Assembly (NCBI GenBank): GCA_902590345.1
Contig: CACIWK010000002.1
Span: 1 to 64,000 of the forward strand
Length of the DNA: 64,000 nucleotides
Origin: an uncultured Pelagibacteraceae bacterium
GTDB taxonomy: Bacteria > Pseudomonadota > Alphaproteobacteria > Pelagibacterales > AG-422-B15
Direction: 5' to 3'
Below are positions 1 to 64,000 of this stretch, one piece after another (positions within the stretch are counted from its first letter, which is position 1; every line of letters starts with the position of its first letter). A program made the position numbers and the translations under genes. The notes under the pieces were generated by a model, which worked only from the letters and a program-made list of their open reading frames with translations, did not search any database and was not told the DNA's origin.

Positions 1-925
1 AATTATCAAAATCTTCGAAATCATTTATCTCAATTATATTTTTTATCTTATCGATATAATCATCTTCAATAGAATAACTTATTAAATAATCTGCTAAATG
101 AGTTCCTTTCAAAGGTATCTTATTTGATCTTAAGACAAACCTATTAATACGAAACTCACTATAGTGAAAATTTGTATTAAGATTTTTCATGTAAGACGCA
201 ACAGAATCGCTTAAACTATCAAAAGATTTAATTTTATATTTTGCATCTATTTCTCTTTCATTGGGTATAATTCCATTATTTGTTTTTCCCCAAACATATT
301 GTCCAAAAAGTGCATTACCTTCATAAGCGAATCTAGAAGTCCCCCATCCACTTTCTATAACGGCTTGGGCTAGAGCAAGCGATACCGGAATAGCATCTAC
401 TTTCATTAGTAAATTATCTATGGAATTCTCTTTGTATTCTTCCATTATGCTTTGAATCCAGGCGGCTTCTCTTCTCGATATTTTATCAAAATTATTTTTG
501 ATAAATTTTATCTTCTTATTCAAGGATAGAAGTTTTTCATTTTCCTGAACAATTAATGGTAATGTAATTTTTATAAATAGTTCTTTTCTACTTTTAATTG
601 ATTTAATATTTTTTAAATCTTTTGGAAGCTGTACAACTACTATCTTTGGAATAATCTTGCTCTTTCTAATTTGATCAATTTTAAGATCATCAATAAGCCT
701 ATTTCGCTGGAGAGATTTTACTGTATCTAAATCACTTATAAAGGTAATTGAAGCATCCTTTTCAAGGATATTAGGCGAGTTTACCTCAATATTAAATGAT
801 CTTTGATACAAATTATTTTTAAATATTAGAGATACTAAAACCGTTAAAACAATAATTAAAAAAATGAGATAATATAATTTAAACACTAAATTAATATTTT
901 TATTTTGATTTATGAATATATTCAT
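1..925 (-). CDS. Bax-like membrane-anchored glucosaminidase (C-terminus cut by window edge)
   Basis: I translated this from the minus strand; it starts at an ATG at 925 and runs off the left edge with about 308 codons visible. The N-terminus has a short polar stretch and then one hydrophobic segment (about residues 15-33), so it looks anchored in the inner membrane and facing the periplasm. The C-terminal half carries a glucosaminidase-like core with the motif AVIESGWGTSRFA near residue 190 followed by GNALFGQ, typical of Bax/FlgJ-type peptidoglycan hydrolases that cleave N-acetylglucosaminyl bonds. The Glu of ESGWG would be the catalytic acid. The family call is recognition by eye; the true C-terminus is not visible. 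Confidence 0.75.
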   Translation of the reverse strand, partial: MNIFINQNKNINLVFKLYYLIFLIIVLTVLVSLIFKNNLYQRSFNIEVNSPNILEKDASITFISDLDTVKSLQRNRLIDDLKIDQIRKSKIIPKIVVVQLPKDLKNIKSIKSRKELFIKITLPLIVQENEKLLSLNKKIKFIKNNFDKISRREAAWIQSIMEEYKENSIDNLLMKVDAIPVSLALAQAVIESGWGTSRFAYEGNALFGQYVWGKTNNGIIPNEREIDAKYKIKSFDSLSDSVASYMKNLNTNFHYSEFRINRFVLRSNKIPLKGTHLADYLISYSIEDDYIDKIKNIIEINDFEDFDN

Positions 926-939
926 ATTTTTAAAAATAT

Positions 940-1503
940 TTATGTTACTTGTTCGACTTTTTTTAATTCCGGAATATTATGTTTTAGCATATTTTCAATT
1001 CCATTTTTAAGTGTGATTGTTGCACTAGGACATCCCGCACAACTTCCTTTTAGAGAAAGATATGCTACTCCATTATCATATTTTACAAATGTAACATCTC
1101 CACCATCTTGCATAATTGCCGGCCTGATCTTTGATGACAAGATATTATTTATCATTTTCACTACTTTCAGATCATCTGTGTCAAATTCAACGCTGTCTAG
1201 TTCATTAGAATCTTTGTTGTTTTCTTCAATTGCTGGAAGGCCGGAGTTAATATGATTAGAAATCACTTGTAAAATTGAAGCTTTAAGTTGATCCCAAGTA
1301 TATTTATTTTTATTTATTGAGATAAAATTTTTATTAAATAATATATTTTCAACTCCTTTTATTTTAAATAGTTCATCAGCTAATACTGAATTGGTGTTTT
1401 GTTGAGATTTGCTAAACTCAACTGGACTTGGGCACAACTCGTAGTCATCAAGAACAAACTTTAAAGAATTAGGATTTGGTGTAGATTCAGTTTGTATAAA
1501 CAT
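940..1503 (-). CDS. nfuA: NifU-like Fe-S cluster scaffold/carrier (Nfu family)
   Basis: The protein has an Nfu N-terminal domain (from the conserved opening MFIQTESTPNPNSLKF) and a C-terminal NifU domain with the cluster-binding motif GSCAGCPSA, the two cysteines lying about 30 residues from the C-terminus. This arrangement is typical of alphaproteobacterial and mitochondrial Nfu proteins, which carry 4Fe-4S clusters to client enzymes in the cytoplasm. An upstream in-frame ATG at 1512 would add three residues; I prefer 1503 because family members begin MFIQTE. It follows the usp gene on the same strand after an 86-base gap, continuing the murJ-trpS-usp-nfu order seen in many Alphaproteobacteria. 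Confidence 0.92.
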   Translation of the reverse strand: MFIQTESTPNPNSLKFVLDDYELCPSPVEFSKSQQNTNSVLADELFKIKGVENILFNKNFISINKNKYTWDQLKASILQVISNHINSGLPAIEENNKDSNELDSVEFDTDDLKVVKMINNILSSKIRPAIMQDGGDVTFVKYDNGVAYLSLKGSCAGCPSATITLKNGIENMLKHNIPELKKVEQVT

Positions 1504-1589
1504 ATTAATCATACTTTATATAGATAGATTCATAAATTTTTAAAGTTTTGATACACTTATTTATTAAGTTACTGAATTTGAATTGGTTT

Positions 1590-2066
1590 TTAATCAGATC
1601 TTGATGCTAAATCATCTATTATATCGTCTGTAAGACCTTGTGGAATAATCACAATAGGTACTGGTAATTTTCCAGATTTTTGGCCAGCCAAGAGAGATAC
1701 AAGTGGGCCTGGCTGATCTGCTTCAGCGGCAGCAAGAACTAGAAATCTAATTGCGTTATCTTCCTCAAGTGTTTCAATAATTTTTTCACTTGTCACACCT
1801 TCTTTTACTATCAACTCAGGCACAATATTCGTTAAATCGTTAATAACTTTTGACCATTTTTGAAGTTTTTCTTGCGCCTTCTCTCTCGCTTCTTGAAGTA
1901 TTATATCTTCAACTGACTGCCATTGCTGAGGATCAAATTGCTCTATAACCTTTAATAAAATTACTCCTCCTTTTGTACTTTGCGCACGCTTAGCTGCAAA
2001 CCTTATAGCTACATTCAGTTCTTTAGAGTCATCGACAATCACTAAAAATTTTGATCTATGTTTCAT
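1590..2066 (-). CDS. universal stress protein (UspA family)
   Basis: A 158-residue single-domain protein with a UspA-type alpha/beta fold: it opens with the beta strand FLVIVDDS, whose Asp normally contacts ATP, and ends with a hydrophobic strand PIVIIPQGL. A long charged amphipathic helix lies around residues 50-80. The glycine-rich phosphate-binding signature is only partly preserved (AGQKSGKLPVP), so ATP binding is uncertain. Its start overlaps the trpS stop by 11 bases, so it is probably co-transcribed and translationally coupled with trpS. The client or stress it serves cannot be read from the sequence. Confidence 0.85.
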   Translation of the reverse strand: MKHRSKFLVIVDDSKELNVAIRFAAKRAQSTKGGVILLKVIEQFDPQQWQSVEDIILQEAREKAQEKLQKWSKVINDLTNIVPELIVKEGVTSEKIIETLEEDNAIRFLVLAAAEADQPGPLVSLLAGQKSGKLPVPIVIIPQGLTDDIIDDLASRSD

Positions 2067-3078
2067 TTCTAAAAAGTCCCACTATATCATATACATCATT
2101 GATCGTTTTTTGAGCAACTTCATTTGCTCTATTCCGGCCATCCTGCAAAATCTCTTGGAGATAACCCTTATCTTGCATTAGTTTTTTGATTTCTGTTGTA
2201 ATTGGCTTTATTTGTTCAACTAAGATATCTGATAAATCTGATTTAAAAACTGAAAAATTTTGTCCTTTATATTTTGTAATCAGCTTTTGTTTGTCAATTT
2301 CTGAAAAACCAGAATAAATATTCAATAAATTATTAATCTCACTTAATTTAGTAACGTCCTGAAGTTTTTCTGGCATTACAATATCGGCAGTTTTTGCTTT
2401 TTTTATCTTTTTTATAATTTCGTCACTCTCATCTAAGAGATTAATACGCGAGTATTCAGATGGATCTGATTTACTCATTTTTTGATCTCCATTTTTCAGA
2501 GACATAATTCTTGAAATATCTTTGTCTATAATTGGCTCTGGAATTGGAAAAAAACTTTCACAATTAAAATCACGATTGAATTTCTGTGCAATATCTCTTG
2601 TAAGTTCAAGATGTTGCTTTTGGTCATCTCCAACAGGTACATGCGTTGCTTTATAAATTAATATATCTGCAGCCATTAAGTTAGGATAGATAAATAAACC
2701 TGAACTTGCATTTTCTTTATCTTTACCAGCTTTATCTTTAAATTGTGTCATTCGATTTAACCATCCCATTCTAGTAACACAATTAAATATCCAAGCTAAT
2801 TCTGCATGTGCTGATATACTGCTTTGGTTAAATACTATACTTTTTTTTGGATCTATTCCTGATGCAATATAAGTTGCTGCGACTTCTAAAGTATTTTTTT
2901 TTAAAATTTGTGGATCTTGTTTTACTGTTATTGCATGTAAATCTACTATGCAAAAAAAACAATTATAGTTATTTTGCATACTAACGAAATTTTTAATAGC
3001 TCCTAGATAATTTCCTATGTGAAGGTCACCAGTTGGTTGTACTCCTGATAACACAGTATTATTTTTTATTTCATTCAT
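2056..3078 (-). CDS. trpS: tryptophanyl-tRNA synthetase
   Basis: This class I aminoacyl-tRNA synthetase charges tRNA-Trp with tryptophan in the cytoplasm. Both signature motifs are present: the HIGH-type motif as GDLHIGNYLGA at residues 17-27 and the KMSKS loop as DQKMSKSDPS near residue 200. Its 340 residues match the usual bacterial length. The start codon overlaps the murJ stop by four bases, and the downstream usp gene overlaps its end, giving a leftward operon murJ-trpS-usp-nfu. No tryptophan leader peptide or attenuator is visible. Confidence 0.98.
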   Translation of the reverse strand: MNEIKNNTVLSGVQPTGDLHIGNYLGAIKNFVSMQNNYNCFFCIVDLHAITVKQDPQILKKNTLEVAATYIASGIDPKKSIVFNQSSISAHAELAWIFNCVTRMGWLNRMTQFKDKAGKDKENASSGLFIYPNLMAADILIYKATHVPVGDDQKQHLELTRDIAQKFNRDFNCESFFPIPEPIIDKDISRIMSLKNGDQKMSKSDPSEYSRINLLDESDEIIKKIKKAKTADIVMPEKLQDVTKLSEINNLLNIYSGFSEIDKQKLITKYKGQNFSVFKSDLSDILVEQIKPITTEIKKLMQDKGYLQEILQDGRNRANEVAQKTINDVYDIVGLFRNET

Positions 3079-4613
3079 TTTTGCAAAATCTTTTTTATTT
3101 CAGAATATTTAAACGGCTTGTAAAATGAAATTAGAATAAAATAAAGCAATATTGAAGAAAGCACTGAAAATAAAAGAAATATAATTTCATATTCTTGTAA
3201 TAAATTAAAAAATTTCACAGAAAAATTTTTTATTAAAACCAAATTTAAATACATTATAAATGATGAGATGATAATTATTGTCACTGGTAAGACGACTTTT
3301 TTTCTAATTTGATAATAATTATGCTTTATTAAATAATAATTCATTAAAAAAACACTTATCCATGCTGATACAGTGGTGGCTATGGGTATGCCAATAAAAC
3401 CTATGTTAACGAATAATACTATGCTTAATATGGTGTTTATAACTAAATTAATCGTTGTAATATATAAGATAGGCTTGGCATGTTCATAGGCAAAAAATAT
3501 TGGTGTATAAATTTTCATTAGAATAAACGCAATAAGACCTAAAGCATAAAATTTAAGAGCTTTTGAAGTGAATAATGTTGATTTTTCATTGAATTCTCCC
3601 CTTTCAAATAACACTGATATAATTTGTTCTGAAAGAGCGAAAATTCCTACTGATGCAGGAAAAGCAAATAACAGTGAAAATAATAAAGTTTGTTCTATTG
3701 ACTGATGGATTTTTTCTAGACTATCAGATTTTATCTTACTTGAAATTGAAGGAAGCATTGCCATACCAATTGCAATACCAATAAGTGCCAGAGGTAATTG
3801 ATAAACACGATCTGCGTAATAAAGGTATGAAATAGCACCACTCTCGTAAGAAGCAATAATTGTTCCAATTAAAATATTTATTTGTAACAATCCCGATGCA
3901 AAAAAACTTGAAGTAAATAGTTTTATAAAACGTTTTATATAATTGGTATATATTTCTAAAGTAAACAAGAAGAATATTTTTTTATTATTTAAAGCAAATA
4001 TTAAAATCACAACTTGAATTAGTCCCGCAGCAATAACACTCCAGGAAAGGAATAATAAGAAATTAGAGGTCGTATGAGCAGCAACAATTAAAGCAATCAT
4101 CAACGTAATATTCAGTATTATTGGAAGTGCTGCTGATAAAGCAAACTTATTATGTGAATTAAGAATGGATGAAAATATAGATGAAACACTTGTTAAAATC
4201 AAAAAAGGAAATATGATTCTAGCGATATTAACTAATTCTCTAAACTTATCATCATCATTTACAAAACCAGGAGCTAAAATCATAATAAAAAATGGCATAA
4301 AAATTTCAATGATTAGAACCACTATTGACGACACTATTAAGAAAATCAAAACAATACTTCCTGCAAATCTTTTTGACTCTTGTATTAAATTGTTTTTGAT
4401 AAGTTTAGTGTATATAGGAACGAAAGCTGAGTTTAATGCTCCTTCTGAAAAAATTCTTCTAAACGTATTTGGTAACCTGAATGCTACAAAGAAGATATCA
4501 GATAATATCCCAGCACCTAAAAAATTGGCAATTAATATATCTCTTAGAAAACCGAATATTCTACTTATCGATGTAAATAAAGAAAAAATAAGTGAGGACC
4601 TTAAAACGTTCAT
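3075..4613 (-). CDS. murJ: lipid II flippase MurJ (MviN)
   Basis: A 512-residue polytopic membrane protein with about 14 hydrophobic segments spread over its whole length, as in the MOP-superfamily flippase that moves lipid II across the inner membrane for peptidoglycan synthesis. The N-terminal segment with SRIFGFLRDILIANFLG and the downstream FRRIFSEGALNSAFVPIY are highly typical of MurJ and contain conserved arginines needed in the central cavity. It starts the leftward murJ-trpS-usp-nfu group, and its promoter must lie in the 121-base spacer shared with the divergent maeB gene. In many relatives glnD sits just upstream; here it does not. Confidence 0.96.
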   Translation of the reverse strand: MNVLRSSLIFSLFTSISRIFGFLRDILIANFLGAGILSDIFFVAFRLPNTFRRIFSEGALNSAFVPIYTKLIKNNLIQESKRFAGSIVLIFLIVSSIVVLIIEIFMPFFIMILAPGFVNDDDKFRELVNIARIIFPFLILTSVSSIFSSILNSHNKFALSAALPIILNITLMIALIVAAHTTSNFLLFLSWSVIAAGLIQVVILIFALNNKKIFFLFTLEIYTNYIKRFIKLFTSSFFASGLLQINILIGTIIASYESGAISYLYYADRVYQLPLALIGIAIGMAMLPSISSKIKSDSLEKIHQSIEQTLLFSLLFAFPASVGIFALSEQIISVLFERGEFNEKSTLFTSKALKFYALGLIAFILMKIYTPIFFAYEHAKPILYITTINLVINTILSIVLFVNIGFIGIPIATTVSAWISVFLMNYYLIKHNYYQIRKKVVLPVTIIIISSFIMYLNLVLIKNFSVKFFNLLQEYEIIFLLFSVLSSILLYFILISFYKPFKYSEIKKILQK

Positions 4614-4690
4614 ATAAACATTGTTTATTAATCTATTTTGATTTAAATAACTTCAAAAATAAAGGTTCATTCAATATATATCTTTTGAAT

Positions 4691-4718
4691 TTGAAAAGCA
4701 GGTAAAAACCTATATAAA
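4691..4718 (+). promoter_or_regulatory. predicted sigma-70 promoter of maeB
   Basis: A TTGAAA -35 box at 4691-4696 and a TATAAA -10 box at 4713-4718 are separated by 16 bases. Transcription would begin about ten bases before the maeB ATG at 4735, giving a very short leader with a weak purine-rich AAGAGA ribosome site. Called by eye from consensus only. Confidence 0.5.
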
Positions 4719-4734
4719 ATCCAAAAAAGAGAAT

Positions 4735-7002
4735 ATGACAAAAAAAGATAGAGAAGAACATTTTAGTGAAAAAGAAGCTTTGGTGTTTCACGCGCAAGGT
4801 AAGCCAGGCAAAATAGAAATTAAAGCCACAAAACCTCTAGAAACTCAAAGAGATCTTTCGCTCGCTTACTCGCCTGGTGTTGCAGCTCCCGTGAATGCCA
4901 TAGCAGATGATTCTAGCTCAATCTACGACTACACAAGTAAGGGAAATATAGTAGCGGTAATATCCAATGGAACCGCCATTTTAGGACTTGGAAACCTGGG
5001 TGCTCATGCATCTAAACCGGTTATGGAAGGTAAGTCAGTTTTATTTAAAAGATTTTCTGATATCGACTCAATTGATTTAGAAATTGATACTGAAGATGCT
5101 GATGAATTTATTAATTCTGTGAAGTATTTAGGGCCATCTTTTGGAGGAATAAATCTTGAGGATATAAAAGCTCCTGAGTGCTTTATAATTGAAGACTCAC
5201 TCAGAGAATTAATGGACATACCTATTTTTCATGATGATCAACATGGTACTGCAATTATATCTGCCGCAGCACTATTAAACGCAATGGACCTTTCAGGGAA
5301 AAAAATTAATGAGGCTAAAATTGTTGTGAATGGAGCAGGCGCTGCAGGCATAGCATGTCTGGAACTCTTAAAGGCAATGGGAATGCCCAATGAAAATGCA
5401 ATATTATGTGATACTAAAGGTGTAATTCATACTGAAAGAAAAGAAAATATGAACCAGTGGAAATCTGCTCATGCGATTAAAACAAAGTGTAGAACTCTTG
5501 AAGACGCACTTAACGGAGCTGATATTTTTTTTGGGCTTTCTATTGGAAATATTATTAGTCAGAAAATGGTATTATCAATGGCAGAAAAACCTATCATTTT
5601 TGCTATGGCAAATCCAGAACCTGAAATACTTCCAGAAAAAATCAAGGAGTGTAGAGACGACGCAATTATTGCAACTGGAAGATCAGATTACCCTAATCAG
5701 GTTAATAATGTTTTAGGATTTCCATATATATTCAGAGGCGCGCTGGATGTTAGAGCAAAGACAATCAATCTTGAAATGAAAATTGCTGCAGCAAGAGCTA
5801 TAGCCGACCTAGCTAAAGAAGACGTACCGGACGAGGTCGCGAATGCATATCCGGGTAAAAGACCTCAATATGGTCCAAACTACATTATTCCATCTCCATT
5901 TGATCCAAGACTGATTAGTAAAGTGCCGCCTGCAGTAGCAAAAGCCGCAATGGATACTGGTGTTGCGAGAAAAGCTATTGTTGATATGGAAAGCTATTCG
6001 AGTGAATTATCTGCTCGACTTAATCCTTCAGCTGGTCTACTTCAAAAGGTTTTTCAGGAAGTTAAAGAAAATCCAAAAAGGGTTATATTTACTGAAGGTG
6101 AAGAGGAGGACATGATTAGAGCTGCGGTGATCTTTCTTAATAATGGAATGGGCACTCCTATATTGATTGGAAGAGATGAAATCATTAAAGAAAAAATGCA
6201 ATCTATGGGTTTAGATTTTTTTGATCAAATGGAAATTCACAGTACTAGAAATAAAACTGAACATGACAGATATGCTGAACACATTTATCATAGGCTACAA
6301 AGAAAAGGTTTCCTAAAAAAAGATTGTTTAGATTTACTTATCAGAGAAAGAAATGTTTTTGCTGCATGCATGGTATCTCTAAACGAAGCTGATGCTATGG
6401 TTTGTGGTTTAACTAGAAGCTATGCTGCTTCTTTGGAAAGTATCGAATATGTTTTAGACCCCATACCAAATAAAACCATTTTAGGAATGACTGTTATGTT
6501 ATGTAATGGAAGGACAATTTTTGTTGCTGACTCGAATGTTCATGATATGCCAAATGCATCTCAGTTAGCAAACATTACTCAGGAAAGTGCTGAAGTTGTA
6601 AGAGAAATATTTGGTATTGAGCCAAGGGCTGCTCTTGTCTCTTATTCAAATTTTGGCAAACCATTTACTGAGAGATCAGTTTATATGAGAGATGCCAAAA
6701 AAATCCTTGATCAAAGAAATGTTGACTTTGAATATGATGGAGAAATGGGGGCTAACACAGCACTTAATGAAAATTTAATGAATCTTTATCCATTTTGTAA
6801 ATTGTCTGGACCTGCAAACTTATTAATTATGCCAGCAATTCACAGTGCCAGTATTTCAACAAAGATGTTGCAGGAGTTAGGTGGTGGTACATTAGTTGGG
6901 CCATATTTAGTTGGATTTAAAGAAAGCATCCAAATTGCGCCTCTTGGTTCTAATGTTGCTGATATTGTAAATCTTGCAGCTCTATCAGCTTTTAAAAATT
7001 AA
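4735..7002 (+). CDS. maeB: NADP-dependent malic enzyme with phosphotransacetylase-like domain
   Basis: A 755-residue protein with the hybrid MaeB architecture. The N-terminal malic enzyme domain (about 1-420) contains LAYSPGVAAP, FHDDQHGTA and the Rossmann motif GAGAAGIACLELL near residue 200. The C-terminal phosphotransacetylase-like domain (about 435-755) is usually regulatory, sensing acetyl-CoA. The enzyme decarboxylates malate to pyruvate and yields NADPH, linking the TCA cycle to gluconeogenesis and biosynthesis. It is a single-gene rightward unit, divergent from murJ, and its stop overlaps the stop of the convergent esterase gene by three bases. Confidence 0.97.
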   Translation: MTKKDREEHFSEKEALVFHAQGKPGKIEIKATKPLETQRDLSLAYSPGVAAPVNAIADDSSSIYDYTSKGNIVAVISNGTAILGLGNLGAHASKPVMEGKSVLFKRFSDIDSIDLEIDTEDADEFINSVKYLGPSFGGINLEDIKAPECFIIEDSLRELMDIPIFHDDQHGTAIISAAALLNAMDLSGKKINEAKIVVNGAGAAGIACLELLKAMGMPNENAILCDTKGVIHTERKENMNQWKSAHAIKTKCRTLEDALNGADIFFGLSIGNIISQKMVLSMAEKPIIFAMANPEPEILPEKIKECRDDAIIATGRSDYPNQVNNVLGFPYIFRGALDVRAKTINLEMKIAAARAIADLAKEDVPDEVANAYPGKRPQYGPNYIIPSPFDPRLISKVPPAVAKAAMDTGVARKAIVDMESYSSELSARLNPSAGLLQKVFQEVKENPKRVIFTEGEEEDMIRAAVIFLNNGMGTPILIGRDEIIKEKMQSMGLDFFDQMEIHSTRNKTEHDRYAEHIYHRLQRKGFLKKDCLDLLIRERNVFAACMVSLNEADAMVCGLTRSYAASLESIEYVLDPIPNKTILGMTVMLCNGRTIFVADSNVHDMPNASQLANITQESAEVVREIFGIEPRAALVSYSNFGKPFTERSVYMRDAKKILDQRNVDFEYDGEMGANTALNENLMNLYPFCKLSGPANLLIMPAIHSASISTKMLQELGGGTLVGPYLVGFKESIQIAPLGSNVADIVNLAALSAFKN

Positions 7003-7961
7003 TTTAATAAAAACTTAGATATTTCTCTAAGCGCTTGCTTTGCCTCAGGTAGAAAACCAAAAATTTGCCAAACATGAGGTAAATTTTTATAAATGCTTAA
7101 ATCAACTTCATTACCTCCCTTTCTAATTTGTGAGGCAACGACTTGGGAATCACTATACAAAATTTCAATATCACTAACTTGAATTAATGTTTTTGGAAAA
7201 TTAGTATAATTACCAAATGCGGGTGATATGAGTGGATTGTTATAATCTTGATTTGGAGCATACCATTCTTTTACAGTTTTTTTCATGGAAAGTGACGTAT
7301 TAAGCCAGTTGTCATAAGATAAGTAAGGATCAGATTTAGAGTTTTCTCTGATACTTCTACCTTCGCCTGTAAGATCAGTCCATGGTGATAATAAAAATAA
7401 TTTAGATGGTAATATTTGATTTAGTTCTTGTAATTTGAGGAGACTAACTAAAGCCAAATTTCCACCAGCTGAGTCTCCACCAAAGAAAATATTTTCACTT
7501 TTAAAACCTTTTTCTAATAGTGCATGATAACTACTCACAGCATCATTAATTGCCATTGGGAATATGCTTTCAGGAGACAATGAATAATCTATGGCGAAAA
7601 TTTGAATTGAAGATAACTTTGCCAAAGATAATAACATATTTTGGTGAGTTTCTGGTGAGCCTGCGACGTATCCACCTCCATGAAAGTATAAAATACATTT
7701 TTCATCGTTAAAATTTTTATGTAACAAATGTAATGTTCGAATCTTGTTTAAATAAATTTCATTTACGAATATGTCTGATCTGGATTTATTAAAAATTAAA
7801 TTTTGTAGAAGTTTAGATCCCCACGAAAAATTTTGTTCATTATACCCTTCTTGATTCATCATTTTCCTTGCTTCTATATAAGATCTCTCCTCAACTGGAG
7901 GTTGAACATTCTTAATGTATTTCCTTAGCATTAAGTTTAATATTTTTGCTTGTATACTCAT
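6999..7961 (-). CDS. alpha/beta hydrolase, hormone-sensitive-lipase-type esterase
   Basis: A 320-residue cytoplasmic esterase of the HSL (bacterial family IV) type. The oxyanion-hole motif is FHGGGYVAG (HGGG at 94-97), the nucleophile elbow is GGDSAGGNLA with Ser164, and Asp264 (VSDIEILYSD) and His296 (LPHVWQ) complete the expected catalytic triad. Members hydrolyse short- to medium-chain acyl esters; the natural substrate here cannot be inferred. It converges tail-to-tail with maeB and lies just downstream of gshB on the same strand with an 18-base gap, so it may be read through from that group. Confidence 0.9.
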   Translation of the reverse strand: MSIQAKILNLMLRKYIKNVQPPVEERSYIEARKMMNQEGYNEQNFSWGSKLLQNLIFNKSRSDIFVNEIYLNKIRTLHLLHKNFNDEKCILYFHGGGYVAGSPETHQNMLLSLAKLSSIQIFAIDYSLSPESIFPMAINDAVSSYHALLEKGFKSENIFFGGDSAGGNLALVSLLKLQELNQILPSKLFLLSPWTDLTGEGRSIRENSKSDPYLSYDNWLNTSLSMKKTVKEWYAPNQDYNNPLISPAFGNYTNFPKTLIQVSDIEILYSDSQVVASQIRKGGNEVDLSIYKNLPHVWQIFGFLPEAKQALREISKFLLN

Positions 7962-7979
7962 AAAAAAAATAAGTATTTG

Positions 7980-8906
7980 TCAGACATCAAGTTTATTCCA
8001 AATTATTTTTGCAATATCAATTTTATGTAATTTTTTGATTTCTTGTATACAAGTTGGTGATGTAACATTAATTTCTGTTAAATATTTACCAATAATGTCA
8101 ATACCTACAAAAAAGAGTCCCTCTTCTTTTAAAAGATCTTTAATTTCATTACAAATTTTTAAGTCTTGCTTTGATAGATTTATTGCCTCACAATTTCCGC
8201 CTACATGAATATTTGATCTTATTTCATTATTTTTTGGTGTTCGCCTTAATGCTGCAATTGGTTCACCGTTAATTAAAATGACTCTTTTGTCTCCGTTTTT
8301 AATATCTGGCAGAAATTTTTGAACAATAAAAGGTTCATTATGCTGATCAATAAACCTCTCAGTAATTTGATTATAATTTTCATCTTTTTTATTTAACAAA
8401 AATATACTATCACCACCATTTCCATAAAGTGGTTTGATTACTGACTTTCCATATGTTTTTACAAAAAAATCAACTTCTCTTTTTGATCGAGTAATAATTG
8501 TAGGTGGTATTATTTTTTTATAATTTAACATTGAAATTTTTTCTGGCGCATTTCTTATTCCCTTTGGATGATTTATAAATTTTGTAGGTCCTTTTACTTG
8601 CTCCAATAGATGCATAGAAGAAACATATTCCATATTATAAGGCGGGTCTTGCCTGACAAAAATATGGCTAAAATTTTCAAGATTAGTTTGTTGTAATTTT
8701 CCTATTGAATACTTTTCCAGTTTATTATTATTAAAATGAATTTCCCTAATCTCAGCATGAACTGAGCCATTTTTATAAGTTAATGAACTTGGCAAAAAAT
8801 AATAATTTTTATTTTTTCTTTTTTGAGACTCTAAAATTATTGGTAAAGTGCTATCAGTTTTAAAATTGAGTGTCTCGATATCATTTATCTGAAATCCAAT
8901 TTTCAT
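7980..8906 (-). CDS. gshB: glutathione synthetase
   Basis: A 308-residue ATP-grasp ligase that joins gamma-glutamylcysteine and glycine to make glutathione in the cytoplasm. Diagnostic stretches are FVRQDPPYNMEY, NHPKGIRNAPEK, the glycine-rich ATP-binding loop KPLYGNGGDSIF and the C-terminal INVTSPTCIQEI. The length matches other prokaryotic GshB proteins. It follows the BON-lipoprotein gene by five bases, in a leftward group beginning at rsmI, an arrangement commonly seen in Alphaproteobacteria. gshA is not in the window. Confidence 0.96.
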   Translation of the reverse strand: MKIGFQINDIETLNFKTDSTLPIILESQKRKNKNYYFLPSSLTYKNGSVHAEIREIHFNNNKLEKYSIGKLQQTNLENFSHIFVRQDPPYNMEYVSSMHLLEQVKGPTKFINHPKGIRNAPEKISMLNYKKIIPPTIITRSKREVDFFVKTYGKSVIKPLYGNGGDSIFLLNKKDENYNQITERFIDQHNEPFIVQKFLPDIKNGDKRVILINGEPIAALRRTPKNNEIRSNIHVGGNCEAINLSKQDLKICNEIKDLLKEEGLFFVGIDIIGKYLTEINVTSPTCIQEIKKLHKIDIAKIIWNKLDV

Positions 8907-8911
8907 CTTCT

Positions 8912-9508
8912 TTATAAATTACTTGATTTAATATTTATATAATCAATAACTTCTTCAACTCCATATACATCTCTTGCAATACTGATAACTAATTCTCTCT
9001 CTTTTTCAGTTCTGGCAATACCCATTATGTAAACTAATTTATTAACCGTCTCTATGTTATAATTCAGAGAGTTTATCTCTTCCTCTAACATTAACTTACC
9101 CAAGATTTTTGTACTTATTACTAAATCGTCTGCAAAATTTAAAATACTATCCGAATTACTAATTTGTATTTCATTAATTACTGTTGTTACTCCATTTGCT
9201 CCCCATGCTATTCTGGTTGCCTCAATTTTAAGATCTATATTCTCTACCGTGCCCGTTAGTAAAACTCGTCCTTGTGAAACTTCTACATCAATATTAAAGA
9301 ATAAATTTTCACTTTGATCAAAATATGTATTTTTTATGACAGTTTTTATAATAGCATCATCCACAAACTCACCTATCGATCTTTCCTCTTGAGAAACGGT
9401 TGCAACCTTAACGGCAGTTCCTGTTACAACTTGGGCACAACTGGATAAATGAAAAACTAATAAAGGAATAAAAATAAAGATTAATATTATTTTTCGCCGC
9501 ATTTCCAT
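8912..9508 (-). CDS. BON-domain outer-membrane lipoprotein (DolP/OsmY-like)
   Basis: The N-terminus is a lipoprotein signal: basic start MEMRRK, a hydrophobic stretch, then the lipobox LSSCAQ, so the mature protein should be lipid-anchored on the periplasmic side. Two BON domains follow (about residues 50-118 and 123-195), each with the pattern of a short helix, strands and a conserved glycine (GRVLLTGTVEN and KLVYIMGIART). DolP-like proteins support outer membrane integrity. It lies between rsmI and gshB, as BON genes do in many relatives, although the yraN gene often found here is absent. ATG at 9508 or the internal Met3 are both possible starts. Confidence 0.87.
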   Translation of the reverse strand: MEMRRKIILIFIFIPLLVFHLSSCAQVVTGTAVKVATVSQEERSIGEFVDDAIIKTVIKNTYFDQSENLFFNIDVEVSQGRVLLTGTVENIDLKIEATRIAWGANGVTTVINEIQISNSDSILNFADDLVISTKILGKLMLEEEINSLNYNIETVNKLVYIMGIARTEKERELVISIARDVYGVEEVIDYINIKSSNL

Positions 9509-9539
9509 AACTAAATATATATTATTTTTTATCTTAAAG

Positions 9540-10418
9540 TTATTTATTTATCAACAATTGATAGATTTCTCTTTTTGAAATATTTAAATCTTCTGCAACA
9601 GTTTTTGATATGTCAGATATGCTCATACCATCTTTAATTAGTTTATCTGCAACTGCTAATATATCATTTTTAGAAAAATTGATTTTGTATTCTTCAATCA
9701 ATGGCTCTACTATAAATGTAATTTCTCCATAAATTTTCGATCTTTTTTCTAAAGTTTGAATTAAATCTAATATTTTTGTATTAATCACTTCCTCATTTTT
9801 TTTTGTAAGTTCTCTTATAAAGGTAATTTTACAATTTTTATAATTTTTAAAAATTAATTTAAGAGTTTTTATAATTCGATTTGGTGATTCAAAAAAAATC
9901 GTTGGACTATCATTTGCCTTCATTAAAACAATTTCTTTTAATATATTTTTATTTTGTCTGGGGAAAAAACCTCTAAATGAATATGTGGTGTTTGAAAAAT
10001 CTGAGAGAACAATACTTGCTGTAGGAGCTGAAGGGCCAGGTATAGAAAATACCTTAATTTTATTTTCGGAACATACCTTGATAAGATCTGATCCAGGATC
10101 AGATATTATTGGTGTGCCAGAGTCAGATATAAGTGCAATTGATTGACCTAATTTTAATTTTTTTATTATACCTGGTATAGCTTTTTTTGAATTATACTTA
10201 TGAAAAGGTTTTAACTGTGTATTTATTCCGTATTTATTTGTCAATTTTTTACTTACTCTAGTATCTTCACAAATTATAAAATCTACGCTTAATAATATTT
10301 TTAAAGATCTAACCGTAATGTCTCCCAAATTACCAATTGGCGTACCAATTATATAAAGTCCATTTTCAACTTTTTCGTATTCTAATAATCCATTAATATA
10401 TTCAATATTGAGTTTCAT
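9540..10418 (-). CDS. rsmI: 16S rRNA (cytidine-1402-2'-O)-methyltransferase
   Basis: An SPOUT-unrelated tetrapyrrole-methylase-fold enzyme that 2'-O-methylates C1402 in the decoding centre of 16S rRNA using S-adenosylmethionine. The sequence shows GLYIIGTPIGNLGDITVRSL near the start, CEDTRVSKKL, ALISDSGTPIISDPG and IPGPSAPTASI, all RsmI signatures, and a C-terminal helical extension of about 50 residues. The only usable ATG puts its start three bases from the start of the divergent lipoprotein gene at 10422, so its promoter must overlap that coding sequence. Confidence 0.96.
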   Translation of the reverse strand: MKLNIEYINGLLEYEKVENGLYIIGTPIGNLGDITVRSLKILLSVDFIICEDTRVSKKLTNKYGINTQLKPFHKYNSKKAIPGIIKKLKLGQSIALISDSGTPIISDPGSDLIKVCSENKIKVFSIPGPSAPTASIVLSDFSNTTYSFRGFFPRQNKNILKEIVLMKANDSPTIFFESPNRIIKTLKLIFKNYKNCKITFIRELTKKNEEVINTKILDLIQTLEKRSKIYGEITFIVEPLIEEYKINFSKNDILAVADKLIKDGMSISDISKTVAEDLNISKREIYQLLINK

Positions 10419-10421
10419 AAG

Positions 10422-11720
10422 ATGATTAATTTTAAAAAAATATTTTTATTTATCCTAATTATAAAATGCTTTACCTTATTTATAGGCTGTGAAACTTCTA
10501 CTTCTGTTCAAACAAATACTGTAACACAAAATCAATCTTTAATAATAGGTAATACAAATGAGACTCAAAAGCTCATTCTGACTGATTTAAATGAACGGGG
10601 ATCAGAAAGTACTAAAAATAAGAAAATTATAGAAATTGGACTAATGTTGCCTTTAAGTGGTAAGCATTATCTTTTAGGAAGGTCTCTATTAAATGCAGCA
10701 CAACTAGCATTAGAGAAAACAAATCAAAAAAATATTATTTTTCACATTATTGACACAGGTAATGAAGAGATTTTGTTAAAAGAAATTTACATACTACTTG
10801 AAAAGGATATTGAAGTTATTATTGGACCTGTTTTTACTGATAAGATCATACAAGTGCATGAAATCGTAAAAGAAAAAAATATTCCAATGATCACTCTTTC
10901 AAATAACTCAATTTTAGAAGAATTAGGTATTTCTGTTTTTGGTCTTACACTTGAAGATGAAATTAAGACTTTGTTAAATTATTCGATTAAAAAAGACTTA
11001 AATAAATATGCAGTAATTGTCCCAAAAAATGAGTATGGCAAAAGAATTGAAAAAGAAACTCAAATTTTTAGATCAAAAAATAATTTATCTGCTTTTCAAT
11101 TTGTATTTTACAATCCTAAATCACCAGATTTTTATGATATTTCAAAAAAAATATCGAATTATGAAAAAAGGAAAATTAATCTTGAGAATAAAATTAAGGA
11201 ACTTGAGAATGAAAATTCTGATCAGGCAATAAAAGAACTGAAAAAACTCTATAAATTAGATACCTACGGTGAACTTGATTTTGAAGCATTATTAATTTTT
11301 ACACAAAGTTTTGATGAGTTATCAAACCTTAGCTCTATACTTCCATATTACGATGTTGATCCAAAAAAAATACAATACATAGGAAATTCACTGTGGGCTC
11401 AAAATTTGTCATTAAAAGAACCTGGTTTAGATAATAGTTATTTCACATCTCTTAATATAAATAACAAAAAAAAATTTGAAGAGGAATATTTTAATTTTTT
11501 TAAATCTCAACCTCATACAATAGCAACATTAGTTTACGATATCGTTGGACTAATAAGCAAACTTCATTCAGAAGAAAAAATATTTAAAATTGACAGGCTA
11601 TACACAAACAGTGGATTTATTGGTATTAACGGATGGTTTAAAATGAGTGCAAATGGAAAGGTATTACGCAGTCCTAATATATATAAAATTAAAAATCAAA
11701 AGTTTATTCTATTAGATTAA
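10422..11720 (+). CDS. LpoA/LppC-like lipoprotein, penicillin-binding-protein activator family
   Basis: The first 24 residues form a lipoprotein signal ending in the lipobox LFIGCETS. The mature protein has a periplasmic type-1 binding-protein fold (about residues 70-430) with IGLMLPLSGKHYLLG, EVIIGPVFTDKI and AVIVPKNEYGKRIE, as in the C-terminal domain of LpoA. LpoA stimulates the peptidoglycan synthase PBP1A from the outer membrane; in Alphaproteobacteria these relatives lack the N-terminal TPR domain, so the function is inferred. A charged coiled-coil-like insert lies around residues 240-270. It sits head-to-head with rsmI, the classical neighbour of this gene family. Confidence 0.85.
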   Translation: MINFKKIFLFILIIKCFTLFIGCETSTSVQTNTVTQNQSLIIGNTNETQKLILTDLNERGSESTKNKKIIEIGLMLPLSGKHYLLGRSLLNAAQLALEKTNQKNIIFHIIDTGNEEILLKEIYILLEKDIEVIIGPVFTDKIIQVHEIVKEKNIPMITLSNNSILEELGISVFGLTLEDEIKTLLNYSIKKDLNKYAVIVPKNEYGKRIEKETQIFRSKNNLSAFQFVFYNPKSPDFYDISKKISNYEKRKINLENKIKELENENSDQAIKELKKLYKLDTYGELDFEALLIFTQSFDELSNLSSILPYYDVDPKKIQYIGNSLWAQNLSLKEPGLDNSYFTSLNINNKKKFEEEYFNFFKSQPHTIATLVYDIVGLISKLHSEEKIFKIDRLYTNSGFIGINGWFKMSANGKVLRSPNIYKIKNQKFILLD

Positions 11721-12331
11721 AACTTATACTGTTTTAAAAATCTCTTCATTTTTTTAAATGCAATAGATCTATGACTTATTCTCTCTTTATATTCAAAGTT
11801 CATCTCACCAAATGTCTTTTTGTATCCATTTGGAATAAAGATCGGATCATATCCAAATCCGTTTATTCCTGATGCTGGGAATTGTATATGCCCATATTTT
11901 TTACCTTCAAATACCCTGAAAAAATTATTAGGGAAGTAAATTGACAAAGCACAACAAAAAAATGCTCTCCTAGAGGACTTATTTAATAATTTATTTTTGA
12001 TCATCTTATTTTCTATTTTTTTCATAGCATGATCAAAATTCTTTGATTTGCCTGCCCAACGAGCAGAATAAATTCCTGGATCGTTATTTAATGACAAAAC
12101 GCAAAGTCCGCTATCATCAGCTATAGCAGGAATACCAGATTTTAATGAGGCATTTCTTGATTTTATTAAAGAATTCTCACTGAAAGTTTTACCGTTTTCT
12201 ATAGGTTCATTAATTTTAAATTTTTTTGCTGAATAAATTTTGAAACCAAGCGGCTTTAAAAGTGATCTTATTTCTTTTACCTTACCTTCATTATGACTGG
12301 CAATAACTATTTCCTTAATAATTTTAACCAC
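11717..12331 (-). CDS. rdgB: non-canonical purine NTP pyrophosphatase (RdgB/HAM1)
   Basis: The enzyme hydrolyses ITP, dITP and XTP to monophosphates and so keeps deaminated purines out of nucleic acids. Motifs include EIVIASHNEGKVKEI at the start, AIADDSGLCV and GINGFGYDPIFIP, all standard for RdgB. An ATG at 12382 gives 221 residues but adds an atypical leader and overlaps rph by 59 bases. I chose the GTG at 12331, which gives 204 residues and overlaps the rph stop by eight bases, as expected for coupled genes. Its stop overlaps that of the convergent lipoprotein gene. Confidence 0.94.
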   Translation of the reverse strand: MVKIIKEIVIASHNEGKVKEIRSLLKPLGFKIYSAKKFKINEPIENGKTFSENSLIKSRNASLKSGIPAIADDSGLCVLSLNNDPGIYSARWAGKSKNFDHAMKKIENKMIKNKLLNKSSRRAFFCCALSIYFPNNFFRVFEGKKYGHIQFPASGINGFGYDPIFIPNGYKKTFGEMNFEYKERISHRSIAFKKMKRFLKQYKF

Positions 12332-13037
12332 TAACAATTTTCTTTTGCATTTGAATAATTTCTTTAACTCCTGATTTTGCAAGTTGCAACATGGTATTAA
12401 AAGACTCCTCTGAACAAAGTTGTTTTTCTGAAGTCATCTGTACTTCAACCAATTTACCAGTTTCTGTAATTACAAAATTGGCGTCAACCCCTGCATTTTG
12501 ATCTTCATCAAAATCTAAATCTAAGAGAGGCTCACCATTTATAATACCACAACTAATTGCAGCAACACTCTCCCTTAATGGATTTTTTTTTATAATTTTT
12601 TTATTTAACATCTTGTTGATACAAAGTTGAAGTGCGACAAATGCTCCTGAAACTGATGCTGTTCTAGTTCCTCCATCTGCTTGTATAACATCACAGTCAA
12701 TTATAATTTGTAAATCTTTTAAATCCTCTAAGTCAATTACAGATCTAAGAGACCTTCCAATCAATCTTTGAATTTCTTGAGTTCTACCTGACTGTTTACC
12801 TCTTGCGGCTTCTCGAGACATTCTCTCTGAAGTAGATCGAGGTATCATTCCATATTCTGCAGTAACCCACCCTGAACCTGAATTTTTTAACCATCTTGGT
12901 ATATTTTGATCTAGTGAAGCGCTACAGATGACATGGGTGTTACCACACTTAATTAGACAGGAACCTTCTGGATAAGGCGAGAATTTAGGGACTATTTCTA
13001 TATCTCTCAGTTGATTGATATGCCTATTTTTTCTCAT
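12324..13037 (-). CDS. rph: ribonuclease PH
   Basis: A 237-residue phosphorolytic 3'-to-5' exoribonuclease that trims the 3' ends of tRNA precursors and other RNAs, normally as a hexamer. Signature stretches are GSCLIKCGNTHVICSAS, WVTAEYGMIPRST, GRTQEIQRLIGRSLR and DCDVIQADGGTRTASV. Length matches E. coli RNase PH. It is transcribed leftward with rdgB and is divergent from grpE. In many Alphaproteobacteria hrcA lies between rph and grpE; here only 73 bases separate them. Confidence 0.97.
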   Translation of the reverse strand: MRKNRHINQLRDIEIVPKFSPYPEGSCLIKCGNTHVICSASLDQNIPRWLKNSGSGWVTAEYGMIPRSTSERMSREAARGKQSGRTQEIQRLIGRSLRSVIDLEDLKDLQIIIDCDVIQADGGTRTASVSGAFVALQLCINKMLNKKIIKKNPLRESVAAISCGIINGEPLLDLDFDEDQNAGVDANFVITETGKLVEVQMTSEKQLCSEESFNTMLQLAKSGVKEIIQMQKKIVSG

Positions 13038-13060
13038 TTGAATTTAAATTATACAATGTA

Positions 13061-13090
13061 TTGACGAAAATAATATAGATCATTACATAA
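13061..13090 (+). promoter_or_regulatory. candidate promoter upstream of grpE
   Basis: In the 73-base rph-grpE spacer there is TTGACG at 13061-13066 followed after 17 bases by TACATA at 13084-13089, a weak sigma-70 fit. The words TTGACG and ACATAA also resemble the TTGAAG and ACATAA before hslV at nearly the same spacing, so a heat-shock sigma factor is possible. No CIRCE inverted repeat is present. Called by eye. Confidence 0.35.
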
Positions 13091-13110
13091 ACAACAAATG
13101 CATTTTTGCT

Positions 13111-13659
13111 ATGACTAAAAATAAAAAGACTTTAAATCAAAAATCTGCAAAGGCGGATATTTCTACTGAACAAAGCGACGTTAAAGAGACTATTAGCCCT
13201 GACGATCAAATCAAAGAACTACAAAGTAAGCTTTTAATCAGCCTTGCTGATAATGAAAATCTCAGAAAAAGATTTGATAGAGAAAAAGAGGATCTTAGTA
13301 ATTATGTAATTTCTGAATTTGCCAAAGAAATACTTGCAGTTCTTGATAATCTTCAAAGAGCAATGACAACAGCTAATCTTGAAGAAGTGAAAGAAAAATC
13401 AAGTGAAATATCACAATTATTAGAAGGCATAGAACTTACTGAAAAACAAATTATCTCAACTTTTGAAAAATTTAAAATTGAGCAAGTCAAATCTATGGGT
13501 GAGCAATTTGACCCCAACATACATCAAGCAATGTTTGAAGTTCAGAAAGATGATCAGGAGCAAGGTACAATAGCTGAGGTAGTTCAAGAAGGTTATAAAA
13601 TAGGTGAACGACTACTAAGACCAGCATTAGTTGGGGTTGTGAAGAAAAAAAACAACTAA
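13111..13659 (+). CDS. grpE: nucleotide exchange factor GrpE
   Basis: GrpE is the homodimeric co-chaperone that releases ADP from DnaK. The 182-residue protein has a disordered charged N-terminus (1-35), a long coiled-coil helix (about 35-110) with LLISLADNENLRKRFDREKED, and a C-terminal beta domain with GEQFDPNIHQAMFEV and VVQEGYKIGERLLRPALVGV, the family signature. It precedes dnaK by 111 bases on the same strand. The repressor gene hrcA, often fused to this operon, is absent from the window. Confidence 0.96.
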   Translation: MTKNKKTLNQKSAKADISTEQSDVKETISPDDQIKELQSKLLISLADNENLRKRFDREKEDLSNYVISEFAKEILAVLDNLQRAMTTANLEEVKEKSSEISQLLEGIELTEKQIISTFEKFKIEQVKSMGEQFDPNIHQAMFEVQKDDQEQGTIAEVVQEGYKIGERLLRPALVGVVKKKNN

Positions 13660-13720
13660 TATCAATAAGATAGCCAAAAAATAATTTTTTAAATCTTTAT
13701 ATTCTTTTTTTTTGGAAGGG

Positions 13721-13750
13721 GTTGTATGGGTAAAACAACTACCCATATAT
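13721..13750 (+). promoter_or_regulatory. candidate sigma-32 promoter and inverted repeat in the dnaK leader
   Basis: The 111-base spacer before dnaK holds a perfect inverted repeat: TATGGGTA at 13725-13732 and TACCCATA at 13740-13747 with a seven-base loop, extendable by one G-T and one T-A pair. Overlapping it is a heat-shock-like promoter: GTTG at 13721-13724 (consensus CTTG) and ACCCATAT at 13741-13748 (close to CCCCATNT). Transcription would start roughly ten to fifteen bases before the dnaK ATG at 13771. The repeat could be an operator; if transcription starts further upstream it could form an RNA hairpin. Confidence 0.5.
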
Positions 13751-13770
13751 AAAGAAAATATTAACTTAAA

Positions 13771-15696
13771 ATGGCAAAAGTAATAGGCATAGATTTAGGT
13801 ACAACAAATAGTTGCATTTCAATAATGGATGGTAAGGATCCTAAGGTTATTGAAAATGCTGAGGGCTCACGTACGACACCATCAATTATTAGTTTCGGTG
13901 GTGATGATGAAAAATTAATTGGTCAGCCTGCAAAGAGACAAGGTGTGACAAACCCTGAAAATACATTCTTTGCTATCAAGCGTTTGATGGGAAGATCGTT
14001 TGATGATCCAATGGTCAAAAAAGATGCTGATATGGTACCTTTTAAAATAATTAAATCTGAAAATGGTGATGCTTGGGTTGAATCAGGTTCTGAGAAATAT
14101 TCACCATCACAAATTTCTGCATTTGTATTACAGAAATTAAAAGAAGATGCTGAGAGGTATTTAGGAGAAAAAGTTGAAAAGGCTGTTATTACTGTGCCTG
14201 CATATTTTAATGATGCCCAAAGACAGGCAACAAAAGATGCTGGAAAAATAGCAGGTCTGGAAGTTGAGAGAATTGTTAACGAGCCAACAGCTGCGGCACT
14301 TGCATATGGTCTAGATAAAAAAGACGGTAAAACAATTGCTGTTTATGATTTGGGTGGTGGAACTTTCGATATTTCAATTCTAGAAATCGGTGACGGTGTA
14401 TTCGAAGTTAAGTCAACAAACGGGGATACCTTTTTAGGCGGAGAGGATTTTGATACTCGTCTATTAAATTACCTTGCTGAAGAATTTAAGAAAGAAAATA
14501 ATATTGATCTTACTCAAGATAAGTTAGCTCTCCAAAGATTGAAAGAGTCGGCTGAAAAAGCTAAGATCGAATTATCTTCAACCTCTCAAACAGAAATTAA
14601 TTTACCATTTATTACAGCTGATCAATCAGGACCTAAACACCTAAACATCAAAGTAACAAGAGCAAAACTTGAAACACTTGTTGATGATTTAATTGAAAAA
14701 ACAATTAAGCCATGCGATGCGGCTCTCAAGGATGCAGGCTTAAGTGCAGGTGAAATTGATGAGGTAGTGTTAGTTGGTGGAATGACAAGAATGCCAAAAG
14801 TAATAGAAACTGTAAAAAACTTTTTTGGTAAAGAGCCTAATAAAGGAGTTAACCCGGATGAGGTTGTTGCGCAAGGAGCAGCGATACAAGCTGGTATTCT
14901 CCAAGGAGACGTTAAAGATGTATTATTGCTTGATGTTACACCTCTTTCTCTTGGTATTGAAACGCTCGGAGGAGTCTTCACAAAATTAATTGATAAAAAT
15001 ACGACAATTCCAACAAAGAAAAGTCAGGTATTTTCTACTGCTGATGACAATCAAACTGCTGTAACAATACGAGTGTGTCAGGGCGAGAGAGAAATGGCCG
15101 CTGATAATAAATTGCTTGGAAACTTTGACTTAATAGGTATTCCACCTGCGCCCAGAGGTGTTCCACAAATTGAAGTAACATTTGATATTGACGCTAATGG
15201 AATTGTAAATGTATCTGCAAAAGATAAAGGCACAGGCAAAGAACAACAAATTAAAATACAAGCATCGGGTGGATTGAGTGAAGAAGAGATCAACAAAATG
15301 GTCAAGGAAGCTGAAGCTAACGCGGAGGCAGATAAGAAGAAGCGAGAAGGTGTTGATGTTAAAAACCAAGCAGACACAATGATACACTCTGCTGAGAAAA
15401 ATCTAAAAGAATTTGGTGATAAGGTTTCTGAGCAAGAAAAGAGTGCAATTGAAAATGATATCAAGACCTTAAAAGAAGCTGTTGCTTCAGATGATACCGA
15501 TAAGATTAAAAGTGGACTTGAAGCATTAACTCAATCATCTATGAAATTAGGTGAAGCAATGTATAAGGCTCAACAACAGGATGCTCCTAATCCAAATGAG
15601 CCATCTGACAATACAGCTGCTGGATCTGAACAGAATAATGAGAAAGTTGTTGATGCTGAGTTCGAGGAAGTCAAAGAAGATAATAAGCAATCGTAA
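13771..15696 (+). CDS. dnaK: chaperone DnaK (Hsp70)
   Basis: A 641-residue Hsp70. The nucleotide-binding domain (about 1-385) has [14 protein letters not shown], the connection motif [15 protein letters not shown] and [12 protein letters not shown]. The substrate-binding domain follows the linker [16 protein letters not shown] (about 387-505), and the helical lid ends in a charged tail with [12 protein letters not shown], the usual C-terminal EEV-type end. It folds and protects cytoplasmic proteins with DnaJ and GrpE. dnaJ begins 12 bases after its stop on the same strand, so the two are co-transcribed; its leader carries a candidate heat-shock promoter. Confidence 0.99.
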
Positions 15697-15708
15697 GCAG
15701 GTAAGCTT

Positions 15709-16845
15709 ATGTCAAAAAGAGACTATTACGAAGTTCTTGGCGTTTCCAAGTCAGCTGATGACTCCGAAATAAAAAAAGCCTACAGAAAATTAGCAATGAA
15801 ATATCATCCTGATCGTAATCAGGGTGATGCAGATGCAGAAGTTAAATTCAAAGAAGCGAGTGAGGCATACGCTATACTTCATGACAAAGAGAAACGTTCA
15901 GCTTACGACCAGTTTGGTCATGCAGCAGTCGATGGTAATACAGGCCAGGGCGGTTTTGGTTTTGATTTTAATTCATCAGCTTTTCAAGATATTTTTGAAG
16001 ACTTTTTTGGAGACTCATCCTTTTTTGGCGGTGGAGGAAATCGTAGAAGAAAAACAAATAATCGCGGCTCAGACTTAAGATATGATATTACTGTTAGTCT
16101 TGAAGAAGCGTTTAATGGTAAAAAATTTAAAGTAAAAATTCCAACTCAAGTTCAATGTGACTCTTGTTCAGGTTCTGGCGCATCTCAAGGAAGTCAGCCA
16201 GTAACTTGTCAGTCATGCGGAGGTAGAGGGCAGATTCGCTCACAACAAGGTTTTTTTTCAATTCAACAAACTTGTCCAACCTGTCAGGGAAGTGGTTCAA
16301 CTATTTCAGATCCATGCAGACCATGCAGCGGATCTGGTAGAACACAGAAAACAAAGAGTTTAATGGTGAAAATACCAAAAGGCGTTGATGACGGTTCTCG
16401 AATAAGACTATCTGGAGAAGGTGAAGCGGGTCTGAACGGCGGGCAGCAGGGGGACTTGTATATATTTGTAAATGTAAATGAGCACGAAATATTTGCTCGT
16501 GAAAATGAAAATTTATTTGCTGAGGTCCCAATATCTATGGTCGATGCTGCTGTTGGCGGCGCTATTGATATACCGACAATAGATGGTGGTAAAGCAAGGC
16601 TAAAAATACCTCAAGGTACTCAATCTGGTGACCAATTCAGATTAAAATCAAAAGGCATGCCTAATGTTCGCAACGGTTATTTAGGTGATTTGTATATTCA
16701 GGCAAAAGTTGAAACACCAGTAAATTTAAATAAGAAGCAAATTGAAATATTGAAATCCTTTCAAGAAACCAGTGATCAAAATGACAGCCCTTTAGCATCG
16801 ACATTTTTTAAAAAAGCCAAGGATTTTTGGAAAACAAAAGCTTAA
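15709..16845 (+). CDS. dnaJ: chaperone DnaJ (Hsp40)
   Basis: A full-length type I J-protein of 378 residues that stimulates the DnaK ATPase. The J domain (1-70) has the HPD motif in KYHPDRNQ. A Gly/Phe-rich linker follows, then a zinc-finger domain with the four expected CxxCxGxG repeats ([32 protein letters not shown]), and then the C-terminal substrate-binding domains. It lies 12 bases downstream of dnaK, and dapB follows after 39 bases, so transcription may continue into the dapB-nth pair. Confidence 0.99.
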
Positions 16846-16884
16846 AAAACTTACTTTTTCAATTATTTCGATTATCCTTAATTA

Positions 16885-17694
16885 ATGAAAAAAATAAAAA
16901 TTGTCATAACTGGTGTAACAGGACGCATGGGAATGCAAATAGCTAAACGAGTTTTGAAAGATAAATCACTTGTTTTGTATGGTGCAACCGAGAGAAGTGG
17001 GCATAAAGCTGTTGGCAAGGATTTAGGTCAATTACTCAAGACAAAAAAATTAAAAATTAAAGTCACCGATAATATAATTCCATTATTTGCAAAAACTGAC
17101 GCTGTTATTGACTTCACAACTCCTGAAGCAACTATCATGCATGCAAAATACGCAGCTCAAGCAAGAATAGTGCATATAATTGGAACTACAGGTTTTAATA
17201 GCTCTCAATTAAAAAAAATTAAACTCGCTGCACAGCATGCAACAATCATAAAATCAGGTAATATGAGTTTAGGTATAAACCTAATAAATAAATTAATTAA
17301 AATAAGTTCCTCAAGTTTAAAAAATGATTTTGACACAATAATTAACGAAACGCATCATCGACATAAAGTTGATGCACCTTCAGGCACTGCAGTAATGATG
17401 GGGCAAGCTGCAGCAGAAGGTAAAAATAAAAAATTTGAAAAAATTAAAAAAATCTCTCGTTTAAACATCAAGGCTAAAAGTACTAAAGATAAGATTGTAA
17501 TCTCATCCTTCCGCAAAGGTGAAGTAATTGGTGATCACGAAATTATTTTTTCAAGCAGAGATGAGGATATTACTATCAAGCATACAGCGAAAGATAGGGG
17601 TATTTTTGCTAACGGAGCAATACAAGCTGTGAAATGGGGCATGAACAAAAAACCCGGCATATTTAACATGTCGGATGTGCTAAATATAAGTTAG
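16885..17694 (+). CDS. dapB: 4-hydroxy-tetrahydrodipicolinate reductase
   Basis: This enzyme of the diaminopimelate/lysine pathway reduces hydroxy-tetrahydrodipicolinate with NAD(P)H in the cytoplasm. The N-terminal Rossmann motif is VTGVTGRMGMQIAKRV, and the active-site signature ETHHRHKVDAPSGTA (around residue 155) holds the catalytic His and Lys. Its 269 residues match the family. Placement after dnaJ and before nth is a common alphaproteobacterial arrangement. The A-rich codon choice gives a lysine-rich protein, in line with the AT-rich genome. Confidence 0.97.
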   Translation: MKKIKIVITGVTGRMGMQIAKRVLKDKSLVLYGATERSGHKAVGKDLGQLLKTKKLKIKVTDNIIPLFAKTDAVIDFTTPEATIMHAKYAAQARIVHIIGTTGFNSSQLKKIKLAAQHATIIKSGNMSLGINLINKLIKISSSSLKNDFDTIINETHHRHKVDAPSGTAVMMGQAAAEGKNKKFEKIKKISRLNIKAKSTKDKIVISSFRKGEVIGDHEIIFSSRDEDITIKHTAKDRGIFANGAIQAVKWGMNKKPGIFNMSDVLNIS

Positions 17695-17711
17695 GTTGAA
17701 AAAGAACCATA

Positions 17712-18365
17712 ATGTTAAAGTCTGATAAGGCAAAAAAAATTATTAGTATTTTAAATAAAATTTATCCCGAAACCCCAATTCCACTAAATCATAAAAATAA
17801 TTTTGAATTATTAATTTCTGTTCTTCTAAGCGCGCAGTGTACAGATAAAAGGGTCAATGAAGTAACTCCTTTGCTTTTTAAGAAAGCAAATAATCCTGCG
17901 AAAATGGAGAGGCTGCCAGTAAAAACCATTTATAATATTGTGAGACCCTGTGGTCTTGGTCCACAAAAATCGAAAGCTATCTCAAAGCTATCAAAAATAT
18001 TAATGAAAAATTATAGTGGTAAGGTTCCAGAAACTTTTGAAGATCTAGAGGCGCTTCCTGGAGTAGGGCATAAAACAGCTAGTGTTGTAATGTCACAAGG
18101 TTTTGGTCACCCAGCATTTCCTGTTGATACTCATATTCATCGACTAGCCCAAAGATGGGGGTTAACAAATGGTAAGAGTGTAAAGCAAACTGAATATGAT
18201 TTAAAAAAAATATTTCCCGAAAAACTATGGAACAAGTTACATTTACAAATAATATTTTATGGAAGGGAATATTGTGAAGCTCGAAGTTGTTTTGGAATAA
18301 AGTGTAAAATATGTAAAACTTGTTATCCAACCAGAAAAAAGCCAATTAAAACAAAAAAAGCATAA
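17712..18365 (+). CDS. nth: endonuclease III (base-excision DNA glycosylase/AP lyase)
   Basis: A 217-residue helix-hairpin-helix DNA glycosylase that removes oxidised pyrimidines. It shows LLSAQCTDKRVNEVTP (with the conserved catalytic Lys expected in the hairpin region ALPGVGHKTASVV) and the catalytic Asp in PVDTHIHRLAQRWGL. The C-terminal 4Fe-4S region is unusual: five cysteines spaced C-x4-C-x4-C-x2-C-x2-C instead of the canonical C-x6-C-x2-C-x5-C. The reading frame is open and the rest of the protein is normal, so this is not an evident frameshift. Confidence 0.95.
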   Translation: MLKSDKAKKIISILNKIYPETPIPLNHKNNFELLISVLLSAQCTDKRVNEVTPLLFKKANNPAKMERLPVKTIYNIVRPCGLGPQKSKAISKLSKILMKNYSGKVPETFEDLEALPGVGHKTASVVMSQGFGHPAFPVDTHIHRLAQRWGLTNGKSVKQTEYDLKKIFPEKLWNKLHLQIIFYGREYCEARSCFGIKCKICKTCYPTRKKPIKTKKA

Positions 18366-18424
18366 ATAGTTATAAAAATAAAACACCTTTAACTGTCTAT
18401 TGTTTGCTGATAACTTTATTCATT

Positions 18425-19156
18425 ATGATTAATAAAGAAGTAGCACTCATTATTGGCGCGGGTGACAGCCTTGGTTCTGCGGTAGCGAGAGTATTTGCAC
18501 AAAATAACTTCATAACAGTAGTTGCTAGAAGGAACGGGGATCAATTATCGCCACTTAAAGAAGAAATAGAAAAAAATGGCGGAAAGTGTTTCGCATATAG
18601 TTTAGACGCAAGAAAAGAAGAGGATGTAATTAAATTTATTAATAAGATTGAAACAGAGATTGGTGAAATTAATGTGGCCGTATACAACATTGGAGCCAAC
18701 ATTCGTTTCAACATTTTAGAAACAACCTCAAAAAAATATTATAAAGTATGGGAAATGGCGACTTTTGGAGCTTTTCTAATGGGAAGAGAAGTAACAAGAA
18801 AAATGATACCAAGAAAAAAAGGGACAATCATATTTACCGGCGCGACAGCAAGTATAAGAGGTAAAGAAGGATTTGCTGCATTCTCCGGTGCTAAACAAGC
18901 GAAAAGAGCTTTGGCGCAAAGTATGGCGAAAGAATTAGCGCCAAAAGGTATTCATGTCGCTCATGTTATTGTAGATGGAGCAATTGATACGCCGTGGGTG
19001 AATAAGCTCTTTCCTGAGTATGTCAAAGAAAAGAAAAAAATTGATGGTTTGATGAAGCCAGATGATATTGCACAAAACTACTTGATGATACATAATCAAC
19101 CAAAAAATGCGTGGACTTTTGAGTTAGATTTACGTCCATGGGTGGAGACATGGTGA
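18425..19156 (+). CDS. short-chain dehydrogenase/reductase, glucose/ribitol-type
   Basis: A 243-residue NAD(P)-dependent oxidoreductase with the nucleotide-binding motif IIGAGDSLGSAVARVF at the N-terminus (a GxxxGxG variant, with GAGDSLG) and NIGAN in place of NNAG. The catalytic Tyr of the usual YxxxK is replaced: the aligned stretch reads FSGAKQAKRALAQSMAKEL, so Phe stands where Tyr is expected. Such divergent SDRs are common in Alphaproteobacteria and their substrates are unknown. A TTG at 18404 would add seven hydrophobic residues; the ATG at 18425 fits the family better. The stop overlaps the next gene. Confidence 0.88.
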   Translation: MINKEVALIIGAGDSLGSAVARVFAQNNFITVVARRNGDQLSPLKEEIEKNGGKCFAYSLDARKEEDVIKFINKIETEIGEINVAVYNIGANIRFNILETTSKKYYKVWEMATFGAFLMGREVTRKMIPRKKGTIIFTGATASIRGKEGFAAFSGAKQAKRALAQSMAKELAPKGIHVAHVIVDGAIDTPWVNKLFPEYVKEKKKIDGLMKPDDIAQNYLMIHNQPKNAWTFELDLRPWVETW

Positions 19157-20103
19157 GTCAAGAATTTGACATCGTTGGTATAGGAAATGCAATTGTAGAT
19201 GTAATCACCGATGTCAATGATGAATTTATAAATCAACAAGAGCTAAGGAAAGGGCTTATGTCACTTGTAGATTTAGATACTATCAAATCCCTATCAAACA
19301 AAATTGAGATAAAAGCTAATGTCTCTGGAGGATCAGTTGCAAACTCTATCGTTGCATTAGCTCAAAATAATATCAAATCTGCTTTCATCGGCAAAGTAGG
19401 TAAAGACGAAGTTGGAAATTCATTCATTAGAGGTCTTGAAAAAGAAAAAGTTGTTTTTGCAAATAAGGCCCAATCAGATGAAAGTGAAACTGGAAGATGT
19501 CTGGTGATGGTAACGCCAGATGCACAACGAACAATGAGTACATATTTAGGAATTTCTCAAAAACTAAAATCAAATGATATCAATGAGGATGTTATAGCAC
19601 AGTCAAAAATTACTTATCTTGAAGGATACCTTTGGGATCTTGATGATGCGCAAGAAGCAATTAAAAAAGCAATAAAAATTTCTAAAGAAGCAAACAGGTT
19701 AGTTGCATTTAGTGTGTCTGATGTTTTTTGTATTGAACGATTTAGAGAAAGTTTTTTAAATCTAGTTAATAATGAAGCTGATATAATTTTTGCAAATGAA
19801 GAGGAAATTAAATCGCTTTATCAAAAGGATAGTCTTGATGATTGTCTCGAAATTATAAGTCAGCATGATAAAATATTTGCTATCACACTTGGTGAAAAAG
19901 GTGCGATGATAGCTAATAAAGATCAGCTTATACAGATAAAAGCTCAGCAAATTGAAAATTTGGTCGATACTACTGGAGCAGGAGATCTATTTGCTGCAGG
20001 CTTCTTACTTGGATACATAAAAGGTGAAAATTTAGAACAGTGTGGGAATGAAGGCGTAACATTCGCCTCTAAAATAATTCAAATCTACGGAGCAAGGTTA
20101 TGA
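19150..20103 (+). CDS. PfkB-family carbohydrate/nucleoside kinase (adenosine-kinase-like)
   Basis: A ribokinase-fold kinase of about 317 residues. The N-terminus has IVGIGNAIVDVI, the substrate-binding region has NVSGGSVANSIVALAQ, and the catalytic anion-hole motif is DTTGAGDLFAAGFLLGY with the base Asp. Alphaproteobacterial proteins of this type are usually labelled adenosine kinase, but fructokinase or ribokinase activity cannot be excluded from sequence. The ATG at 19150 overlaps the stop of the preceding SDR gene; an upstream ATG at 19138 is also in frame. It overlaps the following SDR by four bases. Confidence 0.9.
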   Translation: MVSQEFDIVGIGNAIVDVITDVNDEFINQQELRKGLMSLVDLDTIKSLSNKIEIKANVSGGSVANSIVALAQNNIKSAFIGKVGKDEVGNSFIRGLEKEKVVFANKAQSDESETGRCLVMVTPDAQRTMSTYLGISQKLKSNDINEDVIAQSKITYLEGYLWDLDDAQEAIKKAIKISKEANRLVAFSVSDVFCIERFRESFLNLVNNEADIIFANEEEIKSLYQKDSLDDCLEIISQHDKIFAITLGEKGAMIANKDQLIQIKAQQIENLVDTTGAGDLFAAGFLLGYIKGENLEQCGNEGVTFASKIIQIYGARL

Positions 20104-20951
20104 GCAAAAAATCTATTATGGTAACAGGTGTCTCTACTGGTATTGGACTAGGAACACTTAGTTATTTTGTGAAAAACGGTTTTCACGTTTATGGAAGTGT
20201 TCGTAATTCAAACGATGCGAACAGATTAAAAAAAATTTATAAAGATAATTTTACACCTCTAATCTTCGATGTAACAAAAGAAGCTCAGCTAAAAAAGGCT
20301 GTAACATTTTTGAAAAAAGATCTTAAGAGTTCAAATCTTCTTGCTTTAGTTAATAACGCAGGTGTAGCAATATCTGGCCCCTTATTACATCAAAGGGTGA
20401 AAGATTTTGAAAAACAAATTGATATTAATTTAAATGGTGCATTTAGAGTCATAAAATATTTTGCTCCATTGTGTGGAGCGAAAAAAAATAATAGTTCGAA
20501 GAAGGGTGTAATTTTTAATATAAGTTCAATTTCTGGAAAAATTGGAATGCCTGGTGTTGGAGCCTATACTGCATCTAAATTTGGATTAGAGGGCTTAAGT
20601 CATAGTTTAAGAAGAGAATTGATGAGATACGGAGTTGATGTTGTAGTTATTGGACCAGGTCCAATAAAAACTGAAATTTTTGATAAAATTGATAAAAAAT
20701 TTTTAAACAGCCTCAAAAAAACTGATTATGCAAAGGCAGCTAGAGGAATACCTAAAAGAATGAAAAATGCCAAAAGGATAGCTTTTCCAGCTGAGGAAGT
20801 TGGAAAATTAATATTTAATGCACTACACAATCCAAATAGAAAAACACGGTATGCCATCACGCCAAGTAGAATGATGTATTGGACACTTCCAATGTTATTA
20901 CCTGACAGAGTCTTAGATCAATTAATCAAAAGACGATCGGGAGGATTGTAA
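20100..20951 (+). CDS. short-chain dehydrogenase/reductase
   Basis: A 283-residue classical SDR: the cofactor loop is VTGVSTGIGLGTL, the strand motif is LVNNAGVAISGPL, the catalytic Ser lies in NISSISGKIG and the YxxxK motif is present as YTASKFGLEGLS. The C-terminal region (about 240-283) is basic and somewhat hydrophobic, as in SDRs that act on lipids or retinoid-like substrates, but the substrate is unknown. It is the third gene of a tightly overlapping rightward trio SDR-PfkB-SDR, and its last 30 bases overlap the end of the convergent glycosyltransferase gene. Confidence 0.9.
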   Translation: MSKKSIMVTGVSTGIGLGTLSYFVKNGFHVYGSVRNSNDANRLKKIYKDNFTPLIFDVTKEAQLKKAVTFLKKDLKSSNLLALVNNAGVAISGPLLHQRVKDFEKQIDINLNGAFRVIKYFAPLCGAKKNNSSKKGVIFNISSISGKIGMPGVGAYTASKFGLEGLSHSLRRELMRYGVDVVVIGPGPIKTEIFDKIDKKFLNSLKKTDYAKAARGIPKRMKNAKRIAFPAEEVGKLIFNALHNPNRKTRYAITPSRMMYWTLPMLLPDRVLDQLIKRRSGGL

Positions 20952-21920
20952 AATTTTATTTGACTCTTTTATAACATCATCCGCTGAAATTAAATTAATA
21001 TTACTACCACCAAATTTGACCGATGAAATAAAATGAATGTTTTCAAATTGATCGTTTAGAAACTTTACAGCGCTGGTTGGACCACATATTTTCAGCAATG
21101 GACATAGATTTGTTGATAGCATTTGCCCAGTGCCACTATCATTAGTAATTGCCATACTTAAATATTTTGTAGCACCCATTACTACCTCAAGTCCCGGAAA
21201 ATTAGACAATTCCTCCTCAGGAAACATTGGTTTTTTAATTTGATTAATTATATCTTCCTTTAAATGAGTCTCTTGTGGACCAAGAAAAAAAACTATCTCA
21301 AACCCTTTTGCTTCAAAATATTTAGCCACATCTATGAATTTTTTGTAAGCCCATATCCTCTTTGGCGTATTAGAACCAAGTGAAATGCCAAAATACTTTT
21401 TGTCTGCTTGGAAAACTTCTTGTAATTCTTTTAGTATTTCTTTTGGAATTGTTATAGATGATGCTTGTTGTTTTTTATAACTTGATACTAAATCAAGCAT
21501 CTCAATAATATTATTTACATAAAATTGCCTTTTTGATTTTTTGTCCTTGGGTTTATAGTTTGAAAACATCCAATTAGCAGAGGCGGAGATGAATTTTGAA
21601 CACTTAATTCTTCGCAACGCAATGGTGCGTAAAACCGCTTTTTGTGTATCAATGATTATATCAAAATGTATATTTCTAAGATCATATTTTGAAGATATTC
21701 TTCTCCAAAAAAAAGGGCTTAAGTTTACTTGCTCCCAAATTTTGTCAATATATGACTCAGTGAATTTTTTTAAACGGGAATTATATTCAGTATAAATAGT
21801 ATCAGTCATCCAATGGATTTCTGATGTTGGGAATCTTTCCCTTAACTGGTGGACAATTTGAAGTTTTAATATTCCATCCCCAATTTGTTCACCATTACTG
21901 AAGATAAGAATCTTTTTCAT
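20922..21920 (-). CDS. glycosyltransferase family 9 (heptosyltransferase-like)
   Basis: A 332-residue protein with the two-domain GT-B layout of ADP-heptose:LPS heptosyltransferases. The N-terminus has ILIFSNGEQIGDGILKLQIVHQL and the C-terminal half has FGISLGSNTPKRIWAYKKFIDVA, IVFFLGPQE and AITNDSGTGQMLS, which matches the donor-binding TNDSG region. The acceptor is probably the lipopolysaccharide core, but this is inferred. It ends the leftward run of genes after the his cluster, separated from the oxidoreductase gene by 11 bases, and its end overlaps the convergent SDR by 30 bases. Confidence 0.85.
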   Translation of the reverse strand: MKKILIFSNGEQIGDGILKLQIVHQLRERFPTSEIHWMTDTIYTEYNSRLKKFTESYIDKIWEQVNLSPFFWRRISSKYDLRNIHFDIIIDTQKAVLRTIALRRIKCSKFISASANWMFSNYKPKDKKSKRQFYVNNIIEMLDLVSSYKKQQASSITIPKEILKELQEVFQADKKYFGISLGSNTPKRIWAYKKFIDVAKYFEAKGFEIVFFLGPQETHLKEDIINQIKKPMFPEEELSNFPGLEVVMGATKYLSMAITNDSGTGQMLSTNLCPLLKICGPTSAVKFLNDQFENIHFISSVKFGGSNINLISADDVIKESNKILQSSRSSFD

Positions 21921-21931
21921 GAAATTATGCT

Positions 21932-22939
21932 TTAGCCTTCTTCAGATACTTTTATAATCAATTTACCTTCGTTTTCGCCAGAAAATAACTTTTTGATTGC
22001 AGTGCCCGCATTTTCAATCCCTGGAATAATATGATTTTTATACTTAATTTTGTCTTCTTTTAACCATTGTGTAATATCTTGGTAGGCTTCCATATATCTT
22101 TTGAAGTAATCAAAAACAATAAAGCCTTTAAGCTTAATTCTCTTTATTAATAAATTTCCCCAAGCAGGCCCCGGAACAATTGACTCAGCATTATATCCTG
22201 AAATCAAACCACAAAGACTTATTCTTCCACTGATATTCATGCGAGTTAATACTGCCTCAGTAATGCTACCACCTACATTTTCAAAATATATGTCAACTCC
22301 ATCAGGACAAGTCTCTTTTAATTTTTGTCTAAGATTTTCAGACTTATAATTGATGGCAGAGTCAATACCTAGTTCATCAACAAGCCATTTACATTTTGCG
22401 TCTGAACCTGCAATCCCTATTACTCTGCAACCTTTAATTTTTCCTATTTGACATACAATTGATCCAACAGCACCGGCTGCTGCAGAAACAACTAAAGTTT
22501 CGCCAGGTTGTGGATCAGTTATATCAAGCAAACCAAAGTAAGCTGTGAGGCCAGTCATTCCTAAAATACTCATGTAACAATCAAGAGGAAAACCCGTTCC
22601 TTGAGGAATTTGCCTTACTCCTTTCCCATCACTTACACAGTATTGCTGCCATCCGCCCATACAGTTCACAATTTCACCTTTTTTAAATTTTTCATTTTTA
22701 CTCTCTTCGATTATGCCTATTGTACCACCTCTCATGGTGTCTCCAGTTTGCATCGCATCAACATAAGATTTTTGTCCACTCATCCACCCACGATTTGCAG
22801 GATCCAAAGAGAGATATATGTTTCTTATTAACATTTGACTATCTGAAAGACTGGGAACTTCACTTTCCTCCAAAACTAAGTCCCCTTCACTAATTTCACC
22901 AACTGGAAATTTTTTTAAAATCCATTGTTTATTTTTCAT
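21932..22939 (-). CDS. zinc-free NADP-dependent oxidoreductase (MDR family, CurA/leukotriene B4 dehydrogenase type)
   Basis: A 335-residue medium-chain dehydrogenase/reductase without the zinc ligands of alcohol dehydrogenases. Signatures are LSLDPANRGWMSG near residue 45, the nucleotide loop VSAAAGAVGSIVCQIGKI and VDIYFENVGGSITEAVL, as in YncB/CurA and prostaglandin reductases that reduce alpha,beta-unsaturated carbonyls with NADPH. It overlaps the upstream thioesterase gene by 11 bases, which suggests coupled translation. The physiological substrate is not known. Confidence 0.92.
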   Translation of the reverse strand: MKNKQWILKKFPVGEISEGDLVLEESEVPSLSDSQMLIRNIYLSLDPANRGWMSGQKSYVDAMQTGDTMRGGTIGIIEESKNEKFKKGEIVNCMGGWQQYCVSDGKGVRQIPQGTGFPLDCYMSILGMTGLTAYFGLLDITDPQPGETLVVSAAAGAVGSIVCQIGKIKGCRVIGIAGSDAKCKWLVDELGIDSAINYKSENLRQKLKETCPDGVDIYFENVGGSITEAVLTRMNISGRISLCGLISGYNAESIVPGPAWGNLLIKRIKLKGFIVFDYFKRYMEAYQDITQWLKEDKIKYKNHIIPGIENAGTAIKKLFSGENEGKLIIKVSEEG

Positions 22940-23390
22940 TATTATCTCCGATCATTTTTTTAAAGTTCACCTGAGGCATATCAATACTTACACAAGTTGA
23001 TGTTGAGGTAACAACAGTCCTATTGTTTTGCTCTAATCTACCCTCCAAGAATACAATATTTTTTCCAGATTTCACCACTCGCCCATATCCTATAACTTTC
23101 CCCGGTTTAGTTGGATACAAAAAATTTGTTTTCAGTTCTATTGTTGGCGGTCTTTTTTTGAAATGATTTTGAAATATAAACGCTAATGCAGATGCATCAT
23201 CTACCATTCCACTAACAATACCTCCTTGGACGTCACCTGCAGGATTGCAATATTTTTTGTCAATATCAAACTCAACTTTGATATTGCCAGCTGTAGTATC
23301 AACTTCTAGAACAGTCATATTAAAAAGATCGAATAATTTATTCTTATTAAACAGCTTCTTGAGTTCAGCATCTGAGATTTTTTCACTCAT
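22929..23390 (-). CDS. PaaI-type hotdog-fold thioesterase
   Basis: A 153-residue single hotdog domain. The stretch NPAGDVQGGIVSGMVDDASALA carries the Asn/Gly pattern and helix of the PaaI/YdiI thioesterases, followed by the strand TIELKTNFLYPTKPGKV. These enzymes hydrolyse acyl-CoA thioesters in the cytoplasm as tetramers. It lies between the HIT gene (five-base gap) and the oxidoreductase gene (11-base overlap), in a leftward run downstream of hisE. The substrate is not predictable. Confidence 0.87.
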   Translation of the reverse strand: MSEKISDAELKKLFNKNKLFDLFNMTVLEVDTTAGNIKVEFDIDKKYCNPAGDVQGGIVSGMVDDASALAFIFQNHFKKRPPTIELKTNFLYPTKPGKVIGYGRVVKSGKNIVFLEGRLEQNNRTVVTSTSTCVSIDMPQVNFKKMIGDNNEK

Positions 23391-23395
23391 ATTGA

Positions 23396-23785
23396 TTATT
23401 TGTATTCAGGTTTTTCAGGAAATACCATTGGTCCCAATGGTCTTCCCGCGAGTAAATGAAAGTGTAAGTGAGGTACTTCTTGATGCGCATCCTTACCAGC
23501 ATTTGCAATGAGCCTATATCCTCCTCCTCCAGATTTTTCACTTATACCCAACATATCTGCCACGTTTGAAATAGCCCGGTTGAAACCAACTATTTCTTCG
23601 TCCGAAGCATTCGCACTAAAATCATTTATGTCTATGTATTCCCCTTTTGGAATTACTAAGGCATGTGAAGGCGCTTGCGGACGAATATCTTTGAATGACA
23701 GGACATATTCATCCTCATAAATTTTATCACAAGGGATTTCACCTCTTAAAATCTTAGCAAAAATATTTTCCTTATCATATGACAT
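23396..23785 (-). CDS. HIT-family nucleotide hydrolase (HINT-like)
   Basis: A 129-residue histidine-triad protein. The catalytic motif is VPHLHFHLLAG (HxHxHxx) near residue 108, and the N-terminus IFAKILRGEIPCDKIYED is typical of bacterial HinT. Such proteins hydrolyse adenosine phosphoramidates and aminoacyl-adenylates. The gene starts on the last base of the hisE stop codon, so it is co-transcribed with the histidine cluster; a hisE-HIT pairing is frequent in Alphaproteobacteria. Confidence 0.93.
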   Translation of the reverse strand: MSYDKENIFAKILRGEIPCDKIYEDEYVLSFKDIRPQAPSHALVIPKGEYIDINDFSANASDEEIVGFNRAISNVADMLGISEKSGGGGYRLIANAGKDAHQEVPHLHFHLLAGRPLGPMVFPEKPEYK

Positions 23786-24096
23786 TAATCTCTAAGTCCT
23801 GTTTTACCCTCTCTTTTTTCTAACTCTTCATAGACTTGATCAGGAGTAATATCAAATTTTTTCAACATGACTAACAAATGATAAATAAGATCTGCCGATT
23901 CATAAATTATTTGCTCTACATTATCTTCTTCAGCGGCCTCCACAGTTTCAAGTGATTCCTCTTTTAACTTTTCTATACATTTACTTTTACCTTCTGATAT
24001 AAGTTTTGCCGTATAAGATTTTGAAGGGTCTTCATTAGCATGTGAAATAATTGTATCAAAGAGCCGAGCTAGCACATCAACTTTTTTACTGCTCAT
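23785..24096 (-). CDS. hisE: phosphoribosyl-ATP pyrophosphohydrolase
   Basis: HisE carries out the second step of histidine synthesis, hydrolysing phosphoribosyl-ATP to phosphoribosyl-AMP. The 103-residue all-helical MazG-like protein has KLISEGKSKCIEKLKEES and the metal-binding acidic run EAAEEDNVEQIIYESADLIYHLLV. It overlaps the upstream DUF1330 gene by four bases and the downstream HIT gene by one base. hisI, hisG and hisD are not in the window, so the pathway genes are split between loci. Confidence 0.96.
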   Translation of the reverse strand: MSSKKVDVLARLFDTIISHANEDPSKSYTAKLISEGKSKCIEKLKEESLETVEAAEEDNVEQIIYESADLIYHLLVMLKKFDITPDQVYEELEKREGKTGLRD

Positions 24097-24380
24097 TCCA
24101 CTCCCTCAACAACTGCAAAAATTCTATCCTTTTCATCTCCCAAGATTTTTTTTGCATTTTGATATTCTTCTGAGTTATAAGCCTGTTTAGCTATTTCAAT
24201 TGTCTCATACTCAACTATGACGTTTCTTTTAAACTCTTTACCTTCCATGGTTGTTTGTTCGCCACCCCGTACTAAAAATTTACCATTGTATTTTTTGACT
24301 GCCTCAGTTGCATACTCTGCATATAATTTTTGCTTTTCCGGATGTAACACATTGACTTTTACTACCCAATAACCTTTCAT
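24093..24380 (-). CDS. DUF1330 family protein (dimeric alpha/beta barrel type)
   Basis: A 95-residue protein with the ferredoxin-like fold pattern of DUF1330: GYWVVKVNVLHPEK, a helix with YAEYATEAVKKYNGKFLVRGG, and RNVIVEYETIEIAKQAYNSEEYQ. No catalytic function is established for this family. It sits between hisF (two-base gap) and hisE (four-base overlap), so it is expressed with the histidine genes, but nothing in the sequence ties it to histidine synthesis. Confidence 0.9.
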   Translation of the reverse strand: MKGYWVVKVNVLHPEKQKLYAEYATEAVKKYNGKFLVRGGEQTTMEGKEFKRNVIVEYETIEIAKQAYNSEEYQNAKKILGDEKDRIFAVVEGVE

Positions 24381-24382
24381 AA

Positions 24383-25141
24383 TTAAATCCTAACTGCTAT
24401 ATTTTGTTCAGCAAGATATGTTTTTACATCTTTAATACTATATTCTCCGAAATGAAAAATAGAAGCAGCTAATAGAGCGCTAGCTCCCCCCTTTAATACC
24501 CCTTCAACAAAGTGCTCAAGGTTTCCAACGCCACCTGAAGCAATAACAGGAATATCAATTGAGGATGAGACAGTACTCAATAATTCATTGTCAAATCCTT
24601 TTTTTGTTCCATCTCTGTCCATTGAAGTTAATAATATCTCACCAGCTCCTAAATTAGCTACTTCAATGCAATATTCTAATGCATCAATATCTGTGGGCTT
24701 TCTTCCACCATGGGTAAATATATTCCAACTATTATCTCCATTTTTTTTTGCATCCACTGCTATAACTATTGTTGAGGAACCATATTTCTTTGCCGCTTTT
24801 GCAACCAGGTCAATGTTTTCAACTGCAGCTGTATTTATAGACACTTTATCTGCTCCATGGTGAAGCAAACGAGATATATCATCAATGGTCCTGACACCTC
24901 CGCCTACAGTGAGTGGTATGAAACAATTTTCAGCAGTTTTTTTTACAACTTCAAAGAGGGTTTCTCTATCGTCACTTGATGCAGTTATATCTAGAAAGCA
25001 TAGTTCATCAGCTCCCTCAGAATTATAGATTTTTGCTTGTTCAACAGGATCGCCAGCATCAATTAAGTCAACAAAATTGACGCCTTTGACAACTCTCCCT
25101 CGATCAACATCTAAACAGGGTATGATTCTTTTTTTTAGCAT
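24383..25141 (-). CDS. hisF: imidazole glycerol phosphate synthase, cyclase subunit
   Basis: HisF is the TIM-barrel subunit that joins ammonia from HisH to PRFAR, making imidazole glycerol phosphate and AICAR. It starts with [19 protein letters not shown], containing the catalytic Asp, and includes [13 protein letters not shown], and [14 protein letters not shown] with the second catalytic Asp. Its 252 residues are full length. It begins one base after the hisA stop and is in the leftward cluster hisB-bcp-hisH-hisA-hisF-DUF1330-hisE. Confidence 0.99.
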
Positions 25142-25142
25142 T

Positions 25143-25865
25143 CTATCTAACTATCTTTAATGCCTCAGCAATATCAATATTTTTGTCATAAATTGCTTTA
25201 CCTACAATTACACCTTTTATTTGTGAGTAATTTTTTTTCTTTAGGTTAATAAGGTCCGAGATATTTGATACCCCGCCTGATGCAACACAGTCAATTTTTG
25301 TTTGAACCATTACATTTTCTAGCATTTTAAAGTTAATTCCTTGCTTCATACCATCCCTCATAACGTCAGTAATTATTATTGAGTTGATATTAAGATCTTC
25401 TATACTTTTTAAAAAATCAGAAATTTCTAAATCTTTTACCTCTTTCCAACCTTTTGTAGCAATTTGGTTTTGCTTGATGTCGAGAGCAATTGAAATTCTA
25501 TTGGGATAATTGCAAACTGATTTCTCAAAAAAAGTTTTATTTTCAAACGCTGATGTTCCAATAATAACATTATTAACACCAATATTAATGAGTCTTTCAA
25601 CTCTTTCTATATTCCTTACTCCGCCACCGAACTGTATCTTAAGATTTGTATTTTTTTTTATTTGCTCAATAGATTTAATATTTTCAAAATTGCCCTTAAG
25701 CGCACCATCTAGGTCAACGCAATGCAAATATTCCACTCCAGTGTCTTCAAAAATTTTAGCCTGATCTAACGGTGACTCATTATATGTTGTAGATTTTTTA
25801 AAATCACCTTGTATTAATCTTACACATTTACCGTCTTTTAAATCAATTGCTGGAAATAAAATCAT
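25143..25865 (-). CDS. hisA: phosphoribosylformimino-5-aminoimidazole carboxamide ribotide isomerase
   Basis: HisA is a TIM-barrel isomerase that converts ProFAR to PRFAR. The N-terminus [20 protein letters not shown] carries the catalytic Asp, and [14 protein letters not shown] plus [13 protein letters not shown] hold the second Asp and phosphate-binding loops. I chose the ATG at 25865, which overlaps the hisH stop as ATGA and matches the family start MILFPAIDL; an upstream ATG at 25877 would add four residues. The encoded protein has about 240 residues. Confidence 0.97.
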
Positions 25866-26500
25866 GAAGGTTCCCACTCGAGAAAGTTTGTAATTATTTG
25901 TTTTCCGTTATTATGACTTTTTTCTGGATGAAATTGTGTACCAAAAATATTTTCCTTGAGTACTGCTGCAGTAATTGAATTTGGATATTTTGTAGTTGCA
26001 ATACAATTTTCATTTTTTTGAGTTCTAAAGTAGTAACTGTGCACAAAATAAAAATCAGTATTTTGTGAAATATTATTCAATAATTCATGATTGCGAAAAG
26101 TGACTTCATTCCATCCCATGTGTGGAATTTTATAATCAGCTGGAGCCTCGATCTTGATTACTTCTCCGGGTATCCATCCAAAGCCCTCACATTCACCAAA
26201 TTCTAAAGATTTTTCTGCTAGTAATTGCATTCCAACACAAATGCCCATAAAAGCTTTTTTTTCGCCAATTACCAATTGTTCAAGACTTTCAAATAGACCG
26301 TCTATTTTGTGAATTGCGTTCTTACAGTCTTGAAAAGCTCCAACTCCAGGAAGGACTAATTTATCTGCGTTTAATATTTCAGATGGTGTGTTTGTAACAA
26401 TAATTTCATATGGGTTTTCTAAGTTATTGTTGACGGCTTCAAATGCCTTGTGTACTGAATGTAAATTTCCTGAGCCGTAGTTGATAATTACTAACTTCAT
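25862..26500 (-). CDS. hisH: imidazole glycerol phosphate synthase, glutamine amidotransferase subunit
   Basis: HisH is the class I glutaminase that feeds ammonia to HisF. It has the oxyanion strand VLPGVGAFQDC, the nucleophile motif MGICVGMQLLAE and the His-Glu pair in QFHPEKSHNNG, making a complete catalytic triad. Its 212 residues match the family. The start overlaps the bcp stop by four bases and its end overlaps hisA, so it is translationally coupled to both. Confidence 0.98.
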   Translation of the reverse strand: MKLVIINYGSGNLHSVHKAFEAVNNNLENPYEIIVTNTPSEILNADKLVLPGVGAFQDCKNAIHKIDGLFESLEQLVIGEKKAFMGICVGMQLLAEKSLEFGECEGFGWIPGEVIKIEAPADYKIPHMGWNEVTFRNHELLNNISQNTDFYFVHSYYFRTQKNENCIATTKYPNSITAAVLKENIFGTQFHPEKSHNNGKQIITNFLEWEPS

Positions 26501-26955
26501 TTATTCATTTGTTTAATAGTATCAATAACTTCCTCTACATGATTATTTACTTTCACTTTTCTCCAAACCTTTACGACCTTGCCTTTCATAATAAGAAATG
26601 TAGATCTATCTATGCCCTTGTACGTTCTGCCATACATACTTTTTTTAATCCATACACCAAATTTTTCACTGATTTTATCACTCTCATCAGAGAGAAGATC
26701 AAATTTTAATTTGTATTTTTCAGCAAATTTATTTTGTTTTTGAACGGTATCTTTGGATATACCATAAACTCTTACCTTTAGATTGTTTAACTTTCGAAGA
26801 TTGCTTTGGAAATCACAAGACTCTTTTGTACAACCTGGAGTATCCGCTTTAGGATAAAAATAAATTACCGTGTCCTCTTTTGTAGGAAATTTAACTTCTT
26901 CATCTTTCTGATTTTTAAGTTTGAATGAAGGTAGTTTTTGGCCTTCTTTAATCAT
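26497..26955 (-). CDS. bcp: peroxiredoxin, Bcp/PrxQ type
   Basis: A thiol peroxidase of 152 residues that reduces hydrogen peroxide and organic hydroperoxides. The active site is FYPKADTPGCTKESCDF, with the peroxidatic Cys and, five residues later, the resolving Cys of the atypical 2-Cys PrxQ class. It lies inside the histidine cluster, two bases after hisB and overlapping hisH by four bases. This puts peroxide defence under the same transcript as histidine synthesis; hisH usually follows hisB directly or after a small DUF2628 gene. Confidence 0.95.
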   Translation of the reverse strand: MIKEGQKLPSFKLKNQKDEEVKFPTKEDTVIYFYPKADTPGCTKESCDFQSNLRKLNNLKVRVYGISKDTVQKQNKFAEKYKLKFDLLSDESDKISEKFGVWIKKSMYGRTYKGIDRSTFLIMKGKVVKVWRKVKVNNHVEEVIDTIKQMNK

Positions 26956-26957
26956 TG

Positions 26958-27557
26958 TTAAAGTTGTCCTTTGGTAGAAGGAATGTTCATTCCCTCTCGC
27001 TCGTTAATCACAACAGCATTTCTCAAACTTCTTGCTAAAGCCTTAAAGCAAGATTCAATTATATGATGGTTGTTTTCTCCATAAATATTTTCCACATGTA
27101 ATGTTGTTCCACTTGCTTGTGCAAAAGCTTGGAACCATTCTTTAAATAATTCAGTATCAAAGTCACCTTGAGAAGATGTTATCTTTGGAGCACTAAATTT
27201 TACTTTCCAAATTAAATAAGGTCTATTTGATAGATCAAGCGCAACTCTTGATAACGTTTCATCCATGGGAATATATGAGTGCGCATAACGTGTAATACCT
27301 TGTCGATTACCTAATGCTTTTGATAAACATTCCCCAATTGCAATGCCTGTATCCTCAGTTGTATGGTGATAATCAATGTGAGTATCTCCTGTTGCTTTTA
27401 TCTTCATATCAATCAGTGAGTGCTTTGACAGTTGTTCAAGCATGTGGTCAAGAAATCCTATGCCAGTCTTGATATCGTACTTACCTGTTCCGTCGATATT
27501 AATATCGACAGAGATAGAGGTTTCTTTCGTGTCTCTTTTATACTCTGATGTTCTCAT
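26958..27557 (-). CDS. hisB: imidazoleglycerol-phosphate dehydratase
   Basis: The dehydratase converts imidazole glycerol phosphate to imidazole acetol phosphate, using two manganese ions held by His-rich motifs. The sequence has [34 protein letters not shown] and the second motif [18 protein letters not shown]. Its 199 residues show it is the monofunctional dehydratase without the phosphatase domain of enteric HisB. It heads the leftward his cluster and is divergent from hslV with a 115-base spacer. Confidence 0.98.
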
Positions 27558-27634
27558 AACAAAATCCAGTCGGTTTCTATCAATAAATCACTGAATTATC
27601 TATAAAAAATGTAATTTTTAATGAAAAGTCAGGG

Positions 27635-27664
27635 CTTGAAGTTAATAAATAAATAGCCACATAA
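27635..27664 (+). promoter_or_regulatory. candidate sigma-32 promoter of hslVU
   Basis: CTTGAAG at 27635-27641 and CCACATAA at 27657-27664 are separated by 15 bases, close to the heat-shock consensus CTTGAAA and CCCCATNT. Transcription would start at about 27671, almost on the hslV ATG at 27673, so the message would be nearly leaderless. hslVU is a classical sigma-32 target, which supports the call; it rests on consensus by eye. Confidence 0.5.
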
Positions 27665-27672
27665 CACTCAAC

Positions 27673-28224
27673 ATGGAAAATCAACAAAGTCAATCATGGC
27701 ATGGCACAACTATTATTAGTGTAAGAAAAGGCAATCAGGTTGTTGTCGCGGGAGACGGACAAGTTAGTCTTGGAAATACAGTCATTAAAGGCACTGCCCA
27801 AAAGGTTAGAAAAATAGGTGATGGCAGTGTTATCTCTGGTTTTGCCGGAGCAACTGCAGATGCATTTACTTTATTTGAAAGACTAGAAGCAAAGCTCGAA
27901 AAGCATCCTAAACAGCTTACCAGAGCATGTGTTGAACTGGCGAAAGATTGGCGCACCGACAAATATTTAAGGCGCCTAGAAGCACTTCTTACAGTTGCAG
28001 ACTCTTCTACATCACTTCTAATTACTGGAATGGGTGACGTGTTAGATCCTGAAGGGTCAATTATTGGAATTGGTAGCGGTGGTAATTATGCACTATCCGC
28101 TGCTAAAGCGCTGATTGATACTGATCTTACTGCTGAAGAAATTGCTTTAAAGTCACTAAAAATTGCTGGCGAAATTTGTGTTTTCACAAACAGCAATGTT
28201 ACACTTGAAAAAATTGAGTATTAG
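27673..28224 (+). CDS. hslV: ATP-dependent protease proteolytic subunit HslV
   Basis: HslV is the threonine protease that forms a double hexamer capped by HslU and degrades misfolded proteins. After a short propeptide the mature N-terminus would be the first Thr of [25 protein letters not shown] and [18 protein letters not shown] are family signatures. Alphaproteobacterial HslV proteins commonly have this short extension, which supports the chosen start. hslU follows three bases after its stop. Confidence 0.98.
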
Positions 28225-28227
28225 ATA

Positions 28228-29532
28228 ATGCAAGCATTTTCACCAAGGGAAATTGTTTCCGAACTTGATAGATATATTATTGGCCAAGATGATGCAAAAA
28301 AATCTGTAGCCATAGCATTAAGGAATCGTTGGCGACGTCAGCAATTACCAGAGGATATGAGAGAAGAGGTTCTTCCAAAAAATATTTTAATGATTGGTCC
28401 TACTGGAATAGGTAAAACTGAAATTTCTAGAAGGCTCTCAAAATTAGCACAAGCACCGTTTATAAAAGTTGAAGCAACAAAATTTACAGAAGTTGGGTAT
28501 GTAGGTAGAGATGTGGAGTCCATTGTGCGTGATTTGATTGAAATAGCAATAACAATGGTTCGTGAAATAAAAAGAAAAGAAGTAAAGGCAAAAGCACAAT
28601 TAGCTGCTGAAGAACGTGTGCTAGATGCTTTAGTTGGACCAGGTTCAGGGCCTGCTACAAGAGAAAGTTTCAGAAAAAAACTTAGAAATAACGAACTCAA
28701 TGAAAAAGAAATTGAAATAGCTGTTCAAGATACTGGATCATTTCCAACAATTGACCTTCAAGGTGGACAGGGTGCTGGCATTGGAATGATAAATCTAAAC
28801 GACATGCTTGGTAAAGCCATGGGACCAAAAACTAAAAAGAAGAAAACAACAGTTGCCGATTCTTATGAGATCTTGGTTAATGAAGAGTCAGATAAGCTCA
28901 TTGATACTGACCAAATTGTAAACGAGGCAAAAAAAGCTGTAGAGGATAATGGAATTGTATTTATAGATGAAATAGACAAAGTTTGTGCAAGAAGTGAAAG
29001 AGTTGGTGGTGACGTTTCAAGAGAAGGGGTGCAAAGAGATCTGTTACCTTTAATTGAGGGAACAACAGTTAATACGAAACACGGAACGATCAAAACTGAT
29101 CATATACTTTTTATTGCTTCTGGGGCATTTCAGCTATCTAAGCCATCAGATCTATTGCCAGAATTACAGGGTAGACTCCCAATAAGGGTAAATCTCAAAG
29201 CACTTTCACAGGAAGACTTTAAACGTATCCTCACAGAACCCAAGTATAGCTTGATAAAACAGTATGAGGCGCTGATGGGTACTGAAGATGTAAAAATTAA
29301 TTTTAGCGAAGATGGAATTGATGCAATAGCAACCCTGGCTGTAGACATTAACTCAACTATTGAGAATATTGGAGCCCGTCGTTTACATACAATTCTTGAG
29401 AGAGTATTAGAAGATATAAGTTTTTCTGCAGCTGATAAAAGTGGAGAAAAAATTACAATTGATGCTAACTATGTGAAAGATAATGTAAATGAATTATCGA
29501 AAGATACAGATCTTTCTAAATTTATTCTTTAA
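28228..29532 (+). CDS. hslU: ATP-dependent protease ATPase subunit HslU
   Basis: HslU is the hexameric AAA+ unfoldase for HslV. The 434-residue protein starts with [22 protein letters not shown] and has the Walker A motif [14 protein letters not shown], an intermediate (I) domain at about 110-245, Walker B in [11 protein letters not shown], and sensor motifs with [17 protein letters not shown]. The C-terminus ends in DLSKFIL, the tail that docks into HslV. It is coupled with hslV and followed five bases later by a thioesterase gene on the same strand. Confidence 0.99.
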
Positions 29533-29537
29533 TTTAT

Positions 29538-29966
29538 ATGTCACTTAAAACAAAAAAAACTCATTTAAATAAAATAAAAGTACGATACTCAGAAGTTGAT
29601 TGTCAAAGAATAGTCTACAACTCTCATTACCTAACATATTTTGATATTTCTTTGAGTGAAATGCTTGAAGATTGTTTCGATCAAGATGAATATGTAAATA
29701 ATACGAACAATGATTTTCATACTGTTGGCGTTCAAATGGATTTTAAAAGTCCTGCAAGGCTAAATGATCAGCTTGAGGTTTACACAGGCGTTAAAAAACT
29801 TGGAAATTCAAGCATGACGTTCATGCAAGAAATATATAAAGTAGGTTCAGACGAAGTTTTAAATTCAGCTAATATTACTTGGGTCAACACTAATCAAAAA
29901 AGTATGAAGTCCGAGACTATTCCAGATGATATTAGATCAAAATTGAATAAATATTTAATTGATTAA
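29538..29966 (+). CDS. acyl-CoA thioesterase, YbgC/4HBT type
   Basis: A 142-residue hotdog-fold protein with the 4HBT-type signature RYSEVDCQRIVYNSHYLTYFD, in which the Asp of EVDCQ and the Tyr/Asn-His region correspond to the YbgC active site. A strand VGVQMDFKSPARLNDQLEVYT follows. YbgC relatives hydrolyse short-chain acyl-CoAs or are linked to envelope functions. It is placed after hslU by five bases and its stop overlaps that of the convergent Tim44-like gene. Confidence 0.87.
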   Translation: MSLKTKKTHLNKIKVRYSEVDCQRIVYNSHYLTYFDISLSEMLEDCFDQDEYVNNTNNDFHTVGVQMDFKSPARLNDQLEVYTGVKKLGNSSMTFMQEIYKVGSDEVLNSANITWVNTNQKSMKSETIPDDIRSKLNKYLID

Positions 29967-30577
29967 TCGGAAGTCGCTGCTAACAGCCAGTTTGAACTTT
30001 TTTTATCTTTTATTTTTTCAAATGTCCAAACATCAGTAATTTTTTGAACTTGGTTAAGACTTCCGGAAATTACTTCATCTTTACTATTCTTAATACAAGT
30101 AATCATCTCCGATATAAATCTTACTGTTACTTCCATTGGATTTTTCTTTAAATCTTTGTGAACAATCTCTGACTTTTCAATTCCTATAAAATTAAATTCT
30201 ACTGTTTCATTTTTACTATTTCTTTCATCAATAACTGATGAAAAACTATTTAATACATCGTCAGAGAGTAGAGGCTTTAAAGCATCTTTGTTGCCGTTCT
30301 CAAAATTCGTAACAATGGTTTCATAGGCGTTCGCTGCTCCACGCAAAAAATCGTCATTATTAAACCAACCGTCCTCGCGCGCACTAGATGAAGTTTTTGG
30401 TTCAATTGGAATGGCTTTTTCCTCTTTAGAGGTCTGTGGTGACTCATAATTATATGAGGTTTTGTCAGTTTTTTCGTGACCAGTACGTCTTCCTAGGACG
30501 CTTCTAAGACGCAGAAGGACAATGCCAGCAATAATTGCAAGAATTAAAATGTCTATGTACTGAAATGCTTCACTCAT
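29963..30577 (-). CDS. Tim44/TimA-like membrane-anchored protein
   Basis: A 204-residue protein with a single N-terminal membrane segment (about residues 8-25, DILILAIIAGIVLLRL), a polar linker (30-70) and a C-terminal Tim44-like domain (about 80-200) with FLRGAANAYETIVTNFENG and VQKITDVWTFEK. The mitochondrial Tim44 relatives tether Hsp70 to the protein import channel; the alphaproteobacterial role is less certain. The gene lies near the divergent fxsA and secB, the usual alphaproteobacterial neighbourhood. Confidence 0.9.
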   Translation of the reverse strand: MSEAFQYIDILILAIIAGIVLLRLRSVLGRRTGHEKTDKTSYNYESPQTSKEEKAIPIEPKTSSSAREDGWFNNDDFLRGAANAYETIVTNFENGNKDALKPLLSDDVLNSFSSVIDERNSKNETVEFNFIGIEKSEIVHKDLKKNPMEVTVRFISEMITCIKNSKDEVISGSLNQVQKITDVWTFEKIKDKKSSNWLLAATSD

Positions 30578-30643
30578 TTATTTAAATATTATAGAGTTCT
30601 TATTTAGGGATTTAAACTAAACTTTCAACATTTACTTTTTATT

Positions 30644-31081
30644 TTGTTTTTTATATTTTTTGCAATTTTCATACTTATTCCGATCATTGAAATTAGCTTA
30701 TTTATTGAAATTGGGAGCATTATTGGTTCCTTTTATACAATTATGCTAATATTTCTTACAGCTATAGTTGGTGTATTCTTTGTCCGCCAGCAAGGTATTA
30801 GTACATTTCAGAAATTAGCCTCTCAATTGCAAAACCTTGAGGCACCTGTTCAAACAATGTTTGAAGGGCTTGTTATCCTTATTTCTGGAATTCTGTTAAT
30901 TACTCCTGGGTTCTTCTCAGACTCTATAGGTTTTCTTGGTTTAATACCTGTTACAAGGGTGATTTTTATAAAGTTAGTAGCAAGTTACATTCTTTCTCGA
31001 TATGGTGTGAAACAAAATCACGAAGATAATACCTTAGAGGGTGACTTCGTCGAATTGGATGATGAGGACAAAATAAAATAA
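30644..31081 (+). CDS. fxsA: FxsA-family membrane protein
   Basis: A 145-residue inner-membrane protein with hydrophobic segments at about 1-20, 26-46 and 75-100, and a polar acidic C-terminus. IFILIPIIEISLFIEIGSIIG and LEAPVQTMFEGLVILISGILLITPGFFSD contain the conserved FxsA pattern (split here into its two regions by eye). E. coli FxsA is known for affecting F-plasmid exclusion of phage T7; the normal role is unknown. The only start that gives the full first helix is a TTG codon. The stop is one base into the secB start. Confidence 0.88.
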   Translation: MFFIFFAIFILIPIIEISLFIEIGSIIGSFYTIMLIFLTAIVGVFFVRQQGISTFQKLASQLQNLEAPVQTMFEGLVILISGILLITPGFFSDSIGFLGLIPVTRVIFIKLVASYILSRYGVKQNHEDNTLEGDFVELDDEDKIK

Positions 31082-31503
31082 TGGATGTAAAAGCGAAAAT
31101 TATTACTCAATTTATTAGAGATTTATCATTTGAAAATCCACATGGACTTGAGTCTTTTAAGCCAGGTAGCGATCGCCCCATGATCAATGCTAATGTTGAT
31201 GTAAAAGCAAAAAATAGAAAAGATACTGAAATTTATGAGGTAGAATTAAACATCAGTGTCAATGCTATTCGAGATGAAAAGAATTTATATATAATTGATC
31301 TCAAGTATATAGGAATTTTTGAATTAAAAAATTTAACTGATGATGTTAAGGAGCCATATCTTTTAGTTGAATGTCCAAGGCAATTATTTCCATTTGCAAG
31401 AAGAATTATTTATGACATGCACTCGGATGGAGGGCTTCCGCCTTTAATGTTGGATCCAGTAAATTTTGCTGACTTATATGAAAAAAGAAAAAAACAAAAT
31501 TAA
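31081..31503 (+). CDS. secB: protein-export chaperone SecB
   Basis: A 140-residue tetrameric chaperone that keeps precursor proteins unfolded for SecA. Family features are IKYIRDLSFENP-like text (here ITQFIRDLSFENPHGLESF), VELNISVNAI and the C-terminal LLVECPRQLFPFARRIIYD with DGGLPPLMLDPVNFADLY. The long acidic SecA-binding tail of E. coli SecB is not obvious; the C-terminus is short and lysine-rich. It overlaps the stop of fxsA by one base and converges on the NUDIX gene. Confidence 0.97.
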   Translation: MDVKAKIITQFIRDLSFENPHGLESFKPGSDRPMINANVDVKAKNRKDTEIYEVELNISVNAIRDEKNLYIIDLKYIGIFELKNLTDDVKEPYLLVECPRQLFPFARRIIYDMHSDGGLPPLMLDPVNFADLYEKRKKQN

Positions 31504-32312
31504 TAACTAATAAATTTTGCCTCTCCATTTACCATTTCAAATATTGGCTCAACCTTAGGAATTGCATCTTTTGTTTTATTATTCATATCATCAAGAAGAA
31601 CTGATGTATTTGTATACTCACTTATCATTTCTAGATTTTTAATTGTTGGCATTATCATTGGAAACTTTCCATTTTTAGACTTTAATAAAGCATCTTTAGG
31701 ATTAATCCATTTACTTTCTACACCTTCAGTACCATCGTGGATTGCTTCTTGCGCTGTAGTGCGTGCGATAAAAAATCTGGTGCTATATCTTCTTTTCTCA
31801 ATTTTTGGAGTTATCCAATGAGAAATGTAAGCGAGTTCACTAGTAGCAAGTTCTAAATTTAATTTATTAATCATTTCGTAAAAAATATTTTCACCTTTTT
31901 GAAGTCTATTTTTGTAATGGTTTATGATTTTAAGATCCTCGTTTTTAAAAACTGTATTTTTCAAATTTTCTCCCTTTTTATTCGCAAGAAGTATTCCACT
32001 CTCTTCGAAGCACTCTCTTATACATGCAATCCAATATGACAATCCGTTTTTATCTATGCCGAGTCTAGCTGAAGCTAAACAATCGTCTAATTGAGGACTA
32101 TATTTTGAATAATTATTTGAAATATCCTCATTATCTATCTTGCCTCCTGGAAATACCCATGCACCCCCAAAATTGGTTTTCATAGATCTTTTGATCATAA
32201 AAACCTCTAATTGATTATTTGTGTCTCGTATGAGTAAAACTGAAGCAGCAGGTGTTGGAACTTTCTGATAATTGTCGCCATCGCTGAGTGTATGATTGAT
32301 TTGATTACTCAC
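31500..32312 (-). CDS. NUDIX hydrolase (NUDT7/NUDT19-like)
   Basis: A 270-residue NUDIX-superfamily hydrolase. The domain starts with ASVLLIRDTNNQLEVFMIKRS and AWVFPGGKID, and the catalytic helix appears as IRECFEESGILL. The distance between the GG and the REC-EE-SG part is much longer than in the standard 23-residue NUDIX box, as in the RNR/NUDT19-like coenzyme A diphosphatase branch. The substrate is uncertain (CoA esters or other nucleoside diphosphates). It overlaps dnaQ upstream by eight bases and secB downstream by four. Confidence 0.88.
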   Translation of the reverse strand: MSNQINHTLSDGDNYQKVPTPAASVLLIRDTNNQLEVFMIKRSMKTNFGGAWVFPGGKIDNEDISNNYSKYSPQLDDCLASARLGIDKNGLSYWIACIRECFEESGILLANKKGENLKNTVFKNEDLKIINHYKNRLQKGENIFYEMINKLNLELATSELAYISHWITPKIEKRRYSTRFFIARTTAQEAIHDGTEGVESKWINPKDALLKSKNGKFPMIMPTIKNLEMISEYTNTSVLLDDMNNKTKDAIPKVEPIFEMVNGEAKFISY

Positions 32313-33000
32313 TAGATTGACTAATTTTATTCCAGATAGAGTTCTTGCCTAGCGTTTGTATAAACGACTGATGCAACTCTTTTTCTTTTTCTGAAAGTCG
32401 AGGAGGTAGATTCCTATTTTTAATTTTTTCAGTATTAAAAGTCACGGGCGAATTTTTTACTTCAACCGAATTATTTAGATCTAGACTTAACTCTCTAGCA
32501 TCCATCAATTCTATGTATACTCGTGCTAAAAGTTCAGTATCTACTGTTGCTGAATGCTTTTCTCTTTGTGTATTATCTATTGCAAATCTCTTACAAAGGG
32601 CATCTAAGGAAACACTTTGACCTGGAAACTTTTCCCTTGCTATTGCAACAGTATCAATTTTCTCATTCTTTAGAGACTCCTTGCCGCATGTGTTGAGTTC
32701 ATAATTTAGAAACCCAACATCAAAATCAACATTGTGAGCTATGATAGGGTCATTACCCACAAATTCTAAAAATTTATTTATAACATTTTCAAACAAGGGT
32801 TTGTCTTTCAAAAACTCATAATTCAAGCCATGGACTTTGAAGGATGACTCAGGCACATCCCTTTGCGGATTAATATATTGCTGATATGTATTTCCAGTGG
32901 GCAAATAATCCACTATTTCAATTGCAGCAATTTCTATGACACGGTGACCCTCTGATGGTCTTAACCCTGTAGTTTCTGTATCAAGAACAATTTGCCTCAT
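32305..33000 (-). CDS. dnaQ: DNA polymerase III epsilon subunit (3'-5' proofreading exonuclease)
   Basis: A DEDDh exonuclease of 231 residues. The Exo motifs are visible: IVLDTETTGLRP with the DxE pair, IIAHNVDFDVGFLN, and HSATVDTELLARV with the catalytic His and Asp. A C-terminal tail (about 185-231) would bind the alpha subunit. It proofreads during chromosome replication. The gene is part of the leftward maf-aroE-coaE-dnaQ series next to the predicted origin, a gene order conserved in Alphaproteobacteria, and overlaps coaE by four bases. Confidence 0.97.
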   Translation of the reverse strand: MRQIVLDTETTGLRPSEGHRVIEIAAIEIVDYLPTGNTYQQYINPQRDVPESSFKVHGLNYEFLKDKPLFENVINKFLEFVGNDPIIAHNVDFDVGFLNYELNTCGKESLKNEKIDTVAIAREKFPGQSVSLDALCKRFAIDNTQREKHSATVDTELLARVYIELMDARELSLDLNNSVEVKNSPVTFNTEKIKNRNLPPRLSEKEKELHQSFIQTLGKNSIWNKISQSSE

Positions 33001-33620
33001 TTATTAAAAAAGGTATTCCAAGCTTTTGGATTAATCAATTTAATTTTTGCGGCAACTTCTTTAACCTCCGACTTTGTTTTCTCAATCTCACTGTCTGTAG
33101 AGATGATGTAATCAGCTTTCTTTAATTTTTCTCTGTCTGGCATTTGTTGACCCTTGATTGCATTAAAAATCTCTAAAGGAACCTTTCTTTCCGAAACGAC
33201 CCTGGACTGCTGAGTTTCCTCAGAGGCAGTAACTACAACTGAAACATCTACATATTTTTCTCCACCTGTCTCAAAAAGCAATGGTATATCCAAAACGCAG
33301 CCTGTCTTTCCCTCCTCAATTAATTTATTTATATACATAATCTGATAATTCCTTGTAACAGGATGAACAATTTGCTCTAGGTCTCTAAATTTTTTTGGAT
33401 CTTTGTTTAAAATATCCCTTAATGCAATTCGGTCTACAGCCCCATCTTTAGTAGAACCTGGAAACTTAGCTTCAACTTTTGCAATCACTTCTTCATCTTT
33501 TTCATAAATATAATGCACCGTATCGTCTGCGTTATAAACACCGTAACCGTGCTCTTTAAACATCTGGGCGACGGTTGATTTTCCCATTCCAATAGACCCC
33601 GTTACACCAACCAACAGCAT
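32997..33620 (-). CDS. coaE: dephospho-CoA kinase
   Basis: The last enzyme of coenzyme A synthesis, phosphorylating the 3'-hydroxyl of dephospho-CoA. It is a P-loop kinase with LLVGVTGSIGMGKSTVAQMF at its start, the DxD-like NADDTVHYIY, VLDIPLLFETGGEKYVD and QQMPDREKLKKADYIIST. Length (207 residues) is usual. It starts on the last base of the aroE stop codon and overlaps dnaQ by four bases. Confidence 0.97.
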   Translation of the reverse strand: MLLVGVTGSIGMGKSTVAQMFKEHGYGVYNADDTVHYIYEKDEEVIAKVEAKFPGSTKDGAVDRIALRDILNKDPKKFRDLEQIVHPVTRNYQIMYINKLIEEGKTGCVLDIPLLFETGGEKYVDVSVVVTASEETQQSRVVSERKVPLEIFNAIKGQQMPDREKLKKADYIISTDSEIEKTKSEVKEVAAKIKLINPKAWNTFFNK

Positions 33621-34435
33621 TATTTTACTCCTAATGCCAGCATTAAGTCCTTATCTATTGCAGGAATTTTGTTATGCCACAAATTAAAAGATTGCGCAGC
33701 CTGGTTAATTAGCATTTCTAATCCATTTTGAACCGTACAACCATTTTTTTCAGCACGTTGTAAGAAGGTTGTTTTGCTTGGATTATATATCAAGTCATAA
33801 ACATGTGTAGAAGGTTTAAGGTTATTAAAGTTTATAAGGTTGTTTGCTTCATTTTTTTGCTGACCAAGGCTTGTCGTATTAACAACCAAACTTGAAGATC
33901 CAACAAACTCATTTAGTGATGACTCCGTTAATATTGTTGCTTCTACACCTAGGTCATCACAAAGAAGTTCTACCTTCTCTCTTGTTCTATTAAATATTCC
34001 AATTTCACACCTCATTTGCTTTAACGCAAACACAACTGCCCTTGCCGATCCTCCAGCACCAAGCACCAAGCACTGTTTGCTGCCTAGGTTTCTGTTTACA
34101 ATTGATTTTTGGAAACCGGCTGGGTCGGTGTTTTCACCGTAAACACCATCTTCGTTTACGATCAGTGTGTTAACCGCTTTAAGTGTCCCAGCAACAACTG
34201 ATGTCTTATGACAATATTTATAAGCATCTTCTTTTAGTGGAACAGTTACATTTAAGCCGCTATAGCCCTCTTCTATTAAACGACCAACGTCTTCATCAAA
34301 ATTTTCTTTCTTAACGTTTATTTTTTGATAAGTATCAGAGTCGACACCTTCGCGTTCAATCCAGTGATTATGTATCTTGGGTGAGAGACTGTGATCAATA
34401 GGATCTCCTATAACTGCTGTTTTTTTATGTTTCAT
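33620..34435 (-). CDS. aroE: shikimate dehydrogenase
   Basis: AroE reduces 3-dehydroshikimate to shikimate with NADPH in the aromatic amino-acid pathway. Shikimate binding is shown by DPIDHSLSPKIHNHW and NVTVPLKEDAYKY (catalytic Lys), and the Rossmann loop by VLGAGGSARAVVFAL; NGLEMLINQAAQSFNLW is a C-terminal signature. The ATG at 34435 gives 271 residues and overlaps the end of maf; the TTG three codons upstream is less likely to be the start. Confidence 0.97.
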   Translation of the reverse strand: MKHKKTAVIGDPIDHSLSPKIHNHWIEREGVDSDTYQKINVKKENFDEDVGRLIEEGYSGLNVTVPLKEDAYKYCHKTSVVAGTLKAVNTLIVNEDGVYGENTDPAGFQKSIVNRNLGSKQCLVLGAGGSARAVVFALKQMRCEIGIFNRTREKVELLCDDLGVEATILTESSLNEFVGSSSLVVNTTSLGQQKNEANNLINFNNLKPSTHVYDLIYNPSKTTFLQRAEKNGCTVQNGLEMLINQAAQSFNLWHNKIPAIDKDLMLALGVK

Positions 34436-35030
34436 TGTTCTCAAACAAAAGATTGTTTTCCCAAAGGAATTGAGTTAATTGAATTATTGATATTCCCTGT
34501 ATAGAGAAAAGATCACTTCCGATGCTTTCAAAAAGTTTTATTCCCTCTTTTTCGATTGCATAAACTCCTACAAGGCCAAGAATATTATCGTCGACTTTGT
34601 CAAGGTATTCTGTTATTTGGTCATCTTTTAAATTTCGCATTAACATTTTAGATCTGTCAACATGTTTCCAAATAATATTATTATTTAGAGCAACTGTTGT
34701 CGCGGTTATAAGTGTGTGGGTAGATCCACTCATTTTCTTCAACTGCTCTTTTGCTTCATTTTTGTCTCGAGCTTTACTAATCAGTTCGCCTTTTAAGTCT
34801 AAGCCTTGATCTGACCCAATAACAAGTGCGTCATTGTCTGACATTGAGGGCTTTAGGGCTTTCATTTCAGCGAGTTTAACCACGACTTCTTCTGGTGTTT
34901 TTTTACTCATCGATAACTTTACCTCATTCTCATCTACGCCGTGAGCGACTGTTTCAAAGCTTATGCCGGCATTGCGCAACAATTTAGCTCTTGTTTCACT
35001 CTTGGATGCTAAAATAATATCTCTGTTCAT
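34425..35030 (-). CDS. maf: Maf-like nucleoside triphosphate pyrophosphatase
   Basis: A 201-residue Maf/HAM1-fold protein that hydrolyses modified or canonical nucleotides to monophosphates. The N-terminal signature is ILASKSETRAKLLRNAG, and VIGSDQGLDLKGE lies in the active-site region with the conserved acidic residue. One or two Maf paralogues are usual; this one may be the YceF type. It is the first leftward gene from the predicted origin and its promoter must lie in the maf-hemE spacer. Confidence 0.93.
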   Translation of the reverse strand: MNRDIILASKSETRAKLLRNAGISFETVAHGVDENEVKLSMSKKTPEEVVVKLAEMKALKPSMSDNDALVIGSDQGLDLKGELISKARDKNEAKEQLKKMSGSTHTLITATTVALNNNIIWKHVDRSKMLMRNLKDDQITEYLDKVDDNILGLVGVYAIEKEGIKLFESIGSDLFSIQGISIIQLTQFLWENNLLFENNET

Positions 35031-35303
35031 AAATTTGTATAAACACCCCGGGGCTTGTGGTTATTTTCTCTATCTTTGCTCATCTTTAATTTTTAAACTA
35101 TTTTTCTATCTTTATTGAGAATTTTTGCAAACTTTGTTCACCTGTTGAAAGTGTTGTAGTTTTCTTCCACGGCGGTGAATAAGGCTAAAACCCATATAAT
35201 TCAAAGCGATTGCTCTGTGTATCGAATTGTGGGCAAAAAGTGACTTTTTATATATACACAATTCCACAGGGACATAAACAACTACAATTATATATATATT
35301 ATA
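35031..35303 (+). other. putative chromosomal replication origin (oriC) between maf and hemE
   Basis: This 273-base spacer separates leftward maf-aroE-coaE-dnaQ from rightward hemE-hemH-hemJ-rho; in Caulobacter and relatives the origin lies beside hemE in this neighbourhood. It has AT-rich runs (near 35247-35259 and 35287-35302), a GC-rich palindrome CCCCGGGG at 35046-35053, and several degenerate DnaA-box-like words: the complement of ATAACCACA at 35056-35064, TTGTTCACC at 35134-35142, the complement of TTGCCCACA at 35228-35236, and TTCCACA at 35262-35268. None is a perfect TTATCCACA. No ORF here is convincing. The call rests mainly on gene context. Confidence 0.6.
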
Positions 35304-36290
35304 ATGAGTATATTTATAGATACACTTAGAGGACAAAAAACAAAAACAACTCCAGTTTGGTTAATGAGACAGGCGGGTAGACATCTGCCTGAATATATAA
35401 ATATCAGAAAACAGTTCGTTGACTTAATGGATATGTTTTTAGATTCCTCTACTATACTTGAAATATCAATGCAACCTGTAAAAAGGTACAACATGGACGC
35501 TTGCATTGTGTTTTCAGATATTTTAATAACCCCATTTGCTGCGGGCTCAAGCGTTAAGTTTGTGGAGGGACAAGGCCCGATAATAAAGTTTAACGAGAAC
35601 ATGAATTATGCCCACGAAAGAACACTACCTCTTGCATCAGGAATAAAAAAGATAAAAGAAAATACAGACATTCCTCTAATAGGTTTTGCTGGCGGAGTAT
35701 GGACAACCTTATTTTACTGTTTATTCGGAAAAAACGAACGCCAGAAATTAAAACCTCAAGATATTTCAAAAAAAACTTCGCAGATAGATAACTTAATAGA
35801 GCGCATGACACACGCGACCATTCAGCACGCCGTAATGCAAATCAATTGTGGGATTGACGCGTTTCAAATATTTGAGTCAGCGGCAGGATATCTAAACAAT
35901 GAACAATTTGATAAATGGTGTGTTCAGCCTACAAAAATAATTATTGAAAATATAAAGAAAACAAAAGACATTCCCGTAATAGGCTTTCCAAGAAACACGA
36001 ATCTTGAGTGTTATAAAAAATATTCAAAGATAGATAAGTTGGACTGTGTTACGCTAGATTATAACTTTCCTTTAGATAAAATTAATGAGCTAAACGATAA
36101 AATTGTTTTTCAAGGAAACCTGGACCCTAAACACCTATTAAAGGACTCTCAAAATCTTAGTCAGAAAATTGAAGAAATATTGTTTGCTTTTAGAGAAAGA
36201 CCACATATTTTTAATTTAGGACACGGAGTTTTACCCGATACATCAATTGAGAAGGTTGAGCAAATGCTCTTACAGATAAGATTAAAATGA
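35304..36290 (+). CDS. hemE: uroporphyrinogen decarboxylase
   Basis: HemE decarboxylates uroporphyrinogen III to coproporphyrinogen III in heme synthesis. The signature PVWLMRQAGRHLPEY is at residues 16-30, with the substrate-binding arginines and histidine, and FSDILITPFAAG plus GFAGGVWTTLFY follow. The 328-residue length is normal. It is the first rightward gene from the predicted origin, and overlaps hemH by four bases. The Alphaproteobacterial origin is classically located just upstream of hemE. Confidence 0.98.
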   Translation: MSIFIDTLRGQKTKTTPVWLMRQAGRHLPEYINIRKQFVDLMDMFLDSSTILEISMQPVKRYNMDACIVFSDILITPFAAGSSVKFVEGQGPIIKFNENMNYAHERTLPLASGIKKIKENTDIPLIGFAGGVWTTLFYCLFGKNERQKLKPQDISKKTSQIDNLIERMTHATIQHAVMQINCGIDAFQIFESAAGYLNNEQFDKWCVQPTKIIIENIKKTKDIPVIGFPRNTNLECYKKYSKIDKLDCVTLDYNFPLDKINELNDKIVFQGNLDPKHLLKDSQNLSQKIEEILFAFRERPHIFNLGHGVLPDTSIEKVEQMLLQIRLK

Positions 36291-37306
36291 AAACAGCGGT
36301 TATTTTATTTAACTTGGGCGGACCAGATAAACAAGAAAGCGTCAAACCTTTTTTATTTAATCTGTTTAATGATCCCAATATATTTAGACTTCCAAATCCC
36401 TTCAGGTATTTACTGGCAAAACTTATATCTTCCCGTCGCACCAAAGAGGCCACTGAAATTTATGCTGAAATAGGCGGAAAATCGCCCATTCTTGAGATTA
36501 CTAACTCTCAAGCAGAGGCCCTTCAGAAAGATTTAAGAAACAAAGGTATCGAGAACAAGGTATTTGTTTGTATGAGATATTGGCACCCAATGACAGCAGA
36601 GGTCGTTGCGAAAGTAAAAGACTATAACCCAGATAAAATATTTTTACTGCCCCTGTATCCACAATACTCCACCACAACAACAAAGTCTTCTCTGGACGCC
36701 TGGTTCAAAGAGGCACAAAACCAGGAATTAAATGCAAAAACAAAATATGCTTGTTGTTATCCATATGACGCAAAACTAATAAAAGCCCATCAGAAACTGA
36801 TCCAAGATAAAATAAACCACATCAAAGATAAAAAAGTAAGAGTTCTGTTTTCCGCTCACAGTTTACCTGTATCAATAATTAAAAAAGGTGATCCATATCA
36901 GTGGCAAGTGGAGCAAACAGTAAAGGCGGTCATGCAGGGCATACATGGTTATGAAGATCATGTTTTGGCTTACCAAAGTAAAGTTACCCCAGTTAAATGG
37001 CTTGAACCAACAACACCAAGTGAAATTGAAAATGCAATTAACGAAGATAGGGCGCTGGTTATTGTCCCAATTGCGTTTGTTTCAGATCACTCTGAAACAC
37101 TTGTTGAATTAGATATCGAGTACCAAGAACTTGCAAGCGAACTAGGCTGTAAGCATTATTATAGATCTGAGTCATTAAATATTGATCAAACATTTATAGA
37201 AAGCTTATCTGAAATAGTTAGTGAGTCTGAGAAAGTTGAGAGCGGTAATATAAGGCAAAAAATATGTCCAGCAACTTTTAAACAATGTGATCAAGAATTA
37301 AGATGA
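36287..37306 (+). CDS. hemH: ferrochelatase
   Basis: Ferrochelatase inserts ferrous iron into protoporphyrin IX at the inner membrane face. The sequence has AVILFNLGGPDKQESVKPFL at the N-terminus, the active-site His in LFSAHSLPVSI and the catalytic stretch VIVPIAFVSDHSETLVELDIEY. Its 339 residues match the family, and the C-terminal tail has two cysteines, but no cluster-ligand pattern is clear. It overlaps hemE (four bases) and hemJ (four bases) so the three are coupled. Confidence 0.98.
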   Translation: MKTAVILFNLGGPDKQESVKPFLFNLFNDPNIFRLPNPFRYLLAKLISSRRTKEATEIYAEIGGKSPILEITNSQAEALQKDLRNKGIENKVFVCMRYWHPMTAEVVAKVKDYNPDKIFLLPLYPQYSTTTTKSSLDAWFKEAQNQELNAKTKYACCYPYDAKLIKAHQKLIQDKINHIKDKKVRVLFSAHSLPVSIIKKGDPYQWQVEQTVKAVMQGIHGYEDHVLAYQSKVTPVKWLEPTTPSEIENAINEDRALVIVPIAFVSDHSETLVELDIEYQELASELGCKHYYRSESLNIDQTFIESLSEIVSESEKVESGNIRQKICPATFKQCDQELR

Positions 37307-37746
37307 GCTCAATTTTTTTATATAATTTATTTCTTAGTTTACACATCATCAGCGTTATAGCTTGGATGGCCGGTTTATTATATTTACCAAGATTATTTGT
37401 GTATCATTGGAGTAAAGAGGTGGGGTCTGACTCGTCAGAGACTTTTAAATTAATGGAATTACGTTTATTTAAAATTATTATGAATCCAGCAATGATATTT
37501 TCATGGTTGTTTGGTTTAGCGTTGATATCAAATTTGGGCTTTGATGCTCTGTTTCAACTATGGCTTCAATTAAAAATCATATTTGTGATCCTCTTATCTG
37601 GAGTTCATGGGTATTTCTCAAAATTAACAAGAGAGTTTCAAGAGGATAAAAGGCCAAAATCAGAGCGTTTTTTTAGAATTATCAATGAATTTCCAACTGT
37701 TTTAATGATAACTGTCGTATTTCTCGTTATTTTTAAACCAATATAA
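37303..37746 (+). CDS. hemJ: protoporphyrinogen oxidase HemJ
   Basis: A 147-residue membrane protein with four hydrophobic segments (about 3-22, 60-80, 82-100 and 125-145). The motif LHIISVIAWMAGLLYLPRLFVYH is spread over the first helix and includes the conserved His and Arg residues. HemJ oxidises protoporphyrinogen IX and supplies ferrochelatase, which fits its position directly after hemE and hemH. It is the usual oxidase in Alphaproteobacteria that lack HemY/HemG. Confidence 0.95.
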   Translation: MSSIFLYNLFLSLHIISVIAWMAGLLYLPRLFVYHWSKEVGSDSSETFKLMELRLFKIIMNPAMIFSWLFGLALISNLGFDALFQLWLQLKIIFVILLSGVHGYFSKLTREFQEDKRPKSERFFRIINEFPTVLMITVVFLVIFKPI

Positions 37747-37823
37747 AACTTGCTATATTTAACGATTACGGTTAGAAAGCAGCTTCCAAACTATTTTCCA
37801 CATTATCATCATCATTAAAACGA

Positions 37824-39089
37824 ATGGCTAAAAACTTAAAATTAAGAGACCTTAAGAAAAAAACTCCACAAGAACTTCTTGTTTATGCAGAGGAACTTGG
37901 CGTTGAAAATGCTAGTTCAATGCGTACACAAGATATGCTGTTTGAAATATTGAAAACTCTTGCAAGTGACAGCAAAGACATTGATGGTGAAGGTGTTTTA
38001 GAAGTTTTACAGGATGGGTTTGGTTTTTTAAGATCAATGGAGGCCAATTATCTTCCAGGTCCTGATGATATTTATGTAAGCCCAAGTCAAATCAAAAGAT
38101 TTGGATTAAGATCAGGAGACACCGTTGAAGGTCCAATAAGAGCACCAAAGGACGGTGAGCGTTATTTTGCATTATTAAAAATTGATACAATCAATTACGA
38201 GGCAACCGAAAAAAGTAGAAACAAAATCAATTTTGATAACTTGACACCTCTTTATCCTGATGAGCAAATCAGATTAGAAACCGAAAAACCAGCAAGCGAT
38301 CAAAGCTCAAGAGTAATTGATTTGGTTGCACCAATTGGTAAAGGTCAAAGAGCTCTAATTGTTTCACCGCCAAGAACTGGTAAAACGGTATTACTGCAAA
38401 ATATTGCACATTCAATTACTGATAATCATCCAGAATGTTATTTGATGGTTCTATTGATCGATGAAAGACCAGAGGAAGTTACTGATATGCAACGTTCTGT
38501 AAAAGGTGAGGTTGTGAGTTCAACTTTTGATGAGCCTGCATCACGTCACGTACAGGTTGCTGAAATGGTTATCAATAAAGCAAAAAGATTAGTAGAGCAT
38601 AAAAAAGATGTCGTTATTCTTTTAGACTCCATTACAAGATTGGGCCGTGCTTACAATACGGTTGTTCCAAGTTCAGGAAAAGTATTAACTGGTGGTGTTG
38701 ATGCAAACGCATTACAAAGACCAAAGAGATTTTTTGGTGCAGCTAGAAATATTGAAGATGGCGGTTCACTAACTATTATTTCAACTGCTCTGATTGATAC
38801 AGGAAGTAGAATGGATGAGGTAATTTTTGAGGAATTTAAAGGTACCGGTAACTCAGAAATTATATTGGACAGAAAAGTTGCTGATAAAAGAATATATCCT
38901 GCAATTGATATTACTAAGTCCGGTACTCGAAAAGAAGAGATACTGCTTGATAAAGACGAACTTCAAAAAATGTACGTTCTTAGACGTATTCTTAACCCAA
39001 TGGGGACTATGGACTCTATTGAGTTCTTGCTAGGTAAACTGAAAGAAACAAAAGATAACGCAGATTTCTTCCAGTCCATGAATAAGTAA
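37824..39089 (+). CDS. rho: transcription termination factor Rho
   Basis: A hexameric RNA helicase that ends transcription at Rho-dependent sites. The N-terminal domain (1-120) includes [19 protein letters not shown], the RNA-binding cold-shock-like part, and the ATPase core has [18 protein letters not shown] (Walker A), [13 protein letters not shown] and [15 protein letters not shown] (Walker B). Its 421 residues are normal. It follows hemJ after 77 bases that contain no clear promoter. The hemE-hemH-hemJ-rho-mnmE-mnmG-rsmG-parAB order near the origin is conserved in Alphaproteobacteria. Confidence 0.99.
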
Positions 39090-39101
39090 CTTAAACATCA
39101 G

Positions 39102-39641
39102 TTACCCTTCAGCCTCTAAAATCGAAGACAGTTTAAATTTCTTTACTAATTTTTGCGAACCACCAACATTTTTCAGATCGATTATAAAATAAAATTCGAT
39201 GTTTTTTACTTTACATTTGGAGATAAGTTTTGCTGAAGCTAAAGCGGTACCACCTGTTGCAATTAGGTCATCAATTATTAAAATCCTATCTCGTGAAGTG
39301 ATCGAATTACTATGAATTTGAATTTCGTCGTTGCCATACTCAAGAGAATATTTTTGCCGCGTAACCTTTCCAGGAAGCTTTCCTTTTTTTCTAATCGGAA
39401 CAAAAGGAAGACCCAGTTTAAAAGCTACTGCAGCGCCAAAGATGAAACCCCTTGCTTCAACACCTGCAATTTTAGTAAATTTCTGCTTGCTAGCATATTT
39501 TGAAATTTCGTTAATAACTTGTTTGAAGAGCAATTTATTGTCTGTAATAGACGTTATGTCCTGAAACATAATTCCTTTTTTTGGGAAATCAGGGACCACT
39601 CTGATTGTTTTCTTGAGTTTATTTTTTAGTATTTTGTTCAA
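39102..39641 (-). CDS. apt: adenine phosphoribosyltransferase
   Basis: Apt salvages adenine to AMP with PRPP. The sequence has VPDFPKKGIMFQDITS, IAGVEARGFIFGAAVA and the PRPP-binding motif ILIIDDLIATGGTALAS near residue 115. Its 179 residues are standard. It is on the opposite strand to its neighbours rho and mnmE, and overlaps the ogt gene upstream by 23 bases, so the two leftward genes form a small inserted pair in the rho-mnmE interval. Confidence 0.96.
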   Translation of the reverse strand: MNKILKNKLKKTIRVVPDFPKKGIMFQDITSITDNKLLFKQVINEISKYASKQKFTKIAGVEARGFIFGAAVAFKLGLPFVPIRKKGKLPGKVTRQKYSLEYGNDEIQIHSNSITSRDRILIIDDLIATGGTALASAKLISKCKVKNIEFYFIIDLKNVGGSQKLVKKFKLSSILEAEG

Positions 39642-40074
39642 TGTTCAGTAAATTTCTTTTGGTACTTAACCCGCCCACTGATGTAAATCCAGTGAGTTTG
39701 CCATCACTGCCCACGACCCTATGACATGGAACTGTCATCATCAGATTGTTTCTTCCTAAGGCTCCCCCAACAGCTCGGGGCGAAGTTCTTAATTTCCTTG
39801 CAATGTCCCCATAAGTTGTTGTTCTACCATAAGGTATTCTTTGTAAATAATTCCAAACACGGTTTTGAAATTTTGTACCCATTTGTCTTGTTGGAAAATT
39901 AAGGGATCGCCTTTTGCGCGCAAGATACATTTTAATTTGAAGCGCAGATCTTTTTAGAAGCTTATCCTCTGTTTTGTTGGGCTTTTTCCTTGTTCTATGA
40001 ACTGCAATTATTCTATTTTTGCTTGAGATAAGCTCAATATTGCCAATGATTGATTTGAAAACGTAGCTGCTCAT
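39619..40074 (-). CDS. ogt: methylated-DNA-protein cysteine methyltransferase
   Basis: A suicide DNA-repair protein that takes methyl groups from O6-methylguanine. The acceptor cysteine is in MMTVPCHRVVGSDGKL near residue 118, and the DNA-binding region has NRVWNYLQRIPYGRTTTYGDIA and AVGGALGRN. At 151 residues it has the C-terminal catalytic domain with a short N-terminal domain, similar to Ogt. It is followed by apt with a 23-base overlap and is divergent from the ferredoxin gene. Confidence 0.95.
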   Translation of the reverse strand: MSSYVFKSIIGNIELISSKNRIIAVHRTRKKPNKTEDKLLKRSALQIKMYLARKRRSLNFPTRQMGTKFQNRVWNYLQRIPYGRTTTYGDIARKLRTSPRAVGGALGRNNLMMTVPCHRVVGSDGKLTGFTSVGGLSTKRNLLNIEQNTKK

Positions 40075-40104
40075 ATATATAAGATATTATAATTTTCTGA
40101 CCTA

Positions 40105-40425
40105 ATGACTAACAAATTTTTTGAAAGACACGTATTTTTTTGTACAAACCAAAGACCCGATGGTCATCCAAAAGGTTGTTGTGCCTCTAAAAATTCCACA
40201 GTGCTGCGAGCCTATATGAAGAAAAAAACAAAAGAATTGGTCTCCGATAAGAAAATAAGAATAAATGCATCAGGCTGTTTGGATCATTGTGAATTTGGTC
40301 CTACACTTGTTGTTTATCCAGATAATGTTTGGTACTCGTGTAAAACAGAAGAAGAGGTGGATCAAGTAATCAATGAACATCTTATTAATGACCGTATCGC
40401 TGAAAACCTCCAAATAAAAAAATGA
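40105..40425 (+). CDS. thioredoxin-like [2Fe-2S] ferredoxin
   Basis: A 106-residue protein of the thioredoxin-like ferredoxin fold. The four cluster ligands are probably the Cys of FFCTNQRP, one of the pair in PKGCCASK and the two in SGCLDHCEFGP, matching the C-x11/12-C...C-x3-C pattern of the family, followed by LVVYPDNVWYSC. Its redox partner is unknown. It overlaps the mnmE start by four bases, and the linkage is noteworthy because MnmE/MnmG tRNA modification needs no ferredoxin that I know of. Confidence 0.88.
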   Translation: MTNKFFERHVFFCTNQRPDGHPKGCCASKNSTVLRAYMKKKTKELVSDKKIRINASGCLDHCEFGPTLVVYPDNVWYSCKTEEEVDQVINEHLINDRIAENLQIKK

Positions 40426-41717
40426 CAATTTTTGCACTATCAACTGCCAGCGGTGTTGCGGGGTTAGCGGTTGTAAGAGTCTCAGGACATCTAGCGCTCA
40501 CCGCTCTTAAAATAATTTCTAGAAAGAGTCACTTCGATCCAAACGTCCTAACAAAATCAGAATTTTATGATCCAGAAAGCGGCAACTTAATTGACAAAGG
40601 TCTTGCTGTATTTTTCTCAAAACCCAAAAGTTTCACAGGTGAAGATGTTGTTGAGTTTCATGTTCATGGCGGCCATACAACTGTTCAGCTTTTACTCAAA
40701 TCACTTTCTAACATTGATCAGCTGAGACTTGCTCAACCTGGTGAATTTTCAAAAAGAGCATTTGTGAACAACAAAATGGATCTTACAGCAATTGAAGCCA
40801 TGGGCGATCTAATTAATGCGCAAACTGAAATTCAACATAATCAAGCACTGTCCCAGATGAATGGCTCACTGAATAAATTATATTTATCATGGAGAAAGTC
40901 TCTAATAGAGTTAGTTGCCTATCTCGAAGCGGATATAGATTTTGCAGATGAAGATATTCCTGAAAATGTTCTTAACAATATCAATTCAAAAATTGAAAAA
41001 CTTTTAGACGAAATGAATGAACACTTAAAACAACGTAATCAAGGAGAAATATTAAGAGACGGTTATAAAGTGGCCATCATTGGATCCCCAAATGTTGGTA
41101 AATCAAGTTTGATAAATTCACTTGCTAATCGTGATGTTGCCATTGTGTCTGATAGGGAGGGTACGACTAGAGACGCGATTGAAGTAAGGCTAAATATTGC
41201 TGGATTTCCAGTCATTTTTACAGACACTGCGGGCCTAAGAGATACTGAAGACGAGATTGAAAAAAAAGGAATTGAGATAACCCAAAGTAAAATTAAAGAA
41301 GCAAATTTAGTTTTAGAATTATTTGATGATCCTAATAATGTTGAGTTACATGAGGATCGACTTACAGTTCTAAATAAATGTGACTTACATAATAATTATA
41401 AACAAGAAGGTTGTATCAATATTTCGGTTTCAAATGGAAGCGGTATTGATAATTTAATCAATAAAATTGCTGAGCATGTATCAAACAAATTCATAAGTTA
41501 CACCGATACCATACCAACAAAGACTCGATATATCTTAGGTGTTCAAAATTCTGTACAAAGTTTACTAAGTGCAAAAAGTATAGATTTAAAAGTTAATTCT
41601 GAACTTATGGTCGAGGAGTTAAGATTAGCCATTCAAGAAATCGGAAAAATAACAGGTCATGTTGATGTAGAAGAATATTTAGAAGTTATTTTTAAAGATT
41701 TTTGCATCGGTAAATAA
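40422..41717 (+). CDS. mnmE: tRNA modification GTPase MnmE
   Basis: With MnmG it makes the 5-carboxymethylaminomethyl group on U34 of certain tRNAs. Domains are an N-terminal tetrahydrofolate-binding part (1-115), a helical part, and an inserted G domain (about 210-370) with GSPNVGKSSLINSL, DTAGLRDT and NKCDL. The C-terminus keeps the essential FCIGK motif. Its 431 residues are slightly below the usual 450, because the G domain is compact. It is coupled to the ferredoxin gene upstream; mnmG follows after 48 bases. Confidence 0.98.
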   Translation: MTIFALSTASGVAGLAVVRVSGHLALTALKIISRKSHFDPNVLTKSEFYDPESGNLIDKGLAVFFSKPKSFTGEDVVEFHVHGGHTTVQLLLKSLSNIDQLRLAQPGEFSKRAFVNNKMDLTAIEAMGDLINAQTEIQHNQALSQMNGSLNKLYLSWRKSLIELVAYLEADIDFADEDIPENVLNNINSKIEKLLDEMNEHLKQRNQGEILRDGYKVAIIGSPNVGKSSLINSLANRDVAIVSDREGTTRDAIEVRLNIAGFPVIFTDTAGLRDTEDEIEKKGIEITQSKIKEANLVLELFDDPNNVELHEDRLTVLNKCDLHNNYKQEGCINISVSNGSGIDNLINKIAEHVSNKFISYTDTIPTKTRYILGVQNSVQSLLSAKSIDLKVNSELMVEELRLAIQEIGKITGHVDVEEYLEVIFKDFCIGK

Positions 41718-41741
41718 AAAAATAATTGATTGCAATTAGTC

Positions 41742-41762
41742 TAAGTTAATTTAATTAACTTA
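41742..41762. repeat. AT-rich perfect inverted repeat upstream of mnmG
   Basis: Two ten-base arms, TAAGTTAATT at 41742-41751 and AATTAACTTA at 41753-41762, flank a single base, so the 21-base block is a perfect palindrome. It ends three bases before the mnmG start codon. Nearly the same sequence, with one extra T, follows the porin gene at 53429-53450. It could be a protein-binding site or an RNA hairpin; a 1-base loop disfavours the hairpin unless the stem opens. Confidence 0.65.
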
Positions 41763-41765
41763 TTC

Positions 41766-43634
41766 ATGACTAGTTATGACGTTGTAGTAGTTGGAGGAGG
41801 GCATGCCGGCTGTGAAGCCGCAACCACATCCGCGCGTGTTGGTGCAAAAACCCTCTTAATCAGCCATAAATTTGATACTATTGGGGAAATGTCCTGTAAT
41901 CCTGCTATTGGTGGTCTTGGCAAAGGTCACTTAGTAAGGGAAATCGATGCATTGGACGGAATAATGGGGCGTATAGCTGATTTATCAAGTATTCAATATA
42001 GGTTACTCAATAGAACAAAAGGCCCTGCAGTAAGAGGACCAAGAGCTCAATCGGATAGAAAGCTCTATAAAAAACACATGCAGGAGGTGATTGAAAATAC
42101 AGAAAATTTAGAACTCTTGTTTGACCCTGTAGAAGATTTAATTTTTGATGGTAACAAACAAATTGCTGGTGTGATTTGCGCAAGTGGTAAAAAAATATCC
42201 ACCAAAAAAGTTATCATTACAACTGGTACATTTTTGAATGGCTTAATCCACTTAGGTGAAAAAACTATTCCGGCTGGAAGACATGGCGATTCTCCCTCAA
42301 TAGGACTTGCAGACTCACTCTATAAAACTGGCTTTAATATTGGACGTTTAAAAACAGGGACACCTGCAAGACTGGATAAAAATACAATAGACTTTTCTAA
42401 ACTTGAAAAACAGGAAGCTGACGATGAGCACTCTTACTTTTCATTTTTAACCGCAAAAACTCATAATGAACAATTACCGTGCCACATGACGTATACAAAT
42501 GAGGCCGTTCACAATATAATTCAAAAAAATATAACAAAATCAGCTATTTACTCAGGTCAAATCAGTGGTACAGGGCCAAGATATTGCCCTTCTGTAGAAG
42601 ATAAAGTTGTAAAATTTGCAGATAAATTGAGGCATCAAATTTTCTTAGAACCAGAAGGACTTGATAGTGATTTAATATATCCAAATGGCATCTCAACTTC
42701 ACTCCCACCAGATGTACAGGACGAATTCATAAGTAAAATCAATGGTTTAGAGAATGCTAAAATAGTAAGGCACGGTTATGCAATTGAATATGATTTTATT
42801 GATCCACAAGAACTTTACCAAACATTGGAAACAAAAAAAATAAAAGGTCTTTATCTTGCTGGTCAAATAAACGGCACAACAGGTTATGAGGAAGCTGCTG
42901 CGCAAGGGCTCGTAGCAGGTTTAAATGCTGCAATCTCCCTAAGTAATAAAGAACATGTTTTTTCAAGAAATGACTCATACATTGGTGTAATGATTGACGA
43001 CTTAACTCTAAAAGGAGTTACTGAGCCCTACAGAATGTTCACTTCTAGGGCAGAATACAGATTGTTATTAAGAGCAGATAATGCAGATTTAAGATTAACA
43101 GAGGTTGGCTACAATTTAGGGTTAGTTGAAGCTGGCAGATATGAAAAGTATTCAGCTAAAAAAATTGAACTTGAAAAAGTCAATAAAATTATTAAAAATC
43201 AATATGTTACACCTAATGCACTTTTAAAGATTGGAGTTCAAATTAATCAAGATGGCAAAAAAAGATCAGCTTTTGACTTATTAGCTTATCCTAATATCGA
43301 TATTGATAAAATAGATGAGATCTTTGACTTAAATCTAAAGCAATATAGTAATGAAATTCTTGATCAAATAACAACAGAGGCTCATTACAAAGGCTATCTT
43401 AAGAAGCAAGAAAGTGAGATCATTTCACTTACTAAAGAGGAAAAAGTTGAAATTCCCACTAATCTGAATTACGAATTAATTCCCAGTTTATCAACAGAAA
43501 TCGTTGAAAAATTGACAAAAATTAAGCCTAAAAACTTATCTCAAGCATCAAGAATTGATGGAGTTACGCCTGCAGCTCTCAGTGTTATTTTATCATATAT
43601 AAAAAGCAAAGCTAAATCTCAAAAATTAGCTTAA
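41766..43634 (+). CDS. mnmG: tRNA uridine-5-carboxymethylaminomethyl modification enzyme MnmG (GidA)
   Basis: The FAD-dependent partner of MnmE in modification of wobble uridine. The FAD motif is VVVGGGHAGCEAATTSAR near residue 8, followed by MSCNPAIGGLGKGHLVREID and GLYLAGQINGTTGYEEAAAQG. Its 622 residues match the family, including the C-terminal tRNA-binding helical domain. It follows mnmE after a 48-base spacer that carries a 21-base palindrome directly before the start codon, and precedes rsmG by ten bases. Confidence 0.98.
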   Translation: MTSYDVVVVGGGHAGCEAATTSARVGAKTLLISHKFDTIGEMSCNPAIGGLGKGHLVREIDALDGIMGRIADLSSIQYRLLNRTKGPAVRGPRAQSDRKLYKKHMQEVIENTENLELLFDPVEDLIFDGNKQIAGVICASGKKISTKKVIITTGTFLNGLIHLGEKTIPAGRHGDSPSIGLADSLYKTGFNIGRLKTGTPARLDKNTIDFSKLEKQEADDEHSYFSFLTAKTHNEQLPCHMTYTNEAVHNIIQKNITKSAIYSGQISGTGPRYCPSVEDKVVKFADKLRHQIFLEPEGLDSDLIYPNGISTSLPPDVQDEFISKINGLENAKIVRHGYAIEYDFIDPQELYQTLETKKIKGLYLAGQINGTTGYEEAAAQGLVAGLNAAISLSNKEHVFSRNDSYIGVMIDDLTLKGVTEPYRMFTSRAEYRLLLRADNADLRLTEVGYNLGLVEAGRYEKYSAKKIELEKVNKIIKNQYVTPNALLKIGVQINQDGKKRSAFDLLAYPNIDIDKIDEIFDLNLKQYSNEILDQITTEAHYKGYLKKQESEIISLTKEEKVEIPTNLNYELIPSLSTEIVEKLTKIKPKNLSQASRIDGVTPAALSVILSYIKSKAKSQKLA

Positions 43635-43644
43635 TATCAAAATA

Positions 43645-44268
43645 ATGATTGATTCGCCTGATGCTCTAAAAGAGCTCTTGCCAAATGTTTCACGTGAAAC
43701 AATAGAAAAATTGGCAGAATTCAGGGAAATGATTTTAGCAGAAGACCAAAACTTAATATCAAAGAATGATAAAAATTATATCTGGATAAGACACTTCTAT
43801 GATTCTTTAAGATTAGCTCAGTTTATAACTAGCAATGGAAATGATATCATTGATATTGGCAGTGGCGCTGGCCTTCCAGGTATACCAGTTTCGATAATAT
43901 TTGGCTCAAAAAATAAGGTTTTTTTATGTGAAAATAGACCTAAAAGAGTTTCGTTTCTTAACAAATGTATTGTTAACTTAGATCTTAAAAACACTGAAGT
44001 GATTCCCATTAAAGCAGAAAAAATTGAAAATAAAAAATTTGATATCATTTTAGCAAGAGCTGTTAGCCAATTAAATCATTTATTATCAATTAGTTATAAT
44101 ATATGCAAAAAAAACACTACATTGCTTTTGCATAAAGGTGTACATATAGAAGAAGAGATCGTGCAAGCTACTAAATGTTGGGATTTTACTTATGTATTGC
44201 ATGAAAATGAAAGAGAAAAGGGTTCTTTTATTTTGGAATTAAAAAATATAATAAAATCAATAACTTAA
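43645..44268 (+). CDS. rsmG: 16S rRNA (guanine-527-N7)-methyltransferase
   Basis: RsmG (GidB) adds a methyl group to G527 of 16S rRNA with SAM. The SAM-binding region is DIIDIGSGAGLPGIPVSIIF near residue 68, written here as two motifs IDIGSGAGLPG and FLCENRPKRVSFLN. The segment NVSRETIEKL near residue 14 is the classical place where the parS site is encoded; a perfect parS is indeed present there. The last base of its stop is the first base of the parA start (TAATG). Confidence 0.97.
   Translation: MIDSPDALKELLPNVSRETIEKLAEFREMILAEDQNLISKNDKNYIWIRHFYDSLRLAQFITSNGNDIIDIGSGAGLPGIPVSIIFGSKNKVFLCENRPKRVSFLNKCIVNLDLKNTEVIPIKAEKIENKKFDIILARAVSQLNHLLSISYNICKKNTTLLLHKGVHIEEEIVQATKCWDFTYVLHENEREKGSFILELKNIIKSIT
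43686..43701. other. parS centromere-like site inside rsmG
   Basis: The 16 bases TGTTTCACGTGAAACA form a perfect palindrome identical to the widely conserved ParB-binding parS consensus. They lie in the rsmG coding sequence, encoding part of the NVSRET peptide, about 570 bases before parA and about 8.4 kb from the predicted origin. ParB would load here and spread, and ParA would move the origin region to the cell poles. Only this one perfect copy was seen by eye. Confidence 0.95.
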
Positions 44269-45056
44269 TGAAAAATAAAATTATAGCTATCTCGAATCAG
44301 AAAGGTGGAGTGGGAAAAACTACAACAGCAATAAACTTATCCACAGCCTTAGCCGCTATTGGGGAAAAAGTTTTAATTATTGATCTCGACCCTCAAGGAA
44401 ATGCTAGCACTGGCTTAGGCATAGATTATCAAAAGAGATCAAACTCAATTTATGAAGTTCTGGCATCTCAAAGCAATTTATATGATGCAATTCAAAATAC
44501 TGAAATAGAAAATTTAAAAATAATTCCATCCACTGTGGATCTATCAGGCATTGAACCTGAACTTGCTGAAGTAAATGATAGAGCTTTTACACTTAAAAAA
44601 ATTTTAACAGACCAAAACTCATTAAATGATTTTAGTTTTGTTTTTATTGATTGCCCACCAGCTTTAAGTCTTCTCACTGTCATGGCAATGACCGCAGCTG
44701 ATTCTGTCATAGTCCCACTTCAATGCGAATTTTTTGCTTTAGAAGGTCTTAGTCAATTAATAAAAACAATTGATAGGGTTAAACAAAATCTAAATCAAAA
44801 TCTAACAATCGATGGAATAGTTTTAACAATGTTTGATGGAAGAAATAAACTTTCTTCACAAGTTGCTGACGATGTTAAAAAACATTTAAGTCAACAAGTT
44901 TATGAAACCATCATACCCCGTAACGTAAGAGTTTCAGAAGCTCCTTCATTTGGTATGCCTGCATTAATTTATGATCAAAAGGCTGCTGGTAGTCAGGCAT
45001 ATTTAAGATTAGCGGATGAGATCATAAGACAAAACAAAGAACAGGAAGCAGCTTAA
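44268..45056 (+). CDS. parA: chromosome partitioning ATPase ParA (Soj)
   Basis: A Walker-type ATPase of 262 residues that positions the ParB-parS complex. The deviant Walker A is ISNQKGGVGKTTTAINLS, with the signature Lys, and FVFIDCPPALSLL is Walker B. The C-terminus has IPRNVRVSEAPSFGMPALIYD, typical of chromosomal ParA. It is translationally linked with rsmG upstream (TAATG) and parB downstream (TAATG), so mnmG-rsmG-parA-parB form one transcript. Confidence 0.98.
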   Translation: MKNKIIAISNQKGGVGKTTTAINLSTALAAIGEKVLIIDLDPQGNASTGLGIDYQKRSNSIYEVLASQSNLYDAIQNTEIENLKIIPSTVDLSGIEPELAEVNDRAFTLKKILTDQNSLNDFSFVFIDCPPALSLLTVMAMTAADSVIVPLQCEFFALEGLSQLIKTIDRVKQNLNQNLTIDGIVLTMFDGRNKLSSQVADDVKKHLSQQVYETIIPRNVRVSEAPSFGMPALIYDQKAAGSQAYLRLADEIIRQNKEQEAA

Positions 45057-45916
45057 TGAGTTCATCAATTTCAAAAAAAGGTTTGGGTCGTGGACTTTCA
45101 TCACTTATGGGTGATACTAAAGATGTCTCAATTCAAAATGAAAGTTCGAATCAAGAAACAAAAATTTCTATTTCAAATTTAAAACCAAGTCCGTCACAGC
45201 CTCGAAGATTATTTGATAAAAACAGTATTAATGAATTAGCTGAATCCATAAAATCTAAAGGGCTTGTTCAACCAATATTAGTTAGACCCTCACCAACAGA
45301 GTCTGGAACATACGAAATTATTGCAGGTGAGAGAAGATGGCGAGCAGCCCAAATTGCACAACTTCACGAAATTCCTGCAGTTGTTAGAAAACTAGATGAT
45401 GTAGAAGCGTTAGAAATCGCAATTATAGAAAATGTACAACGTTCTGATCTATCACCAATTGAAGAAGCCGCGGGATATAAAAGATTAATTGAAAACCATG
45501 GCCATACTCAAGATGCACTTGCAGAAATTGTTGGCAAAAGCAGAAGCCACATTGCAAATATTATAAGACTTCTTGGATTACCTCAGTCGATTCAAGACAT
45601 GATTACAGAAGGAAAAATTTCAGCAGGTCACGCGCGAGCAATAATGAACAGTGCTTTTCCTGAAAAATTGGCAGAAAAAATTGTAAATGAAAACCTTAGC
45701 GTTAGAGCTGCGGAAAACCTTGCAAAACAAAGAAAATCAGGTGTAAAAAAAGTTAGATTAAAAGACCCGGATACTGTTGATCTGGAAAATAATTTAACTG
45801 CAAAATTAGGACTTAGTGTTTCCATCGATCATAAAGGGAAAAAAGGTGGTTCAATTAAAATAGAATATAAAACTCTTGATCAATTAGAAATGGTGACTGC
45901 TAAATTAAAAAATTAA
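45056..45916 (+). CDS. parB: chromosome partitioning protein ParB (Spo0J)
   Basis: A 286-residue CTP-dependent DNA clamp that loads at parS. It begins with LGRGLSSLMGD, which probably stimulates the ParA ATPase, followed by the CTP-binding domain with GERRWRAAQIAQLHEIPAVV and ENVQRSDLSPIEEA, a helix-turn-helix domain that reads parS, and a C-terminal dimerisation domain. The matching parS is in rsmG. The stop overlaps the stop of holA by four bases on the opposite strand. Confidence 0.98.
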   Translation: MSSSISKKGLGRGLSSLMGDTKDVSIQNESSNQETKISISNLKPSPSQPRRLFDKNSINELAESIKSKGLVQPILVRPSPTESGTYEIIAGERRWRAAQIAQLHEIPAVVRKLDDVEALEIAIIENVQRSDLSPIEEAAGYKRLIENHGHTQDALAEIVGKSRSHIANIIRLLGLPQSIQDMITEGKISAGHARAIMNSAFPEKLAEKIVNENLSVRAAENLAKQRKSGVKKVRLKDPDTVDLENNLTAKLGLSVSIDHKGKKGGSIKIEYKTLDQLEMVTAKLKN

Positions 45917-46950
45917 GTTTTAAAATATTGTTTTCCACGGTCTGCAATTAATAATATTGATTTTTCACAATTTAAACTTGCTAATTTACTGTTTAATTTA
46001 CATGAAATTTCAGCCTCCATAAGTTTACTGAGGTTTGACTCAATACTTTGTAAAGGCCATTTTAAACAATGACTTTGAAAATTTTCCTTATCTTTCCAAA
46101 ATAAAGGCGGTTTAAGAGTTTGTATCGCGCTATCAAAATTATTACCCTTTTTCATTTCAATTTTAGTTTTCTGTATTCTGATCAGATAATTCATTAGACT
46201 TCTTACCAAGCTTATTGGACTGGAGCCCTCAGATAAGAGTTTGTGAATTATTTTTGAACTTTTTAATGTATTACCATTCATCACATTTTCATTCATTCTG
46301 TTTAAGTTTTGTGAGCTTGAGTCATTGAGCAGAAATTTTGCTTCAGCTAGAGTAAGTTCTTTTTCAGAGTTAGCAATATAAAGACTTATTTTTTCAAGTT
46401 CATTATTGTTAATCATACGATCATTACTCAGACTTTGTATTAGATAATTTTTTACATCTCTTCTTATTTGTAAATTATATTTTAAAATAAAACTTTCTAG
46501 ATTTTGTATAAGTGATTTTCTATCGTCTTCATAACAAGCAAGTGCATAACATAATTTATGATTTTCAAAAAATTTTCTTATCTTGGAGGATTTAGTCAAG
46601 TTTTCAGATTTAATAATAAGTACAGATTGATCAGGTATATCCTCTATAACTTGTTCGATGATCGGTAAATGTTTGTCTCTAATTGTTTCAAGCACAAGTA
46701 TTTTGCCTTTGTAAAACATCGATACTGTTTTTAAAGATGTATCAATTGCACAGTCGTCCTCATCTATTTCTTTTCCACTCAAACTTATAGGTTCAAAATC
46801 ATGTTTTGAATTAATGTGCTTAATGATTTTATTTATTTGTTCTCTTATTAGTCCCTCATTGGGACCGTAGAGCAAGAGGCATAAAAAATTGTTATTCTCT
46901 GAGATAATTTTATTTAATTGAAAATCTTTAATTATCATTTGATCTTGCAA
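45913..46950 (-). CDS. holA: DNA polymerase III delta subunit
   Basis: HolA opens the sliding clamp as part of the clamp loader. The 345-residue protein begins with LNKIISENNNFLCLLLYGPNEGLIREQI, the typical YG-N/P-E region of delta subunits in the first domain, and includes an arginine-rich middle and helical collar domain. It belongs to the leftward set leuS-(TPR protein)-lptE-holA, all overlapping. lptE ends 22 bases inside it, so the two are coupled. Confidence 0.9.
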   Translation of the reverse strand: MQDQMIIKDFQLNKIISENNNFLCLLLYGPNEGLIREQINKIIKHINSKHDFEPISLSGKEIDEDDCAIDTSLKTVSMFYKGKILVLETIRDKHLPIIEQVIEDIPDQSVLIIKSENLTKSSKIRKFFENHKLCYALACYEDDRKSLIQNLESFILKYNLQIRRDVKNYLIQSLSNDRMINNNELEKISLYIANSEKELTLAEAKFLLNDSSSQNLNRMNENVMNGNTLKSSKIIHKLLSEGSSPISLVRSLMNYLIRIQKTKIEMKKGNNFDSAIQTLKPPLFWKDKENFQSHCLKWPLQSIESNLSKLMEAEISCKLNSKLASLNCEKSILLIADRGKQYFKT

Positions 46951-47416
46951 TACTGCTCTCTACTTTTGAAATCATGATTTGAAGAGCATTTTTTGTTGCA
47001 TTTCTTGTCATACTTTTTTTCATATCTTCGTTATTGAATTCTGACTCACCAACATCGTATTGTGCAAAGCCTCTGGTTATTCCAGTTGACAAAATATTTT
47101 CCGTGCTTGTTTCAATAATTTCAAAATTTATTGATATCTCAATTCTGTATTTTGCTACTGTACCATTTGTATTAATGATTAAGGGTGTTTGTTCTTCTTG
47201 GATTTGAAGAAAAACTTCATACGCAAGATTATCTTTTGAGTGAATAGTTTTCTCAACTTCGTCTTGTATTTCTCTTGAAACCTTATTAACCAACTTTAAG
47301 CTGTAGTTTCTAATATCTAGATTATCATTTGTAATTTTATAGATTGGACTGAAACCACAACTGATTAATAAAAAATACGCCCCTAATATAACAAGAACTG
47401 GTTTTGCTTTAATCAT
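46928..47416 (-). CDS. lptE: LPS-assembly lipoprotein LptE
   Basis: A 162-residue lipoprotein with N-terminal signal and lipobox LLISCGFSP near residue 20, followed by PIYKI and a region of mixed strands and helices. The GFSPIY sequence after the lipid-anchored Cys is typical of alphaproteobacterial LptE. LptE plugs the LptD barrel that inserts lipopolysaccharide into the outer membrane. The order leuS-lptE-holA is conserved in Alphaproteobacteria; here a TPR-sulfotransferase gene separates leuS from lptE. Confidence 0.85.
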   Translation of the reverse strand: MIKAKPVLVILGAYFLLISCGFSPIYKITNDNLDIRNYSLKLVNKVSREIQDEVEKTIHSKDNLAYEVFLQIQEEQTPLIINTNGTVAKYRIEISINFEIIETSTENILSTGITRGFAQYDVGESEFNNEDMKKSMTRNATKNALQIMISKVESSIARSNDN

Positions 47417-49145
47417 TACTTAATATTTCTGTCATCTCTTTTAAATATGGCCCATAGCTCTCCCAAGCACCAATGGACTTTTTATTTATTGGTTGCCTAA
47501 CTTGCTCAAGACTTGCAGTTCTTACCTGTCTTTTATTTTTATAAAACTTCATACATCTCTCTTCCCATTTTAAACCACAAAAGTTCAGTAATTCAACCGT
47601 AACTTTTTTTTGATCATTCACCAATTCTTCGTTATCAAGAATAAAAATATCTTCTTTAAATCTTTCCAGCCATACATGCATTAATTTTTCGTGTAAGAGA
47701 TAGTAATCGGCGAGGGTTCTTTGATTATAACAGTAAAGATGCCTTCCCTCCACAAACCTTTGGGTCAATAGAGAAAAACAATTATCTTCAGGTTTCCTCT
47801 TGCAGTAAATTATTTTTGACTCAGGTAAAATACATTTAATGAGATCTATTAAAAGAAAGTTGTGGGGCATTTTATCGCAAATAAATTTTTCACTATTTCT
47901 GTTAATACCTTCTAATAATTCTAGATATTTTTCTCTTACAGATAAGAGAGTTTCTTTGTTTACTATATTTTCAAAATATTTATTAATATTATCGTTTTCT
48001 GGATTATTCATGACCTCTTGCAAATTTGTTAGTTGTAATAGATAACGTAACTCCCCTGCTCCATATACTTCACTATGTGCGGACAAGATCTGCTCACATA
48101 AAGTTGTACCTGACCGCGGCATCCCACAAATGAATATAGGTACTAAAGAACTTTCTTTTTTTTGTATGGAAGGATAATCTCTGTGCTTACTAAGCTTTTC
48201 AAATAAAACTTGTTCCTTTTTAAAGTCATAGTCTTGGACTTCCAAACATAATTCATTCATTGTTTTAAGATATTCGTATGATTTTTTATAATTACCAACA
48301 TTTCTGAAATACTCAAAAAATCCCTTAACCAGTGTAATTCTTTGATCCAAACTCAAGTCTGGATTATTAAGTCTAAGAGAAAAGAATTCAATCTCTTGAT
48401 CATTTAATACATTTTCTCTATCGCTTGCATATTGAGCAAAAAATTGAATGAGATTTTTCACAGGCTCGTTTCTCATACGTTTACTAAATAAATTTTTAAA
48501 TCCGTCGTTAACAATCTTTTTGGATTTGTTAAAATCACCTGCTTCTCGATAAGCAGTAGCTAAATTAATTTGAAACTCTTCATTATCTGGGTAATCTTTA
48601 ATAAGCCCTTCCATTAAATGAATAGCTTTTTCAATGTTATGATTTAAAACAAGCGCTTTAGCATGAGTGCTTATGGTTTTTGGGTTATTCGCATCAATTT
48701 TCATTAAAACTTCAGAAAATTTCAGTGAATTTTCACCATCACCCCTACGAGCATATAAATCAGCTAGATTGTTCACTGCTGGATAATATTCATTTGATAT
48801 TGATAGTGATTTGTTAAAACATTTTACCGCTAGTTCATAATCCTTCACTAAAACGTATGAGGTGCCCATATTGTTATAAGCTTCATAGCCATTGGGATTT
48901 CTTTTTATACATTTTACAAAAAAATCAAAAGACCTCTCAACTTTTCCCGTATCCTGATAAAGTATGCCTAAATGTCGATTTAATTCGTAGCTTTCGGGAT
49001 GAGTAACAAGAAGTTTTTTATAGATATTTTCAGCCTCGACAAATTTTCTTTTTTTGTGAATTTCTATTGCATTTACTAAAATATTAAAAAATTTTTTATC
49101 TTCTATACCTTTTCCCTTATTTTTTCTTCGCTCGTGTCTATTCAT
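47409..49145 (-). CDS. TPR-repeat protein fused to a sulfotransferase domain
   Basis: A 578-residue two-part protein. The N-terminal half (about 20-260) is a TPR array with repeats such as [18 protein letters not shown] and [19 protein letters not shown]. The C-terminal half (about 335-578) is a sulfotransferase: the PAPS 5'-phosphosulfate loop is [16 protein letters not shown] near residue 342, with [14 protein letters not shown] as the 3'-phosphate region. It should transfer sulfate from PAPS to a protein or glycan substrate. It overlaps lptE by eight bases and leuS by eight bases, so it is coupled to both although it is not normally a member of this group. Confidence 0.88.
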
Positions 49146-51714
49146 TTTTTGATATCACAATATTTAGAATTTTATTAGGGACAAATATTTTTTTAATTAT
49201 AGTTGAGTGCTCGATTTGATCATTTACACTTTTGATATTTTTAATCTCAGCCATGACCTGCTCTTCGTTTGCTCCAACCTGGGTCTCAACTTCTGCTCTT
49301 CTTTTGCCATTAACTTGAATAACAACTTTTGTTGTTTCTTCTATGAGATAACTTTCATCAACATTAGGCCAAGGCTCTGATGAAAGAGATGTTTTATTCC
49401 CACATAAACTCCAGCATTCCTCTGCTAAATGAGGAATCATTGGTTCAATTATACGAATTAGAATTTTAAGAGAAATTTTTAACGCAGATTTTTCAGTTTT
49501 ATCTGCAACCTCAAATTTTGAAATGTGATTTATTAATTCATAAATTTTTGCAACACCTACATTCATCTGGAAACTTTCAATACTTTTTGTAACAGCGTCT
49601 AGTGATTGGTAGGTTCTTTGTAGAAGGGTTTTTGCATTTGCTGTCTGATTTTCTTGCTCATCATTGATGTTTGTATCAATTAATATGTCAATATTTGAGG
49701 TAATAGTTGTCCAAATTTTTTGACAAAACCTCCAAGAACCGTGAATACCAGCATCTGACCAATTAATATCTCGGTCGGGTGGGCTGTCAGATAACATAAA
49801 CCATCTAGCAGAGTCAGAACCGTAATTTTTAATTATTTCTTCTGGATCAATTACGTTTTTTTTAGATTTAGACATCGATTCATTTGCACCAATCGTCACA
49901 TCTAACCCACTGGATACTTGATAAAATTTTCCATCTTTTTCTTCTACATCACTTGGAAATACCCATGCGCCATTTTTATTTTTATAGGTCGCGTGACACA
50001 CCATACCTTGTGTGAAAAGTGATTTAAACGGTTCATTAACTTTTTTTATCTTCAAGGCTTTTGTAAAAAACCGTGAGTATAACAAATGTAATATTGCGTG
50101 CTCAATTCCACCTACATATTGGTCTACAGGCATCCAATAATCTATTTCGTTTTCATCAAAAGGAGTTTCACTTTTAGGTGAACAAAATCTCAAGAAATAC
50201 CATGCTGAGTCAACGAATGTATCAAGAGTGTCAGTTTCTCTAATGGCTTTCATGCCTGTGTGAGGGCATGTCGTATATTTCCATTCCGGATGGTTTTCAA
50301 GTGGATTGCCTGATTGGTTTAAATCAATTTCATCGGGCAATTTTACAGGCAAGTTTTTTTCAGGAACAGTAATTATTTCACCATCTTCACGGTACATTAT
50401 TGGTATGGGACAACCCCAATAACGTTGTCTTGATATACCCCAATCTCTTAACCGATAATTGATTGATTTTTTACCAATATGCATTTTTTCTATTTCATTA
50501 ATTATTCTATCTTTAGCATCATCAATGTTTAAGCCATTCAAAAATGAAGAGTTGATCAGAGTTCCTTGTCCTGTATAAGCTTCGTCTTCCATGGAAGTAT
50601 CTGAGTCTTGTGGCTTGATGACTTCAATAATTTCAAGATCATATTTTTTTGCAAAATCAAAATCCCTCTGATCATGAGCAGGACAACCGTAGATTGCGCC
50701 AGTTCCATAATCCATAAGAATAAAGTTTGCAATAAACAACGGCAATTTCTTACCCTTTATGAATGGATGTAAAATTCTTAGTGCTGTAGGAATTCCGATT
50801 TTTTCATTTTTTGATATAGTTTCTTCATTTAATTTTAATGATCGTAGTTTTTTTATTTCTTCGGCAGTGTCTGAGTCACATTTAAGTATTTGATCAACGA
50901 ATGGATGAAAGGGTGAGATCGCAATAAAAGTTGCTCCAAATATAGTATCGGGTCTTGTGGTGAAAATTTCTAATTTTTCGGGCTTATACTGACTATAATC
51001 AGACTCAATCTCAAAATGTATCTCACATCCAATTGATCGACCAATCCAATTTTTTTGCATAGTCTTAACTTTTTCTGGCCAGCCGGGCATTTCGTCTAAA
51101 CTCTCAAGGAGTTTGTTTGCATGAGAGGTTATTTTAAAAAACCACTGAGATAATTTTTTTTGCTCTACGTCAGCGCCCGATCTCCATCCTTTTCCATCAA
51201 TAACCTGTTCATTTGCCAAGACAGTATTCTCAACAGGATCCCAATTGACAAGAGACTCTTTTTTGTAAATCAAATTTTGTTTATAAAATTGTAAAAATAA
51301 TTTTTGTTGCTGATGATAATATTCTTTATCACACGTAGCCAATTCGCGATTCCAATCTATTGATAGACCCATTGATTTCAGTTGAGATCTCATAGTATTA
51401 ATATTTTCGTAAGTCCATTTACTCGGAGAAATATTATTTTCAATAGCTGCATTTTCTGCAGGTAGGCCAAAAGCATCCCAACCCATTGGATGCATTACAT
51501 TGAAACCTCTGGCTCTTTTGTATCTTGCTATAACATCACCAAGTGTATAATTCCTTACGTGCCCCATGTGAATCTTACCCGAAGGATAAGGGAACATTTC
51601 TAAAATATAATATTTCTCTTTTTCTTTATTTAGCTCGCTTTTGAAAGTTTTATTCTCTTGCCAGTAGGATTGCCACTTTGACTCAATTGATCTTGGGTTA
51701 TACTTTTCAGACAT
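49138..51714 (-). CDS. leuS: leucyl-tRNA synthetase
   Basis: A class I aminoacyl-tRNA synthetase of 858 residues. The HIGH motif is [17 protein letters not shown] near residue 48, the editing domain covers about 225-420, and the anticodon-binding domain is near 640-800. The KMSKS loop reads ESMSKSKKN: the first Lys is Ser, whereas the second Lys is kept. The gene overlaps the TPR-sulfotransferase by eight bases and starts 22 bases after the stop of the DUF3576 gene. Confidence 0.98.
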
Positions 51715-51735
51715 TTAAATAAACTAAGTTATTTA

Positions 51736-52290
51736 CTATGATAAGTCGACAGCGGTTTTGAGTGCGCGAGCCTCAGCTAAAATACTTTCTTTAATTTTAG
51801 TTGCTTTCTCTTCATCCATACCTTGATCAATCCACATTGAACCATCAAATTTTTGCGTAAACATTTGAACAGAAATTGAGTCATTAGTTAATTCACCGTC
51901 TAACAAACGGACATTAATTTTAATTCTTAATTCATTTTCTTCAACTGCATACCAATCTGTAATGACAATACCTGACGCAGAGTCAACTGACGCTAATGGC
52001 ATAAAACTTAGTTTGTCTAAAATTACATTAAAAGTTAAACTATCGACTGCGATAGCTAATGACGCCGCATCATCTCCTAATACCATTTCCCTTAAGGACA
52101 AACCTTGGCCTTCCTCAAAAATATTAGTATGTCTGGCTTGGCCTGGAGTCATGTTGCCTTTAACATGGTCTTCATGTGTAGTTTCATTACGCTCAATATC
52201 CAACTGAGCACAGCTATAAATAAAGAATAAAGTGAAAAATAGAAAAATATTATTTAAGGTGCCAATCTTCTTTACGAGCTTTGTAATCAT
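51736..52290 (-). CDS. DUF3576 lipoprotein
   Basis: A 184-residue protein with an N-terminal signal and a lipobox in FFIYSCAQLD near residue 27, so it is predicted to be a periplasm-facing lipoprotein. The remainder carries the DUF3576 pattern, including FMPLASVDSASGIVITDWY and a soluble alpha/beta region ending with ESILAEARALKTA. Function is unknown; a role in envelope assembly is possible because it lies directly upstream of leuS-lptE as in other Alphaproteobacteria. It is divergent from the porin, sharing a 226-base spacer. Confidence 0.87.
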   Translation of the reverse strand: MITKLVKKIGTLNNIFLFFTLFFIYSCAQLDIERNETTHEDHVKGNMTPGQARHTNIFEEGQGLSLREMVLGDDAASLAIAVDSLTFNVILDKLSFMPLASVDSASGIVITDWYAVEENELRIKINVRLLDGELTNDSISVQMFTQKFDGSMWIDQGMDEEKATKIKESILAEARALKTAVDLS

Positions 52291-52404
52291 AGGAATTTAA
52301 GATATTTCGCCCAATATAACAAAAAAGAGCATTACATCAAATTTTATAATAAAAACTGCAGTTTTCCAATAAATTTTCATATGTGGTATTATTGCAACAT
52401 ATAA

Positions 52405-52485
52405 ACACAAAAATTGTGTCATATATACAAATACATTAATTTTTTATGAGTTTTTATATATATTATCGCTCAGTTAAATTTAACT
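52405..52485. promoter_or_regulatory. inverted repeats in the porin 5' region
   Basis: The 226-base spacer before the porin holds two palindromic sites. The first has arms ACACAA (52405-52410) and TTGTGT (52414-52419) around a three-base centre. The second is the perfect 14-base palindrome AGTTAAATTTAACT at 52472-52485, which lies 31 bases before the porin ATG. A TATTAT word at 52461-52466 could be a -10 box, but no convincing -35 is seen. Porin genes are usually strongly regulated, so one of these may be an operator. Confidence 0.4.
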
Positions 52486-52516
52486 ATGATCAACTATCAT
52501 AATGAAAGGAAAATTT

Positions 52517-53431
52517 ATGAATAGATCAAAAATCTTAAGCGCATCTGCGTTGGCATCTTTGATGGCAGCTGGTGCAGCTCAAGCAGAAATGGCAGTAAGT
52601 GGTTATCTACTTGGTGCATTTTACGATAGTGATGGTGGCGGACTAGCTAATGCTCACACATCAGAAACTGTTACAGTATCATACTCTGACAGTCTAAATA
52701 ACGGTATGGGTCTTAGCGTTGCTATGGACATTACTGATACACTAGCTACAAACGTATCAATCGACACTGGCATGGGAACAATTGGTTTCTCTGCTGATGG
52801 TAAACAAGATTCAGCTCTTGATAAAGTTGATGGATCAACAGCGTGTTTTGGATTGTACTATTGTTCAAATGCTTACAGCACAGTTAGTGGCGGTGGAACA
52901 TACAATGATGGTGATTCACTATCTGGTAATTCAATCGGATACATATCTCCTTCAATCAACGGCTTTACAATTAGAGCTACTCATGGTCTAGAGACTTCTG
53001 GATCAGTTCTAGGTGTTGATTCAATCGGAGTAACTGGATCAATCATGGGTGTTACTGTTAAAGCTGGTATGGCTGACATTAACTATGACCAAGCTGGTGG
53101 TAGCACAGGAACTGACAATACGCCTTCTATGTATGCGCTCGGTTACTCAATTGCTGGCTTAGATCTAGGTTATGCATTCTATGACTCTGATGACACTGCA
53201 AGTTCTGAGGAAACTCAGTACGGTGTAGGTACATCTGTAATGGGAATGTATGTTGGTGCTCAGTTTGGTGCACATGACACAACTGGAAACGACACAGACT
53301 ACATGACTTTATCTGCGATCAAAGACATGGGTGCTGCATCGTTCTCATACGAGTACATTGAGACAGATCAAGCTGGTGGCACTACAAACGATAGTGATGC
53401 ACACTACTTTGCTTACTCAATTGGTTTCTAA
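52517..53431 (+). CDS. outer-membrane porin (Gram-negative trimeric porin type)
   Basis: A 304-residue protein starting with a Sec signal peptide that ends in AGAAQA, giving a mature N-terminus near residue 24. The mature part is a Gly-, Ser-, Asp- and Thr-rich beta-strand protein with alternating pattern, TVSYSDSLNNGMGLSVAMD near the start and SAIKDMGAASFSYEYIETDQ near the end, and the last residue is Phe after FAYSIG, as in outer-membrane barrels. The start at 52517 is chosen because an AAAGGA ribosome site lies six bases before it. A strong terminator follows. Codon use is less AT-biased than its neighbours, as expected for a highly expressed gene. Confidence 0.85.
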   Translation: MNRSKILSASALASLMAAGAAQAEMAVSGYLLGAFYDSDGGGLANAHTSETVTVSYSDSLNNGMGLSVAMDITDTLATNVSIDTGMGTIGFSADGKQDSALDKVDGSTACFGLYYCSNAYSTVSGGGTYNDGDSLSGNSIGYISPSINGFTIRATHGLETSGSVLGVDSIGVTGSIMGVTVKAGMADINYDQAGGSTGTDNTPSMYALGYSIAGLDLGYAFYDSDDTASSEETQYGVGTSVMGMYVGAQFGAHDTTGNDTDYMTLSAIKDMGAASFSYEYIETDQAGGTTNDSDAHYFAYSIGF

Positions 53432-53450
53432 GTTAATTTAATTTAACTTA
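53429..53450. repeat. AT-rich inverted repeat after the porin, matching the one before mnmG
   Basis: Arms TAAGTTAA (53429-53436) and TTAACTTA (53443-53450) flank TTTAAT. The first arm includes the porin stop codon. Apart from one extra T the block is identical to the palindrome at 41742-41762, including the preceding C. It sits 11 bases before the terminator stem. Confidence 0.6.
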
Positions 53451-53460
53451 AAAATTATTA

Positions 53461-53497
53461 AAACACCCTGCGCAGTTATTGCGTAGGGTGTTTTTTT
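53461..53497 (+). terminator. intrinsic terminator of the porin gene
   Basis: A 14-base-pair stem (53461-53474 with 53480-53493, one G-T wobble) with a five-base loop is followed by a run of T to 53497. It is the clearest Rho-independent terminator in the window, 30 bases after the porin stop and just before the yggS-like gene at 53509. Confidence 0.92.
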
Positions 53498-53508
53498 ATG
53501 TTTAGACT

Positions 53509-54162
53509 ATGATAATGTACGAAAACTTTCTGGCCGAATTTAATAAAGCTGTATTAGAATCTGGGCGTGACATAGAGGAAATAGAACTGATTGCTGTAAG
53601 CAAAAAAAAACCACTAGATGCTATTCGAAAAGTTTTTGATGCAGGACATCTTTCTTTTGGAGAAAATCAAATTCAAGAAATTGAAAGTAAATGGATTGAT
53701 TTTAAAAAAGAAAATACGAACCTAATTCTACATTACGTAGGCTCAATTCAAAGTCGCAAAACTAGTTCAATACTGGAACATTGCGATGTGATTCATTCTG
53801 TTGATAGATTGAAAGTTATAAAGTTAATAAAAGAGTTTGAAAATAGTACAGGTATTCAAAGAAAATATTTTCTTCAAATCAATACTGGAAATGAACCACA
53901 AAAATCTGGAATATTGCTAAATGAAGCTGAAAGTTTCATTGAAGATTGTAAGAATGTTCATAATTTCGATGTCTTTGGTTTAATGTGTCTACCACCAATT
54001 GATGAAGACCCTTCTAGACACTTCAATATATTGAGAGGACTTGCCAAAAATCATAAATTATCTTCGTTAAGCATGGGAATGTCGCATGATTTTAAAACTG
54101 CAATAAAATGCGGAGCAACACACATTCGTATTGGCACTTCTATTTTTGGTGAAAGAGTCTAA
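53509..54162 (+). CDS. YggS-family pyridoxal-phosphate homeostasis protein
   Basis: A 217-residue single TIM-barrel protein of the YggS/PLPBP family. The cofactor lysine lies in IELIAVSKKKPLDAI, and GENQIQEIESKW, LHYVGSIQSRKTS and LSMGMSHDFKTAIKCGATHIRIGTSIFG (here split) match the family. It binds PLP and buffers vitamin B6 supply rather than catalysing a known reaction. It starts 12 bases after the porin terminator and its stop overlaps that of the L,D-transpeptidase by four bases. Confidence 0.95.
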   Translation: MIMYENFLAEFNKAVLESGRDIEEIELIAVSKKKPLDAIRKVFDAGHLSFGENQIQEIESKWIDFKKENTNLILHYVGSIQSRKTSSILEHCDVIHSVDRLKVIKLIKEFENSTGIQRKYFLQINTGNEPQKSGILLNEAESFIEDCKNVHNFDVFGLMCLPPIDEDPSRHFNILRGLAKNHKLSSLSMGMSHDFKTAIKCGATHIRIGTSIFGERV

Positions 54163-54653
54163 TTTTTAATTTCAATTACTGTATCGTTATTTATTTGATT
54201 CACGATTTTCAACAAATCTTCCTTACTTAGCGCGACACAACCCAAAGTACCTCGATAGTCTGCATGAGCGATATGCAAAAAAATTGCACTTCCCTTACCG
54301 GGCACAGTAGGACTTATATTATAATTTATTACACATACAATGTCATACAAATCATCGTCTCGATATAACTTTTCAGCGCTATGAGCAAATGGGAATTTGA
54401 TAAACTGATTATAAAATTCACTATCTGGATCATCACACCAGCCATCATTTTTTGAAATTTTCAATGCATTCTTATTAAAAATAATAGATTCTAACTTGTC
54501 GGCTCGATAATAAATTTCATTGAATTTGTATACACCAGCCGGTGTACGGCCATCGCCTTCCTTTTTATTTTCGGTTATTCCATTCTTCCCAACTGCACAT
54601 GGGAATTTAAGATTGTTAAAATATAAAAAGTTTTTTTGTAATATAAATTTCAT
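54159..54653 (-). CDS. L,D-transpeptidase (YkuD domain)
   Basis: A 164-residue YkuD-fold enzyme without a clear signal peptide or lipobox. The active site is in HIAHADYRGTLGCVAL: the catalytic Cys follows GTLG and the His is at HIAH. YkuD enzymes crosslink or modify peptidoglycan with meso-diaminopimelate, using cysteine. How the protein reaches the periplasm is not obvious from the sequence. It is divergent from the response-regulator-like gene with only 23 bases between starts, and converges on the yggS-like gene. Confidence 0.88.
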   Translation of the reverse strand: MKFILQKNFLYFNNLKFPCAVGKNGITENKKEGDGRTPAGVYKFNEIYYRADKLESIIFNKNALKISKNDGWCDDPDSEFYNQFIKFPFAHSAEKLYRDDDLYDIVCVINYNISPTVPGKGSAIFLHIAHADYRGTLGCVALSKEDLLKIVNQINNDTVIEIKN

Positions 54654-54676
54654 CCGATATTATATTATCTAATAAA

Positions 54677-55324
54677 ATGAAAACTATATCTATAATTGTT
54701 GCTGAAAAAGTATTAAAAAATATATTTATAGAAGTTATTGGTGAGATTAATAAGGATTTTACTTACAATTACGAAATTCATGAGGAATATTCTGAAAACA
54801 ATCAAAGTTCTGTTGCAATTATATTAGATATTGAAAGTTTCAAAAATATATCAAATCCAGAACTTATAAATAATCAATTATTTATAATTAAAGATGGTTA
54901 CCCAATTTCATTTAATCAAAATATCAACCCAGTTTTAATCGATAGGCCATTTAAAATATTTGATCTGTTTTCCACCGTTGAAAGTAATTTAATTCAAACT
55001 AATAAACTGGATCAAAAAAAAATAAAGTTTAAAAGCCATATTTTTGATCCTCAAACAAGAATAATAAAAAAAGATAAAAAATCTGTAAGACTCACTGAGA
55101 AAGAAAGTGAAATTTTTATTGCTTTAGTTAAGAGTAAAAACATGTATTTAAGTAAAAAATTTTTATTACATAAAGTATGGCAATATAGCAATGAGGTAGA
55201 TACTCACACACTAGAAACACACTTATATTCCTTAAGAAAGAAAATTGATAAAAGTCTAGGAACTAAAAATTTAATAATTTATGAAGAAAAAAAAGGGTAT
55301 TTAATCAATAAAAACTTATTATAG
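54677..55324 (+). CDS. OmpR-like winged-helix regulator with degenerate receiver
   Basis: The C-terminal 100 residues form an OmpR/PhoB-type winged helix with RLTEKESEIFIALVKSK, LHKVWQYSNEVDTHTLETHL and SLRKKIDKSLG. The N-terminal half is receiver-like but lacks the acidic pair after the first strand (it reads IIVAEK); a possible phospho-acceptor Asp is in IILDIESF and the conserved K/PF end reads DRPFK. So phosphorylation may be absent or altered. No histidine kinase is nearby. The gene is divergent from the L,D-transpeptidase; the regulon is unknown. Confidence 0.8.
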   Translation: MKTISIIVAEKVLKNIFIEVIGEINKDFTYNYEIHEEYSENNQSSVAIILDIESFKNISNPELINNQLFIIKDGYPISFNQNINPVLIDRPFKIFDLFSTVESNLIQTNKLDQKKIKFKSHIFDPQTRIIKKDKKSVRLTEKESEIFIALVKSKNMYLSKKFLLHKVWQYSNEVDTHTLETHLYSLRKKIDKSLGTKNLIIYEEKKGYLINKNLL

Positions 55325-55327
55325 TTT

Positions 55328-56686
55328 TTACACATTTAATAGCAGATGTTCACGCTCCCATGCACTTATAACATTTTGATAAGCATCGTGCTCTGTTTGT
55401 TTTATTTCAGTGAACAGAGTGACAAATTCCTTCCCCAGTGTTTCAGATAATTCATTGCTTACTTTTAATCTCTTTAAAGCATCAGGCAAGTATTTCGGTA
55501 TGTTATGTCTTCTCTCAAAAGCATCACCCGCTATAGGTTTCTCAGGCTCAAGTTTTTCTCTGATACCTAGTAGTCCACACGCCAACGAAGCAGCAATAGC
55601 GAGATAAGGATTTGTATCAGCACCAGGTATTCTATTTTCAATTCTCCTTGAGTTGCTTTGAGAAGTAGGAACTCGAAATGCAACTGTTCTATTTTCAATA
55701 CCCCAGTGGGTATTAATAGGTGCTGAAGCATCGATAACAAATCTTCGATAAGAATTTACATAAGGCGCAAATACAAGCATTGCGTCTGGGAGGTAAGTCT
55801 GAAGTCCCCCAATGTAATGTAAAAATTCTTTAGAATTATTTCCATCTTTATCACAAAAAAGATTTTTATTTTCTTTTATAGAAACAAGGTTCTGATGAAT
55901 GTGCATAGAGCTTCCGGGTTGACCTTGATACGGCTTTGCCATGAAAGTTGCATGAATGCCATGCTTTAAAGCCACTTGTCTCACTGCACGTTTAAACATA
56001 AATGCTTGGTCAGCTAAAGCAAGTGGATCACCGTGATTCAAATTTATTTCTATTTGAGACGGGCCAGACTCATGAACTAAAGTATCAACTCCAATTTCCA
56101 TTAACTCACAGTAATCATAAATATCATCTGTAAGCGTATCAAATTCATTTACGGCATCAATACCAAAGACTCTACTTCCAGTTTCTCGTCTTCCTGATTT
56201 ACCAATTGGTGTTTTTAGCGGTAGATCAGGGTCTAAACTTTGTTCACATAAATAAAACTCTAATTCAGGCGCAACCACTGCACGCAAATTTTCTTTTTTT
56301 AATTGATTTATAATGTTGACCAATACTTGTCGTGGAGCAATTTCAGACGGTTCTCCTGAACCATAATTTAAATCACAAATAATTTGTGCAGTCGGCTCTT
56401 TATTCCAAGGAATCTTTCTGATTGTAGATAAGTCAGGTGTCATGAAAAGATCTTCTTCGACGTAGTCAATGACTTCACTTTCATAAACCCATTTACCTGA
56501 GACAGTCTGGCCGAACACTGAGTCAGCAAGTTTTAAGCTTTGATCCTCTATTGATTTTACAAAACGTTGTACAGGCAATATTTTTCCTTTGGAAGACCCT
56601 GCCATGTCTGGAAAGATGCACTCTACTTCTGATATTTTATTTGACTCAAGCCATTGCTTAAGCTCATTAATTGAACTAACAGTCAT
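55328..56686 (-). CDS. glutamine-synthetase-like ligase (PuuA/GlnA-III type)
   Basis: A 452-residue member of the glutamine-synthetase superfamily. The beta-grasp domain begins with VECIFPDMAGSSKGKILP, and the catalytic domain includes PELEFYL, HESGPSQIEINLNHGD, FMAKPYQGQPGSSMHIHQN and NRTVAFRVP with metal and ATP ligands. The N-terminus resembles PuuA-type gamma-glutamylpolyamine synthetases more than the dodecameric GlnA I, and the adenylylation-loop tyrosine is not seen. The substrate may be putrescine or another amine. It lies downstream of lolA, a position where many relatives have other genes. Confidence 0.85.
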   Translation of the reverse strand: MTVSSINELKQWLESNKISEVECIFPDMAGSSKGKILPVQRFVKSIEDQSLKLADSVFGQTVSGKWVYESEVIDYVEEDLFMTPDLSTIRKIPWNKEPTAQIICDLNYGSGEPSEIAPRQVLVNIINQLKKENLRAVVAPELEFYLCEQSLDPDLPLKTPIGKSGRRETGSRVFGIDAVNEFDTLTDDIYDYCELMEIGVDTLVHESGPSQIEINLNHGDPLALADQAFMFKRAVRQVALKHGIHATFMAKPYQGQPGSSMHIHQNLVSIKENKNLFCDKDGNNSKEFLHYIGGLQTYLPDAMLVFAPYVNSYRRFVIDASAPINTHWGIENRTVAFRVPTSQSNSRRIENRIPGADTNPYLAIAASLACGLLGIREKLEPEKPIAGDAFERRHNIPKYLPDALKRLKVSNELSETLGKEFVTLFTEIKQTEHDAYQNVISAWEREHLLLNV

Positions 56687-56730
56687 ATTATGTAAGAAAT
56701 TTTTTTTATTTACCTGCCTGTGGCTTAATA

Positions 56731-57300
56731 TTATTTATATTTAACCACGAATAAATTCTCGCTAATAAATATATTTTTTTTAATCTTTGTAAACTCTAAA
56801 ACTGTTTTATCACCGAATTCGTCGAAAATATGCCATTTTTTTAAATCCAATGAATCTAAATCAAAGAAGACATTCACCCTATTATCAGAGCTGTCATTTC
56901 TAATTTTTAATTGAAGCTGATGATGTTTCTCATCAGTTTCAAGTTTGATTAAATCAAATTCCTCACTAATTATGACTTCGTTTGATAAAAGCTTTTTTAA
57001 GATATTATCTCTTATAGCATAACTCTCAATCTTGTAGCCTTCTTGATCCACGATGATTAATAAACTTTCGTTTGTTACAATGTTTTCTTTTTTGTCAGTA
57101 TAAACAAATTTTGATTTATAAGGCTTTAAAAAATAAAATTTTCCATACAGTATACTTCCATCTCTATCTGTCTGTTGAAATTGACCAGACATCGTTGTAA
57201 TTTGATTCCAACTTTCTTCAATTTTAGGAATTATTTCACTTGAAAGCCCTTGAATACTGAAGCACAGATATAGGACAATGCCTAAGGCAATTCTTTTCAT
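56731..57300 (-). CDS. lolA: outer-membrane lipoprotein carrier protein LolA
   Basis: A 189-residue periplasmic protein with an N-terminal signal (ALGIVLYLCFSIQGLSS) and a mature beta-barrel-like fold rich in alternating strands such as GKFYFLKPYKSKFVYTD. LolA takes lipoproteins from LolCDE and passes them to LolB at the outer membrane. It begins at the last base of the ftsK stop codon (TAATG), a linkage that is typical of Alphaproteobacteria and supports the assignment. Sequence similarity is modest, as usual for LolA. Confidence 0.87.
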   Translation of the reverse strand: MKRIALGIVLYLCFSIQGLSSEIIPKIEESWNQITTMSGQFQQTDRDGSILYGKFYFLKPYKSKFVYTDKKENIVTNESLLIIVDQEGYKIESYAIRDNILKKLLSNEVIISEEFDLIKLETDEKHHQLQLKIRNDSSDNRVNVFFDLDSLDLKKWHIFDEFGDKTVLEFTKIKKNIFISENLFVVKYK

Positions 57301-59576
57301 TAGCTATTAAACTTTTCAAAATTAATTTCTCTTTTGCCAACATGGTTTGCTGCGCTGATAAATCCTTGTTCTTCAAGTTGATCAATAATTCTTGCAGCTC
57401 GATTATAGCCAATTTGAAGTTTTCTTTGCAGAAGGCTTGTAGATGCCTTACCTTCCTTTTTAATAATTTCTAAGCTGTCTCTAAACAAGCTATCTTGTTC
57501 ACCATCTGATATAATGCCAAATTCGTTGTCCTCTATTTCCTCTTTTAATATTTCATCGTCATATTCAGGATGACCTTGCTTTTGTAAGGATTTGACAATA
57601 TTTTCTATTTCCTGATCTGATATGAAAGGCCCATGTATCCTTGTGGTCATTCCTCCAGCAGTCATCATCAACATATCTCCCTTACCCAAAAGTCTTTCGG
57701 CACCTTCGTCGCCTAAAATTGTTCTACTGTCAAATTTAGAGCTAACTTGAAAACTAATTCTACTTGGAAAGTTAGCTTTAATTGTTCCTGTGATGACGTC
57801 GACACTTGGTCTTTGTGTAGCCATGATTAAGTGAATTCCGGCCGCTCGTGCCATTTGTGATAACCTTTGGATCGCGTGTTCAATTTCTTTTCCCGCAACC
57901 ATCATTAGGTCAGCCATTTCATCAACAACAACTACTATGAAAGGCATTTTTTTATTTTCAATTTCAATTTGTTTTGTTGTTGGCTGGCCTGTTTCTGGGT
58001 TAATTCCAGATGGTACTGACCTTACTATTCTTTCAGACTTATTAATTGCCTCAATTATTCTTTGATTATAGTTTTCAATATTTCTAACTCCCAGCAAAGA
58101 CATTTTCTTGTATCTAGATTCCATTTCTCTGACTACCCATTTAAGCGCGACTATTGCTTTTTTTGGATCAGTTACCACTGGAGTGATTAGGTGAGGAACT
58201 CCTTCATAAACTGATAGTTCAAGCATTTTTGGGTCAATCAATATGAATTTGCAATCTTCAGGGGAATGTTTGTAAAGGATCGATGTTATCATTACATTTA
58301 TTCCAACTGACTTTCCAGAACCAGTAGTTCCAGCAATGAGGAGATGAGGCATATTTTCTAGATTTGCAAATTTAGCGTTACCACTAATATCTTTACCAAG
58401 AGCTAAAATTAAATTTTTTTCATTGTTTACAAACTGTTCATTTTTAAATAATTCGCTCAAATAAACCGGATTCTTAATTGAATTAGGTATTTCAATTCCA
58501 ATAACATTTTTACCTGGAATTATTGCAACACGAGCGGACATTGCACTCATATTCCTCGCGATATCATCTGATAATGAGATGATTTTTGAAGCTTTAATTC
58601 CAGGCGCAGGTTGTAATTCATACATAGTAACGATAGGACCGGGAGATACTTTGATAATTTCACCCTCAATTTTAAAATCAATTAAAACATTCTTTAGTTT
58701 TTCTGCATTTAAGTTTAATTCGTCCTGATTAATAGTATTTCCTTTATTAAGTTCAGGCCTTGATAAATAATTTATATCTGGAGCTTTGTATGAGCTTTCC
58801 TCAAAGATAATCTCGTCTTGTTGATTTATTAATTCTTGCTTTTCTTTACTGTGACCATAAGTGGAAACTGGCTCATTTTTTAACGAGTCGAAATCAAATT
58901 TGGGCTCTAGATTTTTATTTTCTACAGTTCTTTCATAAGCCACTCTATGTGTTGGATCTCTTACAAAATAGGATTTTAATAGTTGAACTAATTTTTTGAT
59001 AAATAAGAAACTGACTTTTCTGAATCGCCATACAATTTTAAATAAACTATTCCATTCATTTAACTTTAGTCCCATCGTAAAATAAAATGAAACTAGAAAA
59101 AAAATAAGTACTAAAGTTATGAATGAGTAATTGAAGTAATTATTTGATATTATATTTGTTTCATTTATAAAAATTAATGTCTCCATTGCTATGAAGCCAT
59201 TCGAAATTGGTAAATTTATCGCCTCAAAAAATAAAGCAAGTAAATAAACTGTTATAGGTAATAAAAAAAAGTTAAGTGCAAAAAATTCTAAATTTTTTGC
59301 AAAAAAAAGTTTGTATCCCCAGCTTGTTAGAATAATACAAATAAGAACACTACTATAACCAAAAAATTGTAACAATATTTCAGATGTACTTGCTCCAAGA
59401 TAACCCCCTATATTTTTTACTTCATAACTATTTATATTTAAGATGCTGGGATCAAAATTTGAATAGCTGACAACAGATATCAATATAAATAAGCCCAATA
59501 TAATTGAGGTAATGCCGCTTATTTCAAGCAATCGGTTGACTATAAAAAGTTTAATGGAGTCAGGTAAAAGCTTCAT
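57300..59576 (-). CDS. ftsK: DNA translocase FtsK
   Basis: A 758-residue septal DNA pump that aligns and moves chromosome termini and activates XerCD recombination. The N-terminal part has four hydrophobic segments (about 15-37, 65-85, 90-120 and 145-170), followed by a linker, the motor domain with LIAGTTGSGKSVGINVM (Walker A near 410) and FIVVVVDEMADLMM (Walker B), and the C-terminal gamma winged helix with QIGYNRAARIIDQLEEQGFI that reads polar motifs. It is divergent from the monooxygenase gene and lies upstream of lolA. Confidence 0.98.
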   Translation of the reverse strand: MKLLPDSIKLFIVNRLLEISGITSIILGLFILISVVSYSNFDPSILNINSYEVKNIGGYLGASTSEILLQFFGYSSVLICIILTSWGYKLFFAKNLEFFALNFFLLPITVYLLALFFEAINLPISNGFIAMETLIFINETNIISNNYFNYSFITLVLIFFLVSFYFTMGLKLNEWNSLFKIVWRFRKVSFLFIKKLVQLLKSYFVRDPTHRVAYERTVENKNLEPKFDFDSLKNEPVSTYGHSKEKQELINQQDEIIFEESSYKAPDINYLSRPELNKGNTINQDELNLNAEKLKNVLIDFKIEGEIIKVSPGPIVTMYELQPAPGIKASKIISLSDDIARNMSAMSARVAIIPGKNVIGIEIPNSIKNPVYLSELFKNEQFVNNEKNLILALGKDISGNAKFANLENMPHLLIAGTTGSGKSVGINVMITSILYKHSPEDCKFILIDPKMLELSVYEGVPHLITPVVTDPKKAIVALKWVVREMESRYKKMSLLGVRNIENYNQRIIEAINKSERIVRSVPSGINPETGQPTTKQIEIENKKMPFIVVVVDEMADLMMVAGKEIEHAIQRLSQMARAAGIHLIMATQRPSVDVITGTIKANFPSRISFQVSSKFDSRTILGDEGAERLLGKGDMLMMTAGGMTTRIHGPFISDQEIENIVKSLQKQGHPEYDDEILKEEIEDNEFGIISDGEQDSLFRDSLEIIKKEGKASTSLLQRKLQIGYNRAARIIDQLEEQGFISAANHVGKREINFEKFNS

Positions 59577-59682
59577 TATTTAACCAATACAATAAAAATA
59601 TTCAGATTCTATTAGTATTTGATTCATCTTGTCATTATATAGCCACTTATAGAATTAACTGACTAAATTATTCAGATTATAA

Positions 59683-60855
59683 ATGAAAAATGAATTTACA
59701 GTATTTGGATCAGGCATTTCAGCCAAAATAACATCCTATCTGCTAGCAAAAAATGGTTTTAACTTATGTTTAATTTCGGACAAAGATAAAAATCAAGAAC
59801 CATCTGATACGAACCTTGTTACCTTTTTATCATCAGGTTCACTAAATTATCTTTCATTGATGTTTCCAAATCTGCAACTTTTGATGGAACATCCTCCTAT
59901 TGAAACAGTTCAATGTCAATTGAATAGTCTAAGTAAAAGAAAATCCCAAACTATTGAATTTAACGATGAAGAAAAAGGCACTTTAGGAAAAATTGTAAAC
60001 AACTCAGATTTAGAAAAATATTTAGATGAAGAGATAAATAAATTAGGAAATATAAATCGTATTGGCTTCGATCAGCTTAAAAAAGTTGAAAATACTTCAG
60101 AAGGAGTTGATCTAAAACTTAGAAATGGTGAAAACATAATGTCTGAATTATTTATTTTGTCATCAACAAAAAAGAATATTGCTGAACAAATTAAGATCAA
60201 ATTAATAGAAAAAGACTTAAAGCAAGAGGCTTTATCAATAAGTATAAAGGGTGAAATTAAAAACGAAAATTGTGCATTTCAAAAATTTACACCAGATGGA
60301 CCAATTGCGCTTCTGCCTTATGCTAAAGATAAGGCCTCTGTTGTGTGGTCGCTGAAAACTAATTCAAAAATATTATTGAAACAAAAAGAAGAGCTTACTG
60401 AAATAGTCCAAAAACATTTAAAAGAATATATCACTGAAGTAAAAATAGTAAGCATTGAAAAACATAAACTTAAATTTGTTTACTCTAAAAACCTTTTTTA
60501 TAAAAATACAGTATTGATTGGCAATGTAGCTCATAATATACACCCTATTGCAGGACAAGGACTAAATTTAAGTATTAAAGATATAGCCTTGTTTGTAAAA
60601 CAGGTAACTAAATACAAGTCTTTGGGATATAAACTGAACGATCCAATGATATTGGAAGAATTTGAAACAAACAGAAAAGTAGATAACGCTATTTATTCTT
60701 TCGGTACATTTGCATTAAATGGCATCCTGTCTAGTGATAACAAGTTTGTCAACCTTACAACTCGTAAAGGTTTAGGTTTAATTGAAAAGAGCAAGCATCT
60801 TAAACAATTTTTTGTAAGAAGTGCTACAGGAAGGGAATTTTTTAGATTATTTTAA
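59683..60855 (+). CDS. FAD-dependent UbiH/COQ6-type monooxygenase
   Basis: A 390-residue flavoprotein hydroxylase, probably acting in ubiquinone synthesis. The Rossmann start is FTVFGSGISAKITSYLL, where the third Gly of GxGxxG is replaced by Ala, and the FAD-ribityl motif VLIGNVAHNIHPIAGQGLNLSIKD is complete (split here for length: GNVAHNIHPIAGQGLN). It belongs with UbiH/UbiF/UbiL, but the position it hydroxylates cannot be told. The middle of the protein is more divergent than usual. It is divergent from ftsK and convergent with the LON-domain gene. Confidence 0.85.
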   Translation: MKNEFTVFGSGISAKITSYLLAKNGFNLCLISDKDKNQEPSDTNLVTFLSSGSLNYLSLMFPNLQLLMEHPPIETVQCQLNSLSKRKSQTIEFNDEEKGTLGKIVNNSDLEKYLDEEINKLGNINRIGFDQLKKVENTSEGVDLKLRNGENIMSELFILSSTKKNIAEQIKIKLIEKDLKQEALSISIKGEIKNENCAFQKFTPDGPIALLPYAKDKASVVWSLKTNSKILLKQKEELTEIVQKHLKEYITEVKIVSIEKHKLKFVYSKNLFYKNTVLIGNVAHNIHPIAGQGLNLSIKDIALFVKQVTKYKSLGYKLNDPMILEEFETNRKVDNAIYSFGTFALNGILSSDNKFVNLTTRKGLGLIEKSKHLKQFFVRSATGREFFRLF

Positions 60856-61508
60856 TGAAGCTGGTCGCTCTTTTCACCAGATAGATCAAATATATAAGAT
60901 TGATACAATGCCTCTAGTGCGTGACCTCTTGTAATTAATGTTTTAGCTTCAAGAAGAAGCTGCTTTTCTTCAGGAGTGAATGGTACAAGTATTCCCGAAT
61001 AATTTATCAATTGCTCAGTTGGAGTTTGTTTAATAATCTCCCAATCAGCCAGAATTTTTCTATGCTCAAGATATCTTTTAACCAAAGCCAGAAGTTTCGA
61101 TCGATCAATACCATCGCTATTTTGGCCTTCAGTATCAAACTTATAATTATCATAGTTAGCAAGAACTTGTCTGTAAGGTGTAGTTACATCCAATTCCTCA
61201 TCAACTTCAAATCTTACAACCCCTGATAATGTAATAAGGTACCTGTTGTCCTCAGCTTCGTTAAATGAAGAAATACGACCAACACATCCAACTTTTTTAA
61301 GAGATTTATTTCCAGCTTCTTGACTTTGTGAGGCCGGTTGTATCATTCCTAGTAATCTGCCGTGACTAGCCAATGCGTCATCAATCATTTGAACGTAACG
61401 AGGCTCGAAAATATTCAAAGGAAGCTGAGTCCCTGGAAAAAGTACGGCCCCTGTAAGAGGAAATATGGGGATTTTTCTGGAAAGATCCTGAATGTTAATT
61501 TTTTTCAT
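60852..61508 (-). CDS. LON substrate-binding-domain protein
   Basis: A 218-residue stand-alone LON N-terminal domain with KIPIFPLTGAVLFPGTQLPLNIFEPRY near its start (shown here in two parts: IPIFPLTGAVLFPG and LPLNIFEPRY) and LVKRYLEHRKILADWE near the end; there is no AAA+ or protease domain. It may recruit substrates or bind peptides. The ATG at 61508 is preferred because family proteins start near it; an ATG at 61571 adds 21 residues without homology. In Alphaproteobacteria it often lies near thioredoxin and UbiH-like genes. Confidence 0.85.
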   Translation of the reverse strand: MKKINIQDLSRKIPIFPLTGAVLFPGTQLPLNIFEPRYVQMIDDALASHGRLLGMIQPASQSQEAGNKSLKKVGCVGRISSFNEAEDNRYLITLSGVVRFEVDEELDVTTPYRQVLANYDNYKFDTEGQNSDGIDRSKLLALVKRYLEHRKILADWEIIKQTPTEQLINYSGILVPFTPEEKQLLLEAKTLITRGHALEALYQSYIFDLSGEKSDQLH

Positions 61509-61601
61509 TACTTTATTAATAATACAATAATTATCCTTGATATTAAATAATCCACTTATCTTGAAAAACAAGGGATTTTCTATTAGAAGCTTCTCTATTG
61601 T

Positions 61602-61676
61602 GCGAGTGTAGCTCAGTGGTAGAGCGAAACGTTGCCAACGTTTAGGTCGAGGGTTCGACTCCCTTCACTCGCTCCA
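61602..61676 (+). tRNA. tRNA-Gly (anticodon GCC)
   Basis: A complete 75-base tRNA gene with encoded CCA. The acceptor stem GCGAGTG pairs with CACTCGC, the D arm is GCTC-AGTGGTA-GAGC, the anticodon loop TTGCCAA carries GCC, and the T arm is GAGGG-TTCGACT-CCCTT. The discriminator base is U (T at 61673), as in bacterial tRNA-Gly. It lies in the gap between the LON-domain gene and the FkbM gene. Confidence 0.98.
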
Positions 61677-61681
61677 ACTGT

Positions 61682-61710
61682 TTGCTAGTTACTTCTATTT
61701 ATAAGATACT
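61682..61710 (+). promoter_or_regulatory. weak candidate promoter for the FkbM gene
   Basis: TTGCTA at 61682-61687 and GATACT at 61705-61710 are separated by 17 bases, with the start codon at 61717. The match is modest (-10 four of six), and the gene could also be reached by transcription from the tRNA. Confidence 0.3.
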
Positions 61711-61716
61711 ATCTTT

Positions 61717-62532
61717 ATGAGATCAGTTTTAGTTGTCTTACATAAAATTAGTTTTTTTAAGAGAATAATTCCTTCTCTTTTAAGGCGTTTACCTTTTGTA
61801 AATTCTCTAAATGTAAAAATTGAAAACTTTAAGATTAATTTAAATTTAAGATCTACAATTGACAGATATATATTTTTAAATGGTTTCTATGATAAAGATA
61901 AAATCAGCTATCTTGAAAACCAAATTGATTTGTCTGAATACGATTACTTTTTGGATATTGGTTCAAATATTGGTTTTTATTCTTTGTATCTTGCATCTAA
62001 ATATAAAAATTTAGACATCTTTGCATTTGAACCGATCCAAGAAAATTACTCTCAAATTGAAATAAGTAAAAATATTAATAACTTTAAAAAAATAAATATT
62101 CAAAAATATGCTCTTTCTAACAAAAAAGATGCAGTTACAATGTGGGTAACAGACTTAAATAAAAAAGGTGGATTTTCGATTAAAGATGAGAAAGATTTTA
62201 ACAATGAAATAAATGTCAATAATTACAATAAAGACAAAATACACAAACGCATTATTGAGTCAGAAATCTTTGATCAAAATTTTAGATTTGAAAATAAAAA
62301 AATATTTATCAAAATTGATGTCGAAAGACACGAGTTTCAGTGCCTAAATGGAATGGTATCCTTACTGAATGAAAATAATAACAAAATTTTTATTCAAATT
62401 GAAATCACAGACAGATATAAGGAGCTGGTACTAGGTTTCCTAGAAAAAATGCAATTTAAAGTAATTAAGACTTTAAAGGCCGATGGTAAGAACATTAGTT
62501 ACGGTCACGATTATTATTTGAGTAACTTTTAA
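61717..62532 (+). CDS. FkbM-family SAM-dependent methyltransferase
   Basis: A 271-residue class I methyltransferase. The SAM-binding motif is YFLDIGSNIGFYSLYL near residue 80, followed by FAFEPIQENYSQIE, and the FkbM signature lies in FIKIDVERHEFQCLNGM. FkbM enzymes methylate hydroxyls of sugars or small molecules, often in surface polysaccharide loci. The gene begins 40 bases after the tRNA-Gly and faces a second methyltransferase gene. Its DNA looks more AT-rich than core genes nearby, which may reflect transfer or weak constraint. Confidence 0.9.
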   Translation: MRSVLVVLHKISFFKRIIPSLLRRLPFVNSLNVKIENFKINLNLRSTIDRYIFLNGFYDKDKISYLENQIDLSEYDYFLDIGSNIGFYSLYLASKYKNLDIFAFEPIQENYSQIEISKNINNFKKINIQKYALSNKKDAVTMWVTDLNKKGGFSIKDEKDFNNEINVNNYNKDKIHKRIIESEIFDQNFRFENKKIFIKIDVERHEFQCLNGMVSLLNENNNKIFIQIEITDRYKELVLGFLEKMQFKVIKTLKADGKNISYGHDYYLSNF

Positions 62533-62586
62533 AATATAAATTTATTTTCAAATCTAAAATTTTGATCAAAGATTCTCTAGAAACAA

Positions 62587-63153
62587 TTAAACTTTTTGTA
62601 ATATTATTTGGTAATTAGATTCAAATTTTACTTCCCAAGCATTTTCAATAAAAAAAGTAAGAGATAATTCTGTTTTTTGCCCCTTATCATCTAACATTAT
62701 CAAACCATTTGGATTCATTTTATTTATAGAAATTTGAGCTTCTTTCAGTTGGTGTTCATTTGCTCCTGGCATCTGACCATCTAACGAGTCAAGATATAAA
62801 ATATCAATATTTTTCTCAAAAACGTCTAAAAATTCTATGCTGTCTGCAACTACAAGATTTGCTTCTAGATTATATTCTTTCAAAAATCTTGATGCGTTTT
62901 TGATGTTCTTTTGATCAATATCACATGACCAAAACTCCCCTTTCATAACTTTTGAATAATGTGCAAACATGATTGTACTCATTCCATCATCCCAATTTAA
63001 TTTTGGTCTCAAGTAATAAAACTTTTCTTTACCTCTTGCTGTGCCAGTTTCAACTATATTTTTAAGTCCTCTTTCAGTAGCAGTTTTAAATAGTAATTCA
63101 AATGTATCTAATCTAACACCGAGTTTATCTCTATAAATATCAAACCACTTCAT
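62587..63153 (-). CDS. class I SAM-dependent methyltransferase, unknown specificity
   Basis: A 188-residue protein with Rossmann-type motifs: IVETGTARGKEKFYY near residue 34 for SAM binding, the acidic strand FWSCDIDQKNIKNASRF, VVADSIEFLDVF, and DILYLDSLDG as motif IV, followed by PNGLIMLDDKG. It resembles short Methyltransf_24-type enzymes found in surface polysaccharide clusters. The substrate is unknown. It converges on the FkbM gene with 54 bases between stops, with no strong terminator seen there, and is divergent from the MFS gene. Confidence 0.8.
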   Translation of the reverse strand: MKWFDIYRDKLGVRLDTFELLFKTATERGLKNIVETGTARGKEKFYYLRPKLNWDDGMSTIMFAHYSKVMKGEFWSCDIDQKNIKNASRFLKEYNLEANLVVADSIEFLDVFEKNIDILYLDSLDGQMPGANEHQLKEAQISINKMNPNGLIMLDDKGQKTELSLTFFIENAWEVKFESNYQIILQKV

Positions 63154-63240
63154 AAAATTATCTTTTCATCATTCGGATTATTGTCAAATAAATTTAAAAT
63201 GTATAATGCATGATTTAAATTTAAGTGTAAGCTTCATTAT

Positions 63241-64000
63241 ATGAGAGCTTCAAAACTAGGACGATATTCATGGACAATGTTTGATTGGGCTAATCAGCCT
63301 TTTTACACTTTGATTATGACTTTTGTATTTTCTGTCTACTTCACTGATGTTTTTATTGTTGGTGAAGATGGTGCTCAAAAATTAACGCTCACCCAGACAA
63401 TTTCAGGACTGGCCATTGCTCTTTTGAGTCCAATTCTTGGATCCATTACAGATATAAAAGGAAATCGAAAACTTTTAATGGGAATAACATCAGCCTTGTT
63501 TGTACTTGGCATGGCGTTACTTTGGTATTCACCTCCAGGCGCTCCTGATGGTATTTGGCTTGTCATGTTTGGATTAATACTTGCATCTGCAATGGTTGGA
63601 TTTTCCGAGGTCTTCAATAATTCAGTTCTAGCAACGATCGAAACTCCTGAGAACTCTGGTTGGTTAAGCGGCATGGGGTATGGTGTGGGATATATTGCTG
63701 GTCTCATTGCATTAATATTATTTTTAATAATATTAGTATGGCCCGGCGGTGAGACGGATAATTTGTATGGATTAAACACAAGTGAATATGAACATATCAG
63801 AATTGTCGGACCCCTTTGTGCAATTTGGTATGCGGTGTTTATTGTTCCATTGTTTCTATTTACACCTGATCTCAAAAAAAAAGAAGTTACAGTTATAAAT
63901 TCAATTAAAATTGGACTTACTAATTTCATCAACACTTTCAAAGAAGCTAGAAAATATAAAAATATATTTACTTTTTTGATTACGAGAATGTTTTATCAAG
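63241..64000 (+). CDS. MFS transporter, UMF1 family (3' end cut by window edge)
   Basis: This gene starts at an ATG at 63241 and is open to the right edge, giving 253 visible codons. The protein begins with RYSWTMFDWANQPFYTLI, a signature of the UMF1/Atg22-like group of the major facilitator superfamily, followed by hydrophobic segments at about 20-35, 55-80, 85-105, 108-130, 150-180 and 205-222. DIKGNRKLLMG after the second helix is the loop 2-3 motif. Substrate unknown; the C-terminal half is outside the window. Confidence 0.88.
   Translation, partial: MRASKLGRYSWTMFDWANQPFYTLIMTFVFSVYFTDVFIVGEDGAQKLTLTQTISGLAIALLSPILGSITDIKGNRKLLMGITSALFVLGMALLWYSPPGAPDGIWLVMFGLILASAMVGFSEVFNNSVLATIETPENSGWLSGMGYGVGYIAGLIALILFLIILVWPGGETDNLYGLNTSEYEHIRIVGPLCAIWYAVFIVPLFLFTPDLKKKEVTVINSIKIGLTNFINTFKEARKYKNIFTFLITRMFYQ

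Follow-up and report, generated by a model that had tools for sequence, protein, structure and literature searches.

Gene arrangement around the maf–hemE spacer

The window analyzed here is a 64,000-nucleotide stretch of DNA from an uncultured Pelagibacteraceae bacterium, whose assembly comprises 1.01 Mb in 28 contigs and is 76% complete. A 273-bp intergenic spacer (35031–35303) lies between maf, its left boundary gene (34425–35030, minus strand; Pfam PF02545, 9.3e-40), and hemE, its right boundary gene (35304–36290, plus strand; PF01208, 6e-75), and separates two runs of co-oriented genes. Leftward from the spacer, maf is followed by aroE, coaE, and a gene for a dnaQ-like exonuclease; rightward, hemE is followed by hemH, hemJ (UPF0093), and rho. 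Pfam matches confirmed all eight genes, and with them the spacer and flanking gene order described in a first-pass annotation of this DNA. Farther to the right of rho are mnmE, mnmG, and rsmG, which were named from sequence, and parA and parB, which were identified by Pfam. The annotation had also called the spacer the only divergent switch of its kind. This claim proved incorrect, as further divergent pairs occur at ~4.6, 13.1, 27.6, 30.6, 40.1, 52.4, and 59.6 kb of the window.

The spacer was 68.5% AT compared to 67.4% for the window, and eight of the nine other intergenic gaps measured were 69–83% AT. Thus, the AT-rich runs reported earlier hold for the last ~25 bp of the spacer (88% AT) and not for its full length. 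The spacer contained three words that differ from the DnaA box TTATNCACA by at most one base, compared to ~0.44 expected from shuffled sequences, and an equal count was reached in 0.8% of windows of this size across the 64 kb. By itself this excess over chance is modest, consistent with the degenerate box-like words noted before. A perfect TTATNCACA box was absent from 35031–35303, also as first described; the sole perfect box in the window (TTATNCACA/TTATCCACA) lies inside parA, at 44337–44345. Considered without comparison to relatives, the spacer makes a weak case for a chromosomal origin of replication (oriC).

Candidate elements within the spacer

Given its length and its single-copy match in relatives, the whole spacer (35031–35303) was taken as the candidate oriC. 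Spacer sequences and their alignment placed a weak putative DnaA box, box B (TTGTTCACC, two mismatches), at 35134–35142 on the plus strand. At this site g2/g3 relatives have TTATCCACC, and a perfect TGTGGATAA is adjacent in many members of sister clade g1b. Box C (TTATTCACC, one mismatch; 35174–35182, minus strand) is matched in genus g2 by a perfect TTATACACA. Two further minus-strand words follow: a DnaA-box-like word within the conserved block (CGATACACA, two mismatches; 35216–35224), and box D (TTGCCCACA, two mismatches; 35228–35236), which aligns with a perfect TTATCCACA in genus g4 and has a TGT that is invariant across 14 aligned family spacers.

Nearer to hemE, box E (ATATACACA, one mismatch; 35252–35260, plus strand) did not vary among 22 subclade genomes, its ACA was invariant family-wide, and we propose the box as the anchor box of an unwinding module. 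Box F (AATTCCACA, three mismatches; 35260–35268, plus strand) shares one base with box E, is followed by GG, and contains a CACAGG that is nearly invariant across the family; it is proposed to be the weaker second box of a tandem pair with box E. The triplet tract CAT AAA CAA CTA CAA TTA (35273–35290, plus strand), a putative deviant DnaA-trio, includes a 15-bp run (35273–35287) that was invariant in the 22 genomes. The AT-rich end TTATATATATATTATA (35288–35303), directly 5′ of the hemE ATG, is the proposed duplex-unwinding element, and its TATATA core was invariant across the family. Read toward hemE, the core therefore comprises one DnaA box facing left, two facing right, GG, the triplet tract, and TATATATATA, followed by hemE itself. 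The facing boxes also form an inverted repeat at 35214–35270 (CTGTG..GAATTGTG / CACAATTC CACAG) in the window's subclade; other genera do not retain it as a longer stem.

The first-pass annotation had regarded the DnaA boxes as weak, and the perfect boxes that relatives have at the corresponding alignment positions support this description, as does an ordinary-looking box-binding domain in the host DnaA. This domain (domain IV) contains RPRQVAM, SLPEIG, and GGRDHTTVIHA, which we take to be canonical, judging against E. coli DnaA; the boxes, rather than their reader, thus appear to have drifted. The DnaA signals of the window therefore look unusually weak, yet they appear frozen in sequence across related species. 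This series of clean to eroded boxes and triplets in close relatives amounts to a natural experiment on the minimal sequence that DnaA needs.

Conservation of the spacer with and without hemE

The maf–hemE arrangement was retained in every family member read, and the spacer was present as a single copy of about 260–285 bp (271–277 bp at 30 genus loci and ~262–275 bp in the remaining family members). Three genomes (G032, G033, and G034) were left out because their assemblies contain neither hemE nor a maf ortholog. When the right half of the spacer was used as a DNA query, 39 genus genomes gave one match each, at this locus; four sister-family matches in the same search were fragments of 18–26 bp with E-values of 8e-4 to 0.01.

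The right end of the spacer (35213–35303, about the last 90 bp) was 97.2% identical among 22 genus members, and hemE third codon positions in the same 22 genomes were 78.0% identical. The final 58 bp, taken separately, also showed 97% identity in these genomes. Between two subclades, the segment containing the boxes, triplets, and AT tract was 74% identical compared to 47% for third codon positions. Invariant runs in the spacer extended for 20, 18, and 15 bp, and the longest within hemE was 11. These values indicate that the right part of the spacer is under strong constraint. Variation over four genera was absent or nearly so in the following columns: the TGTG of the leftward box, the ACA and CACAGG of the two rightward boxes, the C-N-A register of the triplets, and TATATA.

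The conserved block might instead be a hemE promoter or regulatory leader, or a control region shared by maf and hemE, rather than an origin. Its most conserved part does adjoin the hemE start, and a TATAAT-like word occurs at 35195–35200. However, the columns conserved family-wide are the cores of DnaA boxes, and the layout outlasts the gene. In the sister family, ppsR (COG1806) lies between the spacer and maf at the sites read, and in two genomes (G053 and G056) rho, not hemE, lies on the right of the spacer, with the order maf-ppsR-spacer-rho in G053. The spacer and its layout of box, triplets, and AT tract remain at these sites, as seen for all three components in G053, which keeps a skew minimum there as well. 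The element is thus independent of hemE, and control of hemE is a very unlikely explanation for its conservation. As origins and hemE promoters can overlap, the origin and the hemE-control readings are not mutually exclusive. Elsewhere in G053 and G056, which are complete genomes (loci L127 and L128), the only hemE-like gene is a distant one with 27–28% identity.

We also considered an RNA leader or riboswitch and rejected it: the spacer matched no Rfam family, its folding was weak (z −1.79), and the consensus structure had five pairs, three of which never varied. Known promoter signals in the spacer were likewise near chance (four matches compared to 2.0 expected).

Putative unwinding module

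The basal unwinding system (BUS), known from the oriC of Bacillus subtilis and that of Helicobacter pylori, consists of tandem DnaA boxes, a short spacer, and DnaA-trios. A DnaA filament seeded from the adjacent box binds the trio as a single strand, and CTA is the complement of the 3′-GAT-5′ trio (PMC8287927, PMC8235120). The triplet tract in the window, which was missed in the first-pass annotation, makes an unwinding module of this kind recognizable. As in the BUS, a box is followed in the same order and orientation by a weaker second box, a G-rich step, triplets, and an AT tract; the upstream box is the closer match; and the distance from the box to the first CTA is 12–15 bp in relatives. 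The triplets 3′ of the rightward boxes are CTACTACTACTA in genera g2 and g4 and CAA CTA CAA TTA in the window. Unlike the BUS, the window varies at the middle triplet base, which is the one reported as conserved: its triplets keep C-N-A, the middle base is T or A, and two of them have the middle base for which the highest conservation is reported. When the BUS is defined as a box at most 16 bp from at least three 3′-NAN-5′ triplets, it is clear in g2 and g4, and the window keeps two such triplets.

A score combining box and trio had the lowest p-value that the shuffle test allows in six genomes (G043, G045, G049, G051, G058, and G065), and was not significant for many sister-family spacers. 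For the window spacer this score did not exceed those of shuffled sequences, and the proposed unwinding module therefore rests on comparison. These scores, together with the two window triplets that have the conserved middle base, would fit an origin opened otherwise than by a BUS, for example by E. coli-like single-strand recruitment, with the triplets incidental. Against this alternative, relatives in g2 and g4 have strong (CTA)4-5 triplets 12–15 bp from the box, with p at the test floor in four of them, and the tract is in register and nearly frozen in the window's subclade. We consider opening by another route possible but the less likely outcome, and opening by the box and triplet module probable.

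In the model that we favor, DnaA would bind weak boxes scattered through the rightmost two thirds of the spacer, and the pair at 35252–35268, facing hemE, would seed a DnaA filament. The filament would extend along one strand of the triplets (35273–35290) and open the adjoining TATATATATA stretch, where helicase would be loaded. It is conceivable, though rather doubtful, that oriC in this genus uses a deviant DnaA-trio (CAACTACAATTA) in which the outer bases of C-N-A are fixed and the middle base can be T or A. If so, DnaA would read single-stranded triplets by a rule unlike that in Bacillus and Helicobacter, perhaps paired with low-affinity boxes fit for slow growth.

GC skew, parS, and dnaA

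Skew evidence came from the genomes of relatives. Three complete sister-family genomes were sampled evenly, covering ~30% of bases at a resolution of 60–72 kb. A symmetric two-arm fit placed at the matching spacer tied with the best fit in G053 and G058, and in G062 it scored 1.20 compared to 1.27 for the best fit, whose interval was 880–910 kb (spacer at 910.5 kb). The skew minimum of G053, where hemE is gone from the site, still lay at the spacer (120–180 kb, spacer at 141.5 kb), and the maximum was at 720–740 kb. G058 had a flat minimum at 260–410 kb that included the spacer (335.6 kb), and one stretch at 1,235 kb was an outlier. In all three genomes, the maxima were roughly opposite the minima.

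Within the genus, skew along contig G015:C1 fell to a flat minimum at 170–290 kb, with the spacer inside it at 209 kb, and then rose; its lowest point, at 247 kb, was 38 kb from the spacer and within the plateau. Skew on a second genus contig, G040:C1, was flat from 320 kb on. Because the minimum was broad and flat, within-genus skew was not used to pinpoint the origin. Plus-strand genes made up 31% of the coding in the 100 kb to the left of the spacer on G015:C1 and 67% in the 100 kb to the right. Cumulative coding orientation was also lowest at 247 kb and was almost as low at the spacer.

A perfect 16-bp parS palindrome, TGTTTCACGTGAAACA, lies within rsmG/gidB at 43686–43701, and 8.4 kb separate it from the spacer; the host assembly has no other copy with two or fewer mismatches. 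The chromosome segregation genes parA and parB (44268–45916, plus strand; Pfam AAA_31/CbiA and ParB_N/HTH_ParB) also lie near the candidate origin. The best parS was 7–20 kb from the spacer in six of six genomes checked, with one perfect copy each in G015, G040, G053, and G062 and a one-mismatch copy in G058. ParB bound at parS would be expected to segregate newly replicated origins. The dnaA gene was 61–73 kb from the spacer in five genomes, and its side differed among lineages: G015, G040, and G053 carry it on the maf side, G058 and G062 on the hemE side. This pattern fits rearrangements or inversions symmetric about the origin.

The broad genus minimum on G015:C1 and the distance of just 61–73 kb to dnaA leave room for a true origin at another point of the flat minimum, such as the vicinity of dnaA, with the spacer just close to it. 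Several observations make this alternative highly improbable. The 3.5 kb around dnaA contained no perfect DnaA box and four scattered one-mismatch words, the skew fits in G053 and G062 favored the spacer over the position of dnaA (73 and 61 kb away, respectively), parS was closer to the spacer than to dnaA, and the boundary genes match those of the experimentally mapped Caulobacter origin (PMC1914354).

Thus, the skew of relatives, the nearby parS, the position and conservation of the elements, and their persistence without hemE all support the first-pass proposal that the spacer is an origin. We conclude from these sequence comparisons that 35031–35303 is very probably the chromosomal oriC of a Pelagibacterales (SAR11-type) genome. 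Our literature search found no SAR11-type origin mapped element by element, and a base-level map of oriC would make it easier to estimate growth from coverage in bacteria that rank among the most abundant in the sea.

Comparison with mapped and predicted origins

Location beside hemE is the usual one for an oriC in this class. The Caulobacter origin, which was mapped experimentally, and the predicted Rickettsia prowazekii origin are both bounded by hemE and COG1806 (DUF299) (PMC1914354). The window spacer resembles the Caulobacter crescentus Cori and the R. prowazekii origin in its hemE side, DnaA boxes, and AT-rich stretch, but is shorter (273 bp compared to >380). Sister-family spacers, like these two origins, have COG1806 (ppsR) as the other boundary. 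The window's family lacks ppsR at this spot, and maf is therefore the boundary. A similar replacement is seen in the predicted Wolbachia and Ehrlichia origins, which are bounded by COG1253 and hemE (PMC1914354): there, too, hemE is retained and the other boundary gene is replaced, although the replacing partner is COG1253 rather than maf.

Sites for other regulators

Unlike Cori, the window spacer has no consensus sites for CtrA or IHF. Matches to the CtrA motif TTAA-N7-TTAA were absent from every spacer of the window's family, and Pelagibacter is reported to lack ctrA (PMC2877005). The window spacer contained no match to the IHF consensus WATCAANNNNTTR; the host encodes two HU/IHF-family proteins. 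GANTC, the CcrM methylation motif, was absent from 68 of 68 orthologous spacers, including that of the window, compared to ~40 expected from composition, a difference that is at most suggestive, because the 68 spacers are related to one another. In the window as a whole GANTC was mildly depleted (140 vs 193), and GcrA is encoded by the host.
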